A DNA stretch of 64,000 nucleotides from Modestobacter marinus (GTDB taxonomy: Bacteria; Actinomycetota; Actinomycetes; Mycobacteriales; Geodermatophilaceae), in assembly GCF_011758655.1 (NCBI RefSeq), contig NZ_JAAMPA010000001.1:806001-870000 (forward strand), read 5' to 3'. Under the pieces are notes generated by a model. That model searched no databases. It was not told the DNA's origin and saw only the letters and a program-made list of their open reading frames with translations. Positions 1 to 64,000 of this stretch are shown in pieces. Positions within the stretch are counted from its first letter, which is position 1, and each line of letters opens with the position of its first letter. A program made the translations under genes and the position numbers.

Positions 1-80
1 GCCGCTCGAGCCCCTGCCACCTCGCACCCAGGTCCGTGTCCTACAGCGGACTGAGTGAGCCGAGATGGGCTCCGGCGCAG

Positions 81-303
81 CACCGGGGTCGGCTGCGGCG
101 CGGGTGCAGCCTCCGGCTCGGGAGCGGGCTCAGGGAGCCGGGACCGGCTCCGGCATCCGGAGTCGGCTGCGGCGCGGGCGCGGGCCCCGACTCAGGGGCG
201 GGCTCAGGGAGCCGGGACCGGCTCCGGCGCAGCGTCCGGAGTCGGCGCGGGCGCGGGCCCCGGCTCAGGGGCGGGTTCAGGGAGCCGGGACCGGCTCCGG
301 CGC
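81..303. repeat. Three ~74-bp tandem repeats across the PBP stop codon
   Basis: A 23-bp core is identical at 131-153, 205-227 and 278-300, so the period is 74 then 73 bp; the flanking bases of each unit are near-identical GC-rich sequence. Every unit carries TCA at its left edge (130, 204, 277), which read on the minus strand is TGA. The copy at 277 is the stop codon of the penicillin-binding protein. The array continues the same repetitive sequence that encodes its Pro-rich tail, so it looks like expansion of that tail into the 3' flank. Confidence 0.85.
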
Positions 304-3117
304 CGCGTCCGGAGTCGGCTGCGGCGCGGGCGCGGGCCCCGGCTCCGGGGCGGGCTCCGGGGCCGGGGCGGGGGTTGGCTCAGGTACCGGCGCCGGGTCG
401 GGCTGGGGTTCTGGCGCGGGAGTCGGGGCAGGACCCGGCTCGGGGGTCGGCTCCGGGGTCGGCTCGGGCGACGGCGTCGGCGTCGGGTCGGCCACCGGAG
501 TCGGGTCGGGCACCGGAGTTGGATCGGGCGTGGGAGACGGATCGGGCGTGGGAGACGGATCGGGCGTGGGAGACGGCGTCGGCTCCGGCACAGGCGTCGG
601 CTCCGGGGCGGGCTCGGGAGCAGGGGCGGGCTCCGGGGCCAGCACCGGGCTGGGCTCCGGCGTCGGTTCCGGACGCGGCTCGGGAGCCGGCTGCGGTGCC
701 GGCTCAGGCTGGGGCGCGGGCCGGCGCACCGGCGGCGGGGGCGCGTAGTCGGCCCCGTTGCTGACCAGGATCGTCACCTGGCCACCCGGCGGGACGGATC
801 GCCCACCCGACGGGGACAGCCCGACCACCCGGCCGGCGGGCCGGGCGCCGTCCACCACCTGGCGGACGACCTGGAAGCCACGCTCGGCCAGCAGCCCACG
901 GCACCAGTCCGCCCAGGCGCCGACGCACCCGCCCGGCACGGTGGCGCGCTCGCTGCGCAGGTACTGGGGGTCCGGCGGCGGGAAGGCCGCGACCGGCCGG
1001 CTGGTGAGCACCGGCGCCATCGCGTCGTGCCAGATGGTGGCCGCCTTGCCGCCACCGAACCCGCCGACGTCCTGGTTGCGGACCGGGTCGTAGACCATGA
1101 CGCTGGCCGCCAACTGCGGCGTGTAGCCGACGAAGGTGACCGAGTAGTTGCCCTGGCTGGTGCCCGTCTTACCGGCGATCTGGTGGCCGGGGACGTACGC
1201 CCGGCGACCGGTCTGCCCGGGGAAACCGGGCTCGACGTCCTTGCGGAGGGCGTGGGTGAGCGTGTCGGCGATGCCCGGCGCGATCACCTCGGGCGTGCAC
1301 TGCGGGCCGCCGACCAGTGGCTGGCCGTCCGGGCCGGCCAGCGGCTCGCCGGCCCGGTCGACGATGGCCTCGACCAGCCGGGGCTCGCAGTGCGTGCCGC
1401 GAGCGGCGAGGGTGGCGTAGGCGTTGGCCAGGGCCAGCGGGCTGGTCGGCTCGGCGCCGAAGGTGAACGAGCCCCGGTTCTCCGCGATGACCTGGTCGGC
1501 GATCGGGTCGAGGCTGGCCAGCCCGAGCCGCTGGGCCACCCGGACCGGCGCCTCGACGCTGCCCAGCGCGTCCTCCAGGGCGAGGAAGTAGGTGTTGGAG
1601 GAGCGGTAGAGGGCCTGCTCCATGTCCAGCCGGCGCGGGTAGTTGCCGGCGTTCTCGACGTCGTAGGGGCCGTCCCCGTCGCGGTAGACCTCGGAGACGT
1701 AGGGGTCCGGCGTCCGCAGCTGGAAGTCCAGGCCGAAGCCCTGCTCCAGCGCGGCGGCGGCGGTGAAGACCTTGTAGGTGGAGCCGGCGCCCTGGCCGGC
1801 GGCGGCCGGGAGGTCGACCGTGGTCTGGGTCGGGTCGGCCTCGTCGAGCCCGTAGGTGCGGTTGACCGACATGGCCAGCACCCGGCCGGTACCGGGCTCG
1901 ACGTTGACGTAGACGGCCGCGCGGGGGTCGTCCAGCGCCAGGGTCTGCACCACGGCGGCGTCCCCGGCCCGCTGCAGGACCGGGTCCAGGGTGGTCCGCA
2001 CGGTCAGCCCGCCGGCCTGCAGCTGCTCGGTGGTCAGGCCGTACTGCTCGGTGAGCACCTTCAGCAGGTGCCCGCAGAAGAAGCCGCCGATGGTCGCCTC
2101 GGTGCACCCGTTGGGGGCGCTGCCGCCGTCGATGACGCCCAGCGGCTCGGCCGTGGCGGCGTCCGCGGCGGCCTGGTCGAGCAGGCCGACCTCGGCCATG
2201 CGGCGCAGGACGAGGTCCCGGCGCTGCTTCGTCGGCTCGGGTGCGGTCACCGGGTCGTAGTAGGCCGGGCTGCGGACCAGCCCGGCCAGCATCGCGGCCT
2301 GGGCGGCGGTCAGCTGGTCGGCGGTGGTGCCGAAGTAGCGCTGCGCGGCGGCGGCGACCCCGTAGGCGCCGTTGCCGAAGTACACGGTGTTCAGGTAGCG
2401 GGTGAGGATCTCGTCCTTGCTGTACTGCGCCTCCACCGCCAGGGCGATCTGCGCCTCCCGCAGCTTGCGGCCGACGGTGTCCGCCGTCGCCGCGGCCCGC
2501 CCGTCGGCGTCCTCGGCCATCTGCAGCCGCAGCTGCTTGACCAGCTGCTGGGTGATCGTCGACCCGCCCTCGGCGACTTCGCCGGCGGCGATGTTGCGCG
2601 CCAGCGCGCGCAGCAGCCCGCGGGAGTCCACCCCCGGGTGGTCGCGGAACCGGGCGTCCTCGATGGCGATCAGCGCGTCCTTCATCACCGGTGCGATCTG
2701 CTCGCCGGTGAGCGGGTTCCGGTTGCGCGAGTAGAACTCGGTGATCAGCGAGCCGTCCGCGGCGAGGACGCGGGTGTTGCCCGGCAGCCGGGTGTCGACG
2801 GCGGCGGTCTCCAGCGGGCGTACGAGGGCGGCACCCTGCTGGGCCAGCGCGCTCGCCCCGCCGATCCAGGGCGCGACGACCCCGGCGACCAGCCCGCCGG
2901 CGACCACGAGGGCGAGGAGCAGGCGGAGCAGGACGACGCCGCGACGCCGTGGACGCGCAGCGGCCGGCTCGGCCGCCGGCAACAGCCAGGGCTGCCCCTC
3001 CCGGGGCCGACGTCCTGCTGCGGCGATGACCTGCACCTCTTCCGGCGACGGGCAGCCGACTCTTGCCCGCCGGCCACGGTGGGTTCTCCCCACGGTGCTC
3101 CGGGACGCCCGGCCCAT
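277..3117 (-). CDS. Bifunctional penicillin-binding protein (GT51 + transpeptidase + PASTA) with Pro-rich tail
   Basis: Class A PBP, 946 aa, polymerising and cross-linking peptidoglycan outside the membrane. A cytoplasmic N-terminus precedes one membrane segment at about 59-85. The GT51 domain shows the catalytic Glu153 motif ([13 protein letters not shown]) and [12 protein letters not shown]. The transpeptidase has S446-TYK, S506-SN and K650-TG. A single PASTA domain sits at about 735-788 and is followed by some 155 residues of Pro/Glu/Thr/Asp-rich repeats that may span or bind the wall. The stop lies inside a 74-bp tandem repeat. The ATG at 3117 has no clear Shine-Dalgarno; a GTG at 3036 would still keep the membrane segment, so the first residues are uncertain. 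The neighbour at 3212 is divergent. Confidence 0.93.
523..576. repeat. 18-bp perfect tandem repeat, three copies
   Basis: Units lie at 523-540, 541-558 and 559-576 and are identical. In the minus-strand reading frame of the penicillin-binding protein each unit encodes a six-residue PSPTPD-type block of the C-terminal tail. Because the unit is a multiple of three, copy-number changes here would keep the frame. Confidence 0.85.
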
Positions 3118-3198
3118 GCACGCCGGCGGTACTTCTCAACGCGATCGTCATGTTCGCCGCACTGCCGGACGGGGCGGCGGCGCGCTCGGGCCGGGACG

Positions 3199-3204
3199 TA
3201 CGGT
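3199..3204 (+). promoter_or_regulatory. -10 box (TACGGT) of a leaderless thioesterase transcript
   Basis: TACGGT fits the actinobacterial TAnnnT -10 pattern and is 7 nt before the GTG at 3212, where transcription would begin at or next to the start codon. No Shine-Dalgarno precedes the GTG, which agrees with a leaderless mRNA. Inferred from spacing only. Confidence 0.5.
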
Positions 3205-3211
3205 CGCTCGG

Positions 3212-3631
3212 GTGACCGCTGCGCAGGAGCTGCTGACCGAACGGGTCCAGGGCGTGCTCGACGTCCCGTTGCACGCCTGGCTCGGCCTACGGCTGGCCGA
3301 CCCGGCCGACCCGGCGGCCGGGCTGGTGCTGCCGGTCGGACCCGCGACGTTGAACAACGGCGGGGTGCTGCACGGTGGACTGGTCGCGGCCCTGCTGGAC
3401 GTCGCGGCCTACGTCCGCCTGCTCCCCCACCTGGGCCCGGGAGAGAACGCGGTGACGCACGACGCGACCAGCTCGCTGCTGCGCGCGGTGCAGCCGGGCG
3501 CGGAGCTGCGGCTGACCGGCACGCTGCTGCGGCTGGGCCGATCGGTGGCGTTCCTGCGCGCCGAGGCGAGCGTCGACGGGGAGCTCGTCGCCGCCGGCCA
3601 GGTGACGAAGACGGTGCTGCGCCCCCGATGA
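3212..3631 (+). CDS. PaaI-type hotdog-fold thioesterase
   Basis: A 139-aa single-domain hotdog protein expected to hydrolyse acyl-CoA thioesters in the cytoplasm. The segment LNNGGVLHGGLVAALLDVAA (about residues 47-66) is the family's HGG active-site region, with the acidic residue of the following helix at Asp63. The beta-strand tail ending in AAGQVTKTVLRPR is also typical. Length is normal for the family. I chose the GTG at 3212 because upstream codons look non-coding and a TACGGT -10 box lies 7 nt before it. Its stop overlaps an ATG (ATGA) in frame with the heme oxygenase, whose better ribosome binding site is further on; the two are probably co-transcribed. Substrate unknown. Confidence 0.85.
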   Translation: MTAAQELLTERVQGVLDVPLHAWLGLRLADPADPAAGLVLPVGPATLNNGGVLHGGLVAALLDVAAYVRLLPHLGPGENAVTHDATSSLLRAVQPGAELRLTGTLLRLGRSVAFLRAEASVDGELVAAGQVTKTVLRPR

Positions 3632-3678
3632 GCACGGCCCAGCCCCACGCTCCTGACGACGACCGGAGAGCCGCACCG

Positions 3679-4344
3679 ATGACCAGCACCCGCACCCCAC
3701 CCGGGTTCGCCGCCCGGCTCAAGGAGGCGACCCAGGCCGACCACACCGCGGCGGAGGGCTCGGGGTTCGTCACCGCACTGCTCGCCGGGGAGCTCCCCCG
3801 CACCGCCTACGCCGACCTGCTCACCCAGACACATGCCGTGTACGCGGTGCTGGAGGAGGCCGCCGCAGCCCAGGCCGCGTCCCCGGAGGTGCGCCCGTTC
3901 CTGCACCCGGGGCTGGTCCGGCTGCCCGCGCTGGAGGCCGACCTGGCCTTCCTGTCCGGCCCGGGGTGGCGGCGCGAGCAGGTCCTCCTGCCGGCGACGG
4001 AGTGCTACGTGGCCCGGCTGCGGGAGGTCGCCTTCGACTGGCCGGCCGGGCTGGTGGCCCACCACTACCTGCGCTACCTCGGCGACCTGTCCGGCGGGCA
4101 GATCATCCGCCGGCTGGTCAGTCGCACCTTCGGCCTGGACCAGGACGGCGTGCGGTTCTACGTGTTCGACCAGATCCCCAAGCCCAAGCCGTTCAAGGAC
4201 GCCTACCGGGCGGCGCTCGACGCCGCGCCCTGGAGTGCCGCGGAGCAGGACCGGGTGATCGCCGAGGTGTCGCTGGCCTTCCGGCTCAACGCCGACGTCT
4301 TCGCCGACCTGGGCGCGCGACACGGCGTGACCGCCCCGGCCTGA
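3679..4344 (+). CDS. Biliverdin-producing heme oxygenase
   Basis: Cytoplasmic heme oxygenase, 221 aa, opening heme to biliverdin, CO and iron; likely used for iron recovery from heme. The proximal heme ligand is His22 in EATQADHTAAE, and the distal helix has the signature YLGDLSGGQ (133-141). Length matches bacterial HmuO-type enzymes. The ATG at 3679 follows GGAGAG by 8 nt; an in-frame ATG at 3628, overlapping the thioesterase stop, would add 17 unconserved-looking residues. No heme-uptake genes are adjacent, and no iron-box was evident to me. A strong hairpin terminator follows at 4363. Confidence 0.95.
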   Translation: MTSTRTPPGFAARLKEATQADHTAAEGSGFVTALLAGELPRTAYADLLTQTHAVYAVLEEAAAAQAASPEVRPFLHPGLVRLPALEADLAFLSGPGWRREQVLLPATECYVARLREVAFDWPAGLVAHHYLRYLGDLSGGQIIRRLVSRTFGLDQDGVRFYVFDQIPKPKPFKDAYRAALDAAPWSAAEQDRVIAEVSLAFRLNADVFADLGARHGVTAPA

Positions 4345-4362
4345 GACGCCCAGAGAACACTG

Positions 4363-4392
4363 CGGCCCCGCACTCGCCAGAGTGCGGGGCCG
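4363..4392. terminator. Intrinsic hairpin after the heme oxygenase gene
   Basis: Arms 4363-4375 and 4380-4392 are a perfect 13-bp inverted repeat (cggccccgcactc) with a 4-nt loop. It lies 18 nt past the heme oxygenase stop and also just past the 3' end of the minus-strand tRNA-Arg gene, so it may stop transcription from both sides. No U-tract, as usual in actinobacteria. Confidence 0.85.
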
Positions 4393-4413
4393 TGGTGCTG
4401 TCTCAACCAGACG

Positions 4414-4486
4414 TGCGCCCGAAGGGACTCGAACCCCTAACCTTCTGATCCGTAGTCAGATGCTCTATCCGTTGAGCTACGGGCGC
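4414..4486 (-). tRNA. tRNA-Arg (anticodon ACG)
   Basis: A 73-nt cloverleaf on the minus strand. The 7-bp acceptor stem pairs gcgcccg with cgggcgc, the T-arm carries ggttcgagtcc, and the anticodon loop is ctACGga between tctga and tcaga. The CCA is not encoded. A34 would be deaminated to inosine, reading CGU/CGC/CGA. Confidence 0.95.
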
Positions 4487-4509
4487 GTGGTGCGTGTTCA
4501 GTTGTTGCG

Positions 4510-4598
4510 CGGAGGCTCCGGGATTTGAACCCGGGATGGGGATTAACCCAAACCGCATTAGCAGTGCGGCGCCATAGACCGGACTAGGCGAAGCCTCC
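4510..4598 (-). tRNA. tRNA-Ser (anticodon GCT)
   Basis: An 89-nt class II tRNA on the minus strand. The acceptor stem pairs ggaggct with agcctcc. The anticodon loop ctGCTaa is closed by ccgca/tgcgg, and the long variable arm expected of tRNA-Ser follows. The T-loop is ttcaaat. It is 23 bp upstream of tRNA-Arg on the same strand, so the two may share a transcript. Confidence 0.95.
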
Positions 4599-4651
4599 CG
4601 GGGACCGGGTTGCCCCGGAACCACCGAGGGGAAAGGTTACCAGCGCGTGCG

Positions 4652-4681
4652 GGCGGCTCCCAACCGGGGTCGGGAGCCGCC
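4652..4681. terminator. Intrinsic hairpin after the MFS gene
   Basis: Perfect 10-bp inverted repeat ggcggctccc/gggagccgcc (4652-4661, 4672-4681) directly after the MFS stop codon on the minus strand. A second small hairpin (4598-4603 with 4613-4618) follows before the tRNA-Ser gene. Confidence 0.8.
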
Positions 4682-4686
4682 GTCGA

Positions 4687-5895
4687 TCAGGCCGGGACGG
4701 CGGCCCGCTGGGGCGCGGAGGGCAGGTCAGGACGGCGTCCGGGCACCAGCGTGACCGCCACGGCCAGCGCAGCGGCACCGGTGGCCATCATGAGGGCGCC
4801 GGCCACCCCGGCCGAGGTCTCGATCAGCGCACCGCCGACCGCGGCACCGATCGCCGAAGCGCCGAAGGTCACGGTCGACAGCCAGGTGAAGGCCTCGGTG
4901 ACCGCGGACGCGGGTGCGATCGACCCCACGAGGGAGCTCTGCACGGTGAGGGTCGGGGCGATCGCCGTCCCGCCGAGGAAGAGCAGTGCGCCCAACACCC
5001 ACGGGTCGGAGATGGCCGCGAGCGGCGCGAGGCCGATCGTCACGCCCAGCAGGCACCAGCGGTACTGGCGGGGCAGGGAGGCGCTGACCACCCGGGCACC
5101 GAACCAGAGGCCACCGCCGGCCGAGCCCAGGGCCCACACCGCCAGCAACAGCCCGGAGATGCCGGGAGACCCCGCGTCGTCGGCGAACGCCGGAACCGCG
5201 ACCTCCAGCCCGCCGACGCCGAACATCAGTGCGGTGCCGCTGAGCAGGACCCGCGGCATGCCCGGCGTGGTCACCGTCGACAGCAGCCGTCGGGATGCGC
5301 TGACCACCGGCTGCCAGGCGCGCATCGGTGCGCTCGTGGCGATCCCTAGCGCGCCGAGGACGCCGAGCACACCGGCCAGACCGAGGGCGACCGCGGGGCC
5401 GGCGACGAAGGTCAGCGCCGCGACCAGGGTGGGGCCGGCCACGAACACCAGCTCGGTGGCGGTCGCGTCCAGGGCGTAGGCCGTGGGGCGGACGCGGACG
5501 TCGACCCGCGACCAGAGCGCCCGCACCGTGCCGGAGACCAGCGGGGTGGCGGCCCCGACCGCGGCCGCGGCCGCGAACACCCACGGCAGCGGCGCGCGAC
5601 CGAGGACGGCGGCGGCCACGAGCGCCAGCAGCAGCGGGTAGCCCACGGACTGGGCGAACAGCACCTGGCGCGGGCTGCGCCGGTCGGCCAGCCGGCCCAG
5701 CACCGGGGCCATCGCCGCGGTGGCGATGCCGTACGTGGCCGAGACGCCGCCGGCGATCGCGTACGAACCGGTCTGCTCCTGCACCATGAGCAGCAGTGCG
5801 AGCGGCACCATGGAGGAGGGCAGTCGCCCGGCGAACCCGGCGAGCAGGAGCACCGGGGCGGACGGCAACCGCCACACGGCGAGGTACGAACGCAT
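4687..5895 (-). CDS. MFS transporter (probable efflux)
   Basis: A 402-aa polytopic membrane protein with about 12 hydrophobic segments and the MFS loop 2-3 signature GRLADRRSPRQVL (about 66-78). It is probably a drug or metabolite exporter. The C-terminus ends in a short charged tail with no extra domain. The gene diverges from a CGNR zinc-finger regulator, and the intergenic region contains a perfect 10-bp inverted repeat, the usual arrangement of an exporter and its local regulator. The substrate cannot be read from the sequence. The start is an ATG with no strong ribosome binding site. Confidence 0.88.
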   Translation of the reverse strand: MRSYLAVWRLPSAPVLLLAGFAGRLPSSMVPLALLLMVQEQTGSYAIAGGVSATYGIATAAMAPVLGRLADRRSPRQVLFAQSVGYPLLLALVAAAVLGRAPLPWVFAAAAAVGAATPLVSGTVRALWSRVDVRVRPTAYALDATATELVFVAGPTLVAALTFVAGPAVALGLAGVLGVLGALGIATSAPMRAWQPVVSASRRLLSTVTTPGMPRVLLSGTALMFGVGGLEVAVPAFADDAGSPGISGLLLAVWALGSAGGGLWFGARVVSASLPRQYRWCLLGVTIGLAPLAAISDPWVLGALLFLGGTAIAPTLTVQSSLVGSIAPASAVTEAFTWLSTVTFGASAIGAAVGGALIETSAGVAGALMMATGAAALAVAVTLVPGRRPDLPSAPQRAAVPA

Positions 5896-5930
5896 GACTG
5901 GCTCACTTCGAGACGTGCGAGAGGGGAATG

Positions 5931-5962
5931 TGTAGGCGGTCAGCTGCTTTTCACCGCCTACA
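5931..5962. promoter_or_regulatory. Candidate operator between MFS and CGNR genes
   Basis: Perfect inverted repeat tgtaggcggt (5931-5940) / accgcctaca (5953-5962) with a 12-bp spacer, so the half-site centres are 22 bp apart, about two helical turns. It lies in the divergent promoter region, 38 bp before the regulator start. This is the geometry of a dimeric repressor site; binding by the CGNR protein is inference. Confidence 0.6.
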
Positions 5963-5999
5963 GGTTCCGGAGGCTACGGACCAACGAGTAGGGAGTCAA

Positions 6000-6530
6000 A
6001 TGAACTACGACACCTACGGGTCGAACGCTGTCGAACTGGCCATCGACCTGGCCAACGCCGACCGCGACGACCCGGGCTGGGTGCGGGTGTTCCTCGACGC
6101 CCACGACGAGTGGTTCACCGACGGGACGGCGCTGGAGCTGAGCTCCGCCGAGGCCGGCGCGGTGGCGCAGACGTCGTCCCTGGTGCGTGACGTCGCCGAG
6201 GCCGACAGCGAGCCGGAGGTGATGGCGCGACTGAACGCGCTGCTGGCGCTGGCCTCCCCGAGGCCCTACGCCACCGACCACGACGGCGAGCTGCACCTGC
6301 ACTACGCCCGCCCCGACGCAGGCGTGGTGGAGCAGCTGACGACGACGGTGGCGATGGGGCTGTCCCAGGTCGTGGTGCAGCACGGCTGGCAGCGTCTGGG
6401 CGTCTGCTCGGCGGAGGGCTGCGGGCACGTCTACGTCGACACCTCGCGCAACGCCAGCCGGCGGTACTGCTCGAACACCTGCGCGAGCCGCTCCACGGTG
6501 GCCGCGTACCGCGCTCGCCAGCGCACCTGA
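6000..6530 (+). CDS. CGNR/ABATE-type zinc-finger regulator
   Basis: A 176-aa cytoplasmic protein with an N-terminal ABATE-like ligand domain (about 1-125) and a C-terminal zinc finger. The finger has Cys136, Cys141, Cys157 and Cys161 (C-x4-C-x15-C-x3-C). The last Cys begins a CASR tetrapeptide in place of the family CGNR, followed by the usual TVAAYRARQR tail. Such proteins are thought to bind DNA. The ATG at 6000 is preceded by GGGAG at 5 nt spacing. It faces an MFS exporter across an inverted repeat, so control of that exporter is the simplest job. A PAP2 gene follows 13 nt later on the same strand. Confidence 0.88.
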   Translation: MNYDTYGSNAVELAIDLANADRDDPGWVRVFLDAHDEWFTDGTALELSSAEAGAVAQTSSLVRDVAEADSEPEVMARLNALLALASPRPYATDHDGELHLHYARPDAGVVEQLTTTVAMGLSQVVVQHGWQRLGVCSAEGCGHVYVDTSRNASRRYCSNTCASRSTVAAYRARQRT

Positions 6531-6543
6531 GGGTCGGCGCCGG

Positions 6544-7083
6544 GTGCTCCACCCCCGTCACTGGGACGCGCTGCTGTTCGCACGCGTCGGCCGACTGCCC
6601 GCGACGCCGGCCGACCGGTGGCTGCGCCGACTGTCGACCACCGCCGACCACGGCAAGCTCTGGGCGCTGATCGGCGCTGTATTCGCCCTGCGACCCGGCC
6701 GGCCCCGCCGGGCCGCCGCACGCGGACTGGGGTCGATGGCCGTGACGAGCGCGCTCGTCAACGCCGTCGTCAAGCGGCTGTTCCGCCGGGTGCGGCCGGA
6801 CCTGGTGACCGCGTCGACCGAACGAGCACTGCGCCGGGCACCGCACACGTCGTCCTTCCCGAGCGGCCACTCGGCGTCCGCGGCGGCGTTCGCGACGGGC
6901 GTCGCGCTGGAGAGCCCGGCGGCCGGGGCGTTGATCGCTCCGCTGGCGCTGGGCGTGGGCTACTCACGGGTGCACGTGGGCGTGCACTACCCGGGGGACG
7001 TGCTGGCCGGGATGGCGCTCGGCTGCGGCGTCGCCCTGGCCAGCCGGCACTGGCGCCCCCTCATCGGGGACAGAGCCCAGTAG
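6544..7083 (+). CDS. PAP2-family phosphatase
   Basis: A 179-aa membrane phosphatase with all three PAP2 motifs: K77-x6-RP (KRLFRRVRP), PSGH at 106-109, and SR-x5-H (SRVHVGVH, 141-148) with Asp152. Hydrophobic segments surround them. It may dephosphorylate an isoprenoid or lipid phosphate such as undecaprenyl diphosphate, but motif content does not decide the substrate. The start is GTG at 6544, only 13 nt after the regulator, so it is probably in the same transcript. Confidence 0.9.
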   Translation: MLHPRHWDALLFARVGRLPATPADRWLRRLSTTADHGKLWALIGAVFALRPGRPRRAAARGLGSMAVTSALVNAVVKRLFRRVRPDLVTASTERALRRAPHTSSFPSGHSASAAAFATGVALESPAAGALIAPLALGVGYSRVHVGVHYPGDVLAGMALGCGVALASRHWRPLIGDRAQ

Positions 7084-7228
7084 CCGCCCATCCGGGCAGC
7101 GCCCCAACCGCCCGACCCGGGACGACGCCGAGCCGCCACCACACCCCAACGGCCACCCGTGAGCCTGCCAGTGACCACCGCGCGTCCAACCGTGGCGGCG
7201 GGCTGGCCACGCACTGCACCCAGCGGTA

Positions 7229-7265
7229 CTAGTGCTCTGGCTGCACTGCTGCACCAGAGCACTAG
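7229..7265. terminator. Large perfect hairpin, probable terminator
   Basis: Arms ctagtgctctgg (7229-7240) and ccagagcactag (7254-7265) are a perfect 12-bp inverted repeat. The 13-nt centre contains a further tgca/tgca pair, so the stem could extend with a small bulge. It lies between the PAP2 gene and the DUF6318 lipoprotein; a regulatory palindrome cannot be excluded. The rest of the 275-bp gap holds nothing I recognise. Confidence 0.7.
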
Positions 7266-7358
7266 CGTCCACAGTTCGACCTTCTGGGCGACGCGCCGAG
7301 CCGCTGACCTGCGTACTCTCCTGACGACTTCAGTCGGGTGGGGCAGGGAGGACGACAC

Positions 7359-7937
7359 ATGAGGCCGGTCCGGGCAGCTGTGGCAGCCGCCGTGACGATC
7401 GCCGTGCTCAGCGGCTGCGCCCGCGGCGAGACGGCGAACGAGACTTTGCCCGAGGCCTCACCGTCAGCGACCGAGACCAGCGAGGCCCTCCCGCCCCTCG
7501 GCCCGCCCGACCTCCCCATGCCCCCCGAAGCCCGCGAACAAAGCGCCGCAGGTGTCGAGGCGTTCGCGCGGTACTACATCGAACTCAGCAACCACCTACT
7601 CGAGTCACTTGAAAGCCAACCGCTAAGGGACCTCAGCAGCCAATGCTCAACCTGTGATCAGCTAGCCGATGGATATGACGACTCACAGGCGCAGGGGCTA
7701 ACCTATGTCGGGGGCGAAATCGCGGTTGTCTCGACAGGGACGGCAATGGTCGATACAGACGATGCAGAAATACCCCTACTGCTCTCACAGTCACCAGTGC
7801 GCGTGATCGACAACCAAGGGAAAGACATTCCCGAGCGCGCCACGGACACTTTCCAGATTTCTGGAGGAATGACTCTGGATTGGGATCCAAGTCGCTCGAC
7901 CTGGATTGTTACAGACTGGACGGCAGACCGACTTTGA
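7359..7937 (+). CDS. DUF6318-family lipoprotein
   Basis: A 192-aa predicted lipoprotein. The signal peptide ends in a lipobox LSGC with Cys at about residue 21, followed by a Ser/Pro/Glu-rich spacer. The conserved part has PPEAREQSAAGVEAFARYYI and two close Cys in CSTC, the pattern I associate with actinobacterial DUF6318 proteins of unknown function. AGGGAGG precedes the ATG. The 3' half has visibly lower GC than its neighbours. The downstream PKD-like gene overlaps by 4 nt (TTGA), implying coupled expression and a shared cell-surface role. Confidence 0.8.
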   Translation: MRPVRAAVAAAVTIAVLSGCARGETANETLPEASPSATETSEALPPLGPPDLPMPPEAREQSAAGVEAFARYYIELSNHLLESLESQPLRDLSSQCSTCDQLADGYDDSQAQGLTYVGGEIAVVSTGTAMVDTDDAEIPLLLSQSPVRVIDNQGKDIPERATDTFQISGGMTLDWDPSRSTWIVTDWTADRL

Positions 7938-8851
7938 TCACCGCCTTGCGCCTCGCGCAGGCGCTCGTCTTGGCCGTCTCGCTGGTTGCGCTAAGCGGGG
8001 CTGAGACAGCCAAGGCCGACGATTGTGTCTTCCGCTCATGCGCTCCCAGTCCCGACGTCACCGCAGGGGACGGCGAGTTGGTGGCGGCCGCCTTCGAGGT
8101 GAGAGGAGCAACGGGCTATGCGAGCGCGAGTGTTGACACCGGGGCACCGACCTATTCGTTCCGCCTGCGGACGCAGTGTCAAGTGACCGACGTTGATGTT
8201 GGGGGTTGCAGTTCTGATGCGGTCACGTGTGACCAGACAGAAGGTCGCGCGATCTCCTACTACGTAGTTCAGCGCCAGCGACTGGTTCAGCCGGATGGCT
8301 CCGCAGTTGACGGCCAAGAGCCACCGGCCGGCCAAGAGGCTGGAACTGGCTACGGCGCGTTCGAGACGACGTTCGCTGGTTGTGTCGATGTCACGGATCT
8401 GAATCCGCCGCCGTCGCCGGCGGAGGTCTTCCGGTACTTCCAGACGCTGCCGCTCCCCCAGCTCACCACCCGCCAGCAGCCACCCGGTGAGGCGCTGGTC
8501 GGGCTGCCGGTCATCTTCTTCACCGACAGTCCGACGACGCAGACCTTCACGGTCGACATCCGCGGGTTCGACGTCCTGATCACCGCCAACGCGGTGAGCT
8601 ACACATGGCGCACCGGCGACGGGACGACCCTGACCACGACCGACCCGGGCGCCCCCTACCCCGACCACACCATCAGCCACGAGTACTCCTCGGGCACCTA
8701 CACGGCCTCCCTCACCACCACCTGGGGCGCGACCTACTCGGTCGACGGCGGGGTCAGCGCCGACGTCCCCGGCACCACGACCACCGATGGGGCACCGGCG
8801 ACCTTCACCGTCCTGCAGGCCCGCTCGGTGCTCACCAGCCCCTACGACTGA
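7934..8851 (+). CDS. Secreted PKD-like domain protein
   Basis: A 305-aa exported protein if it starts at the TTG at 7934, which overlaps the lipoprotein stop (TTGA). The N-terminus is a Sec signal peptide (ALVLAVSLVALSGAETAKA). A Cys-rich middle region contains several pairs (for example VFRSC and CSSDAVTC). The C-terminal part (about 215-290) has PKD-like features: SYTWRTGDGTTL, then HEYSSGTYTASLTTTW. PKD-like domains usually bind surfaces or proteins. Partnership with the DUF6318 lipoprotein is inferred from overlap. The 5' half is lower in GC than the 3' half. Confidence 0.78.
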   Translation: MITALRLAQALVLAVSLVALSGAETAKADDCVFRSCAPSPDVTAGDGELVAAAFEVRGATGYASASVDTGAPTYSFRLRTQCQVTDVDVGGCSSDAVTCDQTEGRAISYYVVQRQRLVQPDGSAVDGQEPPAGQEAGTGYGAFETTFAGCVDVTDLNPPPSPAEVFRYFQTLPLPQLTTRQQPPGEALVGLPVIFFTDSPTTQTFTVDIRGFDVLITANAVSYTWRTGDGTTLTTTDPGAPYPDHTISHEYSSGTYTASLTTTWGATYSVDGGVSADVPGTTTTDGAPATFTVLQARSVLTSPYD

Positions 8852-8873
8852 CAGCCCGGGCGGCGTCGACCAG

Positions 8874-9533
8874 TCAGGTCCGCCCGGGCCGCCACGCCGA
8901 CACCACGGCCAGGAGCAGCAGCGCAGCCACCGCCTCCGCGCCCTCCTCCAGGTACGTCGCGACCGCCAGCGCCAGCGGAGAGCCCGACACCGCCCGGACG
9001 GCCACGGTGACCTGGTCCAGCCCCAGCGCCGCCACCACGTACCCGGCCAACGCCAGCGTGACCCGAGCCGTGCCGCGCACCGACCAGCGTCGCCCGGCCC
9101 ACCACAGCACCGACAGCCCGACGCCGGACAGCAGCAGCGTCCCGGCCAACGTCGCGTACCTGCCGCCGTCCTGCTCCGCCGCCGTCGAGACGCTGCCCGC
9201 CTTCGCGACCGCGAGCACCACTCCGGCCGCCAGGACCGCCGCCCACCACCACCGCGCCCTCCCCGTCGACCGGACAGCGCCCACCCCGGCCAGCAGCCCG
9301 GCAGCCAGGAACACCGCCGTCGTGAACAGCCGGGGCAGCGCACCCACCGAGTCCAGGGCGACGAGGCGGTACCACCCCGCGTCCGGACACCGGCCCACCG
9401 CGCAGCGGGCCTCCGCCAGCAGACCGACCGTGAACAGCAGGCCACCGATCACCGCCGGAACCAGCACCCACCGGGCCGGGCGAGGGGTCGAGGCCGACCG
9501 TGCCGGGCGCGGCCCCTCCACCCCTCCCGTCAC
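8874..9533 (-). CDS. Multi-pass membrane protein, paralogue of the gene at 15490
   Basis: A 219-aa integral membrane protein with about six hydrophobic segments and no recognised family name. It ends in a Glu-containing motif YLEEGAEAVAALLLLAVV and contains LSVLWW before it. The protein encoded at 15490-16380 has LSVLWW and FVEESGEAVGAVAVLTAV in the same order and spacing, so the two are paralogues. The start is uncertain: GTG at 9533 is the best of several, because codons upstream look non-coding. It converges on the PKD-like gene with a 22-bp gap. No function assigned. Confidence 0.7.
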   Translation of the reverse strand: MTGGVEGPRPARSASTPRPARWVLVPAVIGGLLFTVGLLAEARCAVGRCPDAGWYRLVALDSVGALPRLFTTAVFLAAGLLAGVGAVRSTGRARWWWAAVLAAGVVLAVAKAGSVSTAAEQDGGRYATLAGTLLLSGVGLSVLWWAGRRWSVRGTARVTLALAGYVVAALGLDQVTVAVRAVSGSPLALAVATYLEEGAEAVAALLLLAVVSAWRPGRT

Positions 9534-9681
9534 ACCGCCATCATCCTGAACCACCGGTGTCAGCTGCAGGGCCGCGCGGCGTCGTCCGTGTGCGATCCCC
9601 CAACGGCGATCACCGATCTTGGTCAGGTTCTGCCGTGCGGACACCGGCCTGACGGCGGGCTCCGCGCAGTACGAAGTACCC

Positions 9682-9864
9682 GTGATCGTCGCTGTTGTCG
9701 CCCTGTCGTGGGCCGCCGTCTCCGGAGTCGTCGCGTTGGTCGTCGGCGGGTGCATCCGCATGGCCGACGACCGCGCACCCCTCACCGACGACCTGATCGG
9801 CCTGCCGGCCGACCTGACCGTCGCCGACGTCCTGGGCGGACGCAGCCCGCAGCCCAGCCACTGA
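9682..9864 (+). CDS. Small single-pass membrane protein
   Basis: A 60-aa protein starting at GTG 9682. An N-terminal hydrophobic segment (about 2-25, IVAVVALSWAAVSGVVALVV) is followed by an acidic, Leu-rich tail (APLTDDLIGLPADLTVADVL). The sharp division into membrane anchor and soluble tail and the absence of repeats suggest a real gene. No Shine-Dalgarno is visible. No family recognised and no function proposed. Confidence 0.5.
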   Translation: MIVAVVALSWAAVSGVVALVVGGCIRMADDRAPLTDDLIGLPADLTVADVLGGRSPQPSH

Positions 9865-9982
9865 CCCAGGGCCGCTCGCCCGGCGGTGATCGCCACTTCT
9901 CACTACGGTTCCGATGCAGCGGTTGTCCCGGCGCTGACCAGGGCACTGCACCGCTGACGTCACCGATGGGAAGAGGTTCCAG

Positions 9983-10531
9983 ATGTTGGTCCGCCGGATC
10001 GCCCGGCCGATGCTCGCCGCCACGTTCATCTACGGAGGGGTCAACACCCTCCGGAACCCGCAGTCGCGCGTGCCCGGTGCAGCACCGATCGTCGAACAGA
10101 TCACCGAGATCGCTGACAAGCAGCTCCCTGTCGAGGTCCCCCGCGACGTCGAGCAGTGGGTCAAGATCAACGCCGGGGTTCAGGTGGGCGCCGGCTCGCT
10201 GCTGGCCCTGGGCCGGTTCCCCCGCTTCTCGTCCCTCGCGCTGGCCACCTCGCTGGTGCCGACCACGCTGGCCGGCCACCGGTTCTGGGAGCACGAGGAC
10301 CCGAAGGAGCGCTTCGGGCAGACCAGCCACTTCCTCAAGAACGTCGGCATGCTGGGCGGGCTGCTCCTCGCCACCGTCGACACCGAGGGCAAGCCGTCGG
10401 TGGGCTGGCGCGCCAAGCGCACCGCCGGCATGGCGGCCGCCGCAGCCGAGGCCAGCTACACCAAGGCCTCGAAGCGGGCCGCCAAGGCGCAGAAGCGGGC
10501 CACCAAGCAGGCGAAGAAGCTCACGCACTGA
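9983..10531 (+). CDS. DoxX-family membrane protein
   Basis: A 182-aa protein with the DoxX N-terminal pattern (RIARPMLAATFIYGGVNTLRNP), three or four hydrophobic segments, and GHRFWEHEDPKERFGQTSHFLKN before the last one. The final 45 residues are Lys/Ala-rich and strongly basic, predicted helical. DoxX proteins are poorly understood and have been linked to redox homeostasis. AAGAGG precedes the ATG. The PHP gene starts 9 nt after its stop. Confidence 0.88.
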   Translation: MLVRRIARPMLAATFIYGGVNTLRNPQSRVPGAAPIVEQITEIADKQLPVEVPRDVEQWVKINAGVQVGAGSLLALGRFPRFSSLALATSLVPTTLAGHRFWEHEDPKERFGQTSHFLKNVGMLGGLLLATVDTEGKPSVGWRAKRTAGMAAAAAEASYTKASKRAAKAQKRATKQAKKLTH

Positions 10532-10540
10532 GCTGACCGC

Positions 10541-11590
10541 ATGAGCACGGCACTGACGCCCGCGGGCGCGCTCCGGAGGATCGCCTTCCTCCTGGAACGC
10601 GCCCGCGAGCCGTCGTACCGCGTCCAGGCCTTCCGGACGGCGGCCACCGTCGTCGCCAGCCTGGACGACGCCGAGCTCGACCGCCGGGTGGCGACCCGCA
10701 CCCTCACCGACCTCAAGGGCATCGGCGACAAGACCGCCACCGTCGTCCTCGAGGCCCACCGCGGCGAGCTGCCGGCCTACCTGGCGAAGCTCGAGGAGGC
10801 GTACGCCGAGCTGGCCCCGCTGGCCGACGACGCCGCGGCGCTGCGGGCCGCGCTCAAGGGCGACCTGCACGCCCACTCCGACTGGTCCGACGGCGGCAGC
10901 CCCATCCGCGAGATGGCCGAGGCCGCGATCGGCATCGGCCACGAGTACCTCGCCCTGACCGACCACTCCCCGCGGCTCACCGTCGCCAACGGCCTCACCC
11001 CCGAGCGGCTGGAGCAGCAGCTGGACGTGGTCGCCGCCCTCAACGAGGAGCTGGCCCCCTTCCGCATCCTCACCGGCATCGAGTGCGACATCCTCGCCGA
11101 CGGCTCCCTGGACCAGACCGACGAACTGCTCGGCCGGCTGGACGTCGTCGTCGCGAGCGTGCACTCCGAACTACGGGCGCCCCGGGCGCAGATGACCGAG
11201 CGGATGCTGGCCGCGGTCGCCAACCCGCACACCGACGTCCTCGGGCACGTCACCGGGCGGCTGGTCATCGGCCGCAAGCAGCGCAACGGCACCCAGCGCC
11301 CCCGCCCGGAGAGCGAGTTCGACGCCGACGCCGTCTTCCGGGCCTGCGTCGAGCACGGGACGGCGGTGGAGATCAACTCCCGCCCCGAGCGGCTCGACCC
11401 GCCCCGGCGGCTGCTCAGCCAGGCCGTGGAGCTGGGCTGCGACTTCGCCATCGACACCGACGCCCACGCCCCCGGTCAGCTCGACTGGCAGGACGCCGGC
11501 TGCGCTCGCGCCGTGGAGTGCGGCGTGCCGGCCGAACGAGTGATCAACAGCCGGTCAGCGGAGGAGCTGCTGGCCCGCACGCACGGCTGA
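10541..11590 (+). CDS. PHP-domain metal-dependent phosphoesterase with helix-hairpin-helix N-terminus
   Basis: A 349-aa protein built like the C-terminal part of PolX-type enzymes without the polymerase domain. Residues about 1-90 form a helix-hairpin-helix region (LTDLKGIGDKTATVVLEA). The PHP domain follows with metal ligands in KGDLHAHSDWSDG, ALTDHSPR, GIECDI, ASVHSE, GHVTGR, EINSRPERLD and IDTDAHAP. It probably hydrolyses phosphoesters, perhaps on nucleic acids; substrate unproven. Its 3' end overlaps the convergent ATP-grasp gene by 36 bp, so the two messages share complementary tails. Confidence 0.9.
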   Translation: MSTALTPAGALRRIAFLLERAREPSYRVQAFRTAATVVASLDDAELDRRVATRTLTDLKGIGDKTATVVLEAHRGELPAYLAKLEEAYAELAPLADDAAALRAALKGDLHAHSDWSDGGSPIREMAEAAIGIGHEYLALTDHSPRLTVANGLTPERLEQQLDVVAALNEELAPFRILTGIECDILADGSLDQTDELLGRLDVVVASVHSELRAPRAQMTERMLAAVANPHTDVLGHVTGRLVIGRKQRNGTQRPRPESEFDADAVFRACVEHGTAVEINSRPERLDPPRRLLSQAVELGCDFAIDTDAHAPGQLDWQDAGCARAVECGVPAERVINSRSAEELLARTHG

Positions 11591-12439
11591 GCGCGGCGGC
11601 AGCCGCCACATCGAGCCGAGCAGCACGTCGAGCGCCGGGTCGAAGCGGTCCAGGCCACCCCCGGGATAGGGCGTGAGCTCGCCGAACCACACCTCGCCGG
11701 CGACGTCGTACAGGTCGACCCGGACGAAGTCGAACGCTGCTCCCAGTGCCTCGGCGACCTCGGTCAGCTGCGGCAGCGAGGCGGGCGGCGCCGTCACCGG
11801 CCCCGGGGCGACCGCCTCGTCGACGTCGAGCGGCGTCCAGTCCGGTGTGTAGAGCCGCCGCCGGTGCGCACCGAACCGCCCGGTGTCCACCTGGACCAGC
11901 CGCACCCGGCCGTCGAAGACGAACAGCTTGTGGTCGGCCGGCACCTCGTCGGCGGGGCCGAGGAACTCCTCGACCAGCAGCACCCGCCGCGCCTGGCGGT
12001 AGACCCACTCGCCGCGGTCCCGGTACAGCGGCTCGTCCAGCCAGCCTGCGGTGACCCAGCGCAGCTGGTCGACGTCCGGGCGCCCGGTGCCGACGTGCAC
12101 CCGCATCGTGCCGTGGTTGGGCTTGAGCACCCAGCGGTCGGGCAGGTCGACCCGGGCGAGGGCCGCGACGTCGACCCCGACCCACAGCACCCGGGGCACA
12201 CGGAGCGAGGGCAGCACCGCAGCGGCGTACTGCCGCATCGCCAGCTTGTCGCCCAGCTGCCCGATGAGCGGCCGCCGGTCGTGCACCACCCGCCAGTTCA
12301 CCTTCTCGGTGAACGTCCGCGGCGGGCGGGCCGGCGCGCGGCCGTGCGCCTGCCGGTAGAGCACCGCACGCTTGGCCGGCAGCGGCAGCCGGCGGACGAC
12401 GGCCGGGGGAACGCGCTCCACTGCCCAGCTGTGATGCAC
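11555..12439 (-). CDS. TupA-like ATP-grasp protein
   Basis: A 294-aa cytoplasmic ATP-grasp protein of the TupA-like family, which includes teichuronopeptide ligases and is common beside polysaccharide genes. The nucleotide-binding core includes RWVLKPNHGTMRVHV, LLVEEFLG, HKLFVFDG, and the metal-binding end FDFVRVDLYDVAGEVWFGEL followed by TPYPGGG. It likely forms an amide or peptide bond on a carboxylate acceptor; acceptor unknown. A close relative is encoded at 49714. The GTG start at 12439 is 7 nt after a CAGACT -10 box, suggesting a leaderless message. It diverges from a glycosyltransferase gene. Confidence 0.85.
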   Translation of the reverse strand: MHHSWAVERVPPAVVRRLPLPAKRAVLYRQAHGRAPARPPRTFTEKVNWRVVHDRRPLIGQLGDKLAMRQYAAAVLPSLRVPRVLWVGVDVAALARVDLPDRWVLKPNHGTMRVHVGTGRPDVDQLRWVTAGWLDEPLYRDRGEWVYRQARRVLLVEEFLGPADEVPADHKLFVFDGRVRLVQVDTGRFGAHRRRLYTPDWTPLDVDEAVAPGPVTAPPASLPQLTEVAEALGAAFDFVRVDLYDVAGEVWFGELTPYPGGGLDRFDPALDVLLGSMWRLPPRSAVRAGQQLLR

Positions 12440-12446
12440 GACCGAG

Positions 12447-12452
12447 AGTCTG
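12447..12452 (-). promoter_or_regulatory. -10 box (CAGACT) of the TupA-like gene
   Basis: On the minus strand CAGACT ends 7 nt before the GTG start at 12439, the spacing expected if transcription begins at the start codon. The same hexamer with 6-nt spacing precedes cysC at 14404. Confidence 0.45.
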
Positions 12453-12478
12453 GTGCAGCGGCCGCCGGAGGCGGCTCC

Positions 12479-12517
12479 TAGGGTCGAGCGGTGACCACGT
12501 CAGGGGCCCCGCGCTGA
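12479..12517 (+). promoter_or_regulatory. -10 box and possible 8-codon leader peptide before the glycosyltransferase
   Basis: TAGGGT (12479-12484) is followed after 6 nt by GTG at 12491, opening an 8-codon frame (encoding MTTSGAPR) that ends in TGA at 12515-12517. The real glycosyltransferase ATG is only 5 nt further on, with no Shine-Dalgarno. Leaderless translation of the short frame followed by re-initiation would explain this layout. Inference from spacing. Confidence 0.35.
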
Positions 12518-12522
12518 GCTCC

Positions 12523-13695
12523 ATGCCCTTCCCCGCGCTGCCCTCCCCCGCACTCAACGTCGGCTTCGTCGCCAAGGACCCCTGGCACCCCGCGATCCGG
12601 CGCGAGCACATGATCGCCGCCGAGCTGGCCCGCCGTGGTGCGCCGGTCCAGTTCGTCCAGGCACCGGCCGACTGGCGCCGGGTGCGCAGCGACCCCGCCA
12701 ACTGGTGGCAGCACCTGCCGGCCGGCCGGTTCGCCGAGGTCGCACCGGGGATCACGGTCACCGAGCGCTCCACGGTGCTGCCCGGGCTGCGCGGACCGGT
12801 GGCCGAGCGGCTCGACGCCGCACTGCTCGGCCGCTTCCTGCGCCGGTCCTCCTGGCAGCAGGCGCTGACGGTGTTCATGCTGCCCTGGGAGTGGCGGGCG
12901 GCCCGCTCGATCGCCGGCCGGGTGGTGTTCGACTGCACCGACGACTGGGCGCGGCTGCTCCCCCAGGCCCGCGGGCTCGGCGAGCAGCTCCGCCGGATCG
13001 CCGACGAGGCCGACGAGGTGATCGTGGTGAACCAGGTCCTCGCCGACCTCTTCCCCGGTCGCAAACCGGTCGTCGTCCCCAACGGCACCGACGAGGCGCT
13101 GTTGACCGCACCCCGGTCGGCGGAGCGGCGGGAGCGGCACGCGGTGTACGTCGGGAGCGTCGCCGAACGGTTCGACGTCGACCTGGTGCGGGAGGTGCTC
13201 ACCCTGCTCCCGGAGTGGACGCTGACCGTGCACGGGCAGCTGGTGTTCCCGCTGCGGGCCGGTGCGGCGGCCGAGCGCTTCCTGGCGCTGGAGCAGGAGA
13301 CCGCGGGCCGGTTCCGGTACGCCGGGCCGGTCGCCCGGGCGGAGCTGCCCGCGGTGCTCGACTCCGCGGCCGTCGCGCTGGTGCCCGACGTGGCCAGCCG
13401 GGCGCTGGGCCAGTCGTCGATGAAGAGCTACGACTACTGCTCGCGGGGCGTCCCGGTGGTGGCGAGCGCCGGCCACCTGGAGCACTCCAGCGACGCCCCG
13501 CCGCACAGCTACGTCGTCGACAGCGCGGCCGAGATGGCCGCGGCGATGGAGGCCGCCGCCGACGAGCCGGCCGGCTGGGCCGGCGATCGGGTCCGCTGGG
13601 CCGCCGACCGCACCTGGGACCGGCGCACCGACGCCTGGCTGGACGCTGCGCTGGGTGATCGTCTGCCCGATGTGACGGGTGTGCACCCGTCATGA
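12523..13695 (+). CDS. GT-B fold glycosyltransferase
   Basis: A 390-aa cytoplasmic glycosyltransferase. The N-terminal half begins with LNVGFVAKDPWHPAIRREH. The C-terminal nucleotide-sugar domain has HAVYVGSVAERFDVD, PNGTDEALL, and KSYDYCSRGVPVVAS near the donor site. The shape resembles family 4-like enzymes that act on surface polysaccharides, but the classical E-x7-E motif is not obvious. It lies divergent from a TupA-like ATP-grasp gene, which suggests shared work on a surface glycan. Donor and acceptor unknown. Confidence 0.82.
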   Translation: MPFPALPSPALNVGFVAKDPWHPAIRREHMIAAELARRGAPVQFVQAPADWRRVRSDPANWWQHLPAGRFAEVAPGITVTERSTVLPGLRGPVAERLDAALLGRFLRRSSWQQALTVFMLPWEWRAARSIAGRVVFDCTDDWARLLPQARGLGEQLRRIADEADEVIVVNQVLADLFPGRKPVVVPNGTDEALLTAPRSAERRERHAVYVGSVAERFDVDLVREVLTLLPEWTLTVHGQLVFPLRAGAAAERFLALEQETAGRFRYAGPVARAELPAVLDSAAVALVPDVASRALGQSSMKSYDYCSRGVPVVASAGHLEHSSDAPPHSYVVDSAAEMAAAMEAAADEPAGWAGDRVRWAADRTWDRRTDAWLDAALGDRLPDVTGVHPS

Positions 13696-13748
13696 ACTCG
13701 CAATGGACGCCGGCCGGGTGTCGCCGTTCCCCGCACCCCGGCCGGGCC

Positions 13749-13754
13749 TAGCTT
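13749..13754 (+). promoter_or_regulatory. -10 box (TAGCTT) before small ORF
   Basis: TAGCTT lies 6 nt before ATG 13761. The surrounding ggcctagcttt is identical to the sequence at 37474-37484, which has the same 6-nt spacing before the ATG at 37490, supporting both as promoters of leaderless genes. Confidence 0.5.
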
Positions 13755-13760
13755 TCCGCC

Positions 13761-13904
13761 ATGACGCGTACTGCACCTTCTCCGGTCGCCGGTCCCGCCA
13801 CGTCCGCCCTCGCGCTCGCCGACGCCCTGCAGTCCGGTTTCGCCGCCCAGCGGGCCGCTGACGAGCGCCGCCCGCGCGGCCGGGCCGCCGTCCGGGCCCG
13901 CTGA
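13761..13904 (+). CDS. Small hypothetical protein
   Basis: A 47-residue frame starting with ATG 6 nt after a TAGCTT box. The N-terminal half is Ala/Ser/Pro-rich and could form one helix (SALALADALQSGFAAQRAADE); the end is Arg-rich. No family recognised. Support comes from the promoter-like spacing rather than from conservation. From 13905 to 14153 I see only GC-rich sequence with no gene. Confidence 0.4.
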   Translation: MTRTAPSPVAGPATSALALADALQSGFAAQRAADERRPRGRAAVRAR

Positions 13905-14153
13905 CCCGACCACCGCCGCCGCATCCGGGCCCGCGGCTCCCGCCGCGTCCGGGCGCGCGTCTCCAGCGCGTCCGCCCGACCGGGCCCGCTGCTCCTGCCG
14001 CGCCGGACGCCGCACAGGCGCCTCGGCGACCACGGCCGGTGACCACCCGGCCGGCCGTCACTCGCCCGGACCGCCCGGGCGGGTGACGGAGTTCATCGAC
14101 TGTTGACGTCCGACGCACTTCCGCCACGGGCGGGCGCACTCCAGAATCTGCGC

Positions 14154-14333
14154 GTGCGCTCACCCACATCGCCGCGCCCCGGGGCGTCCGCCGGCCCTCG
14201 GTCGGTGCCCCGCCCGGGTCCCAGCCGGCCCTCGCCGGTGCACATGCACCGCTTCCGGCGCACCGGCGACGACCCGTTCAGCAGCGCGTCGCTGTACGCG
14301 TGCCGCTGCGGGGTGGTCCGCGCCGGCATGTGA
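14154..14333 (+). CDS. Small protein with CxC motif
   Basis: A 59-aa frame from GTG 14154, which lies 6 nt after CAGAAT (14142-14147), a plausible -10 box for a leaderless message. The first half is Pro/Arg-rich and low-complexity. The last 30 residues are compositionally different: HRFRRTGDDPFSSASLYACR then CGVVRAGM, with a CxC pair that could bind metal. A shorter form could start at GTG 14235. No function known. Confidence 0.5.
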   Translation: MRSPTSPRPGASAGPRSVPRPGPSRPSPVHMHRFRRTGDDPFSSASLYACRCGVVRAGM

Positions 14334-14391
14334 CGGCGCACCCGGGCGGGGTGCGGCCCCGACCGGTTCGGTCCGCCCGCACGGTGCTTGC

Positions 14392-14397
14392 CAGACT
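14392..14397 (+). promoter_or_regulatory. -10 box (CAGACT) before cysC
   Basis: CAGACT ends 6 nt before the ATG at 14404 and there is no Shine-Dalgarno, so the cysC message is probably leaderless. Confidence 0.45.
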
Positions 14398-14403
14398 CCG
14401 TGC

Positions 14404-15432
14404 ATGGCACAGACGCGGGCCCGACTGACCGACACCGAGCTCGCCGCGCTCGCGCGGTACGGCTTCGACCTCGTGGCCGATGAACCCGCCGTCCCCCCGG
14501 CCGCCGAGCTGGAGGACGCCGAGGGTGTGCTGGTCGCCACCCGGGACGACGCGGGGCTGACCGTCCGGGAGATCCCGCGCTGGCGGTCTCCTTCCGCCGT
14601 CCGCGCCGAGCTGGCGCAGCGGGGCTGGTCGGCGCCACGGGCCTGGGTGGGCGCACCCCCGGCCGACGGGACGGAGCTGCCCGGGCAGCTCCTGGTGCTG
14701 CTCCCCGCGGCCGGCACCTCCCCGGACTCGGCGGCGCTGTCGCTGGGTGCCGCGGCCTGGGCCGGGTGGGCCGAGGGTCGTGAGCTGGTCGTCATCCCCG
14801 TGCCGCTGACCGCCACCGCGCCGGAGGCCGGCTGGGCCGAGGTCGCCGCCGCCTACGGCGCCGAGCTGCTGGGCAGCCGCACGGACCCGGCACCGCTGCG
14901 CACCGGCGGCCGGGTGGTGATGTTCACCGGGCTGTCCGGCGCCGGGAAGTCGACGATCGCCGGGCGGCTGGTGGAGCTGCTGCTGGAGGCCGGCCGGACG
15001 GTCACGCTGCTGGACGGCGACGAGGTGCGCACCCACCTGTCGGCCGGGCTCGGCTTCTCCCAGGCCGACCGGGACACCAACGTGCGCAGGATCGGTTGGG
15101 TCGCCGCGCAGATCGCCAAGCACGGCGGGCTGGCCGTGTGCGCGCCGATCGCCCCCTACGCCGCGACCCGCGCCGACGCCCGCCGGCTGGTGGAGGAGCA
15201 GGCCGGGCCGGGGTCGTTCGTGCTGGTGCACGTGGCCACCCCGCTGGCCGAGTGCGAGGCCCGGGACCGCAAGGGGCTGTACGCCAAGGCGCGGCGCGGG
15301 GAGATCGCCGCCTTCACCGGGATCAGCGACCCCTACGAGGAGCCCACGGACGCCGAGCTCACCATCGACACCCGCGACCTCAGCCCCGAGGAGAGCGCCC
15401 GCCAGGTGCTGGCGCACCTGATCGGGGGCTGA
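14404..15432 (+). CDS. cysC: Adenylyl-sulfate kinase with N-terminal extension
   Basis: The C-terminal domain (about 168-342) is a complete APS kinase, making PAPS from APS and ATP. It has the P-loop GLSGAGKST (176-184), LLDGDEVR (203-210), RDTNVRRIG, APIAPY and the lid RDRKGLYAKARRGEIAAFTG. The preceding 165 residues are not needed for kinase activity and look like a separate alpha/beta domain, perhaps a degenerate sulfurylase-like part; I cannot assign it. Typical CysC proteins are about 200 aa, so this one is long. cysQ, which removes the 3'-phosphate of PAPS/PAP, lies about 1 kb away on the other strand. PAPS may serve assimilation or sulfation. Confidence 0.93.
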   Translation: MAQTRARLTDTELAALARYGFDLVADEPAVPPAAELEDAEGVLVATRDDAGLTVREIPRWRSPSAVRAELAQRGWSAPRAWVGAPPADGTELPGQLLVLLPAAGTSPDSAALSLGAAAWAGWAEGRELVVIPVPLTATAPEAGWAEVAAAYGAELLGSRTDPAPLRTGGRVVMFTGLSGAGKSTIAGRLVELLLEAGRTVTLLDGDEVRTHLSAGLGFSQADRDTNVRRIGWVAAQIAKHGGLAVCAPIAPYAATRADARRLVEEQAGPGSFVLVHVATPLAECEARDRKGLYAKARRGEIAAFTGISDPYEEPTDAELTIDTRDLSPEESARQVLAHLIGG

Positions 15433-15489
15433 GGGGCAGGGGTCGGCGGCTGACGAGCGGGGTCCGGGGTCGCGAGCCGCAGCCCAGCG

Positions 15490-16380
15490 TCAGGAGCCGG
15501 GCCAGCCCGGCAGCCGGTCGGGGCCGGTGCGCCAGGCCGGCAGCGCACCCGGGGCGTCGACGGTCTCGGCGTCGGCACGGCGGCGCAGCGCCCAGTCGGC
15601 CGGGAGCACGAGCCGGGGTGCGACCCCCACGAGGACGGCGGTGAGCACGGCCACCGCACCGACGGCCTCACCGCTCTCCTCGACGAACGTGGCGAGGGCG
15701 GCCCACGGGAACGTCCCGGACGCCGACCCGACGACCGAGGAGACCCCGGAGAGGCCGACGGCGGCTGCGGCGTAGACCGCGAAGGCGGTCATCACCCGCC
15801 GGCGGTCACGCCGCTCGGTACGGCTGAGCCACCACAGCACGCTGAGCGTCAGCCCGGCCAGGGCGGCGCTGACGGCTGCGGCCAGCACGGGACGGTCGGC
15901 CAGGCCGGCGGTCCGCAGCGCCTCGACGTGCACGGTCCCGCCGCCCTTGACCTGGGCGGCCAGGGCCGCGACGACACCGACGCCCAGCCACCACGGCCGG
16001 CGTTCGGTGGCGCGGGCGGCACCGACGAAGGCGGCCACCGTGGCGGTGGCGAGCAGGGCGGTGACCCACATCCGCGGGACCGACAGCGGGGCGTCCATGG
16101 ACAGGTAGCGGGCGACGCCCCGGTCGTTGCCGGCGATCCGCAGGCCGAGGCCGACGGACTCCAGGGTGACGCCGACGCCGATCAGCGCGGCGGCCAGCGG
16201 GGGCACGGGGAGCCGGCGCCGCCGGACCCGGGCGCGGGCCACGGGGCGGGACGCGACCGGCGCGAGGCCGGCGTCGGCGCGGGAGCGCTCGTCGGCGATC
16301 CGCATCGCCATGCCCAGGGGCACGGCGACCACGACCGCCAGCACCGCCCACCCGACGAGCACCCATCCCCACCACGGCAT
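15490..16380 (-). CDS. Multi-pass membrane protein, paralogue of the gene at 8874
   Basis: A 296-aa membrane protein with an N-terminal anchor, a short basic loop and about seven further hydrophobic segments. The last part, LSVLWWLSRTERRDRR and FVEESGEAVGAVAVLTAV, matches the protein encoded at 8874-9533. The conserved Glu pair inside a membrane segment may be functional. No family name is known to me. It lies between cysC and cysQ but a strong hairpin separates it from cysQ, so a link to sulfate metabolism is only positional. The ATG at 16380 has a GAGG only 2-3 nt upstream, closer than usual. Confidence 0.75.
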   Translation of the reverse strand: MPWWGWVLVGWAVLAVVVAVPLGMAMRIADERSRADAGLAPVASRPVARARVRRRRLPVPPLAAALIGVGVTLESVGLGLRIAGNDRGVARYLSMDAPLSVPRMWVTALLATATVAAFVGAARATERRPWWLGVGVVAALAAQVKGGGTVHVEALRTAGLADRPVLAAAVSAALAGLTLSVLWWLSRTERRDRRRVMTAFAVYAAAAVGLSGVSSVVGSASGTFPWAALATFVEESGEAVGAVAVLTAVLVGVAPRLVLPADWALRRRADAETVDAPGALPAWRTGPDRLPGWPGS

Positions 16381-16389
16381 GTCCTCGTG

Positions 16390-16434
16390 ATCGGCAGCCC
16401 GGAACCGGTGCTTGACCGGGTCCGGGCTGCCGAT
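16390..16434. terminator. Strong hairpin between cysQ and the membrane protein gene
   Basis: Outer arms 16390-16403 and 16421-16434 are a perfect 14-bp inverted repeat (atcggcagcccgga). Inside, ccggt (16405-16409) pairs with accgg (16415-16419). It follows the cysQ stop by 10 bp on the minus strand and ends only 9 bp before the next start codon, so it is a cysQ terminator that could also act as an attenuator. Confidence 0.82.
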
Positions 16435-16444
16435 TCCGGAGGGT

Positions 16445-17188
16445 TCAGCTCCGGTCGGCCAGGGCCGCGAGCAGCTGGTCGGCGAACTCGGGCCGGCAGA
16501 CGAGCAGGTCGGGCAGGTAGGGGTCGGGCCGGTTGTAGCGGAGCGGGGAGCCGTCGAGCCGGCTGGTGTGCAGCCCGGCGGCCCGGGCCACCGCCACGGG
16601 GGCCGCGGAATCCCACTCGTACTGGCCGCCGCCGTGGACGTAGGCGTCGGTCGCCCCGCGGACGACGGACATCGCCTTGACCCCGGCCGACCCCATGGCC
16701 ACCGGCTCGGCGCCGAGCTGGGCGACGAGGTCGGCGACCAGCGCCGGCGGCCGGCTGCGGCTCACCGCCAGGCGCAGCGGACCGTCCGGGCGGGCCGGCG
16801 GCGGCGCGACGCCGTCGGTGGCCAGGGTCGTGCCCTCGGCCGGCAGCGCGACGGCGCCGGCGACCAGCTCGCCCCGCTCCCACAGCGCGACGTGCACCGC
16901 CCAGTCGCTGCGCTCGAGCTCGGAGAACTCCCGGGTGCCGTCGAGGGGGTCGACGATCCAGACGCGGTCGGCGGCGAGCCGGTGGGGGTCGTCGGCAGCC
17001 TCCTCGGAGAGCACGGCGTCCCCGGGCCGCAGGGCGCCCAGCTGCGCCGCCAGCCAGCGGTGGGACTCCCCGTCGCCGGCGGCCTTGCGGGCCGCGGCGT
17101 CGGCGTGGTCCCGGCTGCGCACGGTGAGCAGCAGCTCGCCGGCCCGGGTGGCCAGCGTGCGGGCGAGGTCGTGATCGGTGCCAGTCAA
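16445..17188 (-). CDS. cysQ: 3'(2'),5'-bisphosphate nucleotidase, CysQ-like
   Basis: A 247-aa cytoplasmic member of the inositol monophosphatase superfamily, expected to hydrolyse the 3'-phosphate of PAP/PAPS. Metal ligands are seen in SEEAADD (61-67), WIVDPLDGT (77-85) and [15 protein letters not shown] (191 on, Asp193). The TTG start at 17188 follows GGAG at 8 nt spacing. Being close to cysC supports the PAPS role over inositol phosphate. The 279-bp gap upstream holds only a weak 6-bp hairpin (17385-17400) that may end the acyltransferase message. Confidence 0.9.
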
Positions 17189-17467
17189 CGTCGGTCTCCG
17201 TCCGGGCGGGGGTGGGGGTCATCCTCCCTGCCCGGCGACACCGCGTTCGCAGTCAGCATCCCAGGCTCGCCTCGCCAGTAGGGCCCGGAGCCGTGCATCA
17301 CCGCTCCTGGTGTCTCGCCGCAATCTAGGGGTGAAGGTCGAGTGACCGGTCTCATACATGGCGAAGGACGATCTACACCTCACTGATGGGAGGTCCCATC
17401 CGGTGCCAGCCTCGAGGGGCCGGTCATGGGTCCTCGAATCAGCTCAGATGCAACTCTGGGACGCCTC

Positions 17468-18571
17468 TCACCCAGCGGGGAGACCCAGCCGTGGCTCATG
17501 CTCGCTGCTAGGCACGGGAGGCCCGTCCACTGCGGCGCTGCGGCCGACCAGAGCAGTGTGCTGGTGTCGGTGATCCAGCCGCCTCTTCCACGCAAGGGCT
17601 GGACGCTCGATGGCGAACCAGCTCAGTGTCGCCATCGCGACCGTCGCGGGCAGCGACAGCAAGGCCGCCCAGGGGTCATTGTCCATCGACGCCACCAGCC
17701 AGCTGAGCACTGGGAAGTTCCACAGATAGGCGGCATACGAGATCAGCCCCAGCCAGCGTAGCGGGACCAGGCCGCCCGACACGGCGGCGCGGCGGATCGC
17801 AAAGGAGATGAGCACGGCCGACGCCAGGCCGGTCAGTGGTGCTCCGACTAGATACGTGGCCGCCTGCTCTTTCGCCTCGGGGAGAAAGCACATGCCGCCG
17901 AGGGCCAGTCCCGCCGCCGTCGCCGCCCACGGGCCTGCGGCGGGAAGGCGGTCGCGGTACAGGTTCAGCGCAGCCCCGGCGAGCATGGTGATCACCCACG
18001 TCGTCGGGAGCTGGTACAGGTGCAACGGGCCTTCCGGCACCACCGCCAGCAATGCCAGGCACGACACCAGCCACAGCGAGCCTCCCCAGATGAGCAAGCG
18101 CCGGACTCTGCCGCGCCGGATGGCCAGCAACAACGCGGTTGGCCACACGAGGTAGAACTGCTCCTCGACGGCGAGTGTCCACAAATGCGACATGTTGTCC
18201 GCGATCGGCAACCTGGGGACATCTGCGAGGTACAGCAGGCCGATTGCGATGGTGCTCCACACCCGCTGCGCCTGACCGGCAAGGTTGGTGGCAAGTTCGA
18301 CGACCGCGAACACCGCAAGCACTGCCACCAGTGCAGGCAGCAGCCGCAGCGCACGGTTGCGGTAGAACCGTCGGTACGAGAATCCGCCAGTCTGCTCGAC
18401 CTCCCGGCGGATGATGCCGGTGATCAGGTAGCCGGACAGAGTGAAGAAGATAGTCACCCCGACGATGCCTGCGCCCGGGAACAAGTCTGGCCAGGCGTGC
18501 CGCAGCAGTACCAGACCTACAGCCACGCCACGAAGTACGTCTAAGCCTTCGACTCGCCCCCGTGAAGACAC
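17468..18571 (-). CDS. Acyltransferase 3 family membrane protein (OafA-like)
   Basis: A 367-aa integral membrane acyltransferase with about ten membrane segments. Family motifs are RGVAVGLVLLRHAWP (about 14-28, with the catalytic-type His), FFTLSGYLITGII, the FYRNRALRLLPA arginine-rich segment, and HLWTLAVEEQFYLVWP. It probably transfers acetyl or another acyl group to a surface polysaccharide sugar. GC content is lower than in the housekeeping genes nearby, which marks the left edge of the EPS region. It is monocistronic here. Confidence 0.9.
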   Translation of the reverse strand: MSSRGRVEGLDVLRGVAVGLVLLRHAWPDLFPGAGIVGVTIFFTLSGYLITGIIRREVEQTGGFSYRRFYRNRALRLLPALVAVLAVFAVVELATNLAGQAQRVWSTIAIGLLYLADVPRLPIADNMSHLWTLAVEEQFYLVWPTALLLAIRRGRVRRLLIWGGSLWLVSCLALLAVVPEGPLHLYQLPTTWVITMLAGAALNLYRDRLPAAGPWAATAAGLALGGMCFLPEAKEQAATYLVGAPLTGLASAVLISFAIRRAAVSGGLVPLRWLGLISYAAYLWNFPVLSWLVASMDNDPWAALLSLPATVAMATLSWFAIERPALAWKRRLDHRHQHTALVGRSAAVDGPPVPSSEHEPRLGLPAG

Positions 18572-18994
18572 CGCTTGAGGCTTTCAGCTTCCACCGAGAA
18601 ACGCCAAGGCTGATGCATCACAGTTCACGGCTTAGTAACCGTTGCACTGACACCTGGCCCTGACGAGGGCGCATGTACCCGCCGTTCGCTCCACCAGGAC
18701 TGCGTCGGCCCGATCGTCGGCCTCTCCCATTGACGTGTGCGTGCTGCTCCATCTTCGGCCACAGTTGGTGACTGCTCCACCGCAGCTGAAGCGTTCAGCT
18801 CAGGGAGTCAACGGCTGCTGCGACTCAGCGACGACGCTGAGTGCTAGGAGCGCCGAAATCTTCTCACTGCCGGGCTTGACGCATCCCGTACCGACCACAG
18901 TGGCCCCGAAAAATATCCGGAAAGAGCCCGCCTCAGCAGGGGCGCCAGCTATGTGCCGCCGAACGCCCGACAGACAAGGCATGCTCGGGGGCCG
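18572..18994. other. Intergenic stretch, 423 bp
   Basis: Between the acyltransferase and UDP-sugar dehydrogenase genes, both on the minus strand. GC is lower than average. An 8-bp inverted repeat actcagcg/cgctgagt with a 4-bp loop lies near 18823-18842 and could end the dehydrogenase transcript. No coding frame with convincing composition was seen on either strand. Confidence 0.6.
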
Positions 18995-20314
18995 TCAGCC
19001 GGCGCGGCGGCCCAGGGCGCGGTAGGTCCAGCCGGCGGCGACCCAGCGGTCACGGTCCAGTGCATTGCGCCCGTCGAGCATCCGCTTCTGCCCCACGACC
19101 TTGCCGAAGGCGACGGGGTCCAGGTCGCGGTACTGCTGCCACTCGGTGAGCACCAGGACGGCGTCGGCCCGGTCGGCCGCTTCCTCCGGGGTGTCCACGG
19201 CGTCCAGCTGCGGCCAGCTGCGGCGGATGTTGTCCCCGGCCGCCGGATCGGTCACCCGCACCGCGGCGCCCTGCAGCTGCAGCTGGGCGGCGACGTTGAG
19301 CGCCGGGGAGTCGCGGATGTCGTCGCTGTTGGGCTTGAACGCCGCCCCCAGCACCGCAACCCGCTTGCCGACCAGCGAGCCGTCGCAGACCTCACGGGCC
19401 AGTTCGACCATCCGGATCCGCCGGCGCATGTTGATGTTGTCGACCTCGCGCAGGAACGTCAGCGCCTGGTCCGCCCCCAGCTCCCCGGCGCGGGCCATGA
19501 ACGCCCGGATGTCCTTGGGCAGGCAGCCGCCGCCGAAGCCGAGACCGGCGTTGAGGAACTTGCGGCCGATCCGATCGTCGTGCCCGATCGCGTCCGCCAG
19601 CTGCTTCACGTCGGCGCCGGTGGCCTCGCACAGCTCGGCCATCGCGTTGATGAAGGAGATCTTGGTGGCGAGGAAGGAGTTGGCAGCGGTCTTCACCATC
19701 TCCGCGGTCGCGTAGTCGGTGACCACCTGAGGGGTGCCCACCGCGACGATCGAGGCGTAGACCTCATCCAGCATCGCCCGGGCCGTCGCACCGTCGGGGC
19801 CGGCCGGGAGGCCGTAGACCAACCGGTCGGGATGCAGCGTGTCCTCCACCGCGAAGCCCTCGCGGAGGAACTCCGGGTTCCAGGCGAGCATTGCGCCGGG
19901 CACCTTGTCGGCGACGAGCTCCGCCAGCCGAGCCGCCGTGCCGACCGGGACCGTCGACTTCCCGGCGACGAGGTCACCGGGCTTGAGCGCCGCCAGCAGC
20001 CCCTCAACCGCCGACTCGACGAACCGCAGGTCCGCGGCGTACTCCCCGCGCTTCTGCGGGGTGCCCACGCAGACGAAGTGGACGACGGCGTCACTGGCGT
20101 CGGCCATGTCGGTGCTGAACCGGAGGCGTCCCGAGGCCAGGGAGGTGCCCAGCAGGTCTTCGAAGCCGGGCTCGTAGAAGGGAGCCTTGGCCCGCTGCAG
20201 CGCGTCGATCTTCGGCTGGTCGACGTCGATGCCGACGACGTCGTGGCCGAGTTCGGCCATCGAGGCCGCGTGCACCGCGCCCAGATAGCCGCAACCGATG
20301 ACCGAGATCTTCAT
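18995..20314 (-). CDS. ugd: UDP-glucose/GDP-mannose dehydrogenase family protein
   Basis: A 439-aa cytoplasmic dehydrogenase that oxidises a nucleotide sugar to the uronic acid, most likely UDP-glucose to UDP-glucuronate. The N-terminal Rossmann motif is VIGCGYLGAVHA (5-16). The family features are GKSTVPVGT (118-126), NPEFLREG (146-153), the catalytic Cys264 in GFGGGCLPKDIRA, and the C-terminal GAAFKPNSDDIRDSPA. It supplies carboxylate-bearing sugars to the polymer, relevant to the ATP-grasp proteins nearby. GDP-mannose as substrate cannot be excluded. It diverges from the LCP gene across 253 bp. Confidence 0.9.
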   Translation of the reverse strand: MKISVIGCGYLGAVHAASMAELGHDVVGIDVDQPKIDALQRAKAPFYEPGFEDLLGTSLASGRLRFSTDMADASDAVVHFVCVGTPQKRGEYAADLRFVESAVEGLLAALKPGDLVAGKSTVPVGTAARLAELVADKVPGAMLAWNPEFLREGFAVEDTLHPDRLVYGLPAGPDGATARAMLDEVYASIVAVGTPQVVTDYATAEMVKTAANSFLATKISFINAMAELCEATGADVKQLADAIGHDDRIGRKFLNAGLGFGGGCLPKDIRAFMARAGELGADQALTFLREVDNINMRRRIRMVELAREVCDGSLVGKRVAVLGAAFKPNSDDIRDSPALNVAAQLQLQGAAVRVTDPAAGDNIRRSWPQLDAVDTPEEAADRADAVLVLTEWQQYRDLDPVAFGKVVGQKRMLDGRNALDRDRWVAAGWTYRALGRRAG

Positions 20315-20567
20315 GCGTGTGTCACTCCCCTACCGGCGGACACCGAACGCGCCCAGCCCCCGGCGAACCGTAGACAACGGACACGACCGTGCGCCAGCCG
20401 TGGTCACCCAGGAGCAGTCGACTGTTCACCCGGTGGAAGCACGGCCATCGAGGTCACGAGGGTGCCGAGACCGCGATCCCCCGGCCGAGTGACGTCACCC
20501 ACCAAGACGCAGTTCCCATGATCACGTCGAGCTTACGGTCCGGGCCGGTGATGCAGAGGAGGCGGAC

Positions 20568-21671
20568 ATGACCCACCGGACATCCGGCGACGGGCCCTCC
20601 GCTCCGGGACCAGCGCAGCCGGGAGGAGCCATCGGCCACGTGCCGGAGCCCGCTCCGCGACGACGATGGCTGCGACGCACGCTGACCAGCTTGGGCGTGC
20701 TGGCGCTGGTGCTCGCCATGGTCATCGGCACCGGCCTGTGGTTCCTGAGCAACCGGTACGGCAGCAACATCGACCGGGTCGGCGACGTCTTCGCGGCCCT
20801 CGAGGAGGGCTCCCGCCCGGCCGCACCTTCGCCGACCGGCGACCTGCAACCCACTGAGGATCCGATCACCTTCCTGCTGGTTGGCTCGGATACCCGCGCC
20901 GAACTCGCCCCCGGCGAGCTGCCCGATGCCCGTTCCGACGCCATCATGCTCGCGCGTTTCGCCGGCGACCGAGAGCACGCCCAGGTCGTCTCCATCCCCC
21001 GTGACTCCTGGGTCGACATCCCCGGCCACGGGAAGGGCAAGATCAATGCGGCGTACGCCCTCGGCGGGCCCCCGCTGCTGATCCGGACGATCGAGCAGCT
21101 GACCGGCGTCCGGATCGACCACTACGCAGCCATCGACTTCGCCGGGCTGATCCAGGTGACCGACGACCTCGGCGGTGTCGACGTCGTCGTCGCCGAGACG
21201 ACCAGCAACGGGCCCTACACCTTCTCCGAGGGGCTCAACCACCTCGACGGCGACCAGGCCCGCTGGTACGTCGGCCAGCGCTACGACCTGCCCGGTGGCG
21301 ACTTCGACCGGGTGAAACGGCAGCAGAACTACCTGCGGGCGATGTTCACCAGATTGTTCAGCCAGGAGGTGTTCACCTCACCGGGCAAGCTCGACTCCGC
21401 GCTGCGCGCGGTCACGAGTGCGGTCGCCGTCGACGATGCGCTGAGCAACGGCGACCTGCTGTCGATGGCCTACTCGCTGCGCGGTCTCACGCCGGCCGAC
21501 GTCGAGTTCTTCACCGCTCCGGTGTTGGGCACCGGCACCGAGGGCGCGGCCAGCGTCGTCTACCTGGACCAGACGGCCGGCGAGCGCATGTGGGGCTATC
21601 TGCAGACCGACTCGCTGGGCCAGAACGCCGGCGAGTTCAGCGATGAGGCGCTGCCTGATGTCCCCCGCTGA
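20568..21671 (+). CDS. LytR-CpsA-Psr (LCP) family protein
   Basis: A 367-aa membrane-anchored enzyme of the class that transfers polyprenyl-linked glycopolymers to peptidoglycan. It has a Pro-rich cytoplasmic N-terminus, one membrane segment (about 39-61) and an extracellular LCP domain. Motifs are FLLVGSDTRAE, DARSDAIMLARF, VVSIPRDSWVDIPGHGKGKINAAYALGGP and QRYDLPGGDFDRVKRQQNYLRAM, including the Arg/Asp residues that hold the pyrophosphate lipid. AGGAGG lies 6 nt before the ATG, and TACGGT (20534-20539) is a possible -10 box. In this context it probably attaches the EPS or a related polymer to the wall. Confidence 0.93.
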   Translation: MTHRTSGDGPSAPGPAQPGGAIGHVPEPAPRRRWLRRTLTSLGVLALVLAMVIGTGLWFLSNRYGSNIDRVGDVFAALEEGSRPAAPSPTGDLQPTEDPITFLLVGSDTRAELAPGELPDARSDAIMLARFAGDREHAQVVSIPRDSWVDIPGHGKGKINAAYALGGPPLLIRTIEQLTGVRIDHYAAIDFAGLIQVTDDLGGVDVVVAETTSNGPYTFSEGLNHLDGDQARWYVGQRYDLPGGDFDRVKRQQNYLRAMFTRLFSQEVFTSPGKLDSALRAVTSAVAVDDALSNGDLLSMAYSLRGLTPADVEFFTAPVLGTGTEGAASVVYLDQTAGERMWGYLQTDSLGQNAGEFSDEALPDVPR

Positions 21672-21674
21672 TCC

Positions 21675-21695
21675 GGCCGGCCTCTCGCGCCGGCC
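21675..21695. terminator. Hairpin after the LCP gene
   Basis: Inverted repeat ggccggc/gccggcc (21675-21681, 21689-21695) with a 7-nt loop begins 4 bp after the LCP stop codon. Short but well placed. Confidence 0.6.
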
Positions 21696-22012
21696 AGCCC
21701 GACCGGATGCCAGCCCCGGTCCCCTGCACCGTCAGAGGGTCAGCGAGGGAACGAGGATTCCCGCCGTGGGCCCCGGCTGGCATTGACGGGACATATGGAC
21801 ACGCGCCCCTATGATCTTGGCGCTGACGAGCGCTCGCCATGCTCATGAGCGCCCCTTTGGACCGGCTTCCTCCGCCCCGCCCGACGAGTTCTCCCGCCTG
21901 GACGGTGACGAGCGAAACCGCGGCGACCTCACCGACCATGCGTCACGCAGGTGACCGAGAACGGACACCCCATGCAGGCCGACTCCGACCGCACTCCCGG
22001 GAGCACGCAGAA
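21696..22012. other. Intergenic stretch with candidate promoter, 317 bp
   Basis: Lies between the LCP and GT4 genes. TTGACG (21783-21788) and TATGAT (21810-21815) resemble -35 and -10 elements, but the 21-bp spacer is longer than normal, so only the TATGAT is credible. An open frame runs through in phase with the GT4 gene, but its composition is unlike a protein, and the ribosome binding site GGGAG at 21999-22003 marks the later start. Confidence 0.5.
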
Positions 22013-23080
22013 ATGAGCCACTACCGAGTCGCCCATCTGACCAACACGCTTAAACTGGATGGAACGGGCTTCACAAACTCGACCACCGATCTGATGCTCG
22101 CGCATGCGGCCGCCGGCCACGAGGTCGCCGTCTTCTGTCACAGTTCCGACGACCCCATGCGTCAGCTGTTGGCTGAGCACGGGATCGAGGTGTTCGAGGA
22201 CTTCGACGCATCTTCACCCAAGGCGCTGCTCGCCTCGGCCCGGTCCCATGCCCGTCAGCTCCGCAGCTATGAGGTTCTGCACGTGCATACCGTCCGGACG
22301 ACGCTCCTGACGATGCTCGCTGCACCTCTGCACTTTCTCCGGCGATCGGTGTCCACGCTGCACAACCCGTACCAGCGGTCGGTCTTCGTCATGTACTTGA
22401 CTAGGAGGATCGTCAGCATCAGTGCCGCGGATCGCGATTACGTCCACCGCAGGACGCGCGGGTTGCGCCGTCCCACTCCCATCCTCAACGGCACGCTCGG
22501 CAGTGGCCGCCTGCCGTCCGTCGAGTCCGTCGAGCCGGCCGACCTCCCAGGGAAGCCCATCGTCTACGTCGGTGCCATCTACGAGCGCAAGGGCGTCGAC
22601 GTGCTCCTGAAGGCGATGCAGCGAATCCGTGAAGCCGTGCCGGGGGCTCACCTGTACCTGGTCGGCAACCGGGACAACCCCGCCATGGAACGGCTCGCCA
22701 CTGATCTGGGCTTGGACGACGTCGTCACGTGGGTCGGTTTCAGTCCCGATCCGCGGGCGTACATGAAGGCGGCCTCCGTCTTCGTGTTGCCGTCCCGCGC
22801 GGAGGGGTTCGGCAACGTCCTCACCGAGGCTCGGTCGACCGGCACTCCGATCGTGGCCAGCAACGTGGGCGGGATACCGGAGGCGCTCTCCAACGGAAAG
22901 GCGGGCTTGCTCGTCGAACCCGAGGACGAGGAGGGCCTGGCGCAGGCGATCGTGTCAGTGCTCACCGAGGACGAACTGGCAGCCCGACTGCGCGTTGCCG
23001 CCCTGACCGACCTGGAGAGTGCAAGCGTCCAGCGGGCCGCACGTGAGTACGAGGCCGTCTACGCGACGGTCGCGCACTGA
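22013..23080 (+). CDS. Glycosyltransferase family 4
   Basis: A 355-aa cytoplasmic GT-B enzyme. The acceptor half starts YRVAHLTNTLKLDGTG. The donor half has IVYVGAIYERKGVDVLLKA, the retaining E-x7-E motif EGFGNVLTE, and GTPIVASNVGGIPEAL. It probably adds a sugar to the lipid-linked EPS unit. The ATG at 22013 has GGGAG 9 nt upstream. GC is slightly below that of the downstream operon. It converges on the flippase gene with a terminator between them. Confidence 0.9.
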   Translation: MSHYRVAHLTNTLKLDGTGFTNSTTDLMLAHAAAGHEVAVFCHSSDDPMRQLLAEHGIEVFEDFDASSPKALLASARSHARQLRSYEVLHVHTVRTTLLTMLAAPLHFLRRSVSTLHNPYQRSVFVMYLTRRIVSISAADRDYVHRRTRGLRRPTPILNGTLGSGRLPSVESVEPADLPGKPIVYVGAIYERKGVDVLLKAMQRIREAVPGAHLYLVGNRDNPAMERLATDLGLDDVVTWVGFSPDPRAYMKAASVFVLPSRAEGFGNVLTEARSTGTPIVASNVGGIPEALSNGKAGLLVEPEDEEGLAQAIVSVLTEDELAARLRVAALTDLESASVQRAAREYEAVYATVAH

Positions 23081-23093
23081 GGCGCTGGCGTGA

Positions 23094-23126
23094 CGGGCAG
23101 GCGTCGCGGAGACCGATGCCTGCCCG
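23094..23126. terminator. Bidirectional hairpin between GT4 and flippase genes
   Basis: Perfect 9-bp inverted repeat cgggcaggc (23094-23102) / gcctgcccg (23118-23126) with a 15-nt loop. It lies between convergent stop codons and could serve both. Confidence 0.65.
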
Positions 23127-23184
23127 CGCCAGAACGACCGCGCGGCCTCGCTGGTGCGGTCACGCCGTCTGGCCGCCCGCCTGA

Positions 23185-24522
23185 TCAGCTGTGTGATCGC
23201 GTGGTCCGCCGTCGTCTCAGCTTGCCCAGCGCTCTCCGGACCTCAGCCACCAGGAGCCGTAGGTCTGCCGTCCGCGGGAACACGAAGGCATGGACGGGCA
23301 CTCCCACGACCCGCGCGGTCAGCGCTACTGCCAACACCGACATCACCGTCCCGCTGAGCAGCCCGGCGAGCGCAGCGCCGACTGCGCCGGCCACGGGCAC
23401 CAGCGTGAGGAGCGCGATCAAGTTGGTGACCAGCGTGGCGACGAGCACCCAACTCCGGAGGCCCGGCCGACCCCAGGCGCCCAGGCCCACCCCAGCGATG
23501 AGGCCAGGCATGTTCGCCACGGCAGCAGCCAGGAGGATCAACGCAGCCGGGATGGCCGCCCCGAACTCCTCTCCGAACACCGTGCGGATCCAGAAAGGAA
23601 GAGTGGCCGCAATGGCCCCCGCGCCCAGCAGCCCGGCCAGTGTGACGACCCGTGATGTCGCAGCCAGCCGCTGCGGGTCCGCTGTCTGGCTGCTCACGCC
23701 GAACACCGCATCACGGATTCCAGCGGTGACCAGGAACGGGACATCGGCGATCGTCACTGCCACGACGAAGAGGCCGAGCTGACCGACGTCCGACAGGGGC
23801 GTGACCAGCAACTGGCTCAGCCGCGCCGTGAGCATGCTCGCCACCGATCCGAGCCAGGTCCTCGCTCCGTAGCCCAGGAGCACCCTGTTCGGTCGACTCA
23901 TCGGTACGGCGTCCGACGGCGCAGCCTCGGTGGGGCGCCGCAGGAGCTTCCAGTAGGCGATCCCGGCGATGGCCGGGCCGACGACGGTCACGAGGACGGC
24001 GAGACGGACGTCCAGCAGTCCTGCCAAGGCCAGCCCACCGAGTCCGATCAAACGCAGCGATGAGTTGAGCACCCCCTCACTGGCGACGGAGCCCCACATC
24101 TGGCGACCGGCCGCCGCTCCCCGCATGAGGTTGACGACCAGCGCCGGCAGAGCGCACGCAGAAGCGAGCATGATCAACATCGCCAGTTCGGAGTTGCCTC
24201 CGGACAGTGGAGTCACCAGCCAAGCCATCGCAGCGAGGCAGCCGGCCCCGAGCGTGAGCGTCACAGCCGTCGTCGACAGAAGCACCCGCCGGGTCAGTTC
24301 AGGGTTCTTGGCGAGGTAGAACGTCAGGGCCTGCGGCAAGCCGAGCGTGGCGACGGCGACGATGAGGGAGTAGGGGGCGACCGCCGCCGCCATCTCGCCA
24401 CGACCCTCCACTCCCAGGGCATGGGCGAGGATCGGGGCCGTCATTAGGCCCACCAGGGGGACGAGGAAACTGGTGACCGAGGACAGCAGCACGGCCCGTC
24501 GGAAGATGCTGCTGTCGGACAC
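23185..24522 (-). CDS. Polysaccharide flippase-like membrane protein (Wzx/MOP type)
   Basis: A 445-aa protein with about 12-14 membrane segments, beginning SSIFRRAVLLSSVTSFLVPLVGLMTAPILAHALG in the style of oligosaccharide flippases. The GTG at 24522 follows GGAGG at about 5 nt. It probably moves lipid-linked repeat units across the membrane. A basic C-terminal tail (RRALGKLRRRR) stays cytoplasmic. It diverges from the Wzz/kinase-like gene. A second flippase is encoded at 57194, so the region may serve two polymers. Confidence 0.85.
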   Translation of the reverse strand: MSDSSIFRRAVLLSSVTSFLVPLVGLMTAPILAHALGVEGRGEMAAAVAPYSLIVAVATLGLPQALTFYLAKNPELTRRVLLSTTAVTLTLGAGCLAAMAWLVTPLSGGNSELAMLIMLASACALPALVVNLMRGAAAGRQMWGSVASEGVLNSSLRLIGLGGLALAGLLDVRLAVLVTVVGPAIAGIAYWKLLRRPTEAAPSDAVPMSRPNRVLLGYGARTWLGSVASMLTARLSQLLVTPLSDVGQLGLFVVAVTIADVPFLVTAGIRDAVFGVSSQTADPQRLAATSRVVTLAGLLGAGAIAATLPFWIRTVFGEEFGAAIPAALILLAAAVANMPGLIAGVGLGAWGRPGLRSWVLVATLVTNLIALLTLVPVAGAVGAALAGLLSGTVMSVLAVALTARVVGVPVHAFVFPRTADLRLLVAEVRRALGKLRRRRTTRSHS

Positions 24523-24952
24523 CAGGCCTCCACTACGTCGATGAGCACTACCACCCACCGGAGCCGGCCGGCGGCCTCGCGCCCTCACCTGCCGATCGGG
24601 TGACGGGACACATCCCGGGCGGCGGTCGGGCACGCACAAACGACGAGGGCCCACCCCGCCACACACCCTCTTCGGTGCGAAGCGTCTCCCGCCGCGCTGG
24701 CGATGAACCGGGTGACCGTCGACGCCGACGTACACCCGTGCCCTCGCAGGAGAAGAACAGGCTCATGGCCGACCCCGCGGTGTGCGCGGGGATCATGACA
24801 TGTCCCGGTGCGATCTCCCTGCCCGCACCGGGTAGCCGCGCCTCCCCCGGACGGGCCAGCGAGCCATCGACCGCTCGATCTGCACGCTATCGTCATTCGA
24901 CCCCGCCGCCTGGTCGCGTTCCCGCACCGCCCGAATCCAAGGAAGTGGCTCG
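24523..24952. other. Divergent intergenic region, 430 bp
   Basis: Separates the flippase (minus) from the Wzz/kinase-like gene (plus) and must hold both promoters. A hairpin ccccgcg/cgcgggg with 5-nt loop lies at 24773-24791. No gene with convincing composition was found on either strand. Confidence 0.55.
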
Positions 24953-26299
24953 TTGGTTCTGCACGACTATGTCGGGGCGCTTCGACGTGGTTGGTGGGTC
25001 GTCCTCACGCTCGCCCTGCTCGGCGGCGCAGCGGGGGCTGCCCTGGCCTACCTGGCGGCGCCGACCTACTACGCGCAGACCACTGTCTACGTGACCACCA
25101 CGTCCGACAACCCTGACGCCATGGAACGCGCCGCCAACTACGCCGACCTGGCGGAGACCTCCGCCGTACTCGGCCGCGCCACGGCCATCCTCGGCGAGCC
25201 GAATCAGGAGGAGCTGCAGGAGGTCGTCTCCGCCGCTGCCCGCGAGAACTCCTCCATGGTCGACATCAGCGCATCAGGCACGGAGGCGTCCGTCGCCGCC
25301 GCACGGGCCAACGCGGTCGCGGAAGCCCTCGTGAACGCGGTCGAGTTGCTGGAGGTGCAGGAACCGGCGCCCGCAGTCGGGAGCCCGCCGGCGCTCCAGC
25401 TGACGATCGTGGAAGCTGCCGAGGCCCCGGACAACGCCACCAGCCCCCGTCCGCGGAACAACGTGCTGGTCGGCGTGGCCGTCGGGCTGGGAGTTGCCCT
25501 GCTGGCCATCGTGGTACTCGGCGCATTGGACACCAGGATCAGGACCGCCTCCGACGCCCCCAGGCCGACCCCGCTGGAGACCATCACGAGCATCCCGACC
25601 CAACCGCGGCACCGGACCAGCCGGATGGCGCGTGAGGAAGCACGCCGGGAGGCGTTCCGCGCGCTTCGGACGACCTTGGTCGTGGGCGCGCACGCCCGGG
25701 GGCCGATGGCCATGCTGGGCGCCACCGCTGAGTCCGACGTCCGGGAGGCAGCCGGGCAACTGGCGGCCGTCCTCGCCGAGCTGGACTGCACGGTCGCAGT
25801 TGTCGACTTGGACCTGCACCCCAGTGAACGCGGTAGCCACCGGCCCGCAGAGGAGCGAGCCGAGGCCAAACCGGGTGTGGCGGAGCTCCTCACCGGCGCG
25901 ACGCAACTGAGCGACATGCTCCCCCAGGGCGGGTCCGGTGGCCCCTTCGTGCTCGGCCCCGGCCGCGTCGAGGCCACGTCGCCGCGGCTCATCGGTCGCC
26001 CGGCGATGGCGGAGCTGGTACAGCAGCTCAGCGCACGCTTCGACTACGTCCTGCTCGCCTGCCCGCCACTGTCCGAGCGGTCCGAGTCCGCCACGGTGGC
26101 CAGGTTGGCCGGCGACTGCCTGCTGTTCGTGGAGTCTGGCCGGACACGCCGTGCCGACTACGTCAGCGCGGTGGAGAAGCTGGCCGGTTCTCGAGTCGCC
26201 CGGGTGCACCTCGTCGTTGACCACGTGCGGGATCCCGACCTGGGGTACACCCGGATGGCCCCTGAGCTGGGCGCCACTGCGGCCGGGTCAGCCCGTTAG
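24953..26299 (+). CDS. Wzz-type chain-length protein fused to a P-loop-less BY-kinase-like domain
   Basis: A 448-aa protein. The N-terminal half is a Wzz/CapA-like domain with membrane segments at about 14-35 and 171-190. The cytoplasmic half matches bacterial tyrosine kinases in order: EAFRALRTTL (about 233-242), a Walker A-prime VAVVDLDLHP (281-290), and a Walker B-like YVLLACPPL. The Walker A site, normally ending GKS/T, is replaced by LGATAESDVREAAGQLA (255-271), and there is no C-terminal Tyr cluster. It is therefore unlikely to be an active kinase and may be structural in EPS length control. TTG start with AAGGAAG upstream. Confidence 0.82.
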   Translation: MVLHDYVGALRRGWWVVLTLALLGGAAGAALAYLAAPTYYAQTTVYVTTTSDNPDAMERAANYADLAETSAVLGRATAILGEPNQEELQEVVSAAARENSSMVDISASGTEASVAAARANAVAEALVNAVELLEVQEPAPAVGSPPALQLTIVEAAEAPDNATSPRPRNNVLVGVAVGLGVALLAIVVLGALDTRIRTASDAPRPTPLETITSIPTQPRHRTSRMAREEARREAFRALRTTLVVGAHARGPMAMLGATAESDVREAAGQLAAVLAELDCTVAVVDLDLHPSERGSHRPAEERAEAKPGVAELLTGATQLSDMLPQGGSGGPFVLGPGRVEATSPRLIGRPAMAELVQQLSARFDYVLLACPPLSERSESATVARLAGDCLLFVESGRTRRADYVSAVEKLAGSRVARVHLVVDHVRDPDLGYTRMAPELGATAAGSAR

Positions 26300-26307
26300 A
26301 CGGAGGC

Positions 26308-27687
26308 TCACCGACCTGAGGGGGAGATCCAACTCCGGGTCTCGCGCCAGCTGGTCGGTAGTTGGCCTGGCGAGAGACTCGGCTCCGGACGGGGAACGCG
26401 GTCGCGCAGGGATGCGCGGGCGAGCAGTCCGATCGACATCCACAAGATGCCACTGGAGTCCGACAGGTCCGGTCCGCTGATCACCTTCACGATGAGCACG
26501 GAAATCAACGCCCACGCCACCGGCCGGTACTCGGGCACCTTGCTGCCCGCGCGCAGGACTGTGACGACGGCTGCGATGAACAGAGCGGTGCCGACCAGGC
26601 CAGTCGTGCTCACCAAGGTCGCCAGGAAGGACGACGGCCTGTTGGAGCCGAGCCCTGCCCCCATCCCGAACGTGTCCAGCAAGATCCCGTAGGACCGAGC
26701 GTCGGCACCTGAACGCTCGTCGTACGACGACGAGTCCACCTTCGAACTGACCACCCGTTGCACCCAGCCGACGAGCCGCGGCAGCAGCAAGGTGGCCGCC
26801 ATGACGGTGATCGCCGTGCCGACCAGGGTCAGTGCACCGATCGAGCCACGCCGAAGCGTGACTCGCACCACGAACACCACGCCGGATGTGACGATCAGGG
26901 CTACCGCGGCGACCACGAACGACGCCGACGTCGACACGGCACCCAGGTAGGCGGCCAGGGCGATCATGATGATCACACCGACCCGCCGAAGCCCGGCCAC
27001 CTGGTGCACCCGTGATGCCATGTAGGCAACCGTGACTAGGGACGACATCGCCAACCCCGCCGGCTCGGAGAAGATGCCGCGCACTCGCGGGGCGCCTCCA
27101 GGAAGCGTGTCGATGAAGACGAAGGTCGGTGAGTTGTCGAAGAGGCCGGTGGGGAAGGGGACCGCGAACGTCGCCCCCAGGTACGCCCAGAACGACAACA
27201 GAGTGGCCAGCCCAGCCGCCAACCCGATGAGTTCCGGACCGGCCTCCCGGGCACGCGCCAGGTACACGACGACGCACAACCCGAGGACCAGGTAGACGAT
27301 CTGGGCCAAATTCGAGGAGGTGACGATGCCAGCTGCCAGGCGTGCCTCGGCGCCGCCGGAGGCGCTCACACTCAGCCCGTCGAAGAGCAGGGGCGCCACC
27401 AACGTGACGAGGGTCGACCAGGCGGCGAAGGCCACCAGCGCTGCGAGCCCGGGCACGGGTCGGGCGGTCGACCGGTGGAACTGGCGCGAACGGTCCAGGA
27501 ACCCCGCCAACAGCGCCACCCCCGCGCCGACCGCCACGAAGTAGAAGGTCGGCACCGCGGTCCCCCCGGCGACGAGTGCCGCCCCTACCGGGGTGGCCCC
27601 TCCCAGGGCGAGCGCTCGACCGTAGCCATGGGAGGACAGCGCGCCGTAGAGCATGATGATGAGCGTCACCACGGTGAGACTCGTCAT
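26308..27687 (-). CDS. Wzy/O-antigen ligase-like membrane protein
   Basis: A 459-aa protein with about 11-12 membrane segments and the long periplasmic loop typical of polymerases. The region GGAPRVRGIFSEPAGLAM and the later RSYGILLDTFGMGAGLGSNR are the kind of Arg/Glu-containing motifs seen in Wzy-like polymerases. The ATG at 27687 has AGGA upstream at 8 nt. It probably polymerises EPS units outside the membrane. It converges on the Wzz/kinase-like gene with only 8 bp between stops. A second polymerase candidate is at 45096. Confidence 0.8.
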   Translation of the reverse strand: MTSLTVVTLIIMLYGALSSHGYGRALALGGATPVGAALVAGGTAVPTFYFVAVGAGVALLAGFLDRSRQFHRSTARPVPGLAALVAFAAWSTLVTLVAPLLFDGLSVSASGGAEARLAAGIVTSSNLAQIVYLVLGLCVVVYLARAREAGPELIGLAAGLATLLSFWAYLGATFAVPFPTGLFDNSPTFVFIDTLPGGAPRVRGIFSEPAGLAMSSLVTVAYMASRVHQVAGLRRVGVIIMIALAAYLGAVSTSASFVVAAVALIVTSGVVFVVRVTLRRGSIGALTLVGTAITVMAATLLLPRLVGWVQRVVSSKVDSSSYDERSGADARSYGILLDTFGMGAGLGSNRPSSFLATLVSTTGLVGTALFIAAVVTVLRAGSKVPEYRPVAWALISVLIVKVISGPDLSDSSGILWMSIGLLARASLRDRVPRPEPSLSPGQLPTSWRETRSWISPSGR

Positions 27688-27900
27688 CAGGCGGCTCCTG
27701 TCATTTCGACGGCGAGAGGCGCCCCACGGCTCCAGGAAGGCTCGGGACGTGGGACATCGACAGCCCGCGTGCGTGCCTGAGCGTAACCAGGCGTCCGCCC
27801 CCGATCCCTCTTCGGCTCGTAGTCTCGGCGCAGGGCCCATCGACGTTCCCCGCAGATCTGCAGTTCGCTCCTTGCTCGCATGACCGTGAGATGGTGACCG

Positions 27901-30003
27901 GTGTCGCGTACCAAATTGCTCGTGGTGCTGTTCGTTCTTCTCACGCTGGTCGCCGGCTCCACCGCATTCCTCCTCGCGCGAGCCGCCGACGTCCAGGTCT
28001 CCGCCTCGTCCTCGGCCGCCGGCTCCGAGCCGGCCGCTCTTCTCGATCACGACAAGCTCGATGCAGCCGTCCCGCTCTCCGATCGCCCGGTCTCCTGGCG
28101 GAGCGATGACGAGACAACCGGCGCCTGGGTGGAGCTGGACTGGCCGGAGCCGACGACCGTCGACCACGTCGAGGTACGCGCTGCCGGCAGAGCACCGTTC
28201 AAGAACGCCGTGCTCACGTTCGACCGGGGCGGCTCGCTCCTGCTCACCGCCGACGAGGACGGCAACGTCGGGCTGGACTTCCCGGCGCGCCAGGTGTCCA
28301 GCGCACGGCTCACCTTCGCCGAGGTCCCCCAGGAGGCCACGTCCGTCGCGCTCACGTCCCTCGTCCTCGACGGATCAGGAGATCCCCGCGCCACCGACGG
28401 AGAGGCCACCGATTCCGCCGAGGTGACCATCTCGAGCGGAGCCGACCCCGGCGCCCTCGTCGACGGCGACATCGGCTCCGGTGAGGTGGGTGGCGAGTGG
28501 GAGGCCCTGCCGGACGACCTCGCCCCGTGGGGCGAACTCAGCTGGGAAGGAGCGCGGGAGCTGTCCAGCGTGCAGATCGTCGGCCCCAGCGCCCGTGCCT
28601 TCGATCCCACGTCCTCCGCATCCGCCGCACTCCACGGGCGGTTGGTGTTCGACGACGGCAGCAGCGTCCTGGTCTCCGGGATCTCCAGCGGAGAGCCGCA
28701 GGTCACGACCATCGCGTTCACGCCGCGCATGGCCTCTTCGGTACGCCTGGTCCTGGAGAAGACGATCGACCAGGCCGAGTTCGCGATCCGCGAGATCGCT
28801 GTCCACGAGGCCGGCACCACCCCTCCCGTGTGGCCGCAGCAAGAGCAGGGCCATGTCGTCGCCGCTCCCGAGGCAGACGACTGCGGGACCGCGGCTGCAC
28901 CGCCCTCTGCGGGCGGCCCGGATGGTCAGCTCGCACTCGTCTGCCCTGCCCCGGGGGCGGCCATCGACGGGGAGACGTCCGTCGTGCTGCATGCTCCGGC
29001 AGGAACGGCCGTGACGGCGACGGCCTGGCGCCCGGCCACACCCGGGAGCCGCAGTGGTTCCATCGAGCCCATCGCGTCAGGCACAGCGGATGCCGCTGGC
29101 CGACTTCCGCTCACCTTCGATGCGAGTTCGCTCCAACACGGTCCGTTCGCCGTCAGGATGACCGCAGAGGTGCAGGGTGACGTCAGGCCGCTCTACGTGC
29201 AGCTGGTCAATCGCGGCGGCGAGCAGGTGACTTCGGAGGGATCGTCACCGCCAGGCATGACCCTGCAGTGGGCCGAGGACTTCAGCACCCCGCTGTCGGC
29301 CACCCAGACCGGGGCCGGAGCGCGCTACGCCGCCACGAAGCCCGCACCCTGGGGTCCGTCCGAGTTCGGCGACGCCGTGTTCGCCGATCCCGCAGACGGG
29401 TCGGAGAACCTCGCGACGCTCGACGGCCACCTGCGCGTTCGCGTCGATCCGATCGGGAACCGGGACATCCGCACCCCGTACGACCAGCAGCATGTAGGTG
29501 GCATCCTGTCGTCCGCGCGCGTCGGCGGCAGTGGGTTCGCGGCTCAGTACGGGTACTTCGAGGCCCGGATGCTCGGCCCCGCCGGCCTCGGCACCTGGCC
29601 AGCGTTCTGGATGCTCGACTCGGAGAGTGCCACCAATCGAGGTGAGGTGACCAGTGAGGTGGACGCTGTCGAGTTGTACGGGCGCAACACGGCCAGCAGT
29701 TGTCACGCCATCCATGCGTGGACCGACGGCGAGGACGCCCTGGACGAGCAGTTCTGCCTGGAGGACGGCATCCGCGGCGACTGGGCGCTGAGCTGGCACA
29801 CGTATGGGGTCCGCATCATGCCGGGGGAAGCGGTGTTCACCGTCGACGGGCGAGAGGTCCACCGGATGGTCGGCGTGGTCAACGACGCTCACCCGTACTT
29901 CTGGATGGTCGACCTGGCCCTCGGTGGGGGCTGGCCGGTCGACCTGTCCAGCACCACGGGGGTCGCAGACCTCTACGTCGACTGGGTTCGCGTCTGGACC
30001 TGA
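27901..30003 (+). CDS. Secreted glycoside hydrolase family 16 protein with discoidin-like domains
   Basis: A 700-aa exported protein. A signal peptide or anchor (about 5-28) is followed by two beta-rich regions resembling discoidin/F5-8 carbohydrate-binding modules (about 30-310). A Pro-rich linker and an Ig-like segment precede the C-terminal GH16 domain (about 455-700). The catalytic signature is E586-V-D588-A-V-E591, matching the ExDxxE nucleophile and acid/base pattern, and GTWPAFWML is also family-typical. It likely cuts a beta-glucan or galactan and may trim or release the EPS. The GTG at 27901 lacks a clear Shine-Dalgarno. It converges on the GT2 gene with a 6-bp gap. Confidence 0.87.
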   Translation: MSRTKLLVVLFVLLTLVAGSTAFLLARAADVQVSASSSAAGSEPAALLDHDKLDAAVPLSDRPVSWRSDDETTGAWVELDWPEPTTVDHVEVRAAGRAPFKNAVLTFDRGGSLLLTADEDGNVGLDFPARQVSSARLTFAEVPQEATSVALTSLVLDGSGDPRATDGEATDSAEVTISSGADPGALVDGDIGSGEVGGEWEALPDDLAPWGELSWEGARELSSVQIVGPSARAFDPTSSASAALHGRLVFDDGSSVLVSGISSGEPQVTTIAFTPRMASSVRLVLEKTIDQAEFAIREIAVHEAGTTPPVWPQQEQGHVVAAPEADDCGTAAAPPSAGGPDGQLALVCPAPGAAIDGETSVVLHAPAGTAVTATAWRPATPGSRSGSIEPIASGTADAAGRLPLTFDASSLQHGPFAVRMTAEVQGDVRPLYVQLVNRGGEQVTSEGSSPPGMTLQWAEDFSTPLSATQTGAGARYAATKPAPWGPSEFGDAVFADPADGSENLATLDGHLRVRVDPIGNRDIRTPYDQQHVGGILSSARVGGSGFAAQYGYFEARMLGPAGLGTWPAFWMLDSESATNRGEVTSEVDAVELYGRNTASSCHAIHAWTDGEDALDEQFCLEDGIRGDWALSWHTYGVRIMPGEAVFTVDGREVHRMVGVVNDAHPYFWMVDLALGGGWPVDLSSTTGVADLYVDWVRVWT

Positions 30004-30009
30004 GCCACG

Positions 30010-30957
30010 TCAGTCGCGATCCGCGAGCACCGGGATCTCGAGGATCCGCTCAGGGGTGAACCGTCGGCGCAGCACATCGCCACCAGCCCGCAGGTTGCCG
30101 CGAAGCCGTTCCCGCCGCCAGGTGGCCTCTCGACCGACGAGGGAACGGGCCAGGTTCTTCGCGACGCGGGGCCACGTCTCCCGCACAGCCAGGCCGAACG
30201 GGAAGCTGCCCACATGGTGCAGGTAGGCCGGGTTCATCACCTGGGAGTACCCGAGTCGTTCATGGGCCATCCGGCCACCGGACTTGACCCCGCGGTGCAC
30301 GACCACACAGTCCATGACCTTGGCCAGGGAACCGTGGCGCATCGCCCGCCGGGCGAAGTCGTGGTCCTCGAGCCAGGAGTACAACGGGAGTCGACCGTCG
30401 AATCGCTCACCGTGCAACGCAACGGGGCGGAAGGCGAAGTTGCAGCCGTAGAGCTCGCGACTCACTACCCACTGCTGTTCCAGCGGGTCGGACATCGACC
30501 TGGCCAGCGCCCGTTCGGCTTCAGCACGCGGGACGGCCTCGGACGCCGCACCGTCCAGGAGGACGCGGCCAGTGAGCGCGACGACCTCGGGATGCCGGTC
30601 GAAGAACGTCATCGCCTGCTCCAGGAAGTCCTCGCGGACCACGGCATCGTCGTCGAAGCAGAAGACGTGCGTGGCTTCAGGTACTGCGTCCAGGCCGGCG
30701 TTGCGCTGAGCTGCCAGGCCGCGGTCGTGCACCACGACGGTGCCGCTCGGCAGCGGTCGGTCCGGGAGGCTCGATGCGTCGGGCACCGAGACCACGAGGG
30801 TGAAGTCCTGTCGGGTCTGCCGCCCCAGGTCCGCCACCACCTCGCCCAGCAGCTCGGGGCGGCCCGCCGAGGCCAGGACGACAGCCAGTCGATACGTGGC
30901 GTGACTCCTCGACCGTGGATCAGCGGACGTGGAACCGTCGTTGGTCGTGTCGGGCAC
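30010..30957 (-). CDS. Glycosyltransferase family 2
   Basis: A 315-aa GT-A fold enzyme. RLAVVLASAGRPELLGEVVA begins the nucleotide-binding domain, VFCFDDDAVVREDF carries the DxD-type metal site, and SWLEDHDFARRAM contains the ED acidic pair for catalysis. The GTG at 30957 has GAGGAG 4-5 nt before it; longer upstream frames look non-coding. It probably adds one sugar of the EPS unit. The C-terminus has no membrane segment. Confidence 0.88.
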   Translation of the reverse strand: MPDTTNDGSTSADPRSRSHATYRLAVVLASAGRPELLGEVVADLGRQTRQDFTLVVSVPDASSLPDRPLPSGTVVVHDRGLAAQRNAGLDAVPEATHVFCFDDDAVVREDFLEQAMTFFDRHPEVVALTGRVLLDGAASEAVPRAEAERALARSMSDPLEQQWVVSRELYGCNFAFRPVALHGERFDGRLPLYSWLEDHDFARRAMRHGSLAKVMDCVVVHRGVKSGGRMAHERLGYSQVMNPAYLHHVGSFPFGLAVRETWPRVAKNLARSLVGREATWRRERLRGNLRAGGDVLRRRFTPERILEIPVLADRD

Positions 30958-31157
30958 TGGACTCCTCTGGCACGGGCGGGTGACCGTCGGATGGGCGCTG
31001 CAGTGCGACCACGGCGGCAAGATGCTATCGCTCACTGCCGATCCCCCCGTCCTCTCGTCCAACAGCTGGGGGAGGAAGGGCATCATGACCGGGTGAAGAG
31101 CATGGAGAGCCTCTCGGCCGGACGACTCCCCGACCGTTCCTCGCCTCTGGCGCCCCG

Positions 31158-32279
31158 GTGAACCGCGTGTCCGCAGGACCACAGGTCACCTTGGTGCACG
31201 AGCGGTTCACCGAGTTCGCCGGCTCCGAGGCCGTCGTCGAGCAGATGGCCCGCGAATGGCCGGACGCGCCGATCTTCGCCCCGATCGGCCGGCCGGGTGT
31301 CCTCCCTCCCGAACTCGAGCGCCGTCTGCGGACCACTGGGCTGAGCCGTCTCCTCCGGGGCAGTACCTACGCGCACCTGCTGCCCGCACTCCCGGTCGCC
31401 ATGAGCCGGCTCTCGCTCCCCCCCTCGGACGTCGTGATCGCGTCGCACCACGCCTTCGCCACTCAGGTCGTGCGAGCCACGTCGGCCCCGGTGGTGGCGT
31501 ACGTCCACTCCCCCGCGCGCTGGGTGTGGGACCCGTCGATGCGCACAGGCGAAGCCGGCGGGCGCTTGGGCGAGGCTGCGCTGGCCGCCTTCTCGACCGC
31601 CTTCCGGCCCGTCGACCGGGCAGCGGCGGCTCGGGTGCACTCCATGGTCGCCAACTCTCGGGCGGTCGCCGACCGGGTCTCGGACTGGTGGGGCCGGGAG
31701 GCCACAGTCGTGCATCCACCGGTCGACACGGAGTACTACACGCCCGACGCCGGCGTGTCACGTGACGACTTCTTCCTGATCGCCGGACGCCTGGTGCCCT
31801 ACAAGCGGCCCGACCTGGCCGTTCGTGCCGCCCAGCGGGCCGGGGTCCCCCTCGTGGTCGCCGGCGACGGCCGCGCCCGCGCTGAGCTGGAGGAGCTGGC
31901 AGGGCCGGACACCCGCTTCGTGGGCCGGGTCGATGACGCGGAGTTGCGGGACCTGTTCCGGCGGTGCCGGGCGCTGCTGATGCCCGGCACGGAGGACTTC
32001 GGGATCGTGCCGGTCGAGGCACAAGCGTGCGGCGCCCCCGTGCTCGCGATCGACGCGGGCGGCGCCCGGGACTCCGTGCTCCCGGGCGTCACCGGCGAGC
32101 TCGTCCCGCCCGCCCCGCTCGGCGGCGACGAGGTGGATGCCTGGGCCCATCAGCTGGCGTCCTTCGACGCGGCTGCCTACGACTCCGCCGTTATCCGCCG
32201 ACACGCCGAGTCGTTCTCCCGGGCTTCATTCCGGAAGGCGATGGCCGACGTCGTGACGGCGACGATCGAGGCGGCCTAA
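31158..32279 (+). CDS. Glycosyltransferase family 4
   Basis: A 373-aa GT-B enzyme. The acceptor domain contains TLVHERFTEFAGSE and VVAYVHSPARWVWDP, both typical of WbaZ-like mannosyltransferases. The donor half has FLIAGRLVPYKRPDLAV, the E-x7-E motif EDFGIVPVE, and GAPVLAIDAGGARDSV. Mannose transfer is plausible but not proved. The GTG at 31158 lacks a strong Shine-Dalgarno. It converges on another GT4 gene through a hairpin. Confidence 0.9.
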   Translation: MNRVSAGPQVTLVHERFTEFAGSEAVVEQMAREWPDAPIFAPIGRPGVLPPELERRLRTTGLSRLLRGSTYAHLLPALPVAMSRLSLPPSDVVIASHHAFATQVVRATSAPVVAYVHSPARWVWDPSMRTGEAGGRLGEAALAAFSTAFRPVDRAAAARVHSMVANSRAVADRVSDWWGREATVVHPPVDTEYYTPDAGVSRDDFFLIAGRLVPYKRPDLAVRAAQRAGVPLVVAGDGRARAELEELAGPDTRFVGRVDDAELRDLFRRCRALLMPGTEDFGIVPVEAQACGAPVLAIDAGGARDSVLPGVTGELVPPAPLGGDEVDAWAHQLASFDAAAYDSAVIRRHAESFSRASFRKAMADVVTATIEAA

Positions 32280-32282
32280 TCA

Positions 32283-32310
32283 CCGGCCGGCCGGATCACT
32301 GGCCGGCCGG
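32283..32310. terminator. Bidirectional hairpin at converging GT4 genes
   Basis: Perfect 10-bp inverted repeat ccggccggcc/ggccggccgg (32283-32292, 32301-32310) with an 8-nt loop. It begins 3 bp after the plus-strand stop and overlaps the last codons of the minus-strand gene, so it can end both. Confidence 0.7.
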
Positions 32311-33399
32311 CCGCCGGAGCACCGCCTCGACCGTCTCGGCCGCCACGTCGTCCCACGAGCGAGGGCGCCGGGGCGCCGCCGTCCGGACCACTCCCCCGGA
32401 CAGGTGGCGCAGGATCGTCTCCGCCCAGCCCGACACGTCGCCAGCCGGCAGGTGGTCGGCGGCGTCGCCGCTCACCTCCACCAGGGCGGGGTCCAGCGAG
32501 GTGACCAGCGGAGCACCGAGGTCCAGGGCCTCCACCGCAGGCAGCCCGAACCCCTCGGCCAGGCTCGGGGCCAGGACGACGGTGGCGTTCTCGTAGCACC
32601 AGCGCAGGGTGCCGTCGTCCACGCCGATGAGCTGGACCACGTGCCCCGAGGCCACGAGCTCTGCATGGTGTGGGCCGTACGCCTCGGCTCCCCACGCCGG
32701 CGGGCCCACGAGAGCCAGCACCGCGTCCGGCCGCTGCTGGACCACGCGATGCCAGGCCGAGACCACGACGGAGAGGTTCTTCCGCGGCGAGGGATCCCCC
32801 ACGACCAGCGCGAAGGGACGCCCCGCTACCGCGGCAGCAGGCGACGGGACAGTCGCCAGGAGCCGGGGGCTGGTCGCAGAGTGCACGACGCTGATCCGGC
32901 CGACCAGCGCAGGTGACCACCCGACGAGCCTGTCGCGGGTAGCCGCGCTGACGCACAGGAGGGCGTCTGCCTGACGCAGGGACGCTGCGTACGGCTGGCG
33001 CAGCAGCACCCGCTTGGGCAGGGGGAAGTCTGCCGGCCGGTCGAACAGCAGCATGTCGTGCACCGTGAGGGCGGTACGCGCCGCCACTCCACGCGGCAGT
33101 AGGTGCTTGGCCCCTTGGACCACGTCGAAGTGTGCACCCAGCCGGCGGCCCATCAGGTACCGCTCGACGGAGGGCAGGGCCGGATCCGGGACCTTCGGCA
33201 GCACCACCACTCGCTCCTCCGACCCGGCGAGCTCGGCGAGCGGACCGGCAGCCTCCGGCGAGGTGAGTAGGTGCAGCTCCACATCATCCCGCCGATGCAG
33301 CGCACGGGCCAGCTCGACGGTGTACCGGACGATCCCGCCCCCGCGCGCATCCGGCGGCACGTGACCGGCCATCAGCAGCCACCGGGCCGGCCGCGTCAC
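32296..33399 (-). CDS. Glycosyltransferase family 4
   Basis: A 367-aa GT-B enzyme. The Gly-rich acceptor-side loop is PPDARGGGIVRYTVELA. The donor half has FALVVGDPSPRKNLSVVVSA, the E-x7-E motif EGFGLPAVE and GAPLVTSLDPALVEV. This pattern is close to GtfA/mannosyltransferase-like enzymes in EPS loci. The GTG start is at 33399. It is divergent from the GMC oxidoreductase gene across 314 bp. Confidence 0.9.
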   Translation of the reverse strand: MTRPARWLLMAGHVPPDARGGGIVRYTVELARALHRRDDVELHLLTSPEAAGPLAELAGSEERVVVLPKVPDPALPSVERYLMGRRLGAHFDVVQGAKHLLPRGVAARTALTVHDMLLFDRPADFPLPKRVLLRQPYAASLRQADALLCVSAATRDRLVGWSPALVGRISVVHSATSPRLLATVPSPAAAVAGRPFALVVGDPSPRKNLSVVVSAWHRVVQQRPDAVLALVGPPAWGAEAYGPHHAELVASGHVVQLIGVDDGTLRWCYENATVVLAPSLAEGFGLPAVEALDLGAPLVTSLDPALVEVSGDAADHLPAGDVSGWAETILRHLSGGVVRTAAPRRPRSWDDVAAETVEAVLRRPAGQ

Positions 33400-33713
33400 G
33401 CGCCGCCCCCCGGAGGCCGGAGACCCGTCGGGGGGACACCGTGGTCTGGGACGGGGCGGGAGGCGGCGGCCACCTCACCAGCGCCGGCGTTCGACGACAT
33501 CGATCCTCATCTCTGTTCGGCGATGCGCGCGATGCACCACGACTGGATTTCGCACACCCGGGTCACGGAGCCTGCGGCCCGCGGTCTCGGCAGGAGATTA
33601 GACGAGGCCGGCTGCATACTGAGAGTGACGCCACCTGTACCCGACTTCGCCCGCCGCGCCGCCGCTACGTGCTCGACCTCCATCCCCGCAACGAACCTGC
33701 GGAAAGGCTCCCG
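33400..33713. other. Divergent intergenic region, 314 bp
   Basis: Lies between GT4 (minus) and the GMC oxidoreductase (plus). The middle has a short AT-richer patch around 33590-33630 where promoters could sit, but I see no confident -35/-10 pair. An open frame in phase with the oxidoreductase begins upstream, but its composition is not protein-like. Confidence 0.5.
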
Positions 33714-35423
33714 GTGCTGTTGAACTCTCCGCCCGCCCCGGAGGCGGTCTTCGACCTGTGCGTGGTGGGTGCGGGCCCAGCCGGGTTGTCGCTCGCGCTG
33801 GAGGCAGCTCGGGGCGGCTTGCGCGTCCTCATCATCGAAGCGGGGCTCGCCAGGAAGGCCGTCCCGCCGGCGACCCGCTTCGCCGCGACCACCATGAGGG
33901 TGCTGGATCACCGGCGGCATGCCCCGCTCAGCGAGACAACCCGGACTGGCATCGGCGGAACCAGCTGGCTGTGGGGTGGGCGATGCGTCCCCTTCGAGTC
34001 GATCGACTACGAGCTGCGTGCGCACGTCACCTTCTCGGGGTGGCCGATCTGCCCCTCCGACCTTGCGCCATGGCAAAACCGCGCTGCGGAGTACCTCGAC
34101 TGCGGGTCCGCCGACTTCCAGACCGAACCGATGTCCGGGTGGCAGAGCCAGGCCGTGAGCACGTCGCAACAGGAGCGCTGGTCCCGGCGCCCTCAACTCG
34201 CTCCCCACCTCGGGGCGCAGGTGATCGCCCACCCGACCGTCTCGGTGCTCACCGGCGCCGTCGCCACAGACGTCCGCTTCAACCCCGCAGGCACCGCCGT
34301 GACACAACTGCGTGTGCGTTGGGCAGGTACCGAGGTCCCGCTCACCGCTCGCGATTACGTCTTGGCCTGCGGAGGGCTGGCCACCACCCGGCTGCTCCTG
34401 CACGTGCAACGGCGCGAGCCCGCCTTCTTCGGCGGGTCGGATGGCCCGCTCGGCCGCTACTACATGGGCCACCTCACCGGCAGCATCGCCAGCATCTCGA
34501 TCACGCCGCCCGAGCTCTTCACGGAACTGGACTTCCGGCAGGAGGAGGATGGCACTTACGTGCGCCGCCGGTTCACCCTGATGCGAGAGGCACAGATCCG
34601 GGGTCACTTGTTGCACACCTCGTTCTACTTGGGCAACCTGCCCTTCCGCGACGCACGGCACGGCAGCCCCACGCTCTCCGCCTTCTTCCTCGCCCTCACG
34701 TCGCCCCTCATCGGCCGCTGTCTGGCGGGAGCCGAGACGCGCCGCAGGAACGCCGGCCGCCCGGTCGGTGGCTGGGGAGCACACCTCCAGAACATCGCCC
34801 GGCGCCCCCGGCGGCTCCCCGCCGAGGTAGCCGCGATCGTGCGACTGCGCTACCTGTCCTCCCCCCGCAGGTCGGTGTTCGTCATTCACAACGACCGGGG
34901 GACGTACGCCCTGCGCTATCACGCCGAGCAGGTGCCGAACCCGCACAGCCGGGTTCGCTGCAACGGCCGTACCGGCGCCGACGGGCTTCCCGGCGTAGAC
35001 ATCGACCTCCGCTACTCCGACCAGGACGTCGAGTCAGTGCTTCGCGCGCACCAGCTCCTGGACGCGGAGCTGGCGTCAACTGGGGTCGGACACCTGATCT
35101 ACGACCACCCGGAAGAGCGACGCAGCGAGGCGATCCGGCAGCAGGCGATGGACGGCTACCACCAGATCGGCACCACCAGGATGAGCGCGGACCCCAGCGC
35201 CGGCGTCGTCGACCCGGACTGCCGCGTGCACGGCTTCTCCAACCTGTTCGTGGCGTCGAGCAGCGTCTTCCCGACGGCGGGAGAAGCCAATCCGACCTTC
35301 ATGACGGTCGCTCTCGCGGTTCGGCTGGCCCACCACCTCACCGATCCCGCCCGTCGGCGCAGCCAACGGTCGGAGCGGCCCGGCAGCGGGTGGGGGTCAC
35401 CCGCTGCCTGGCCAGCTCAGTAG
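33714..35423 (+). CDS. GMC-family FAD-dependent oxidoreductase
   Basis: A 569-aa flavoenzyme. The FAD-binding motif is VVGAGPAGLSLALEAARGG near residue 17, ending in an acidic residue at IIEAG. The GMC C-terminal region has YHQIGTTRMSADPSAGVVDP and NLFVASSSVFPTAGEANPTF, with the catalytic His in YHQIGT. It would oxidise or reduce a sugar or alcohol, possibly a polymer precursor; the substrate is unknown. I chose GTG 33714 because AAAGG lies 6 nt upstream; GTG 33669 is the alternative. Its stop is 1 bp from the convergent sugar transferase stop. Confidence 0.87.
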   Translation: MLLNSPPAPEAVFDLCVVGAGPAGLSLALEAARGGLRVLIIEAGLARKAVPPATRFAATTMRVLDHRRHAPLSETTRTGIGGTSWLWGGRCVPFESIDYELRAHVTFSGWPICPSDLAPWQNRAAEYLDCGSADFQTEPMSGWQSQAVSTSQQERWSRRPQLAPHLGAQVIAHPTVSVLTGAVATDVRFNPAGTAVTQLRVRWAGTEVPLTARDYVLACGGLATTRLLLHVQRREPAFFGGSDGPLGRYYMGHLTGSIASISITPPELFTELDFRQEEDGTYVRRRFTLMREAQIRGHLLHTSFYLGNLPFRDARHGSPTLSAFFLALTSPLIGRCLAGAETRRRNAGRPVGGWGAHLQNIARRPRRLPAEVAAIVRLRYLSSPRRSVFVIHNDRGTYALRYHAEQVPNPHSRVRCNGRTGADGLPGVDIDLRYSDQDVESVLRAHQLLDAELASTGVGHLIYDHPEERRSEAIRQQAMDGYHQIGTTRMSADPSAGVVDPDCRVHGFSNLFVASSSVFPTAGEANPTFMTVALAVRLAHHLTDPARRRSQRSERPGSGWGSPAAWPAQ

Positions 35424-35424
35424 C

Positions 35425-36981
35425 TCAATACGCGCCCGACCCGCGGAAGACAGCGCCCACCGTCTTCCACAGGATCATCAGGTCGAAGGCCAGTGACCAG
35501 TTCTCGACGTAGCGGACGTCGATGCGAACGGAGTCGTCCCACGAGAGGTTCGAACGACCGCTGACCTGCCACAGCCCAGTGATGCCCGGCTTGACCAGCA
35601 AACGGCGCCGCATGTCGAAGCCGTACTGCTCCACCTCGCGGGTGACATGTGGCCGCGGCCCCACCAGGGACATGCTGCCGCCGAGCACGTTGAACAGCTG
35701 CGGCAACTCGTCGAGGGAGAAGCGACGCAGGACCTGGCCGACCGTCGTCACGCGAGGGTCGGACTTCATCTTGAACTGGACGGCGTTCCCGTCACTCATG
35801 TCGAGGAGCGAGTCCACCTGCCGGTCAGCTCCCTGGACCATGCTGCGGAACTTGAGCACGTGAAAAGGCTGCCCATCCCGGCCGATCCGCTCGTGGCGGA
35901 AGAACACCGGGCCACGACTGGTGACCTTCACCGCCAGAGCCAGCAGCACGATAACGGGCAGGAGAGCGACGATCCCGATGGCCGCTGCAGAGCGGTCGAA
36001 GAGGTTCTTGGCAAATCGCCGGACACCGGTGAACTCGGGGCGCTCCATGTGCAGAAGCGGGAGTCCACTCACCGGCCGGATCTGAACTCGCGGACCAGCC
36101 ACGTCGGTGACCGCGGGGGCCAAAAGCAGCTCGGCATCGGTTGTCTCGAGGTCCCAACCCAGCCGGCGAAGCGCGGGGCCATCGAGCTCCGGGGACGGCA
36201 GGACCGCGACGGTATCGACCTCGTACCGTCGGACCACCTCGACCACGTCGTCCAGCCCACCGAGGACCGGCAGGCCGTCGAAGCTACCGCCCGAATCGGC
36301 GACGTGCCCTCCAGGCATGCACGCTCCGATCACCCGGTAACCGTGGTACGCCTCTCGGTCGATCTGCTCGTGCAACGCCATGACGCCGTTCCGGTGCCCG
36401 ACGATGATTGCCGTCTGGAGGAATCGGCCCTGGATTCGCTGCCTGTGCAGCCAACGTCGCTGCGCCAACCGATGCGCCAGGGTCAGCACGGTCACCAACG
36501 GGAGTGCGATGACGACGAATCCGCGCGCCAGCTCGAGTCGAAAAGCCCAGGACACGGTGCCCACGGCCGCGAGGAGGAACACGCCGGCGCTGAAGACCCG
36601 ACGGAACTCCTCGGCCCCCACCCAGAGGAAGCGCTGCTCGTAACTGCGCACCAACAGCATCGCGAGGACCCACACCACCGGGAGGAGAGCGGCCATCCAG
36701 AACGACGAGCTCGGCGCCTGCTCGGCGCCCGGGACGGGCCCGAAGTTCGCGAGGAAGCCGACCATGGCTGCCGTGATGGCGACAGCAGCATCTGTGACGA
36801 CGATGCGCTGGACGTAGGTGGCGCGCCAGGCTCGGCGAGCTGCCGTGCCCTCCCCTCGCAACCTTGAGACGGAGAAGGACCAGCGCCGCGCACCAGCCGA
36901 TCGTCGGCCCACGTTCGACCGGGTCCTGGAACTGGGCTGTCCGTCGAGGTGACGAATTGCTTCGTCACTCTGTTCGATCAT
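35425..36981 (-). CDS. Polyprenyl-phosphate sugar transferase (WbaP/WcaJ type)
   Basis: A 518-aa membrane enzyme that links the first sugar-1-phosphate to undecaprenyl phosphate and so starts the EPS unit. Four N-terminal membrane segments lie in about 60-190, followed by a Rossmann-like soluble region (TAIIVGHRNGVMALHEQI). A fifth membrane segment (about 325-348) leads into the catalytic domain with PVFFRHERIGRDGQPFHVLK, DELPQLFNVLGGSMSLVGPR and KPGITGLWQVSGRS. Glucose- or galactose-1-phosphate is the usual donor. It is the only initiating transferase seen in the window, so both EPS blocks may depend on it. Confidence 0.93.
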   Translation of the reverse strand: MIEQSDEAIRHLDGQPSSRTRSNVGRRSAGARRWSFSVSRLRGEGTAARRAWRATYVQRIVVTDAAVAITAAMVGFLANFGPVPGAEQAPSSSFWMAALLPVVWVLAMLLVRSYEQRFLWVGAEEFRRVFSAGVFLLAAVGTVSWAFRLELARGFVVIALPLVTVLTLAHRLAQRRWLHRQRIQGRFLQTAIIVGHRNGVMALHEQIDREAYHGYRVIGACMPGGHVADSGGSFDGLPVLGGLDDVVEVVRRYEVDTVAVLPSPELDGPALRRLGWDLETTDAELLLAPAVTDVAGPRVQIRPVSGLPLLHMERPEFTGVRRFAKNLFDRSAAAIGIVALLPVIVLLALAVKVTSRGPVFFRHERIGRDGQPFHVLKFRSMVQGADRQVDSLLDMSDGNAVQFKMKSDPRVTTVGQVLRRFSLDELPQLFNVLGGSMSLVGPRPHVTREVEQYGFDMRRRLLVKPGITGLWQVSGRSNLSWDDSVRIDVRYVENWSLAFDLMILWKTVGAVFRGSGAY

Positions 36982-37489
36982 GGTCAAGTGCGCACCCCCG
37001 TGCTCAGCTGCAGCCAGTGCCAGCAGCGACATCCTCGGCTTACCGGGAACCACGCTGTCGACCGGCGGACAGAAGTTATCGGCTGCGCAGCGTTAGCGGG
37101 AGACACAAACAGGTAAATAACGGCTCACCGTCGAGTGAGCCGCCGTGGTGATCGACGGAAAGTCAGGGGTCAATCGCTCTCAGTTGTGACGCGCCTTCCC
37201 CCAGCAGGACGACGGCTCGCAGAGTGCATGTGATTGTGACCACTAAAGTGCGTCCTGAATCAGCTGATCCGGGGCTCGAGGCAAGAGGTACTACATGCGG
37301 AGCAGCGGTCAGCGCACGCGGACCCGCACCGGCATCTCGAATCTTGCCCGAGTGAAGAATGGGAGCCGAGGCAGCGGTATCGCATCGGGCCATCCGAAAC
37401 GAGCCCATCGAACAGGCGTTCCGGCGGGTCCGTGACTCCGACCACCACGGGATCTTCCGCGGTCGACGACTATGGCCTAGCTTTGCCGG
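36982..37489. other. Divergent intergenic region, 508 bp
   Basis: Contains the promoters of the sugar transferase (minus) and the membrane protein (plus). TAACTT on the minus strand (37073-37078) is a possible -10 box for the transferase. Further upstream an 8-bp inverted repeat cggctcac/gtgagccg (37120-37127, 37134-37141) flanks a 6-nt loop and could be a hairpin or operator. GC is low for this genome. No gene seen. Confidence 0.5.
37478..37483 (+). promoter_or_regulatory. -10 box (TAGCTT) before the membrane protein at 37490
   Basis: TAGCTT ends 6 nt before the ATG. The surrounding ggcctagcttt is the same as at 13745-13755 before the small ORF at 13761. This spacing indicates a leaderless transcript. 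Confidence 0.5.
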
Positions 37490-38107
37490 ATGAACTCCGG
37501 CCGAACGATAGGCGTCGCCCTGGGGGCGAGTCTGTCGGTCGTGGCATCCGTCGTCGTCGCATCAGCAGCCAGCGGATTGAACGTAGGGACCTACACACGC
37601 GATCCCGGTGCACTGGCACCCTCACTGCCCCCTTTTGCCGGCGCAGTGAGCATTCTCAGCGCAGTGTCATGGGGAGCGGTTGCCAGCCTGGCCCTCTTCG
37701 TGGCCCACTCAGGCACATCGAACTTACGATCCCCACTGCGCCGACTGGGGATCCTGGCTTTGTTGCTCTTAGCAGACGACGCCCTGCTGATCCATGAACA
37801 GATACCATCGTCGTTTTACTACGCCGAAGGCGCGATCTTCGCATTCTATGCACTACTTTCCGCGTCGATAGCCTGGTCGTTGCGTGACCACATACGACAA
37901 GGCGTCGGCACAGCCTTCGTTATCGGCGGCATCTTCCTGGCTGGCTCGGTCGTGGTCGACCCATTGCTGAGTGGCACCTCCTCCCCTGCGTACCTCTTGG
38001 AGGACGGTCTCAAGTTGCTGGGCGCATTCCAGTGGATCGCCGTGCCCGTCCTGGCCTGGCACACGTCCATTCCAGCCAACCCCGACCGCGCCAGAATCAG
38101 CGCGTGA
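37490..38107 (+). CDS. Six-pass membrane protein of unknown function
   Basis: A 205-aa protein with about six membrane segments. Polar residues sit inside or next to them: ADDALLIHEQ (about 94-103) and LLEDGLKLLGAFQWIAV (about 169-185). The second motif resembles the Glu-containing last helix of the two paralogous membrane proteins at 8874 and 15490 (LEEGAEAVAA and VEESGEAVGA), so distant kinship is possible. GC is lower than average. No function proposed. Confidence 0.72.
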   Translation: MNSGRTIGVALGASLSVVASVVVASAASGLNVGTYTRDPGALAPSLPPFAGAVSILSAVSWGAVASLALFVAHSGTSNLRSPLRRLGILALLLLADDALLIHEQIPSSFYYAEGAIFAFYALLSASIAWSLRDHIRQGVGTAFVIGGIFLAGSVVVDPLLSGTSSPAYLLEDGLKLLGAFQWIAVPVLAWHTSIPANPDRARISA

Positions 38108-38280
38108 GGAGATGAGACTGGCGGCGCGAGGTCGCCGGCAGATGCACTGTTCTGCAGTGCCCACGCAATCTTCATCCGGCTTCCCGCACGCGGCGGTGGA
38201 CATCAGGGCGAGCTGTCACCCTGATCCGCCATCACGGACATAGATCCAAGCCGATCAACTGCCGCAGAACCGGTGCAGGA

Positions 38281-38400
38281 TCACCGGCCCAGCTCGATCA
38301 GCACGCCACCCCCGCGACCGCTCACCGTCGTCAGCAACTTCGTCGCTGTGGCCGTGGTGACAGGGTACTTGGTGTAGCCGCGGGCGATGCCCAGTTGGGC
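38281..38400 (-). pseudogene. Truncated remnant of a beta-helix gene
   Basis: On the minus strand this stretch encodes GYTKYPVTTATATKLLTT and then VSGRGGGVLIEL before a stop at 38281-38283. The same order GYxxYPVxxxTAT-LTTxSGRGGxVLI occurs once in each complete beta-helix protein at 38623 and 41475, where the chain goes on for another 250 residues. The remnant lacks both signal peptide and helix domain, so it is a broken third copy. The frame upstream to 38544 does not resemble the paralogues. Confidence 0.7.
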
Positions 38401-38519
38401 GCACGCCTGGACGTCCTGGGTGCGGCGATCCACTGGGGCAGGTGGCGTTGGGTGCGGTCGCCCTGCCGGGCGCGCTACTCGCTGGAATGGTGCGGGCGAA
38501 AGGCGTGCAAGCCACCACG

Positions 38520-38563
38520 GCCGAGTGCCTCGCCCCCGGGGCACCGGGGGCGAGACACTCGGC
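38520..38563. terminator. Long hairpin terminator of beta-helix gene 1
   Basis: gccgagtg (38520-38527) pairs with cactcggc (38556-38563), and after one mismatch ctcgcccccgg pairs with ccgggggcgag around a 4-nt loop. The near-20-bp stem lies about 60 bp past the stop of the minus-strand gene at 38623. A matching hairpin follows the paralogue at 41371. Confidence 0.85.
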
Positions 38564-38622
38564 TTCGCCTCTCGGCGAATGAGATCGGTCGCTGAGCGCG
38601 ACCGGCGGAGTCTGAGGAGAGG

Positions 38623-39681
38623 TCAGCGGTAGCCGGGCGAGGTGTAGGTCGCGCCGACCGAGCCGGAGGGGACGAAGTCACCCGACGACGGGCGCCCCTG
38701 CCTCACGCTGCCGGTGATCGAGCTGTCCCTCGGCCAGGTCGCCACCCCGTTGGCGACCTTCGACGGGCACTGCTTGTGGGTCACCGAGGGCCAGACGCTC
38801 TGACCGAAGGGCCGGCCGGGCCGGGGACTGACGTAGACGCCCTCAAGGGCCAGCGGGTAGTCATCGTTGCAGTCGGTCCAGATGTAGTAGCCGCCCTTGT
38901 CCACCGTGCCGTCGTTGGTCCCGACGATGTTGGTGTTCCGGATCGTCCCGCGACCGATCGGGCCGGTGTTCTCGAAGACGTGCAGGCCCTGGAAGTTCGA
39001 GGAGCCGGTCAGCCGGTCGATGCGGTACTCCCGCAGCCCGCCCCACGGCTGGAAGACGTCGGCATGGTTCCCGGTGCTCGTGCCGCGCAGGCCGTTGACC
39101 CGCACGTTCTGGATCTGCAGGACGGCCCGCGGCGCGTTGGCGGCAATGCCGTCGGTCTGCGCTCCGCTCACGGCGCCGTTGATGTAGACGCCCTCGATGT
39201 GCACGGTGCCCGTACAGTTGCGCACGTAGATCGCGCGCTGGTCGTGGCCGCCGACCTTTGCCGAGGGGAGGGCCTTGATGCTGCCGCCGATGAGGACGGC
39301 GTTGCGGCAGTCGGTGATCGTGATCGGGCCGACCGCGCGGTCGGTGGGCAGCTTGACCAGCACGTCACCGCCGCGACCGCTGATCGTGGTCATCGACGTC
39401 GTCGCCGTCACCTTCTTGACGGGGTAGTTGGCGTACCCGGCGGGCGGCGCCCAGCTGAGCTTGGGGCGGCTGGTCGCGGCAGCCAGCTCGAGCTGCGGCG
39501 ATGCGAGGGCCACACCAGGCGCGGGCGCCTGGGGCTCGGCGGCGGTGACGGTGGTCGTCATCGGCACGAGGCAGCCGGCGGCTATGGCGAGCGCAAGCCA
39601 GCGGCCGCGGCCGCCACTCGCGATCGAACGGCGCGTAGCCGAGGCGGACTTTCGTGAGGAGACGAAACTGGGTCGAGGCAC
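38623..39681 (-). CDS. Secreted right-handed beta-helix protein, copy 1
   Basis: A 352-aa exported protein. An unusually long N-terminal region (RPSFVSSRKSASATRRS) precedes the hydrophobic signal WLALAIAAGCLVPM. The body has pectate-lyase-like parallel beta-helix repeats: GPITITDCRNAVLIGGSIKA, TDGIAANAPRAVLQIQNVRV, NHADVFQPWGGLREYRIDRL and FQGLHVFENTGPIGRGTIRN. It may bind or cleave a polysaccharide; catalytic residues are not evident. The GTG at 39681 is chosen because both paralogues have TACcTT/TACgTT exactly 7 nt before this codon. GC is lower at the 5' end. Confidence 0.8.
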   Translation of the reverse strand: MPRPSFVSSRKSASATRRSIASGGRGRWLALAIAAGCLVPMTTTVTAAEPQAPAPGVALASPQLELAAATSRPKLSWAPPAGYANYPVKKVTATTSMTTISGRGGDVLVKLPTDRAVGPITITDCRNAVLIGGSIKALPSAKVGGHDQRAIYVRNCTGTVHIEGVYINGAVSGAQTDGIAANAPRAVLQIQNVRVNGLRGTSTGNHADVFQPWGGLREYRIDRLTGSSNFQGLHVFENTGPIGRGTIRNTNIVGTNDGTVDKGGYYIWTDCNDDYPLALEGVYVSPRPGRPFGQSVWPSVTHKQCPSKVANGVATWPRDSSITGSVRQGRPSSGDFVPSGSVGATYTSPGYR

Positions 39682-40139
39682 GCGGGGCAAGGTAGCAGCG
39701 TCATTACGTCACACCGCACATCTTGTGGAACTGCTCGGTCCGGTGATATGAGGACCACTCCGGGTGACCTGGCCCGCACCGAACGAACCGGCTCACCGCA
39801 CGCGGTGGGCCAACGGTCTCGACAACGTCACACGCAGTTCACCCCGCGAACGACCCCCCGGCAGCAGATCAACCGCTTCTCAGGACCCTCACGCCGTGGC
39901 GCGTGGCAGACGGGCCTGTCGCCGAGTTGATCCCTGCTCGGATTGGCAGAATCGCAATCAGTACCGCCCTCGCCGCTGAGCGTGATCGAAAGGACCTGCA
40001 CGAACTCTCATTCGCGCAACGGCAGGTAGCGGTTGGATCGCACACAGTTCCCGAGACCAACTACCGGACGAATTGGGCCCCGAAATGCCAATGACTCAGC
40101 TACGGTCCCCCGGAATACCGACCACGGGGGTCAACAACT
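39682..40139. other. Divergent intergenic region, 458 bp
   Basis: Holds the beta-helix promoter (39689-39760) and the upstream region of the GT39-like gene. GC is low for this genome. A 63-codon frame (39903-40094, plus) begins with VAELIPARIGRIAIS, faintly like the start of DUF2252 proteins, but is too short to call. Confidence 0.5.
39689..39694 (-). promoter_or_regulatory. -10 box (TACCTT) of beta-helix gene 1
   Basis: TACCTT on the minus strand ends 7 nt before GTG 39681. The paralogue has TACGTT at 42796-42801 with identical spacing, and both are preceded by a conserved gtgacgtaat-type or gtgacgtaatc-type element. Conservation between duplicates makes this one of the better supported promoters here. 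Confidence 0.6.
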
Positions 40140-41447
40140 GTGACGCGTTTGCTGAAAGCGGTTCGGACAAATCGGGACCGGCTCATCTGGGTCATGTTCT
40201 GGTGCGCCTCTGCGGTGGTCGTGGCCTTCGCACTGGTGACAGGTGACCTGTCCTACCGCGACGAACGGGGCTACGTCACCATCGCCGACGCGGTGCTCCG
40301 CGGTGACGGCTACGAGCTGGACGGTGAGACCACCGCCTACCGACCGCCGGCCTGGCCCCTGCTGCTCGCGGTGTTCCGGCTCCTCGGCACACCGATCGAG
40401 CTCCTCGTAGCCGTGTCGGTGGCACTGCTCGTCGCGTCCGCGCTCCTGGCCCGTCGGATAGCGACACACATCGCGGGGCCGTCGGCGGGGTGGCTCGCAG
40501 CGTTCCTGCTCCTGCTCTACCCGCTGAACGTCTACACCGCGGCCACCCTGTACCCGCAGACGTTGGGCATGGCCGCCCTGCTCGGTGCGATCGCATTGAG
40601 CCTCGTCGACCCTCGGGCGGCCCGGCCCTGGCACGGAGCCGGTGTCGGGCTGCTGGCCGTCGTCGTCCTGTACTCCGTGCCGACCCTGGCCTTCGCCGCC
40701 CTCGTCGCCGTCCTGTGGGCGTTGTGGCGGTTCCGCCACCAGGCCGTTCGCTTCGTGGTCCCGGCGGTGCTGGCCGGGTTGCTCCCGGTGGCGCTCTGGA
40801 CGGCGCGCAACGCTGTCGCCTTCGACGCGTTCGTCCCGGTGAGCACCGCCACCGGCGTCAACCTGCTGTTGGGGAACTCGGCCGAGGCGACGCCCACCTC
40901 CGGGGTCACCGCCGACATCGACAGCCACCGGGCAACTGCTGACCGGGCGGCCATGACGGAGAGCGAGGAGAGCAGTTTCTACACCGATGCCGCGTTCACC
41001 TGGGTGGGCGAGAACCCCGGTGAGGCAGCGCAGCTCTACTTGGGCAAGGTGGTGAACTACTTCGCTCCGTACAACGAGCCCGCGTCCGCGACCGGCGGCG
41101 GCTTGATGGAGCGGCTGGTGTCGTACCTGACCTTCGTGCCGCTGGTCGCATTGGCGCTTGTACGGCTGGCGCTGTGGCGCAGGTTCCCGCCGAAGCCACC
41201 GGAACTGCTGCTGCTCACCGTCTTCATGACGAGCGCCGCCTTCATGGCGCTGACCTTCACCAGGACGCGTTTCCGGCAGCCACTCGATTCCACCCTCATC
41301 ATCGAGGCCGCGGTGTGCACCGCACTCCTCGCCGGGATGGTGCTGCGTGACAGGCGCGCCGGCCACCACAGCCGAGTGCCTCGCCCCCGGAGGTCCGGGG
41401 ACGAGGCACTCGGCGCCGCCTCTCGGCGGCATCAGATCGGTCGCTGA
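40140..41447 (+). CDS. GT39/ArnT-like membrane glycosyltransferase
   Basis: A 435-aa integral membrane protein with about ten segments. The first external loop has YRDERGYVTIADAVLRGDGY followed by TAYRPPAWPLLLAVFR. This is the D-E-x-x-Y and T-x-x-R-P-P pattern of dolichyl/polyprenyl-phosphate-sugar dependent transferases, whose acidic residues are catalytic. It would add a sugar on the outer face of the membrane. The final 30 residues (from about RAGHHSRVPRPRR) are translated from the duplicated terminator hairpin of the convergent beta-helix gene and look non-native. The GTG start at 40140 lacks a strong Shine-Dalgarno. Confidence 0.8.
   Translation: MTRLLKAVRTNRDRLIWVMFWCASAVVVAFALVTGDLSYRDERGYVTIADAVLRGDGYELDGETTAYRPPAWPLLLAVFRLLGTPIELLVAVSVALLVASALLARRIATHIAGPSAGWLAAFLLLLYPLNVYTAATLYPQTLGMAALLGAIALSLVDPRAARPWHGAGVGLLAVVVLYSVPTLAFAALVAVLWALWRFRHQAVRFVVPAVLAGLLPVALWTARNAVAFDAFVPVSTATGVNLLLGNSAEATPTSGVTADIDSHRATADRAAMTESEESSFYTDAAFTWVGENPGEAAQLYLGKVVNYFAPYNEPASATGGGLMERLVSYLTFVPLVALALVRLALWRRFPPKPPELLLLTVFMTSAAFMALTFTRTRFRQPLDSTLIIEAAVCTALLAGMVLRDRRAGHHSRVPRPRRSGDEALGAASRRHQIGR
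41371..41414. terminator. Long hairpin terminator of beta-helix gene 2
   Basis: gccgagtgcctcg (41371-41383) pairs perfectly with cgaggcactcggc (41402-41414), and the inner cccccgg/ccgggga pairs almost completely. The hairpin lies inside the 3' coding end of the convergent GT39-like gene. Confidence 0.85.
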
Positions 41448-41474
41448 GCGCGACAGCCGGAGTCTGACCAGAGG

Positions 41475-42788
41475 TCAGCGGTAGCCGGGCGAGGTGTAGG
41501 TGGCGCCGACCGAGCCGGCCGGGACGAAGTCACCCGACGAGGGGCGACCCTCCCGCACGCTGCCGGTGATCGAGGCGTCCTTCGGCCAGGTCGCCACGCC
41601 GTTGGAGACGTTCGCCGCGCACGTCTTGTGGGTCACCGAGGGCCAGACGCTCTGACCGAAGGGCCGACCCGGCCGGGGTGCGACGTAGACGCCGTCCAGG
41701 GTCAGCGGGTAGTCGTCGGCGCAGTCGGTCCAGATGTAGTAGCCACCCTTGTCCACCGGGGCGTCGTTGTGCCCGAAGATGTTGGTGTTCCGGATGATGC
41801 CGGCGCCGATCGGCCCGGTGTTCTCGAAGATGTGCAGCCCCTGGAAGTTCGACGAGCCGGTCAGCCGGTCGATGCGGAACTCCCTCAGCCCGCCCCAGGG
41901 CTGGAAGACGTCGGCGTGGTTCCCGGTGCTCATGCCGCGCAGGCCGTCGACCCGCACGTTCTGGATCTGGAGGATGGCCTTCGGCGCGTTCGCGGCGATG
42001 CCGTCGGTCTGCGCGCCGCTCACGGCGCCGTCGATGTGGACGCCCTCGATGTGCACCGTGCCGGTGCAGTTGCGCACGTAGATGGCGCGCTGGTCGTAGC
42101 CGGACACCTTCGCCGAGGGCAGCGCCCGGATGCTGCCGCCGATGATGACGGCGTTGCGGCAGTCCGCGATCGTGATCGGGCCCACCGCACGGTCCTTGGG
42201 CAGCTGGATCAGCACGTCACCACCGCGACCGCTGATCGTCGTCAGCGAGTTGGTCGCCGTCACCTTGGTCACGGGGTAGTTCGCGTAGCCGGCGGGCGGC
42301 GCCCAGCTGAGCGCGGCACCCGAGGTAGTGGTGGCCGCCGGCGCCGGGGCCGGTGCGGCGACCTGCTCGACCTTCACCGGCGCGGGGGCCGGCGCAGGTG
42401 CCGCCACCTCCTCGACGCGGGGTGCCTCGGCGGTGGGGGCAGGAGCGGGAGCAGGGGGCTTCGGGGCGGACGAGGAGGCCGCCAGGCTGTCGGCTCGGGC
42501 GTCCGCCGACGCACTGGCCGCGGCACCGGCGTTCGGCTGCGTGGCCGGGTCCTCGGTCGGTGCTTCGGTCACCGCCGCGACGGGCGCGTCCGCGACCGGG
42601 GCCGGCGCGGGCGCCGCGACGTCGGCGGCGGGCACCGGCTCAGCGGCACCGGTGGCGGCTTCGGTCACCGGGACGAGGCAGCCCATGGCGATCGCCAGGG
42701 CGAGCCAGCGACTGCGGCCACCACCCATGATCGCGCGGCAGGTGGCCGAGGCGGACTTTCGTGTGGAGACGAAACGGGAGCGAGGCAC
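41475..42788 (-). CDS. Secreted right-handed beta-helix protein, copy 2
   Basis: A 437-aa paralogue of the protein at 38623. The signal region is SRWLALAIAMGCLVPVTEA. Residues about 50-160 form a long Ala/Pro/Val/Glu-rich linker absent from copy 1. The C-terminal 270 residues match copy 1 closely (SGRGGDVLIQLPKDRAVGPI, NHADVFQPWGGLREFRIDRL, GYYIWTDCADDYPLTLDGVY). The linker may span the wall or capsule. The GTG at 42788 is 7 nt after TACGTT. A surface glycan-binding or lyase role is inferred from the fold and the EPS context. Confidence 0.82.
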   Translation of the reverse strand: MPRSRFVSTRKSASATCRAIMGGGRSRWLALAIAMGCLVPVTEAATGAAEPVPAADVAAPAPAPVADAPVAAVTEAPTEDPATQPNAGAAASASADARADSLAASSSAPKPPAPAPAPTAEAPRVEEVAAPAPAPAPVKVEQVAAPAPAPAATTTSGAALSWAPPAGYANYPVTKVTATNSLTTISGRGGDVLIQLPKDRAVGPITIADCRNAVIIGGSIRALPSAKVSGYDQRAIYVRNCTGTVHIEGVHIDGAVSGAQTDGIAANAPKAILQIQNVRVDGLRGMSTGNHADVFQPWGGLREFRIDRLTGSSNFQGLHIFENTGPIGAGIIRNTNIFGHNDAPVDKGGYYIWTDCADDYPLTLDGVYVAPRPGRPFGQSVWPSVTHKTCAANVSNGVATWPKDASITGSVREGRPSSGDFVPAGSVGATYTSPGYR

Positions 42789-43453
42789 GCAGCGGAACGT
42801 AGCAGCGCGATTACGTCACGCCACGGGATTGGGGAACTTCTGAGTCCGGTGGTACAGAAGTGACACGGGGTGCCCGCCCACGCACCCGACGAACCGACCG
42901 GCCGCGCTGTCGACGTCCCGGCCGCACCGGATGCATCGGCAGGTCACCCGACGATCCGCACCAGCTGGCGTCAACTCATCCGATGTATTGCTGCGACCAC
43001 CGTCCGTACCGCCCTGATCAGCACCTTCCGACCGGCCCACCACGACGACGGCAGCGTGCTCAGGGACACCCGATCTGGTGACGAGGCTGGCCCCGCCCCC
43101 GCGTGCGCCGGATAAACTGGCCTCTCGCCACGCTGTGTCACTCGACGGACAAGGACGCGCAGTAGTTGCTGTGAGTGATCACTTCCCCTCGACTCGTGAG
43201 TCGCGTCGCTCACGGTCCACGAGCGACCCAGCGCGCCGTCCGTCGCCACCCTCATCCGGCGCGGGGTCGTGACAGCGATCACGGTCGCCGCCCCGGTCCG
43301 GACGCTAAGTTCACGGGGCTGCCTCCCTGACGACTGGACCGGGCAGCACAGCCGCCCAGCACTGATGAGCCGATGGCCTCGACGAGACCCGGCCCCGCCG
43401 TCCTCGGGCACGGGGGCCCTCGTCCGTCGCCGCCCAACGGATTCGAGACCCCG
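42789..43453. other. Divergent regulatory region, 665 bp
   Basis: Contains the beta-helix 2 promoter (TACGTT at 42796-42801, minus) and the upstream region of the large plus-strand EPS operon. Two palindromes lie close together: agtgatcact (43174-43183) and cgactc-gt-gagtcg (43190-43203). They are the best candidates for operator sites of the operon. No gene was recognised on either strand. Confidence 0.55.
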
Positions 43454-44374
43454 ATGCATGTGACCAGCCCCGCGGCGTCGCCACGCGGCCTCCTCCCCGC
43501 GGCCGCCCTCGGCGTGACCGCACTGCTCGTGACGCTGAGCGCCTGCTCCTCGCCGTCCGAGCCGACGGCCCGGCTCGACCCCGGTCCCGACAACGTCCAG
43601 GTGACGGAGGGCCTCACGTACTGGTCCGACGACCAGACCGAGCTGAAGCTGGACGCCTGCCTCCCCACCGACGCCGAGGAGCCGCTCCCGGCGGTGCTGA
43701 TCGTGCACGGCGGTGGCTTCACCGAGGGCGCCCGCGACAGCACCGGCGTCCGCACCCTGTGCGAGCTGACGGCGGAACAGGGCGCGGCCGCCTTCTCCGT
43801 CGACTACCGCCTCGCACCCGAGTTCACCTACCCCGCCCAGGTCGACGACCTCGCCAACGCCGTGCAGTGGCTGCGCGACCCCGCCCAGGTGGAGCAGTTC
43901 GGCATCGACCCGGCGCGGATCGGCGCCATCGGCAGCTCGGCCGGCGCGATCATCGCGCAGAGCCTGGCCACCCGCGGCGAGGGTCCGCTCGACAGCGGTG
44001 CACGGTTGGCGGCGGTGGCGTCCCTGAGCGGCGTCTCCGTGCTCTCCCCCGAGGGCCTCGAGCTGGGGCAGCCCAGCGAGGACGCCGCCGACCTGGTGCT
44101 GAACTACCTGGGCTGCACCTCGGTGACCGACTGCCCGCAGTCGGTGCCGGCCTCCCCCATCACCGGGGTGGACCCCTCCGACCCACCGATGCTGCTGGTC
44201 AACGGCACCGACGAACTGGTGCCCGCGGAACAACCGGAGGCACTCGCAGCAGCCCTGGACGCCGTCGGCGTGCCGGCGGAGCTGCTGCTCGTCGACGGGC
44301 CCAAGCACGGCATCACGCTGCTCGACAGCGACGTGCGGCGCCAGGTCCTCGACTTCCTGCAGGAACAACTGTGA
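43454..44374 (+). CDS. Lipoprotein alpha/beta hydrolase (HSL-like esterase)
   Basis: A 306-aa predicted lipoprotein with lipobox LSAC (Cys31). The hydrolase core has the oxyanion HGGG (85-88), nucleophile Ser162 in GSSAG, an Asp in LLVNGTDELVP and a His in DGPKHGITLL, so the triad is complete. It may deacylate the polymer outside the cell, balancing the acyltransferases. It is the first gene of the operon that goes on to Wzz, Wzy and the ATP-grasp/PP-loop genes. An in-frame ATG at 43373 would put 27 Pro-rich residues before the signal and is less likely. Confidence 0.88.
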   Translation: MHVTSPAASPRGLLPAAALGVTALLVTLSACSSPSEPTARLDPGPDNVQVTEGLTYWSDDQTELKLDACLPTDAEEPLPAVLIVHGGGFTEGARDSTGVRTLCELTAEQGAAAFSVDYRLAPEFTYPAQVDDLANAVQWLRDPAQVEQFGIDPARIGAIGSSAGAIIAQSLATRGEGPLDSGARLAAVASLSGVSVLSPEGLELGQPSEDAADLVLNYLGCTSVTDCPQSVPASPITGVDPSDPPMLLVNGTDELVPAEQPEALAAALDAVGVPAELLLVDGPKHGITLLDSDVRRQVLDFLQEQL

Positions 44375-44424
44375 TCGGCGCGCCGGACTCGCGCACGCCG
44401 GTACCCCCCGAGAGGACCACGGAC

Positions 44425-45096
44425 ATGACCACCGACACCGCCGCGCCCCCGCTCCCCCGGTACCGCCACGAGGACCCGGGCACGCCGCTGCGTGACGTGC
44501 TGCGCGTGATCCGCCGGAGCTGGCTGATCATCGTGGCCGCCGTCGTCGCCGGGCTCCTCGCCGGCTGGCTCCTCACCGTCTTCCTGCCGGAGCGGTACGA
44601 GACCGAGACCAAGGTGCTCGTCGACCCGGTCGTCGCCGTCGAGGCCACCGACAGCCTGTCCCAGGCGTCCGCGCTCGTCGCCGACCGGGTGGAGACCTTC
44701 GCCGCCCTCGCCCAGACCCCCGCGGTGCTCGACCCCGCCATCGACGCCATCGATGCAGACGTCTCCTCGACCGAGCTGGTGGACAACGTCTCCGCCGAGG
44801 TCATCCCCCGCACCTCGATCATCAACATCACCGTCGAGGCCGGCACGCCGACGAACGCCGCCGAGCTCGCCAACGCGATCGCCGCCAGCCTCATCACCCA
44901 GATCGAGGGGGACGGCGCCGCCGCCACCCCGGTCAGCCTGACCGGGACCGTGGTCGAGGCCCCGGAGATCCCCGACGAGCTGGCGTCGCCGCTGCTCCTG
45001 CTGAACCTGCTGGCCGGGCTCGCGGTCGGCCTGCTCGTCGCCTTCCTGGTGATCGTGTTCCGCCAGGCGCTCTCCGCGGGGACCCGGGGACGCTGA
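44425..45096 (+). CDS. Wzz-type polysaccharide chain-length protein
   Basis: A 223-aa protein with two membrane segments (about 33-53 and 191-212) and a mixed extracellular domain, the Wzz/YveK plan. The N-terminal motif LRDVLRVIRRSWLIIVAAVVA and the Pro/Leu-rich end before the second segment (APEIPDELASPLLLLNLLAG) are typical. No kinase domain follows. GAGAGGA lies upstream of the ATG. Its stop overlaps the Wzy start by 1 nt (TGATG), so the pair is translationally coupled and probably works together on chain length. Confidence 0.88.
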   Translation: MTTDTAAPPLPRYRHEDPGTPLRDVLRVIRRSWLIIVAAVVAGLLAGWLLTVFLPERYETETKVLVDPVVAVEATDSLSQASALVADRVETFAALAQTPAVLDPAIDAIDADVSSTELVDNVSAEVIPRTSIINITVEAGTPTNAAELANAIAASLITQIEGDGAAATPVSLTGTVVEAPEIPDELASPLLLLNLLAGLAVGLLVAFLVIVFRQALSAGTRGR

Positions 45097-46598
45097 TGTC
45101 GGCGCCGCCGACGACCGCTGGCGCCACCGCGCGGTCCGGCCCGGGAACGCCTCCCGGGCCCGCCTGGGCGGTGCTCGCCGCAGCCCTGACCTTCGTCCTG
45201 GCCGCCCTGGCCTTGATCGAGCCGGCCCTGCCGCTCGCCGTGCTCATCGCCCTCACCGGGGTGCTGATCGCGGCGTTCCGGCCGAAGCTCTTCGTCCTCC
45301 TGGCGCTGGTCGTCATCATCCTCTCGGCGCCCATCCAGAACGTGCTGGGACAGGTGGGCACCTACGCGGACGAGGGCGTGATCGCCCTCGCCTTCGTCGC
45401 CCTCACCACCCGCCGCCTGGTCACCGAGGGGCGCCTGGTCTGGCTGCCCGGGACCGGCTGGTTCGTCGGCTTCCTCGTCGCCGGGCTGGTCAGCGCCGCG
45501 CTGGCCGAGGTGCCCGTCGGGCTCGCCGTCCCCGCGGCCTTCATCGCCGTCAAGGGCGTGCTGTTCGCCTTCGCCATCGCGCAGCTGCACTGGGACCGCG
45601 ACGACCTGGCCCTGCTGGTCCGCCTCGGCATCACGGCGATCGTGCTCATGGCCCTCAGTGCCCTGCTGAACCTCGCGGCCCCGGCCGCGTGGGCGGAGTT
45701 CACCACCGGGCGGCCGCCGATCAGCTACATCGGCCCGTTCCCGGCGATCAACGGCGCGTTCCAGCACCCGGCCGCCTTCAGCCGGTTCTGCGGGGTGCTC
45801 GCCGTCGCCGCGCTCGTCTACGGCATGGTCGTCCGCCGGTCCTTCGCCAACACGGTCCTGGTGCTCGTCTCCGGCGGGCTGGCCTTCCTGACCTTCCAGG
45901 TGAAGTCGATCGTCGGGCTGCTGGCCACGCTCGCGGTGGTCGGCGCCCGCTTCCTCCGGCCGGTCGGGGTCGCGGCGATCCTCTGCATCGGGCCGCTCAT
46001 CGCGCTGATCACCGTGCCTCCCCTGGCGGACCTCATCGGTGGCGACATCGAGATCTACCTGAACCAGGACTCCGCGCGGGGCCTGCTCACCGCGGGTGGG
46101 ATCACCGTGGCGGCGCAGTACTTCCCGGTCGGCGCGGGGTTCGGCCGGTACGGCAGCTCCACGGCCGCCGACGACTACAGCCCGCTGTACTACGCGCTGG
46201 GCTTCCCTGGCCGCTATGGCCTGGGCCCGGGGCCGGACTCCGGCCAGTTCCTCAACGACTCGCAGTGGCCGGCGATCTACGGGGAGACGGGCTGGTTCGG
46301 CGCCTTCTTCTTCGCGGCCGGCCTCGCCTGCATCGTCGTCGCCCTGCTGCGGCGCGTCTCCGCCCACGAGGACGTGCTGGTCCGCTGGATCCGGATCACC
46401 GGCGTCGGGTGGCTGATCCTGCTGCTCGTGGAGTCCGCCGTGGCCCCGGTGTTCGTGTCGTCGCCGTCCTTCCCGTTCGTGTTCGCCGCCGCCGGCGTCA
46501 TCGCCTCGCTCCGCGTCGACGCGCGCCACGAGGCCCGGCACGACGCGTCCCGGGGACCAGCACCGGCCATGGGGCACGGAGAACCGGTCACAGCTTGA
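45096..46598 (+). CDS. O-antigen ligase/Wzy-like polymerase
   Basis: A 500-aa protein with about 12 membrane segments and a large external loop (about 340-400: FGRYGSSTAADDYSPLYYAL then NDSQWPAIYGETGWFG). The loop contains the Gly/Arg and E-x-G-x-F patterns common in O-antigen ligase-like proteins. It would polymerise or ligate EPS units in the outer leaflet. The start overlaps the Wzz stop. Another polymerase-like gene at 26308 has a clearly different sequence, which suggests two polymers or a ligase/polymerase pair. Confidence 0.82.
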   Translation: MSAPPTTAGATARSGPGTPPGPAWAVLAAALTFVLAALALIEPALPLAVLIALTGVLIAAFRPKLFVLLALVVIILSAPIQNVLGQVGTYADEGVIALAFVALTTRRLVTEGRLVWLPGTGWFVGFLVAGLVSAALAEVPVGLAVPAAFIAVKGVLFAFAIAQLHWDRDDLALLVRLGITAIVLMALSALLNLAAPAAWAEFTTGRPPISYIGPFPAINGAFQHPAAFSRFCGVLAVAALVYGMVVRRSFANTVLVLVSGGLAFLTFQVKSIVGLLATLAVVGARFLRPVGVAAILCIGPLIALITVPPLADLIGGDIEIYLNQDSARGLLTAGGITVAAQYFPVGAGFGRYGSSTAADDYSPLYYALGFPGRYGLGPGPDSGQFLNDSQWPAIYGETGWFGAFFFAAGLACIVVALLRRVSAHEDVLVRWIRITGVGWLILLLVESAVAPVFVSSPSFPFVFAAAGVIASLRVDARHEARHDASRGPAPAMGHGEPVTA

Positions 46599-46670
46599 TC
46601 GTCTTCGGGCAGAATGCCGTGGCCGGCCGGCCACCGGCGCCGTCATGAGTGCAGCGGTAGGAGGAACTAG

Positions 46671-47804
46671 GTGACCCTGAGCAGGCTGCAGCGCGTCAAG
46701 TTGGTCTGGCTGTGGGGTTACCGGCCCGCGGACTTCGCCGCCTACGGCTTCGATGACGGCCGCCCGCCCACCGACGCCGGCCGGTTCCTGGGCAGCGACT
46801 GGAACCGCAGGTTCGTCCAGGACGTCGTCAACGACCCGCGCAACCACGTGCTCACCGAGCACAAGTGGGTCTTCTACCGCTTCGCCGACGGGTTCGGCCT
46901 GCCCGTGCCGCCGACCATCGGCTTCTACGACAGCGTCCAGGGCACCACCTGGGACGGCGAGCGCCCGCTGCGGACCGTGCCGCAGGTCCTCGCCGAGCTG
47001 GACCGCGAGCGCCCGACCGGGCTGGTGGTGAAGCCCGCAGGCGGAGGGCAGGGCGCGCAGATCACCATCCTCGACCGGATCGACCACGCGACCGGCGCGG
47101 CCACGACCCGCACCGGCGAGGAGACCACCCTCGAGCGCGTGTTCGCCGCCCTCGACCCGGGCGGTGAGCGCGGGGTCAGCGGGTACGTCGTGCAGCACGC
47201 CGTCCGCAACCACCCGGACCTGGCCGCACTCGCCCCCACGACGACCAACACCTGCCGCGTCCTCACCACCGTCGCCGCCGACGGGACGGCGCACGTGCAC
47301 GCGGCGAGCACCCGCCTCGGCCGGCGCGGGAACATGATCGACAACTGGGGCTCCGGCGGGGTCAGCATCCCGATCGACGTGACCACCGGCGTGATGGGCC
47401 CCGGCATCCTCAAGGGGGTGCCCGGCGACCTGACCGACCACCCCGACACCGGCGAGCGGTTCGCCGGCCGGCAGCTGCCCCTGTGGCAGGAGACCGTCGA
47501 CCTGTGCCGCCGCGCCGCCGTCCTCTTCCCGGGGCTGCGCTTCCTCGGCTGGGACGTGGTGATCGGCCCGGACGGGCCCGTGCTGCTCGAGGGCAACGTG
47601 CACTGGAGCCTGCGCGGCTCGCAGATGCTGGCCGACGAGGGCTGGCTCGCCGACCCGGTCACCCGGGAGCGGGTCGAGGCCCTCGGCGTGCCGCTGCCCA
47701 CCGGCCGGGTGTCCCGGCAGGTCGCCCTCGGGATGGCGCTCCGCGGCCGAGACCGCGCCGGCCGGGTGGCCCGGCGGGCCGGTCGCGCCCTCGGCTCCCG
47801 ATGA
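46671..47804 (+). CDS. Sugar-transfer-associated ATP-grasp protein 1
   Basis: A 377-aa cytoplasmic ATP-grasp protein of the type that co-occurs with polysaccharide genes. The ATP-binding part has TGLVVKPAGGGQGAQITIL, and the metal-binding end has FLGWDVVIGPDGPVLLEGN. NTCRVLTTVAADG and MIDNWGSGGVSIPID are also family motifs. ATP-grasp enzymes activate carboxylates as acyl phosphates, so the product is probably an amide or peptide link on a sugar acid; unproved. The GTG at 46671 has AGGAGGA just upstream. It is followed by the PP-loop gene with 61 nt between. Confidence 0.87.
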   Translation: MTLSRLQRVKLVWLWGYRPADFAAYGFDDGRPPTDAGRFLGSDWNRRFVQDVVNDPRNHVLTEHKWVFYRFADGFGLPVPPTIGFYDSVQGTTWDGERPLRTVPQVLAELDRERPTGLVVKPAGGGQGAQITILDRIDHATGAATTRTGEETTLERVFAALDPGGERGVSGYVVQHAVRNHPDLAALAPTTTNTCRVLTTVAADGTAHVHAASTRLGRRGNMIDNWGSGGVSIPIDVTTGVMGPGILKGVPGDLTDHPDTGERFAGRQLPLWQETVDLCRRAAVLFPGLRFLGWDVVIGPDGPVLLEGNVHWSLRGSQMLADEGWLADPVTRERVEALGVPLPTGRVSRQVALGMALRGRDRAGRVARRAGRALGSR

Positions 47805-47865
47805 ACCCCGCGGCCGGTCGTCCGGCACCGCACCCGTGACCCCTGGAACGAACGAGAGGACGGCG

Positions 47866-48660
47866 ATGACTGCCGCCGAGGACCACGCGCTGACCGAGGA
47901 CGCCGCCCCCACCGCGGCCGCCGCCCCCGTCACTGATCACTCCCCCGTCCGGCTGCTGTGGACCGGCGGCTGGGACTCCTCCTTCCGGCTGATGCAGGCG
48001 CTGCTCGTCGACCACCGGCCCGTGCAGCCGATCTACGTGGTCAACCCCGAGCGCCGCAGCACCCTGCTGGAGCTCAGCACGATGTCCCGGATGCGCGAGC
48101 AGCTGCTCCAGCGGCTCGACGACCCGGCGATGCTCGCCCCCACCGAGCTGCACCTGCGCTGGGACTTCCCGCCGTCGGAGGAGCTCCAGGCCCTCAACGC
48201 CTCGATCCTGCGCCACGGCGTCTGGATCGGCAGCCAGTACGTCTACCTGGCCGGCGTCGCCGAGAAGCTCGGCTGGTCGAACGTGGAGGTCTGCATGCAG
48301 GCCCACGACGACGGCCCCACCGCCCTGCACCGCCTGGTCTTCACCGACGACCGCGGCACGCTCAGCTCCGCCCCCGAGGCGCAGATGTTCCGCTTCTGGT
48401 CCTTCCCCGTCCTCCGGACGACGAAGGGCGAGATGGCCGCGATCGCCCGGGATCACGGCTTCCTGGACCTGCTGTCGCAGCGCTGGTTCTGCCACGACCC
48501 CCTGGGCGACCTGCCCTGCGGTCAGTGCCGGCCCTGCCAGCTGACCAACCGGGACGGCGTGACCTTCGCTCCCCCGGCACTGGTCCTCGGTCGCAAGGTC
48601 GTGCGGACCCAGCGGCGGCTCACCCGGGCCGCCAGGCGGCGGGTCCGGCGCGCCGCATGA
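47866..48660 (+). CDS. QueC-like PP-loop ATPase/ligase in an EPS operon
   Basis: A 264-aa cytoplasmic protein. The PP-loop is LLWTGGWDSSFRL (30-42) with the conserved GG-x-DS (34-38). Near the C-terminus are Cys209, Cys218, Cys221 and Cys224 (C-x8-C-x2-C-x2-C, in PCGQCRPC), the zinc-site spacing of 7-cyano-7-deazaguanine synthase QueC. PP-loop enzymes adenylate a carboxylate or carbonyl. No other queuosine genes are nearby; ATP-grasp genes flank it on both sides, the next overlapping by 4 nt (ATGA). It may therefore act on a polymer precursor. GAGAGGA precedes the ATG at 5 nt. Confidence 0.85.
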   Translation: MTAAEDHALTEDAAPTAAAAPVTDHSPVRLLWTGGWDSSFRLMQALLVDHRPVQPIYVVNPERRSTLLELSTMSRMREQLLQRLDDPAMLAPTELHLRWDFPPSEELQALNASILRHGVWIGSQYVYLAGVAEKLGWSNVEVCMQAHDDGPTALHRLVFTDDRGTLSSAPEAQMFRFWSFPVLRTTKGEMAAIARDHGFLDLLSQRWFCHDPLGDLPCGQCRPCQLTNRDGVTFAPPALVLGRKVVRTQRRLTRAARRRVRRAA

Positions 48661-49649
48661 CCAGCCGGGCGACGCTGCTGCGGACCATGGCCCGCCTGGA
48701 GCGGCGCCAGTACGCCGGGCGGCTGCACCCGACGATGTGGCGGCGCGGCTTCCTCTCCAACCGCTGGTACGCCTACCCCGGCATCCACGACCCCGCCGTC
48801 CCCTTCATCAGCGACGCCGCGGTCGAGGCCCGGCTGCGCCGGCTGAACCACCCGGCCGGCGCCCGGCTGCTGGAGGACAAGAACGTCTTCGCCGACGTCG
48901 TGGTCGCCCGCGGGCTCGCCGCGAGCGCACCCGAGGTCTACGGCGTGGGGCTGCGCGGGGTCCTGTACGGCCGGTCGGCGGAGGCGCTGGACCGGATGCG
49001 TGCGGCGGCGGCCGTCGTCGTCAAGCCCCTCGACGGGGCGGGCGGACGCGGGGTCCGCATCGTGGCCGGCGAGCAGGTCGAGAGCCTGGTCGCCGGTGAC
49101 CCGGACGCCGTCGTCCTCGTGCAGGAGCGGCTGGCGCAGCACCCGCAGCTGCGCGCCGTGCACCCGGGCTCGCTCAACACGCTCCGGGCGCTGGCCATCC
49201 GGCTGCCGGACGGCGACCCGGTGGTCGCCGCCGCGGTCCACCGGTGGGGCACCGCGGCCAGCGGCGCCGTCGACAACGTCAGCTCGGGCGGCCTGTGCAG
49301 CGCCGTCGACCTCGCGTCCGGGCGCCTCGGCCCGGCGGTGGGCCGCCCCCGGGAGCGCGGGCGGCCGACGTACGACCGGCACCCGGACACCGACGTGCAG
49401 ATCGCCGGGGAGACCGTGCCGCACTGGGGCGAGGTGCTCGACCTGGTCGGGGAGCTGATGCGGGCCTTCCCGGAGGTCACCCACGTCGGCTGGGACGTCT
49501 GCGTCACCGACCGCGGCCCGTTGGTCCTCGAGGGGAACGCCGGGGTCCCGAACCTCAACGTGTTCCAGTTCCACGGGTCGTTCCTGTCCGACCCGCGCGT
49601 GCGGCGCTTCTACATCGACCACGGCCTGCTCGACCGCCGGCACGCCTGA
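48657..49649 (+). CDS. Sugar-transfer-associated ATP-grasp protein 2
   Basis: A 330-aa paralogue-like ATP-grasp protein. AAVVVKPLDGAGGRGVRIV is the ATP-binding loop, HPGSLNTLRALAIRL and VDNVSSGGLCSAVDL are family motifs, and HVGWDVCVTDRGPLVLEGNA is the metal-binding end. It overlaps the PP-loop gene by ATGA, so the two proteins are made in similar amounts and perhaps form a complex or act in sequence. It is the last gene of the operon, followed by a strong hairpin at 49664. Substrate unknown. Confidence 0.87.
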   Translation: MTSRATLLRTMARLERRQYAGRLHPTMWRRGFLSNRWYAYPGIHDPAVPFISDAAVEARLRRLNHPAGARLLEDKNVFADVVVARGLAASAPEVYGVGLRGVLYGRSAEALDRMRAAAAVVVKPLDGAGGRGVRIVAGEQVESLVAGDPDAVVLVQERLAQHPQLRAVHPGSLNTLRALAIRLPDGDPVVAAAVHRWGTAASGAVDNVSSGGLCSAVDLASGRLGPAVGRPRERGRPTYDRHPDTDVQIAGETVPHWGEVLDLVGELMRAFPEVTHVGWDVCVTDRGPLVLEGNAGVPNLNVFQFHGSFLSDPRVRRFYIDHGLLDRRHA

Positions 49650-49663
49650 ACCCACGGGGTGGC

Positions 49664-49695
49664 GCAGGCGCTCCCCTGTGCCGGGGAGCGCCTGC
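49664..49695. terminator. Bidirectional hairpin closing the ATP-grasp operon
   Basis: Perfect 13-bp inverted repeat gcaggcgctcccc/ggggagcgcctgc (49664-49676, 49683-49695) with a 6-nt loop, midway between the convergent stops at 49649 and 49714. Confidence 0.88.
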
Positions 49696-49713
49696 CGCGG
49701 CCCCGGGCGGGGC

Positions 49714-50589
49714 TCAGCGGAGGCGGAGCAGCCGCCGCTTCCCGGAGACCGGGAGCTCCCACCAGCTGCCCAGCAGCCGGTCCAGCTCCGGCTCGTACCG
49801 GGCCAGGCCCGCCGCGGGGTACGGGGTCAGCTCGCCGAACCACAGCACCCCGTCGTGCTCGTAGAAGTCCACGCGCATCATGTCGAAGTCCGCCGCCAGC
49901 AGGGACGCCGCCTTCAGCATGTCCTCCAGCCGCTCCGGCCGTGCGGTGTCCGGCCCGGGGGCGTAGCCGCCGTTCCAGGGCAGCGGCTCCCAGTCGGGGG
50001 TGTAGTACCGCGCCCGGTGCACGTTCCCGTCCCGGCTGTGGACGGCGACGGCGCGGGGCACGCCGTCGAAGACGAACAGCTTGAGGTCGGCCGGCACCTC
50101 ACCCGGCGTGCCGATGAACTCCTCGACGAGCAGGCCGGGGCGCGCGGTGCGGTAGGCCCACTCGCCACTGCGCCGCCAGTACGGCTCGCTCACCCACCCC
50201 TCGACCTCCGCGGCGAGCGCGTCGACGTCGGCCGGGCCACCGCTGATCACCACGCGCTGGCTGGCGTGGTTCGGCTTCAGCACCCAGTTCTCGGGGAGGT
50301 CGACGTCCCGCAGCTCGGCGACGTCCGTGCCGAACCAGTAGGTCTCGGGCGTGCGGGTGAGGTCCGGCGCGAGCCGGGCGGCGTGCTCCTTCATCGCCAG
50401 CTTGTCGCAGGTGAGCCGGAGCAGCTCGCGGCGGTCGCGGGTCACCCGCCACTGGACCTTGTCGTTGAAGGTCTCGAAGTCCACCAGCGGGGGCAGCCGA
50501 CCGTGCCGGAGGTAGAACTTCCTCGCCCGGCGCAGCTGGACAGGGACCAGCCGCTGCGGGTCGAGACGGGGGAACGGCGCACGGGCCAC
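49714..50589 (-). CDS. TupA-like ATP-grasp protein, second copy
   Basis: A 291-aa relative of the protein at 11555. Shared landmarks are TFNDKVQWRV, DKLAMKEHAA, WVLKPNHASQRVVI, GLLVEEFIG, LKLFVFDG, YTPDWEPLPW and VLWFGELTPYPAAGL. Predicted to ligate an amino acid or amine to a carboxylate on a glycan. I chose GTG 50589 because GGAG lies 8 nt upstream; GTG 50598 is possible. It converges on the ATP-grasp/PP-loop operon and diverges from an ABC exporter, so it probably serves the same polymer. Confidence 0.86.
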   Translation of the reverse strand: MARAPFPRLDPQRLVPVQLRRARKFYLRHGRLPPLVDFETFNDKVQWRVTRDRRELLRLTCDKLAMKEHAARLAPDLTRTPETYWFGTDVAELRDVDLPENWVLKPNHASQRVVISGGPADVDALAAEVEGWVSEPYWRRSGEWAYRTARPGLLVEEFIGTPGEVPADLKLFVFDGVPRAVAVHSRDGNVHRARYYTPDWEPLPWNGGYAPGPDTARPERLEDMLKAASLLAADFDMMRVDFYEHDGVLWFGELTPYPAAGLARYEPELDRLLGSWWELPVSGKRRLLRLR

Positions 50590-50706
50590 GGCGCACACTC
50601 CAACAGACGCGCGCGGACGCCGCAACGTCGCCCCCCTTCCGGGCGTCCCCCAGTGTGGGCGACAACGCTGCTCGCGGCCACCGCGCGACGGTAGGGTCGG
50701 CGTGAC

Positions 50707-50727
50707 CAGACCCCGGTCCGGGGTCTG
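50707..50727 (+). promoter_or_regulatory. Hairpin in the leader of the ABC exporter gene
   Basis: cagaccccgg and ccggggtctg form a perfect inverted repeat around a single T (in practice an 8-9 bp stem). It lies between a TAGGGT -10-like box (50692-50697) and the AGGAGAG Shine-Dalgarno of the exporter, so it is in the 5' leader. Confidence 0.5.
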
Positions 50728-50747
50728 CCGCACACCCAGGAGAGCAG

Positions 50748-52550
50748 TTGTCACTGCCGAAGCAGTGGCCGACCCCGACCCGGGTCGTCCGGCGCTACAC
50801 GACCGCGTGGCAACAGTTCGGTCCCTTCCTCGGCTCGTCGAAGTCGCGCATCGCGGTGATGGCCGGCGGCTCGGTGGTCGCCGGTCTGGTCGAGGCCGTG
50901 CTGCTGGCCCTGGTCGCCTCCCTCGCCACCGCGCTCTCGCAAGGGCAGACGCAGGTCGACGCCCTCCCCGGCCCGCTCGAGTTCGAGGCACCGCTGCTCG
51001 TCCTCTGCCTGGTGGGCATGGGGGTGGCCGTCTTCCGCGGCGCGCTGCAGGTCTGGCTGGCCTACGTCCCCGCGTCGATGAGCGCAGCGGTGATGGCCAA
51101 CCTCCGCCGTGACCTGTTCGAGCGGTTCACCTCGGCGTCCTGGAAGATCCAGTCGGCCGAGCGTGACGGGCACTTCCAGTCCCTGATGACCACCCAGGCG
51201 ATCCAGGCCTCGGCGGCGGTCACCACCCTCTCCGAGGGCATCAGCGCCGTCCTGATGTTCTTCACGCTGCTCGCCTCCGCCTTCCTGCTCAGCGCCCCGA
51301 CGGCGCTGATCCTCATCGGCGCCTCGGCGGTCCTGTTCGTGATGCTGGCCCCGCTGGCCCGCCGCCAGCGCGGCCACGCCCGGGCGCTGAGCGCGGAGAA
51401 CGTCGAGTACGCCAAGGGCGTGCAGGAGATGGTCCAGCTGGCCGAGGAGACGCAGGTCTTCGGCGCCAGCCGGGCCTACCGCGAGGCGGTCGAGGGGATG
51501 ATCCAGGAGGTCCGTCGTCCGCTCCTGCAGACGCGCTTCCTCAACCGGGCCGTGCCGGCGCTGTACCAGAGCGTGGCGTTCTTCCTGCTGCTCCTCGCCC
51601 TCACGATCGTCTTCCTCTCCGGGGCGACGGCGATCGGCGAGCTCGGTGCGGTGGTCCTCATCCTCATCCGGTCGCTGACCTTCGGGCAGCGGATCCAGGC
51701 CTCCTCCACCCGGATGAACGAGCTGATCCCCTACATGGGCCGGCTGCGCCGGGCGCTGGACCACTACGCCGACCACACCCGGCAGGACGGCGACCAGCCG
51801 CTGTCCCGCATCGAGCGGCTCGGCATGTCCCACGTGGACTTCGGCTACGACGCCAAGACCCCCGTCCTGCACGACGTCTCCTTCGAGGCCAGCCGCGGCG
51901 AGGTGATCGGCATCGTCGGCCCGTCCGGGGCGGGGAAGTCCTCCATCGTGCAGCTGCTGCTGCGCCTCCGGCTGCCCACCAGCGGCACCGTCACGGTCAA
52001 CGACCAGGACGGCCGCGACTTCCGCCTCGAGGACTGGCGGCACCGGGTCTCCTACGTGCCGCAGAGCCCGCAGCTGCTCTGGGGCACCGTCGCCGACAAC
52101 ATCCGCTTCTACCGCGACGACATCTCCGACGCCGACGTCGAGGAGGCCGCCCGCAAGGCCTCGCTGCACGAGGAGATCCTCAGCTGGCCGAAGGGCTACC
52201 AGACGGTCATCGGGCAGCGCGCGGCGGCGATTTCCGGCGGCCAGCGCCAGCGGCTGTGCCTGGCGCGCGCCCTGGCCGGGCGGCCCGACGTGCTGATCCT
52301 CGACGAGCCGACCAGCGCGCTGGACGTCAAGAGCGAGCAGGCGGTCCAGGAGTCCCTGGCCCGGATGAAGGGCGAGGTCCTGCTGCTGCTCGTCGCGCAC
52401 CGGGTGTCCACCCTGTCGATCTGCGACCGGGTCATGGTGATGGGCGACGGCCGGCTCCAGGGCATCGCCGAGCCCGAGGTCCTGCTGCGCGACAACGACT
52501 TCTTCCGGGAGATCACCGAGATCTCGCAGGCCGGGCACAGCGTCCCCTGA
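50748..52550 (+). CDS. ABC exporter, fused permease-ATPase (MsbA/PglK-like)
   Basis: A 600-aa half-transporter. Six membrane segments lie in about 35-330, followed by the nucleotide-binding domain: Walker A GPSGAGKSS, Q-loop YVPQSPQLLWG, signature ISGGQRQRL, Walker B VLILDEPTSALD and H-loop LLVAHR. The TTG start has AGGAGAG 5 nt before it. Such exporters move lipid-linked glycans or lipids; with two Wzx-like proteins also present, it may serve a separate polymer or a lipid intermediate. Two terminators follow. Confidence 0.9.
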   Translation: MSLPKQWPTPTRVVRRYTTAWQQFGPFLGSSKSRIAVMAGGSVVAGLVEAVLLALVASLATALSQGQTQVDALPGPLEFEAPLLVLCLVGMGVAVFRGALQVWLAYVPASMSAAVMANLRRDLFERFTSASWKIQSAERDGHFQSLMTTQAIQASAAVTTLSEGISAVLMFFTLLASAFLLSAPTALILIGASAVLFVMLAPLARRQRGHARALSAENVEYAKGVQEMVQLAEETQVFGASRAYREAVEGMIQEVRRPLLQTRFLNRAVPALYQSVAFFLLLLALTIVFLSGATAIGELGAVVLILIRSLTFGQRIQASSTRMNELIPYMGRLRRALDHYADHTRQDGDQPLSRIERLGMSHVDFGYDAKTPVLHDVSFEASRGEVIGIVGPSGAGKSSIVQLLLRLRLPTSGTVTVNDQDGRDFRLEDWRHRVSYVPQSPQLLWGTVADNIRFYRDDISDADVEEAARKASLHEEILSWPKGYQTVIGQRAAAISGGQRQRLCLARALAGRPDVLILDEPTSALDVKSEQAVQESLARMKGEVLLLLVAHRVSTLSICDRVMVMGDGRLQGIAEPEVLLRDNDFFREITEISQAGHSVP

Positions 52551-52561
52551 TCCCGGCGGTG

Positions 52562-52589
52562 CGGTGACCTCCCGGGAGGGAGGTCACCG
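52562..52589. terminator. Hairpin after the ABC exporter
   Basis: Perfect 12-bp inverted repeat cggtgacctccc/gggaggtcaccg with a 4-nt loop (52562-52573, 52578-52589), beginning 12 bp after the stop. Confidence 0.85.
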
Positions 52590-52665
52590 AGCGTCGTCAC
52601 GGCAGGTCGCTGCTGCTGGTGAGCACGCGTCCGCGGGTCATCAGCGCGGCAGGTCACGCCGTCCG

Positions 52666-52707
52666 GCCGACCCTTGAGCCGCCTCACGGCGCGGCTCAAG
52701 GGTCGGC
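52666..52707. terminator. Second, longer hairpin after the ABC exporter
   Basis: Perfect 17-bp inverted repeat gccgacccttgagccgc/gcggctcaagggtcggc (52666-52682, 52691-52707) with an 8-nt loop. It is likely to insulate the exporter from the minus-strand glycosyltransferase operon. Confidence 0.85.
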
Positions 52708-53090
52708 GAGGCGGCTCATCCTGACCTTCCAGAGCCTTCCCGACCGTGCCGGTGGCACCACCTCACGGCGCTGGCGGAGCAACGTCACCTGGGTACGACC
52801 AGCGCGGGTGAGCAGACCGGCCCACGGGCCCGTTCCTGCGCCATCATCGACAGGTGTTCCAGGACCACGAGCCCGAATGCCCTCTCCACGAACCAGCGCA
52901 CTGGTTGCGGGCGGCCGCCGTGCACACCTAGGCCCTGGCCTCCTTCAGCGAGCTGCCCGCATCGCGACCGGCTCTACCGGCGAGCGTCCTGCCGGCCGCG
53001 GCACCGCCTGGAGAGGAGTGGGCCGTCGCCTGGTGCTCGTGCCGGCGCAGCACCCCGCCGCAGGGTGGCCGCGCGTAGGCCGTGCGGCGG
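52708..53090. other. Intergenic stretch, 383 bp
   Basis: Between the double terminator and the end of the minus-strand operon. Several short open frames exist on both strands but none has convincing composition or a recognised domain, and I see no transposase remnant. Together with 52551-52707 it makes a 540-bp gap, one of the larger ones in the window. Confidence 0.5.
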
Positions 53091-54101
53091 TCAGGGCCGG
53101 TCGGGGCGGGACAGCGACGTCCCGCTCTCCCCCGTGGTACCCGGGTCGACCTCCACCCGGGAGCGCGCAGCTGCCGCGACGACCTCCGGGCAGAGCTCGT
53201 CGACCTCGACGGCGAAGCCGATCCCGCTGCTCTTCATCAGCCCGGCCAGCTGCTGCTGGTGGTCGTCGACGTGCTCGCCACGGAACCGGCGGCGCACGAC
53301 CGCGACCGGGGCGATCCCCATCTCGAGCAACCCGAGGACGCTGCCCACACCGGCGTGGGTGATCACCACGTCCGCGTCGCGCGCGCACTGGTCGAAGTCC
53401 TGGCCGGACAGCTCGTGGTGCACCCGGCCCGGCAGCTCGACCGCCGGCTCCGTCTCCCCCAGCTGCCAGACCGTGTGCTCGTCGGCCAGGCCCAGCTCCA
53501 GGATGCGGTCGATGATCGAGTGGAACGGGTAGCCGCGGAGCGTGCCCAGGGTGATGAACAGCCGGGCCGGCCCCTCGCTGCGCACCGGCCGGGGGACCAT
53601 CCGGAACGCCGAGAACACGCTCGGGTGGGTGCCCCACCGGCCCCCCGCCCAGGCGGGGTGCTGCGTCCGGAGCTCGGCGAAGCGCATCGCGGCCAGCACC
53701 CGTCCGCTGACCGAGGGCCCGTTCACCCGCGAGACGCTCTCGATGTAGAGCGACGGGATGCCGGCCAGCTGCGCGGCGGGCAGTGCGGCCAGGGCCAGCG
53801 CCGACCCGGTGCTCACCGCGGCGTCGAAGTGCTCGGACCGCAGCCGCGGCAGGATCGTCCGGAACGCACGGGCGATCTTCAGCCCCTCGCGCGGCCGGAT
53901 GTAGGGCACGTGCAGGACGTTCCGCCCCGCCAGCAGCGACTCGCTCTGAGCGGTGGGGAAGGTGATCCAGAGCGAGTCGTCGGACGCACCGAGCCCCGGG
54001 GCCAGGCGGACCAGCTGGGCCAGGTGCCCGCCGGTGGAGGCGGCCAGCACGAGCCGGCGGTCGGCGCCGGGCCGGAGCTCGGGCAGCTCTCGGGGGGACA
54101 T
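53091..54101 (-). CDS. PssD/PssE-like (GT28-type) glycosyltransferase in one chain
   Basis: A 336-aa enzyme in which both halves of Alg13/Alg14-type transferases are joined. The N-terminal half has LVLAASTGGHLAQLVRLAP (Alg14/PssD-like) and the C-terminal half has RLFITLGTLRGYPFHSIIDR and DVVITHAGVGSVLGLLEMG (Alg13/PssE-like, donor site). In many EPS loci these are two genes. It probably adds a glucuronosyl or other sugar to the lipid-linked unit. The start overlaps the acyltransferase stop (ATGATG around TGA), so the two are coupled. It is last in the minus-strand operon. Confidence 0.87.
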   Translation of the reverse strand: MSPRELPELRPGADRRLVLAASTGGHLAQLVRLAPGLGASDDSLWITFPTAQSESLLAGRNVLHVPYIRPREGLKIARAFRTILPRLRSEHFDAAVSTGSALALAALPAAQLAGIPSLYIESVSRVNGPSVSGRVLAAMRFAELRTQHPAWAGGRWGTHPSVFSAFRMVPRPVRSEGPARLFITLGTLRGYPFHSIIDRILELGLADEHTVWQLGETEPAVELPGRVHHELSGQDFDQCARDADVVITHAGVGSVLGLLEMGIAPVAVVRRRFRGEHVDDHQQQLAGLMKSSGIGFAVEVDELCPEVVAAAARSRVEVDPGTTGESGTSLSRPDRP

Positions 54102-55219
54102 CATTCCCTCACTTCGGTGGGCCGGGGCGACAGCTCGGTCGGCGGGGTGACCGCCTTCTCGGGGTCGTCCGGGGTGCGGTCCTGTGCCCCGCGGCGACGG
54201 GGGCCGCGGAGGAAGGCCGGTGGGGCGTACAGCCAGCGGACCCGGCTGGTGAGCCGGGCCAGGCCGAAGGACGCGAGGACGGTGAGGACGACCAGCGCGA
54301 CCTGCACGCCGACGTCGACCCACCGGGGCCACGCCGGTTCCAGCAGCGCGATCAGCGCGGTCGCCAGGACGATGACGTAGAGGTGCAGCAGGTACAGCTT
54401 CAGGCTGGCGGTGCCCATCGAGGTGAAGATGCCGAAGCCCGGCACCCGGACCAGGTAGCGGACGACCAGGATGCCGACGGCCACGGCGGCGAGCTGCCCG
54501 ACGAGCACCACGAGCGGCACCCAGCGGAAGCCCAGGACGATCAGCGCGGTGGACACGACCAGGACGGCGAAGGCGATCCCGAGGTGCACCGGCCGCGCCC
54601 GCTCGACGAGGTCCCGGATCTCCCGGGAGAACACCGCACCCAGGGTGAAGAAGAAGAACAGTGCGCCGACCCGGTTCCAGCCGATGTTGTGTGCGTCGAC
54701 CAGGCCACTGGTGAAGAGGGTCGACACCAGGCCCGAACCGGCCAGCTGCACCCAGATCGGCGCGCGGGCGATCAGCCAGCGGAAGAGGGTGAAGAGGAAG
54801 AGCGCGTAGAGGAACCAGTAGCTGCTGCTCGGCCAGAACAGGATGAGCGGCAGCGCCAGCGGGTCGGTCGCCGGGATCTCACCGAGCTCGCCGTTGAGCC
54901 CGGGGATGACGAAGTAGAAGATCGTCCGGATGACCGACCACAGCACGTAGAGGTACAGCAGCGGCAGCAGCCGCCGCTTCCACAACGCGCGGAACTTGGT
55001 CGCCCCGTGCCGGCCGGCGAAGATCCCGGCGATCAGGAAGAACGCCGGCATCGGGAAGAGCTCGAAGACGGCCTTGGCCCGGCCGAGCACGGCGTCGACG
55101 TCCGCCGTCTTCAGGTAGAGGGTCACGTGGTAGGCGATGACCATGAAGATGGCCAGGCCCTTGACGGGCTCGAGCCACGCGAACCGCCCCGTCGTCGGGG
55201 CAGTGCTCTGGGCGCTCAT
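54101..55219 (-). CDS. Acyltransferase 3 family membrane protein
   Basis: A 372-aa integral membrane protein with about ten segments. RFAWLEPVKGLAIFMVIAYH holds the family His near residue 31, and FPMPAFFLIAGIFAG follows. SYWFLYALFLFTLFRWL and LYLLHLYVIVLA are further AT3 features. The tail is cytoplasmic, basic and Pro-rich. It probably acylates EPS sugars. It follows a 151-bp gap with its own likely promoter, and its stop overlaps the next start. Confidence 0.88.
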   Translation of the reverse strand: MSAQSTAPTTGRFAWLEPVKGLAIFMVIAYHVTLYLKTADVDAVLGRAKAVFELFPMPAFFLIAGIFAGRHGATKFRALWKRRLLPLLYLYVLWSVIRTIFYFVIPGLNGELGEIPATDPLALPLILFWPSSSYWFLYALFLFTLFRWLIARAPIWVQLAGSGLVSTLFTSGLVDAHNIGWNRVGALFFFFTLGAVFSREIRDLVERARPVHLGIAFAVLVVSTALIVLGFRWVPLVVLVGQLAAVAVGILVVRYLVRVPGFGIFTSMGTASLKLYLLHLYVIVLATALIALLEPAWPRWVDVGVQVALVVLTVLASFGLARLTSRVRWLYAPPAFLRGPRRRGAQDRTPDDPEKAVTPPTELSPRPTEVRE

Positions 55220-55304
55220 CGAGGATCCGTTCTTCCTACGGCCTGGTCCGTCGCCCGACCGTGTCCGGTCACCCGGACCCGCGGGAACCCGCGAGTCCGC
55301 CGGG

Positions 55305-55310
55305 ACCCTA
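55305..55310 (-). promoter_or_regulatory. -10 box (TAGGGT) before the acyltransferase
   Basis: On the minus strand TTAGGGT lies about 85 nt before the acyltransferase ATG in the only sizeable gap of the operon. TAGGGT is also found upstream of the genes at 12523 and 50748. The -35 element is not clear. Confidence 0.4.
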
Positions 55311-55370
55311 ACAGCCGGTACACCGACGGTACGGGGATCGGGACGGTCGTACGCCTGACCGAGGGCAGGT

Positions 55371-55943
55371 TCACTCCACCGTGGAAGTGGTCGGCTCCGC
55401 CGGGGCGGTGGTCGGCTCCGCCGGGGCGGGTGCGGGTCCGGTTCCCGACGAGTCGAGGCGGCGGATCAGCCGCGCCGGCACCCCGCCGTAGACGGCGTCC
55501 GGCTGGGTGTCGCCGCTGACCAGGGCGCCGGCGGCGATGACCGAGCCCGCCCCGATGGTCACCCCGCCCAGGACGGTGACGCCGGCGCCGAGCCAGGCGC
55601 CGTCCCCAATCGTGATCGGGGCGCTGACCGGCGCCCCGGCGCGCTGCTCCCGCGGCCCGACGTCGTGGGAGGTGGGCAGCAGGCTGACCCCGGGGCCGAG
55701 GTGGACCCGGTCGCCGATGACGATGCGGGCGTTGGCCCCGATCGTGGCGTTGACGTTGACGAACGCCCCCCGGCCGATCTCCAGGTGGTCGACGCCGCCG
55801 ACGAAGCGGATCCACGGGTAGACGCGGGCACTGCCGTGCACCCGGACGCCCAGCGCCCGGAGCAGCCGCGCCCGGGTACGGGGAGCCCAGACCGGGCTGC
55901 CGGCCACCGTGCTGGCCAGTGCGCCGCGCATCCTGCCGCTCAT
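55371..55943 (-). CDS. Left-handed beta-helix (hexapeptide) acetyltransferase
   Basis: A 190-aa cytoplasmic enzyme of the WcaB/WcaF-like group. Hexapeptide repeats run through HLEIGRGAFVNVNATIGANA and PITIGDGAWLGAGVTVLGGV to GAGSVIAAGALVSGD, with the catalytic-type His in LLPTSHDVG. It transfers acetyl from acetyl-CoA to a sugar. The C-terminal tail is a Pro/Ala/Glu/Thr run with a 21-bp direct repeat (55389-55429 region) unlike the rest of the protein. It abuts the pyruvyltransferase-like gene with no gap. Confidence 0.9.
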   Translation of the reverse strand: MSGRMRGALASTVAGSPVWAPRTRARLLRALGVRVHGSARVYPWIRFVGGVDHLEIGRGAFVNVNATIGANARIVIGDRVHLGPGVSLLPTSHDVGPREQRAGAPVSAPITIGDGAWLGAGVTVLGGVTIGAGSVIAAGALVSGDTQPDAVYGGVPARLIRRLDSSGTGPAPAPAEPTTAPAEPTTSTVE

Positions 55944-57197
55944 CTAGGCCTGCCCGGTGGGGACGGAGGCCAGCAGGTCGGCCGTGTTGCGCTGCCCCAT
56001 CGCCACGACGCCCGGGAGCGCCTGCCGGATGGACTGCCGGGCTGCCGAGTCCTCGGGGAGGACGCGGTCGATCACCTCGGCGACGACCGCCGAGAAGCCG
56101 GGGACGGCGTCGATGCGCAGCTCGGGCGTCCCGAACAGCTGCATCAGGCCCTCGACCTTGCCCTGGGACGCCAGGGTCAGCGCCGGGACGCCGTTCAGCA
56201 GCGACATCACCGCCAGGTGCATCCGCCCGGTGACCGTGACGCTCGCCCGGGCGGTCAGCCCGCGGACCTGCGCCGGGGACAGGATCGAGGGCACGCCGCT
56301 CACGTCGGGCAGCTCACCCACCCGCGCCATGAGGGCGGCGCAGGGCGCCATGTCGCCGCTCTGCTCCCGGTCGACGTGCGGGATGACCAGCACGTGCAGG
56401 CCACGGCCGCGCAGGTGCTCCACGATCCGGACGTACTCCTCGGTCTGGTCGACCCGGTCGGCGAGCAGCCCGCTGACGTTGACCAGCGCGACCGGCCGGG
56501 TGACGTCCCGCAGCAGCTCGTCGGCCGCCGACCCGTCCACGGTCCGGGCGGCGAAGACGACGTCCGCCACCTCCTCGACCGGTGCGATCCCGTCCGCGCG
56601 GGCGCGCTCGGCGGAGATGGGGTCGCGCAGCAGGAGCCGGACCCCGTCGCGCGCCGCGCCGGCCAGCGACCGCCGGGCCGCGACCCGGGCCCGGTCGCTC
56701 CAGCTGAAGCCGATGATCCGGGTGTCGACCCCGGCGCGGGCGGCCGCCCGGGCGAGGTTGGACCGGCGGACCGACGCCGGCAGCGAGTACCGGCCGTCCA
56801 TCACGTCCGCGCCCAGGACGGACAGCTGGGCCGCACCCGCGAGCGCGCGGCCGAACGCGGCCACCGAGGCCCGGTGGTCGGCGCCGGTCCCGTAGACCAG
56901 GTGCGGGATCTCCAGGACCTCCACCCGCTGCCGGAACTCCTCGGGCAGTTCCACCGCGGCGGGGTCGGGCACGACCAGGGTCACCGGCCCGGCGGTGTTC
57001 TCCAGCACCGACTCGAGCATCGCCTGGTCCCCGACGTTGCCGCCGCCGGGTGCGGCGAGGAGCAGGTGCCGGCCGCGGACGCGCGGCTCCGCACGCACCC
57101 GGGACCGGATGATCCGGCGGTCGACGAGGCTGGGCAGCCCCGATGCCACCACCGCCCGTCGCCAGATCCGGTGCGCGCGCTCGATGGCCTTGGTCAT
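55944..57197 (-). CDS. Polysaccharide pyruvyl transferase-like protein
   Basis: A 417-aa cytoplasmic protein. HLLLAAPGGGNVGDQAML is the N-terminal Gly-rich motif of the family. LLRDPISAERARADG, VNVSGLL, VIPHVDREQSGD and VTGRMHLAVMSLLNGVPAL follow in order, the last holding the conserved His. It probably places pyruvate ketals on EPS sugars, adding negative charge. The ATG overlaps the flippase stop by 4 nt. The product assignment is by family; some members act differently. Confidence 0.87.
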   Translation of the reverse strand: MTKAIERAHRIWRRAVVASGLPSLVDRRIIRSRVRAEPRVRGRHLLLAAPGGGNVGDQAMLESVLENTAGPVTLVVPDPAAVELPEEFRQRVEVLEIPHLVYGTGADHRASVAAFGRALAGAAQLSVLGADVMDGRYSLPASVRRSNLARAAARAGVDTRIIGFSWSDRARVAARRSLAGAARDGVRLLLRDPISAERARADGIAPVEEVADVVFAARTVDGSAADELLRDVTRPVALVNVSGLLADRVDQTEEYVRIVEHLRGRGLHVLVIPHVDREQSGDMAPCAALMARVGELPDVSGVPSILSPAQVRGLTARASVTVTGRMHLAVMSLLNGVPALTLASQGKVEGLMQLFGTPELRIDAVPGFSAVVAEVIDRVLPEDSAARQSIRQALPGVVAMGQRNTADLLASVPTGQA

Positions 57198-58804
57198 GGG
57201 TCCATACCCGCCTTCGGGGTCGTGATCGGGTCGGTGGGAGCCGCACCGGTGAGGCTCAGGGGGGCCGGGCCGGGAGGCACGCCGACGGGCGCGCCGTCGT
57301 CCTCCGGCGGACGGGTGGCCGGACGGCCGGAGCCGCGCCGGAGGGACCTGCGCATCCCGGCGATCCCCCGCAGGTCGCGCCGGAACGTCGGCCAGACGAG
57401 CGCGGCGAGGGCGGTCGCGCCGAGGACGGCGAGCACGCCGACGACCAGGCGCAGCGCGTGCGCGTCGTCCGGCAGCGCGACCGTGGACAGGAACGAGAGG
57501 GCCGACGCCACGCTGAAGACCAGCCCGGTGCGGAGCCCGTTGCGGAACATCCGCCCGGCGGGGGCGTCGGAGACGCGGGCGATCCAGACCAGCGCCACCG
57601 GCCACGCCAACGCCACCCCGACCGCGTAGCCCACCGCCACGCCCAGCAGCCCCCAGGTGGAGCCGACCACGATGACGACCGCCATCACCGGCCTGGTCAC
57701 CAGGGCGTAGACGAACTGCGTCCGGGTCAGCCCCTTGGCCAGGAAGACCCAGGAGACGGCGTAGGTGGCGGCCTGGAAGAACCCGGCGACGAGCAGCACC
57801 TGGAAGACCGGCACCGCCTCCGTCCACTGCGGCCCGAGCATCACGAACACCACGGACTCGGCCTGCGCGAAGAGCACCGCGAAGAGGCCGCCGATGAGGG
57901 TGAGCAGCGCGACCTGGCCGAAGCTGATGAACTCGGCGAACCGCTTCCGGTCGTCCTGCAGCCGGGAGAGGACCGGCAGGGCCACGCGCGTGGACGGCGC
58001 CTGGACCTGCAGCAACGGCATCATGACCAGCTGGAAGGCGCGGTTGTAGAGGCCGACGGGCGCCGCACCGTAGCGCGCACCGAGGACGAGGGTGTCCATG
58101 TTGCGGCCCAGGTAGTTGAGCAGGTGCGAGCCGAGCAGCGGCATGCCGTAGCCGATGAAGGGGCGGACGGACGCGCTCCGGTCCACCCGGCCCGGCAGCC
58201 ACCGGTTGGTGGCGACCAGGAACACCTGTGCGACCAGCCCCTGGGTGAGCTGCTGGGCGACCAGCGCCCAGTAGCCGGCGCCGAGGACGGCGAGCACGAT
58301 GCCGACGGCGACGCCGGCGACCTGCCCGCCGATCTCGGAGAGCGCGAGCTTGCCGAAGCGCAGGTGCCGGGTGTGCATCGCCCGGTACTGGGTGGACACC
58401 CCGTTCAGCAGGAACGTGGCCGACATGACGACGGTGACGAGGGTCAGCCGGTCGTCGTCGAAGGCCAGCGCCACCAGCGGCGACGCGGCGCAGACCAGCA
58501 CGGCCAGGACGGCGCCGATGCCGGTGTTGAGCCAGAAGAGGTTGTCCCGCTGCCCGTCGGAGAGCGTCTTGGCCTGGACGGCGGCCGAGGAGAGACCGAA
58601 GTCCCGGAACAGCTCGCCGAAGCCGACGATCAGCGTCACGATCGCGAGGAGGCCGTAGTCCTCGGGGTCGAGCAGCCGGGCCAGGACGGCGATGCCCACC
58701 AGCTGGACGAGCACGCGGAGCCCCTGCCCGCCCAGGGTGACGGCGGCACCCCGGGAGGCTCGTGCACCGAGCCCCTGCCCCTCCCCCGCGGTGGGCCCGG
58801 TCAC
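57194..58804 (-). CDS. Wzx/WzxC-type flippase
   Basis: A 536-aa protein with 13-14 membrane segments, opening with SRGAAVTLGGQGLRVLVQLVGI and ARLLDPEDYGLLAIVTLIVG, both typical of lipopolysaccharide/colanic acid flippases. The last 50 residues are a Pro-rich cytoplasmic tail. It should flip lipid-linked units for this operon's polymer. It overlaps both neighbours by 4 nt (GTGA and ATGA). Its sequence differs from the flippase at 23185. Confidence 0.92.
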   Translation of the reverse strand: MTGPTAGEGQGLGARASRGAAVTLGGQGLRVLVQLVGIAVLARLLDPEDYGLLAIVTLIVGFGELFRDFGLSSAAVQAKTLSDGQRDNLFWLNTGIGAVLAVLVCAASPLVALAFDDDRLTLVTVVMSATFLLNGVSTQYRAMHTRHLRFGKLALSEIGGQVAGVAVGIVLAVLGAGYWALVAQQLTQGLVAQVFLVATNRWLPGRVDRSASVRPFIGYGMPLLGSHLLNYLGRNMDTLVLGARYGAAPVGLYNRAFQLVMMPLLQVQAPSTRVALPVLSRLQDDRKRFAEFISFGQVALLTLIGGLFAVLFAQAESVVFVMLGPQWTEAVPVFQVLLVAGFFQAATYAVSWVFLAKGLTRTQFVYALVTRPVMAVVIVVGSTWGLLGVAVGYAVGVALAWPVALVWIARVSDAPAGRMFRNGLRTGLVFSVASALSFLSTVALPDDAHALRLVVGVLAVLGATALAALVWPTFRRDLRGIAGMRRSLRRGSGRPATRPPEDDGAPVGVPPGPAPLSLTGAAPTDPITTPKAGMDP

Positions 58805-59850
58805 CCTCGCCCGCTGAGCACTCGGGCCCGTCGGTAGGCGTCGCGGTGGTGGAGCCCGATCCGCTCCCAGTCGCGGTCGTCGAGCCGCGGCTCCCCGCCC
58901 CGGCGGGCCGCGGTGGCGGCGATCGCCTCCTCGAGCACCTGCGGGGTCAGCTCACCGGGGTACTGCAGGATCCACCCGGGGCCCACCTCCTCCGACAGCG
59001 CCGCGTTGGTCGGCGACTCCGGCACGAGGACCGGCCGCCCCAGGGACAGCGCCGCGAAGAGGGACCCCGAGTTGTGCATGCTCCCGCGGTAGGGCAGGAC
59101 CACCAGCTGCGAACAGCAGATCTCCTCGACCAGCTCCTGGTCGCTCACCAGGCGGAGCAGGGTGTCGATGCGGGGGTCGCCCGCGGACCTCTCGTGCACC
59201 AGCTCGGCCTGGCCCGGGTGCGGGTTGCCGACGATCCGCAGCCGCAGGTCGGCGCGGTCGATGCCGCGGAAGGCGTCGATGAGGACGTCGACGCCCTTGT
59301 ACGGCCGGATGATGCCGAAGTACAGGAGCCGCCCCGGCTGCGCCTCGGGCTGCGGGTACTGGGCGAAGGGCTGCCGGTAGTGCCCGTGCGGGATCGTCAC
59401 CGTCTCGCGCCCGGCGGTGACCGGGCTGGCCGGGTTGAGCCGGATCACCAGGTCGACGTGCCTGTAAAACCGGTCCAGCGACCGGTGGTCGGACCGGCTG
59501 CCCTGCTCGTGCGGGCTGAGGTTGTGCGCCGTCCACACCAGCGGGATCCGCCGCACCCGCAGGCGCAGGAGCAGCAGCTCCAGCAGCCGGCGCTTGACGA
59601 ACCGCAGCCACGGCCGCCGGCTGTCGCGGATGAGCAGCTCCGGCCAGTGCACGTGCAGCACGTCGTACCGGCCGAACAGCCCCGTCTGCCAGTCGAAGAA
59701 GCGGACGTCGACGTCCGGCGCCGCGCCCTGGACCATCTGGTCGGCGTACTGCGTGGTGCCGTCCGGCTCGCGCAGGGAGTGCAGCACCACCAGGCGACGG
59801 TCGGCGTCGGCCCGGGGGACGGACGGCTGCGGAGCCCGGCGGCCGATCAC
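58801..59850 (-). CDS. GT-B fold glycosyltransferase
   Basis: A 349-aa cytoplasmic enzyme. The N-terminal half has DVLHVHWPELLIRDSRR and LVWTAHNLSPHEQ, a pattern seen in glycosyltransferases of EPS loci related to family 4. The donor half has LLYFGIIRPYKGVDVLIDAF and SGSLFAALSLGRPVLVPES, without the exact E-x7-E. The GTG start is at 59850. It overlaps the flippase start by 4 nt and begins the operon; a 136-bp gap separates it from the Tat hydrolase gene upstream. Confidence 0.88.
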   Translation of the reverse strand: MIGRRAPQPSVPRADADRRLVVLHSLREPDGTTQYADQMVQGAAPDVDVRFFDWQTGLFGRYDVLHVHWPELLIRDSRRPWLRFVKRRLLELLLLRLRVRRIPLVWTAHNLSPHEQGSRSDHRSLDRFYRHVDLVIRLNPASPVTAGRETVTIPHGHYRQPFAQYPQPEAQPGRLLYFGIIRPYKGVDVLIDAFRGIDRADLRLRIVGNPHPGQAELVHERSAGDPRIDTLLRLVSDQELVEEICCSQLVVLPYRGSMHNSGSLFAALSLGRPVLVPESPTNAALSEEVGPGWILQYPGELTPQVLEEAIAATAARRGGEPRLDDRDWERIGLHHRDAYRRARVLSGRG

Positions 59851-59986
59851 GACGGGCCCTGCCCGTCTCCGGGCACCGCACCGTCCGGCCGGCCGGGGAC
59901 CGCTCCCCGCGCGGTCACGGGGAGGACCGCCTGCCGGTCGGCAGACGAGGGGTCGGTGCGAGGGACATCAGGCCGGGAGCGGACGC

Positions 59987-60907
59987 TCACAGCCAGGAGT
60001 TGAAGGTGGCGACCATGTCCGAGTGCGTCCAACCCGGCACGGTGTGCCCCTGGTCGTGGTACTGGACGCGCACGTCGGCCGCGACGGGCTTGGCAAGACC
60101 GGCCAGCGCCAGGCCGTGCCGGTCCGGCGGCAGGATCGGGTCGACGAGCGAGACCACGGTCTTGACCCGCTTGCCGGCCCAGGCGCTCTGCGGCAGGCGG
60201 GCGGGGTTCGTGGCCGCGACGCGCGCCGGGTCGTTGCCGTACGGGGGGCCGATCCGGCCCGGGTCCCGGGCGTAGAGGTCTTCCATGTCGTAGCTCGCGT
60301 TGGCGAGGTAGATCCCGCGCATCCCGCGGACCATGCCGTTGCCGTAGGCGTAGGTCATCAGCGAGCCGCCGCCGGAGTTGGCGCGGGCGAACGCGACGCC
60401 GACGTTGAAGACCGCGCTGATGTACTTGTCCCAGTTGACCTGGTGGGTCAGGGCGGCCTGCGTCGTCCACGTGCTGCCACCGAAGTTCGGGCAGACGCAG
60501 ACCACGCCCCGGTCGACGAGCAGCATGCCGGGGTAGGCGTACGCGCCGTCCATCGCGGTGTGCGTGCTGCCGTTCGAGTGGTACATCCAGGCGACCGCGC
60601 TGGGCTTCGGCGCCTTCGGGGGGGTCGCGTGCGGCACGTAGAGCCGCGCCCGGTCGGTGCCCCAGACGACGTCGATCGCCTCGTACTTCTTCTTCCCGAT
60701 CCGGGTGGTCCGGGTGTCGGTGCGGGAGACCTCGCCGGGCAGCTTGGGGATCGGGCTGTAGACCGGGGCGGCCTGCGCGGGCCCGGCACCGACGGCCACG
60801 CCGGCGAGCCCGGCAGCGGCACCGAACAGGACGGCGCGGCGGCTGGCCAGGGGCGGACGGACGGTGGACGGGTCGGACGCCGGGACGTCCGAACGGGCTC
60901 GGGACAC
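59987..60907 (-). CDS. Tat-exported alpha/beta hydrolase-like protein without a nucleophile
   Basis: A 306-aa protein with a twin-arginine signal (ASRRAVLFGAAAGLAG, 21-36) and cleavage after AQA47. The body has the order of an alpha/beta hydrolase: VAWMYHSNGSTHTAM near the oxyanion hole, an Asp in LVDPILPPD (256-261) and His288 in QGHTVPGW. At the expected GxSxG elbow it reads AYGNG (187-191), with Gly in place of Ser. It may be a binding protein or use another mechanism. It lies at the start of the minus-strand EPS operon and diverges from the lyase-like gene. Confidence 0.72.
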   Translation of the reverse strand: MSRARSDVPASDPSTVRPPLASRRAVLFGAAAGLAGVAVGAGPAQAAPVYSPIPKLPGEVSRTDTRTTRIGKKKYEAIDVVWGTDRARLYVPHATPPKAPKPSAVAWMYHSNGSTHTAMDGAYAYPGMLLVDRGVVCVCPNFGGSTWTTQAALTHQVNWDKYISAVFNVGVAFARANSGGGSLMTYAYGNGMVRGMRGIYLANASYDMEDLYARDPGRIGPPYGNDPARVAATNPARLPQSAWAGKRVKTVVSLVDPILPPDRHGLALAGLAKPVAADVRVQYHDQGHTVPGWTHSDMVATFNSWL

Positions 60908-61217
60908 GGGCTATGCCCTCCATGAGGCCGGGACGGATGGTCGACACCGCGCCGCAGGACCGCAACACGTGTACCGGAAAACTAACCTCCACCGACCGGA
61001 GAAGCCAGGGATGACCTGCGGCCGGTCCCGTCCGGGTGTCACCCGATCGGGGACCACCACCCCGCCACCGCACGCACCGTGGGGCCCTCCCACCGCCCAC
61101 CCGTGGCGGACAGCGGCCGGTGGAGCCGTTCCGGCACGTACCCTGGACCGAAGGCCGACTTCCCTGGCCCACGGCCCGTCGCGGCGCCCGGACCCGCGCA
61201 TCGTCCCGAGGAGGAGC
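60908..61217. other. Divergent intergenic region, 310 bp
   Basis: Holds promoters for the Tat hydrolase (minus) and the lyase-like gene (plus). TAGTTT on the minus strand (60978-60983) is a good -10 candidate for the former, beside an acacgtgt palindrome at 60965-60972. TACCCT (61139-61144) is a -10 candidate for the latter, giving a leader of about 65 nt. No gene seen. Confidence 0.5.
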
Positions 61218-62369
61218 ATGGCGTCGATCGCCGTCCTGAGCCCCTCTCCGGGGGACCGGGTCCGCGGCACGGTCGAGGTGCGCGTCGAGGTCCGCGGCGG
61301 CAGCAGGGTGGGGAGCGTCACGGTCGCCATCGGCGATCCCGCCTTCGGGACCCTCCCGGCGGAGCCCGTCGGGGACCGGGTGTACGTCGCCCGCTGGGAC
61401 ACCCGGCGCAAGCTGGTCGACCCCGACGTCCCCGCGCCGGCCGACGCGATGTTCTGGATCACCGCCGCGGCGGTCGTCGACGGCATCCGGGTCGAGGCGC
61501 CGTACCTCGCCGTCGTCACCGCCAACGACCGGGACGCCGTGCGCGCGGAGTCCGCCGGCGGGTGGCGGGAGGAGCTCGCCTGGGCCGCGGACTACAGCGG
61601 TTCGACCGAGCAGTGGCTGGCCAGCACCACGCCCGTCGTCGGGGCCGAGTACGCCTCCGTCGAGCCCGACCCCGTGCTCGGGCCGGCCCGCCGCGCCGTC
61701 CGGGTCTCCGTGCCCGACAGCGCACGGGGCGACCGTGACCAGCCGACGTCGTCCACCGTGCGGTTCCAGTCCTCGAGCCCCTCCGACATCCGCGAGGGCG
61801 ACGAGTTCTGCGTCGGGTTCGCGTTCCTGCCCCCCGAGGACTTCCCCTCCGTGCACCCCCGGGACGGCGTCCTGGAACCCGAGGGCGAGGCCTCCGGCTA
61901 CATCGCCGTCTTCCAGTTCTACGGGCCGCCGTACGAGCAGGGCTCCCCGTTCGTGCTGCACACCGAGCGCCGCACGCCCGACGACCCGATCGACGAGTTC
62001 AGCGTGCGGGGCAACGAGCTCAACCCCGGCGACCCGGTGCCGTTCCTCTCGCTGCCCTACCGCCGCGGGCAGTGGACCGACGTCGTCTTCCGGGTCCGCG
62101 CGTCGTCGTCCATCGCCTCCGGCTGGGTGGAGTGCCACCTCAACCAGGGCGAGTCGACGGCGGTCCGCCCGATGCACCTCGCCGACGGCCGGCTCCGGGT
62201 CCCCCGGGTGCTCCTCCGGCCGGAGTCCCAGCCGCACCGGACGGACATGCAGATCTACCGGGTGGCCGGCCGCTTCGACCGGGTGACCCTGTGGCACACC
62301 GGCCACACGATCGCCCGCACGGTCGAGGAGGCCGACCCCGGCTCCTACCGGGGCGGGGTGCTGCCGTGA
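61218..62369 (+). CDS. Heparin-lyase-I-like polysaccharide lyase fold protein
   Basis: A 383-aa two-domain protein. Residues about 1-95 look like a bacterial Ig-like domain (VLSPSPGDRVRGTVEVRVEV). The rest resembles the concanavalin-like fold of heparin lyase I relatives: EFCVGFAFLPPEDFPSV, IAVFQFYGPP, and QWTDVVFRVRAS followed by GWVECHLNQGE. It may bind or cleave an acidic polysaccharide. GAGGAGG precedes the ATG, and the Ig-like domain begins at once, so there is no signal peptide, odd for a lyase. It overlaps the CHAP-like gene by 4 nt (GTGA). Confidence 0.75.
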   Translation: MASIAVLSPSPGDRVRGTVEVRVEVRGGSRVGSVTVAIGDPAFGTLPAEPVGDRVYVARWDTRRKLVDPDVPAPADAMFWITAAAVVDGIRVEAPYLAVVTANDRDAVRAESAGGWREELAWAADYSGSTEQWLASTTPVVGAEYASVEPDPVLGPARRAVRVSVPDSARGDRDQPTSSTVRFQSSSPSDIREGDEFCVGFAFLPPEDFPSVHPRDGVLEPEGEASGYIAVFQFYGPPYEQGSPFVLHTERRTPDDPIDEFSVRGNELNPGDPVPFLSLPYRRGQWTDVVFRVRASSSIASGWVECHLNQGESTAVRPMHLADGRLRVPRVLLRPESQPHRTDMQIYRVAGRFDRVTLWHTGHTIARTVEEADPGSYRGGVLP

Positions 62370-63013
62370 TCGACCCGCACGGCCCCTCCCTGCGCGGCGA
62401 CCCGCCGGCCGGCTCCGACGCCGCGGCCCCCGGCCGGCGGCCGATCAGTCGCCGCGCCTTCCTGCTCGCCGGCGGCGCCGTCCTCGCCGGCGGTGCGGCC
62501 GTCGCGACCGGGCTGTCCCGGTCGGGTGAGCCGGAGACCCCTCCGGTGACGGCGCCGACCCCGGGGACGCCCGCCCCCGCACCGGTGCCCGGCTCCCTGG
62601 ACGCGGTGCTCGCCGAGGCCGACCGGACCGCCGGACGCCGGCTGCTCGGCAGCCCGTGGCGGGCCTGGTTCGGCGAGACGTCGGAGCCGTGGAGCGCCAT
62701 CTACGTCAGCTGGTTGCTCCGCGACAACGGAGTGCCGCGGACGGCGGAGCCGGTGACCCTCTACGCGGAGCTGCAGCGCGCCGACCGGGTGGGCTCGACC
62801 CCGGAGCCCGGGGCACTGCTCTTCTACTCCCGCGGCGAGGTCAACCGGCCGCACCACGTGGGCCTGGTGACCTCGGTGACCCGGGGTGTGCCGCAGACGG
62901 TCGAGGGCGACCACCCCTTCGCGCTGCCCTACCCCGAGCGCTTCGTGCGCCGCTACGCCCGCCCGTGGGAGGACCAGGCGTTGATCAGCTACGGCTACCC
63001 TGCCTACGCCTGA
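62366..63013 (+). CDS. Tat-exported CHAP-like protein with Ser replacing the catalytic Cys
   Basis: A 215-aa protein. The twin-arginine signal is ISRRAFLLAGGAVLAGG (27-43), followed by a Pro-rich spacer and a CHAP-like domain (about 78-210). CHAP amidases have a W-C-A pair before the first helix; here it is W109-S110-A111 (EPWSAIYVSWLLRDNG). The second-site His is kept (HHVGLVTSV, 163-171), as is the acidic third site (VEGD, 179-182). It may be a non-hydrolytic wall- or glycan-binding relative. It is coupled to the lyase-like gene and followed by the GT2 gene after 18 nt. Confidence 0.75.
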   Translation: MIDPHGPSLRGDPPAGSDAAAPGRRPISRRAFLLAGGAVLAGGAAVATGLSRSGEPETPPVTAPTPGTPAPAPVPGSLDAVLAEADRTAGRRLLGSPWRAWFGETSEPWSAIYVSWLLRDNGVPRTAEPVTLYAELQRADRVGSTPEPGALLFYSRGEVNRPHHVGLVTSVTRGVPQTVEGDHPFALPYPERFVRRYARPWEDQALISYGYPAYA

Positions 63014-63031
63014 CCGCTGCCTGGAGGAAAC

Positions 63032-64000
63032 GTGCTGATCAGCGTCGTGCTGCCCGTCTACAACGACGCGACCCACCTCGCCGACGCGATCGACCGGGTG
63101 CTGGGCCAGGAGGGGGTCGACGTCGAGCTGGTGCTCGTCGACGACGGCTCCACCGACGGCTCGCGGGCGATCGCCCGGGCCGCGGCCGACCGGGACGCCC
63201 GGGTCCGGTTCGTGCCCCTGCCGGAGAACGGCGGTGTCGCGCGGGCCCGGGAGCGCGGGGTGCAGGAGGCGACCGCGGAGTGGATCTGGTTCGTCGACTC
63301 CGACGACGGCTGGCTGCCCGACGCCGCCGCCCGGCTGCTGGCCGCCGCGGAGGCGGCCCCCGACACCGACGTGGTGGTGGCCGGTGCCCGCGCCACCTTC
63401 GAGTCCGGCAAGGCGCCCACCCGCACCGACCCGCCGTCCGGCCCGCCCGTCCCGGGCAGGGAGGCGTTCCGCCTCTTCCTGACCGGGCGGATCACCGGGC
63501 ACCTGTGGAACAAGCTGTTCCGCCGGGAGCTGCTGCGCACCATCGACTTCACCCCGGCGCGGGTGCAGTCCGACCTCGCCATGGTCGCCCAGGCGGTCGC
63601 CGGCGCCCGCCGGGTGGCCTTCCTGCCGGTGGCCGTCTACGAGTACCGGGTGCGCAGCGCCTCGATCATCACCACCCGGTCCCGGCGCGCGGAGTCCCTC
63701 GAGCTCATCGCCGCCGCGGTCGAGACCGCCGCCCGGCGGGTGGACCCCGCCGTGACCGGCACCGCCGAGTACCGCTACTTCGTCACCCGCTACCTCACCC
63801 TGTCCGGGCTCAAGGACGCCGTCCTCGGCTCCTACGGCCCCGCGGAGAGCGCGGAGCTGGTGCGCCGGCTGCGCCGCCGGCTCGGGGTGCGGGAGCTGGT
63901 GCTCCTGGCCCGCCGGCGGGACGCCAAGCGGCTCGCGCTGGCGGCGTCGGCGAAGGTGTCCCTGCCCGCCTACCGCCGGCTCCTGGCCGTCGCCGACCGG
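63032..64000 (+). CDS. Glycosyltransferase family 2 (cut by window end)
   Basis: The first 323 codons of a GT-A enzyme; the frame is still open at the window edge. LISVVLPVYNDATHLADAID starts the fold, VLVDDGSTDGSRAIA gives the first Asp pair and WIWFVDSDDGWLPD the DxD metal site. SDLAMVAQAV carries the later acidic residue. GGAGG lies 4-5 nt before the GTG. It is in the same transcript as the lyase-like and CHAP-like genes and is probably another EPS sugar transferase. Confidence 0.9.
   Translation, partial: MLISVVLPVYNDATHLADAIDRVLGQEGVDVELVLVDDGSTDGSRAIARAAADRDARVRFVPLPENGGVARARERGVQEATAEWIWFVDSDDGWLPDAAARLLAAAEAAPDTDVVVAGARATFESGKAPTRTDPPSGPPVPGREAFRLFLTGRITGHLWNKLFRRELLRTIDFTPARVQSDLAMVAQAVAGARRVAFLPVAVYEYRVRSASIITTRSRRAESLELIAAAVETAARRVDPAVTGTAEYRYFVTRYLTLSGLKDAVLGSYGPAESAELVRRLRRRLGVRELVLLARRRDAKRLALAASAKVSLPAYRRLLAVADR

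Follow-up and report, generated by a model that had tools for sequence, protein, structure and literature searches.

A QueC-superfamily PP-loop enzyme kept beside ATP-grasp ligases in Modestobacter marinus and other actinobacteria, a candidate carboxylate-tailoring cassette

A PP-loop enzyme with a QueC-type cysteine site is kept beside members of two ATP-grasp families, often together with an ABC exporter, in Modestobacter marinus and other actinobacteria. Our analysis gives an even chance that this cassette performs modular carboxylate-to-amide tailoring, acting mainly on the uronic acids of exopolysaccharide (EPS). Our literature search (titles-level listings) found no paper on a set combining a PP-loop/QueC protein, ATP-grasp enzymes and polysaccharide.

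Gene layout in the Modestobacter marinus window

The window analysed here is a 64,000-nucleotide stretch of the M. marinus genome, in which a first-pass annotation had placed a PP-loop gene flanked by three ATP-grasp genes; its coordinates and features are correct. The first of these genes, grasp1 (46671..47804, forward strand), encodes a 377 aa ATPgrasp_ST (PF14397) ligase (Pfam E = 1.9e-45, 155.7 bits, cut-off 31.4) with relatives of 87-93% identity in three other Modestobacter genomes and one of 60% identity in Blastococcus that adjoins a PP-loop gene. The PP-loop gene itself (47866..48660, forward strand) encodes a 264 aa QueC-superfamily enzyme with the loop LWTGGWDSSFR, the lysine K187 and a putative zinc site at C209/C218/C221/C224. 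Its most likely start is the ATG at 47866, which is preceded by GAGAGGA; a GTG at 47836 (274 aa) is a less likely alternative. Counted from the ATG, the cysteines have the numbers originally given, and the TGGWDS loop is intact. As the annotation had described, the TGA stop codon overlaps the ATG of the next gene by four bases. This gene, grasp2 (48657..49649, forward strand), encodes a second ATPgrasp_ST ligase of 330 aa (Pfam E = 1.1e-40, 140 bits, cut-off 31.4). Its relatives have 91-93% identity in three other Modestobacter genomes and 60% in G028, while G831 has three tandem grasp2-type copies (52-56% identity). The ATP-grasp residues of grasp1 and grasp2 (Lys and E-G-N) are conserved in all six aligned ATPgrasp_ST sequences.

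The third ATP-grasp gene is TupA-like (PF14305; 49714..50589, reverse strand; Pfam E = 2.9e-22, 79.8 bits, cut-off 25, scanned with a longer 425-aa frame), and the residues RVDxY...FGExT are conserved in all four aligned PF14305 sequences. It had been described as convergent, which stands, but it belongs to a transcript separate from that of the PP-loop and grasp genes. Divergent from it is a gene for a 600 aa ABC exporter with membrane and ATPase parts (50748..52550, forward strand; Pfam ABC_tran 2.2e-33), which has counterparts in G028 (61% identity) and G831 (68%) and adjoins TupA and grasp2 in both. Upstream of the cassette are polysaccharide genes on the forward strand (44419..46598), encoding a Wzz-type chain-length protein (Pfam 2.1e-8) and a 500-aa hydrophobic protein that has no Pfam match and is labelled wzy-like from its position and appearance. 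A possible source of uronic acid is a UDP-glucose dehydrogenase (18995..20314, reverse strand; Pfam UDPG_MGDP_dh_N 1.1e-53), whose gene lies approximately 28 kb from the cassette in the window and near it in G242 and on a viral contig described below.

The PP-loop protein and the QueC superfamily

The label QueC-like is upheld by profile methods and not by Pfam, in which the window protein is sub-threshold for QueC (PF06508; 13.7 bits, cut-off 22). Three viral relatives score above this cut-off (30.7-34.5 bits). The window protein matches the QueC-like PHROG profile phrog_1550 (1.5e-8), its top PDB profile matches are the QueC proteins of E. coli (9.8e-4) and B. subtilis (1.1e-3), and HHalign against five QueC sequences from the same phylum gave a probability of 97.8 and an E-value of 6.8e-13 over 207 columns. 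By these sequence comparisons the protein is assigned to the QueC superfamily in the broad sense. We compared 17 PP-loop family sequences spanning down to 29% identity. The loop is LWTGGWDS in 16 of them and LWTSGWDS in the one from G242, and the four-cysteine site is C-x8-C-x2-C-x2-C in 14 (the window protein included) and has x9 spacing in three (G242 and two viral sequences). Because loop and cysteine pattern are kept in 17/17 sequences at this divergence, they are beyond chance. The lysine of the TK motif, K187, is invariant in two alignments (14/14 in A2 and 10/10 in A3) and aligns with the TK of QueC, where it would be equivalent to K165.

An AlphaFold model of the window protein had a pLDDT of 80 and a pTM of 0.70. 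A Foldseek search with this model found no match at E<=0.001 (TM approximately 0.36); other PP-loop ATPases matched weakly and QueC was absent among the best 50 matches listed. Weak profile matches in the phylum and order searches fell mainly on the zinc-site end. Six of these, from the phylum search (L020-L025), read as true QueC and carry GRN/ARN and YPDC motifs; the order search also gave six weak matches, one of which (G049) is among L020-L025 and five of which were left untranslated.

The protein shares with QueC the PP-loop, the C-x8-C-x2-C-x2-C site, the TK lysine and profile similarity over nearly the whole length. It differs in having TGGWDS, a variant of SGGxDS, and in all 17 family sequences YxQxHxxE, VPxRN and YPDC, taken from the motif list in the available part of PMC13329287, are missing. 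The position that follows the first zinc cysteine would match Y189 of QueC (a signature given in the same part of that paper) and is occupied by His, Phe or Trp in 17/17. Superfamily membership and the zinc motif are what a canonical QueC for preQ0/queuosine or 7-deazaguanine synthesis would show, but such an enzyme has almost no probability here. The M. marinus genome, rated 100% complete, lacks both TGT and a QueD-family gene, in searches that recovered positive controls in 14 and 9 of 14, respectively. The PP-loop proteins form a clade apart from QueC with support of 100/100, in a tree of 16 of the 17 proteins (that of G005 was omitted as a near-copy of that of G013). Clustering with true QueC, which the first-pass annotation had named, along with complementation of a queC mutant, as refuting its proposal, was therefore not seen, and the separate clade, the missing motifs and the missing pathway together indicate that this is not a true QueC. 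The rest of the genome has no QueC gene; a single weak PF06508 match (L001) looks by eye like an asparagine synthetase.

The available text of PMC13329287 describes uses of the QueC superfamily in nucleobase synthesis, protein modification in phage defence, LarE-type sulfur transfer, GMP synthase and sugar amidotransfer, and the term ATP-grasp occurs 0 times in it. As the window protein is below the Pfam threshold, it is perhaps outside the PF06508 network of that study, as far as the available text describes it.

Conservation and rearrangement of the neighbourhood

PP-loop genes were found in 10 of 112 genomes of the host's family and in one other actinobacterium (G242), at 12 loci: one each in G000, G001, G005, G013, G021, G028, G809, G825, G831 and G242, and two in G823 (each locus counted once, with L010 being that of G021, L011 of G013, L012 of G005 and L013 of G831 C26). 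The first-pass annotation had named conserved co-occurrence as a check and an unconserved neighbourhood as a refutation. The neighbourhood is kept: at all 12 loci the gene next to the PP-loop gene belongs to an ATP-grasp family. At 11/12 loci a TupA-type gene lies no more than approximately 4 kb from the PP-loop gene (the one beside it in the first G823 locus appears shortened, with similarity over 166 of 291 residues), and at 7/12 an ATPgrasp_ST gene does. Of 108 family genomes, seven have a full-length ATPgrasp_ST gene (E<1e-30; short PF14397 matches elsewhere, with E above 1e-8, were not counted), and each of these seven is one of the 10 with a PP-loop gene (Fisher p 4e-9, an overstatement given that related genomes are not independent). 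G831 holds all five kinds of gene in two parts, one with PP-loop and grasp1-type genes and the other with TupA, ABC exporter and three grasp2-type genes. In genus g12, paired TupA genes are retained in the two genomes examined that lack the PP-loop gene. An Ensifer plasmid carries TupA and two ATPgrasp_ST genes without a PP-loop match, so the ATP-grasp ligases also occur without a PP-loop gene; no PP-loop match was found in the plasmid and phage collections searched.

The sister species G001 has a locus with 87-89% DNA identity to the window except for the grasp1-PP-grasp2 block, which is replaced as a unit by a PP-loop gene with 46% protein identity. The two genomes are collinear through the upstream polysaccharide genes to 46528, where the swap starts. 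G001 retains PP-loop and TupA genes, and its sole full-length ATPgrasp_ST gene lies at a distance of 587 kb. The gene set is open to splitting, duplication and exchange as a cassette.

One viral protein, P0007, probably carries both domains, with a RimK-like ATP-grasp region joined to the PP-loop domain, although scores for the ATP-grasp part are weak (Pfam 0.0024, under the cut-off; phrog_2599 6.8e-4; PDB RimK 0.1). Its gene is located directly behind a UDP-glucose dehydrogenase gene. HHalign of its N-terminal part against the ATPgrasp_ST and TupA alignments gave no match, in a test that is blind since those two alignments do not detect each other either. An AlphaFold model of the fusion built without an alignment had a pLDDT of 36 and carries no weight. 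Two tailed-phage contigs (L054 and L055) have a PP-loop gene and no ATP-grasp match among the neighbours scanned (7/11 and 7/10, respectively).

EPS clusters are often shuffled, and a TupA-type gene on its own is frequent, being present in 44 of the 108 family genomes, as would be expected if the four genes were an accidental assortment. We give that explanation very little probability: the 12/12 adjacency recurs in differing settings, the set in G831 is split but complete, and the probable viral fusion and the block swap in G001 likewise point to PP-loop and ATP-grasp genes forming a conserved unit, as originally proposed.

Proposed function and alternative explanations

In the proposed pathway the TupA-like ligase would form an acyl phosphate at the C6 carboxylate of a uronic acid and join an amine to it, by analogy with Cj1438 of Campylobacter jejuni. 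The two ATPgrasp_ST ligases may then lengthen or branch this uronate amide by adding more amino acids or amines. The predicted role of the PP-loop enzyme is to adenylate a carboxylate (ATP to AMP and PPi) and, using ammonia or an amine, to turn it into an amide; it might also carry the reaction through to a nitrile, as QueC does, and the product would cap the side chain. Export of the finished unit would fall to a Wzx/Wzy-type system or to the ABC exporter linked with the cassette. As an experimental precedent, the available part of PMC11800379 describes a TupA-like ATP-grasp domain of Campylobacter that amidates capsule glucuronate. Cj1438 and the window gene have in common a polysaccharide context, an available uronic acid and, by name only, the ATP-grasp class. 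The Cj1438 domain is instead part of a glycosyltransferase fusion and works with serinol or ethanolamine phosphate, and a PP-loop partner, such as lies near the window gene, goes unmentioned in that part of the paper. Grasp1 and grasp2 are clear members of PF14397 (sugar-transfer associated ATP-grasp), here paired with a PP-loop enzyme; a literature search by family name or number found no paper on this family.

An EPS setting, as had been proposed, is seen in Modestobacter, in G001, in G242, where a TupA-PP-ATPgrasp_ST operon lies amid genes for UDP-glucose dehydrogenase, Wzz, a priming transferase and GT2, and in the C17 part of G831, which has a polysaccharide lyase and a priming transferase nearby. 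It is not universal, and at 6/12 loci (G028, Blastococcus C26, G809, both in G823, and G825) no polysaccharide gene was found among the neighbours examined. This counts against the tailoring reading, as do the PP-loop genes of L054 and L055, the ligases of the Ensifer plasmid, the distant ATPgrasp_ST gene of G001 and the paired TupA genes of g12. The six loci are consistent with a different product, a small exported pseudo-peptide built by the ATP-grasp enzymes, amidated or nitrilated on a carboxylate by the PP-loop enzyme and exported by the ABC protein, with the EPS location incidental. The exporter accompanies TupA/grasp2 in Modestobacter, G028 and G831, and the available part of PMC13060819 describes how QueC and other synthetases form nitriles in an ATP-dependent manner. 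Among the latter, ArtA/NitB and PesC likewise form nitriles from an amide or carboxylate, but they are argininosuccinate- or asparagine-synthetase-like rather than QueC-like with a cysteine site. We regard a pseudo-peptide as somewhat unlikely, given the EPS context in the genomes named above, the polysaccharide substrate of the TupA-like precedent, and the lack of a recognised peptide-precursor, carrier-protein or peptidase gene in a non-exhaustive scan of neighbours.

An N-acetyl-sugar amidotransferase of the WbpG/LpNASAT type, making an acetamidino sugar, would also combine a PP-loop and a zinc tetracysteine site with surface-polysaccharide synthesis, and the available text of PMC13329287 places WbpG-type enzymes in the PF06508 network and the wider QueC superfamily. 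LpNASAT (8wex) appeared at Foldseek rank 47 (E 0.25). Its tetracysteine motif is CXXC...CXXC, according to the part of PMC10607449 available, rather than C-x8/9-C-x2-C-x2-C, and no glutamine-amidotransferase match was found among the neighbours scanned, leaving this function improbable. We consider anti-phage protein conjugation, as by Cap9 (type IV CBASS) or QatC (qatABCD), slightly more improbable still. Recruitment of QueC-family proteins to defence is described in the available parts of PMC13279940 and PMC13329287, but PADLOC had no match for any of the four cassette proteins, the genome has no QueD-family gene for CDG supply, inspection of the alignments by eye showed neither the motifs given for Cap9 (YxDC, RN) nor that for QatC (C-x19-CGxCxxRR), and phage contigs themselves carry the PP-loop family.

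Returning to tailoring of EPS uronic acids, we tentatively suggest, as less likely than not, that the PP-loop proteins are a further QueC-superfamily branch, apart from the WbpG type, that acts on glycans and with ATP-grasp amidoligases gives rise to amide-linked (possibly nitrile-capped) uronate side chains, the cassette being exchanged between species and present in fused form in a virus encoding UDP-glucose dehydrogenase. A link of one QueC-superfamily branch to ATP-grasp ligases would add to the known uses of this scaffold. Natural variants for comparison are available from the cassette swap between the two species, and the cassette is a testable route to the function of PF14397 and to the amidation of polysaccharides in soil actinobacteria.

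The cassette and its PP-loop protein

The four genes lie where the first-pass annotation had placed them: two ATP-grasp genes, grasp1 (46671-47804, +) and grasp2 (48657-49649, +), enclose the PP-loop gene (47866-48660, +), and a TupA-like ATP-grasp gene (49714-50589, -) converges on them. For the PP-loop gene the favoured start is the ATG at 47866, preceded by GAGAGGA; the resulting 264-aa protein contains TGGWDS and the cysteines C209, C218, C221 and C224, and the gene's stop codon shares four bases with the start of grasp2. Pfam assigned grasp1 and grasp2 to ATPgrasp_ST (PF14397) and the convergent gene to ATPgrasp_TupA (PF14305), with scores well over the cut-off, and these proteins retain the lysine and the E-G-N or G-E residues characteristic of ATP-grasp enzymes. 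GC content is 0.71-0.76 in the cassette genes and the ABC exporter gene (50748-52550, +), compared with 0.72 for the window. The nearest locus with a species name is that of Modestobacter caceresii.

The PP-loop protein had no PADLOC match and scored 13.7 bits against Pfam QueC, under the cut-off in what is a weak, single-sequence search. Among solved structures, the two top matches to a profile built from ten relatives were QueC of E. coli and of B. subtilis, both covering most of the length and running through the zinc site. An HHalign comparison with five QueC proteins from the organism's own phylum gave an E-value of 6.8e-13 over 207 columns, and PHROG 1550 ('QueC-like') matched at 1.5e-8. 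With the AlphaFold model (pLDDT 80, pTM 0.70), other PP-loop ATPases matched weakly, none at E<=0.001, and QueC was absent among the best 50 matches listed.

Judged from its sequence, the protein is not QueC itself. The signature in the available text of PMC13329287 includes VPxRN, YPDC and YxQxHxxE, all missing from 17/17 family sequences; what these keep of it is the cysteine motif, the lysine of TK and a variant of the P-loop. In a tree of 16 family sequences and five QueC proteins, a branch supported at 100/100 separated the two groups. Neither TGT nor QueD-family genes were found in the organism's own genome (rated 100% complete), so no deazaguanine substrate from the usual route is expected. 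Canonical QueC was rejected on these three grounds.

Partnership with ATP-grasp genes

We compared 12 bacterial loci, and an ATP-grasp-family gene lies directly next to the PP-loop gene at all of them, including that of the actinobacterium G242 (at one, G823 C224, the adjoining TupA-type gene appears shortened). A TupA-type gene occurs within about 4 kb at 11/12 loci and ATPgrasp_ST within about 4 kb at 7/12. Full-length ATPgrasp_ST genes (E<1e-30) are present in seven of 108 family genomes, all seven within the ten PP-loop genomes; TupA-type genes are commoner (44/108) and occur in 10/10 PP-loop genomes. The Fisher p-values for co-occurrence (4e-9 for ATPgrasp_ST and 6e-5 for TupA-type), which assume that the 108 genomes are part of the 112 searched for the PP-loop gene, both overstate the significance, since four of the loci are orthologues from Modestobacter. 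The first-pass annotation proposed looking for conserved co-occurrence of the four genes across Geodermatophilaceae; PP-loop and ATP-grasp genes are conserved as a unit.

Gene order varies. G242 has TupA-PP-ATPgrasp_ST on one strand, and G028 has TupA / ABC-grasp2-PP-PP-PP. Each of the three tandem G028 copies (L015:9392-11754) shares 48-54% identity with the window protein, and copies 2 and 3 form a single uninterrupted frame of 520 codons. Blastococcus G831 carries PP and a grasp1-type gene on one contig and TupA / ABC with three grasp2-type genes on another; jointly these hold the set, so all five gene kinds are kept though split. Its tandem grasp2-type genes (L073:7555-10699) mirror the three G028 copies. 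In genus g12 the PP-loop gene sits beside one to three TupA-type genes, and a 255-aa gene without a Pfam match (L042:9926-10693; equivalents in L039, L040 and L041) accompanies it at 4/4 loci. Both genes are gone from the two PP-less g12 genomes examined, where the paired TupA genes stay. Up to 46528 the sister species G001 shares 87% DNA identity with the window, and from 49712 onward 89%; in the interval a single PP-loop gene, its protein 46% identical to the window's, replaces grasp1-PP-grasp2. The only full-length ATPgrasp_ST gene of G001 lies at a distance of 587 kb.

Distribution in bacteria and viruses

The PP-loop protein is rare in the sampled genomes: its gene is present in 10/112 family genomes, the organism's own included, and 394 genomes of the class added only G242. 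Searches of 396 genomes from the phylum, 150 from G242's family, 119 from its genus and 397 from the organism's own order gave nothing beyond weak partial matches, which, where translated, were true QueC.

In IMG/VR, two phage contigs carry the PP-loop gene on its own: L054, which also has a capsid gene, and L055, which also has lysis genes. In both (L054:4986-5705; L055:4995-5735) it immediately follows large genes, probably for tail proteins, that encode lectin-like or carboxypeptidase-like domains, and in L055 holin-like and peptidoglycan-hydrolase genes follow; these may be glycan-related moron genes. One viral lineage carries a PP-loop fusion, whole on two contigs, with its two ends on two further contigs from one other sample. 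The fusion protein P0007 (601 aa) has a RimK-similar region (Pfam 0.0024, short of the cut-off; phrog_2599 6.8e-4; PDB RimK 0.1), likely but not certainly an ATP-grasp domain, and after it the PP-loop domain (Pfam QueC 2.3e-7). The gene immediately upstream encodes UDP-glucose dehydrogenase; downstream lies a terminase-like gene whose match (2.4e-5) falls just short of its cut-off.

Genomic context and proposed role

By its predicted genes the window is a polysaccharide region, with a priming transferase, UDP-glucose dehydrogenase, LytR-CpsA-Psr protein, Wzz, a flippase-type protein, and pyruvyl, acyl and glycosyl transferases. A second TupA-like gene (11555-12439, -; Pfam 3.4e-25) lies ~35 kb from the cassette, next to a gene with a weak glycosyltransferase-like match. 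A related protein pair (38623-39690 and 41475-42788, -; the latter without a Pfam match) lies near the exopolysaccharide (EPS) genes, and a relative (61-63%) adjoins the TupA gene on G831 C17. The G242 surroundings are also of polysaccharide type, and the C17 half of the G831 set has a polysaccharide lyase and a priming transferase nearby. On an Ensifer plasmid, a TupA-like gene and then two ATPgrasp_ST genes (L059:5534-8564) adjoin flippase and GT2 genes, both recognised by eye, without a PP-loop match; the ATP-grasp set is therefore also found in the absence of the PP-loop gene, and that gene seems to supply an extra step.

In Campylobacter, a TupA-like ATP-grasp domain in Cj1438 reportedly amidates the glucuronate of the capsule at its C6 carboxylate (available text of PMC11800379), and QueC converts a carboxylate to an amide and then a nitrile in two ATP-dependent steps with ammonia (available text of PMC13329287 and PMC13060819). 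From these chemistries we judge it most likely, with about even confidence, that the cassette would amidate uronic-acid carboxyls and extend or cap the side chain. Of the earlier proposal that PP-loop and ATP-grasp proteins could tailor uronic acids, the gene association is shown, and the reactions are inferred. The main rival, a free exported pseudo-peptide, seems rather unlikely; it is considered because an ABC exporter accompanies the set and because, at 6/12 loci, the neighbours examined showed no polysaccharide gene. These six are G028 (ten genes scanned, three the module's own), Blastococcus C26 (nine neighbours), G823 C196 (four, plus an alpha-amylase-type gene fragment), and G809, G823 C224 and G825, where alpha-amylase-family genes, taken as trehalose genes, flank the module on both sides.

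Our literature search found no described system with this gene set, and 'ATP-grasp' has no occurrences in the available text of the QueC-family survey (PMC13329287). That text already counts WbpG-type sugar amidotransferases in the superfamily, so a sugar-acting member would not be a first; what is new here are the ATP-grasp partnership and this branch of the QueC superfamily.
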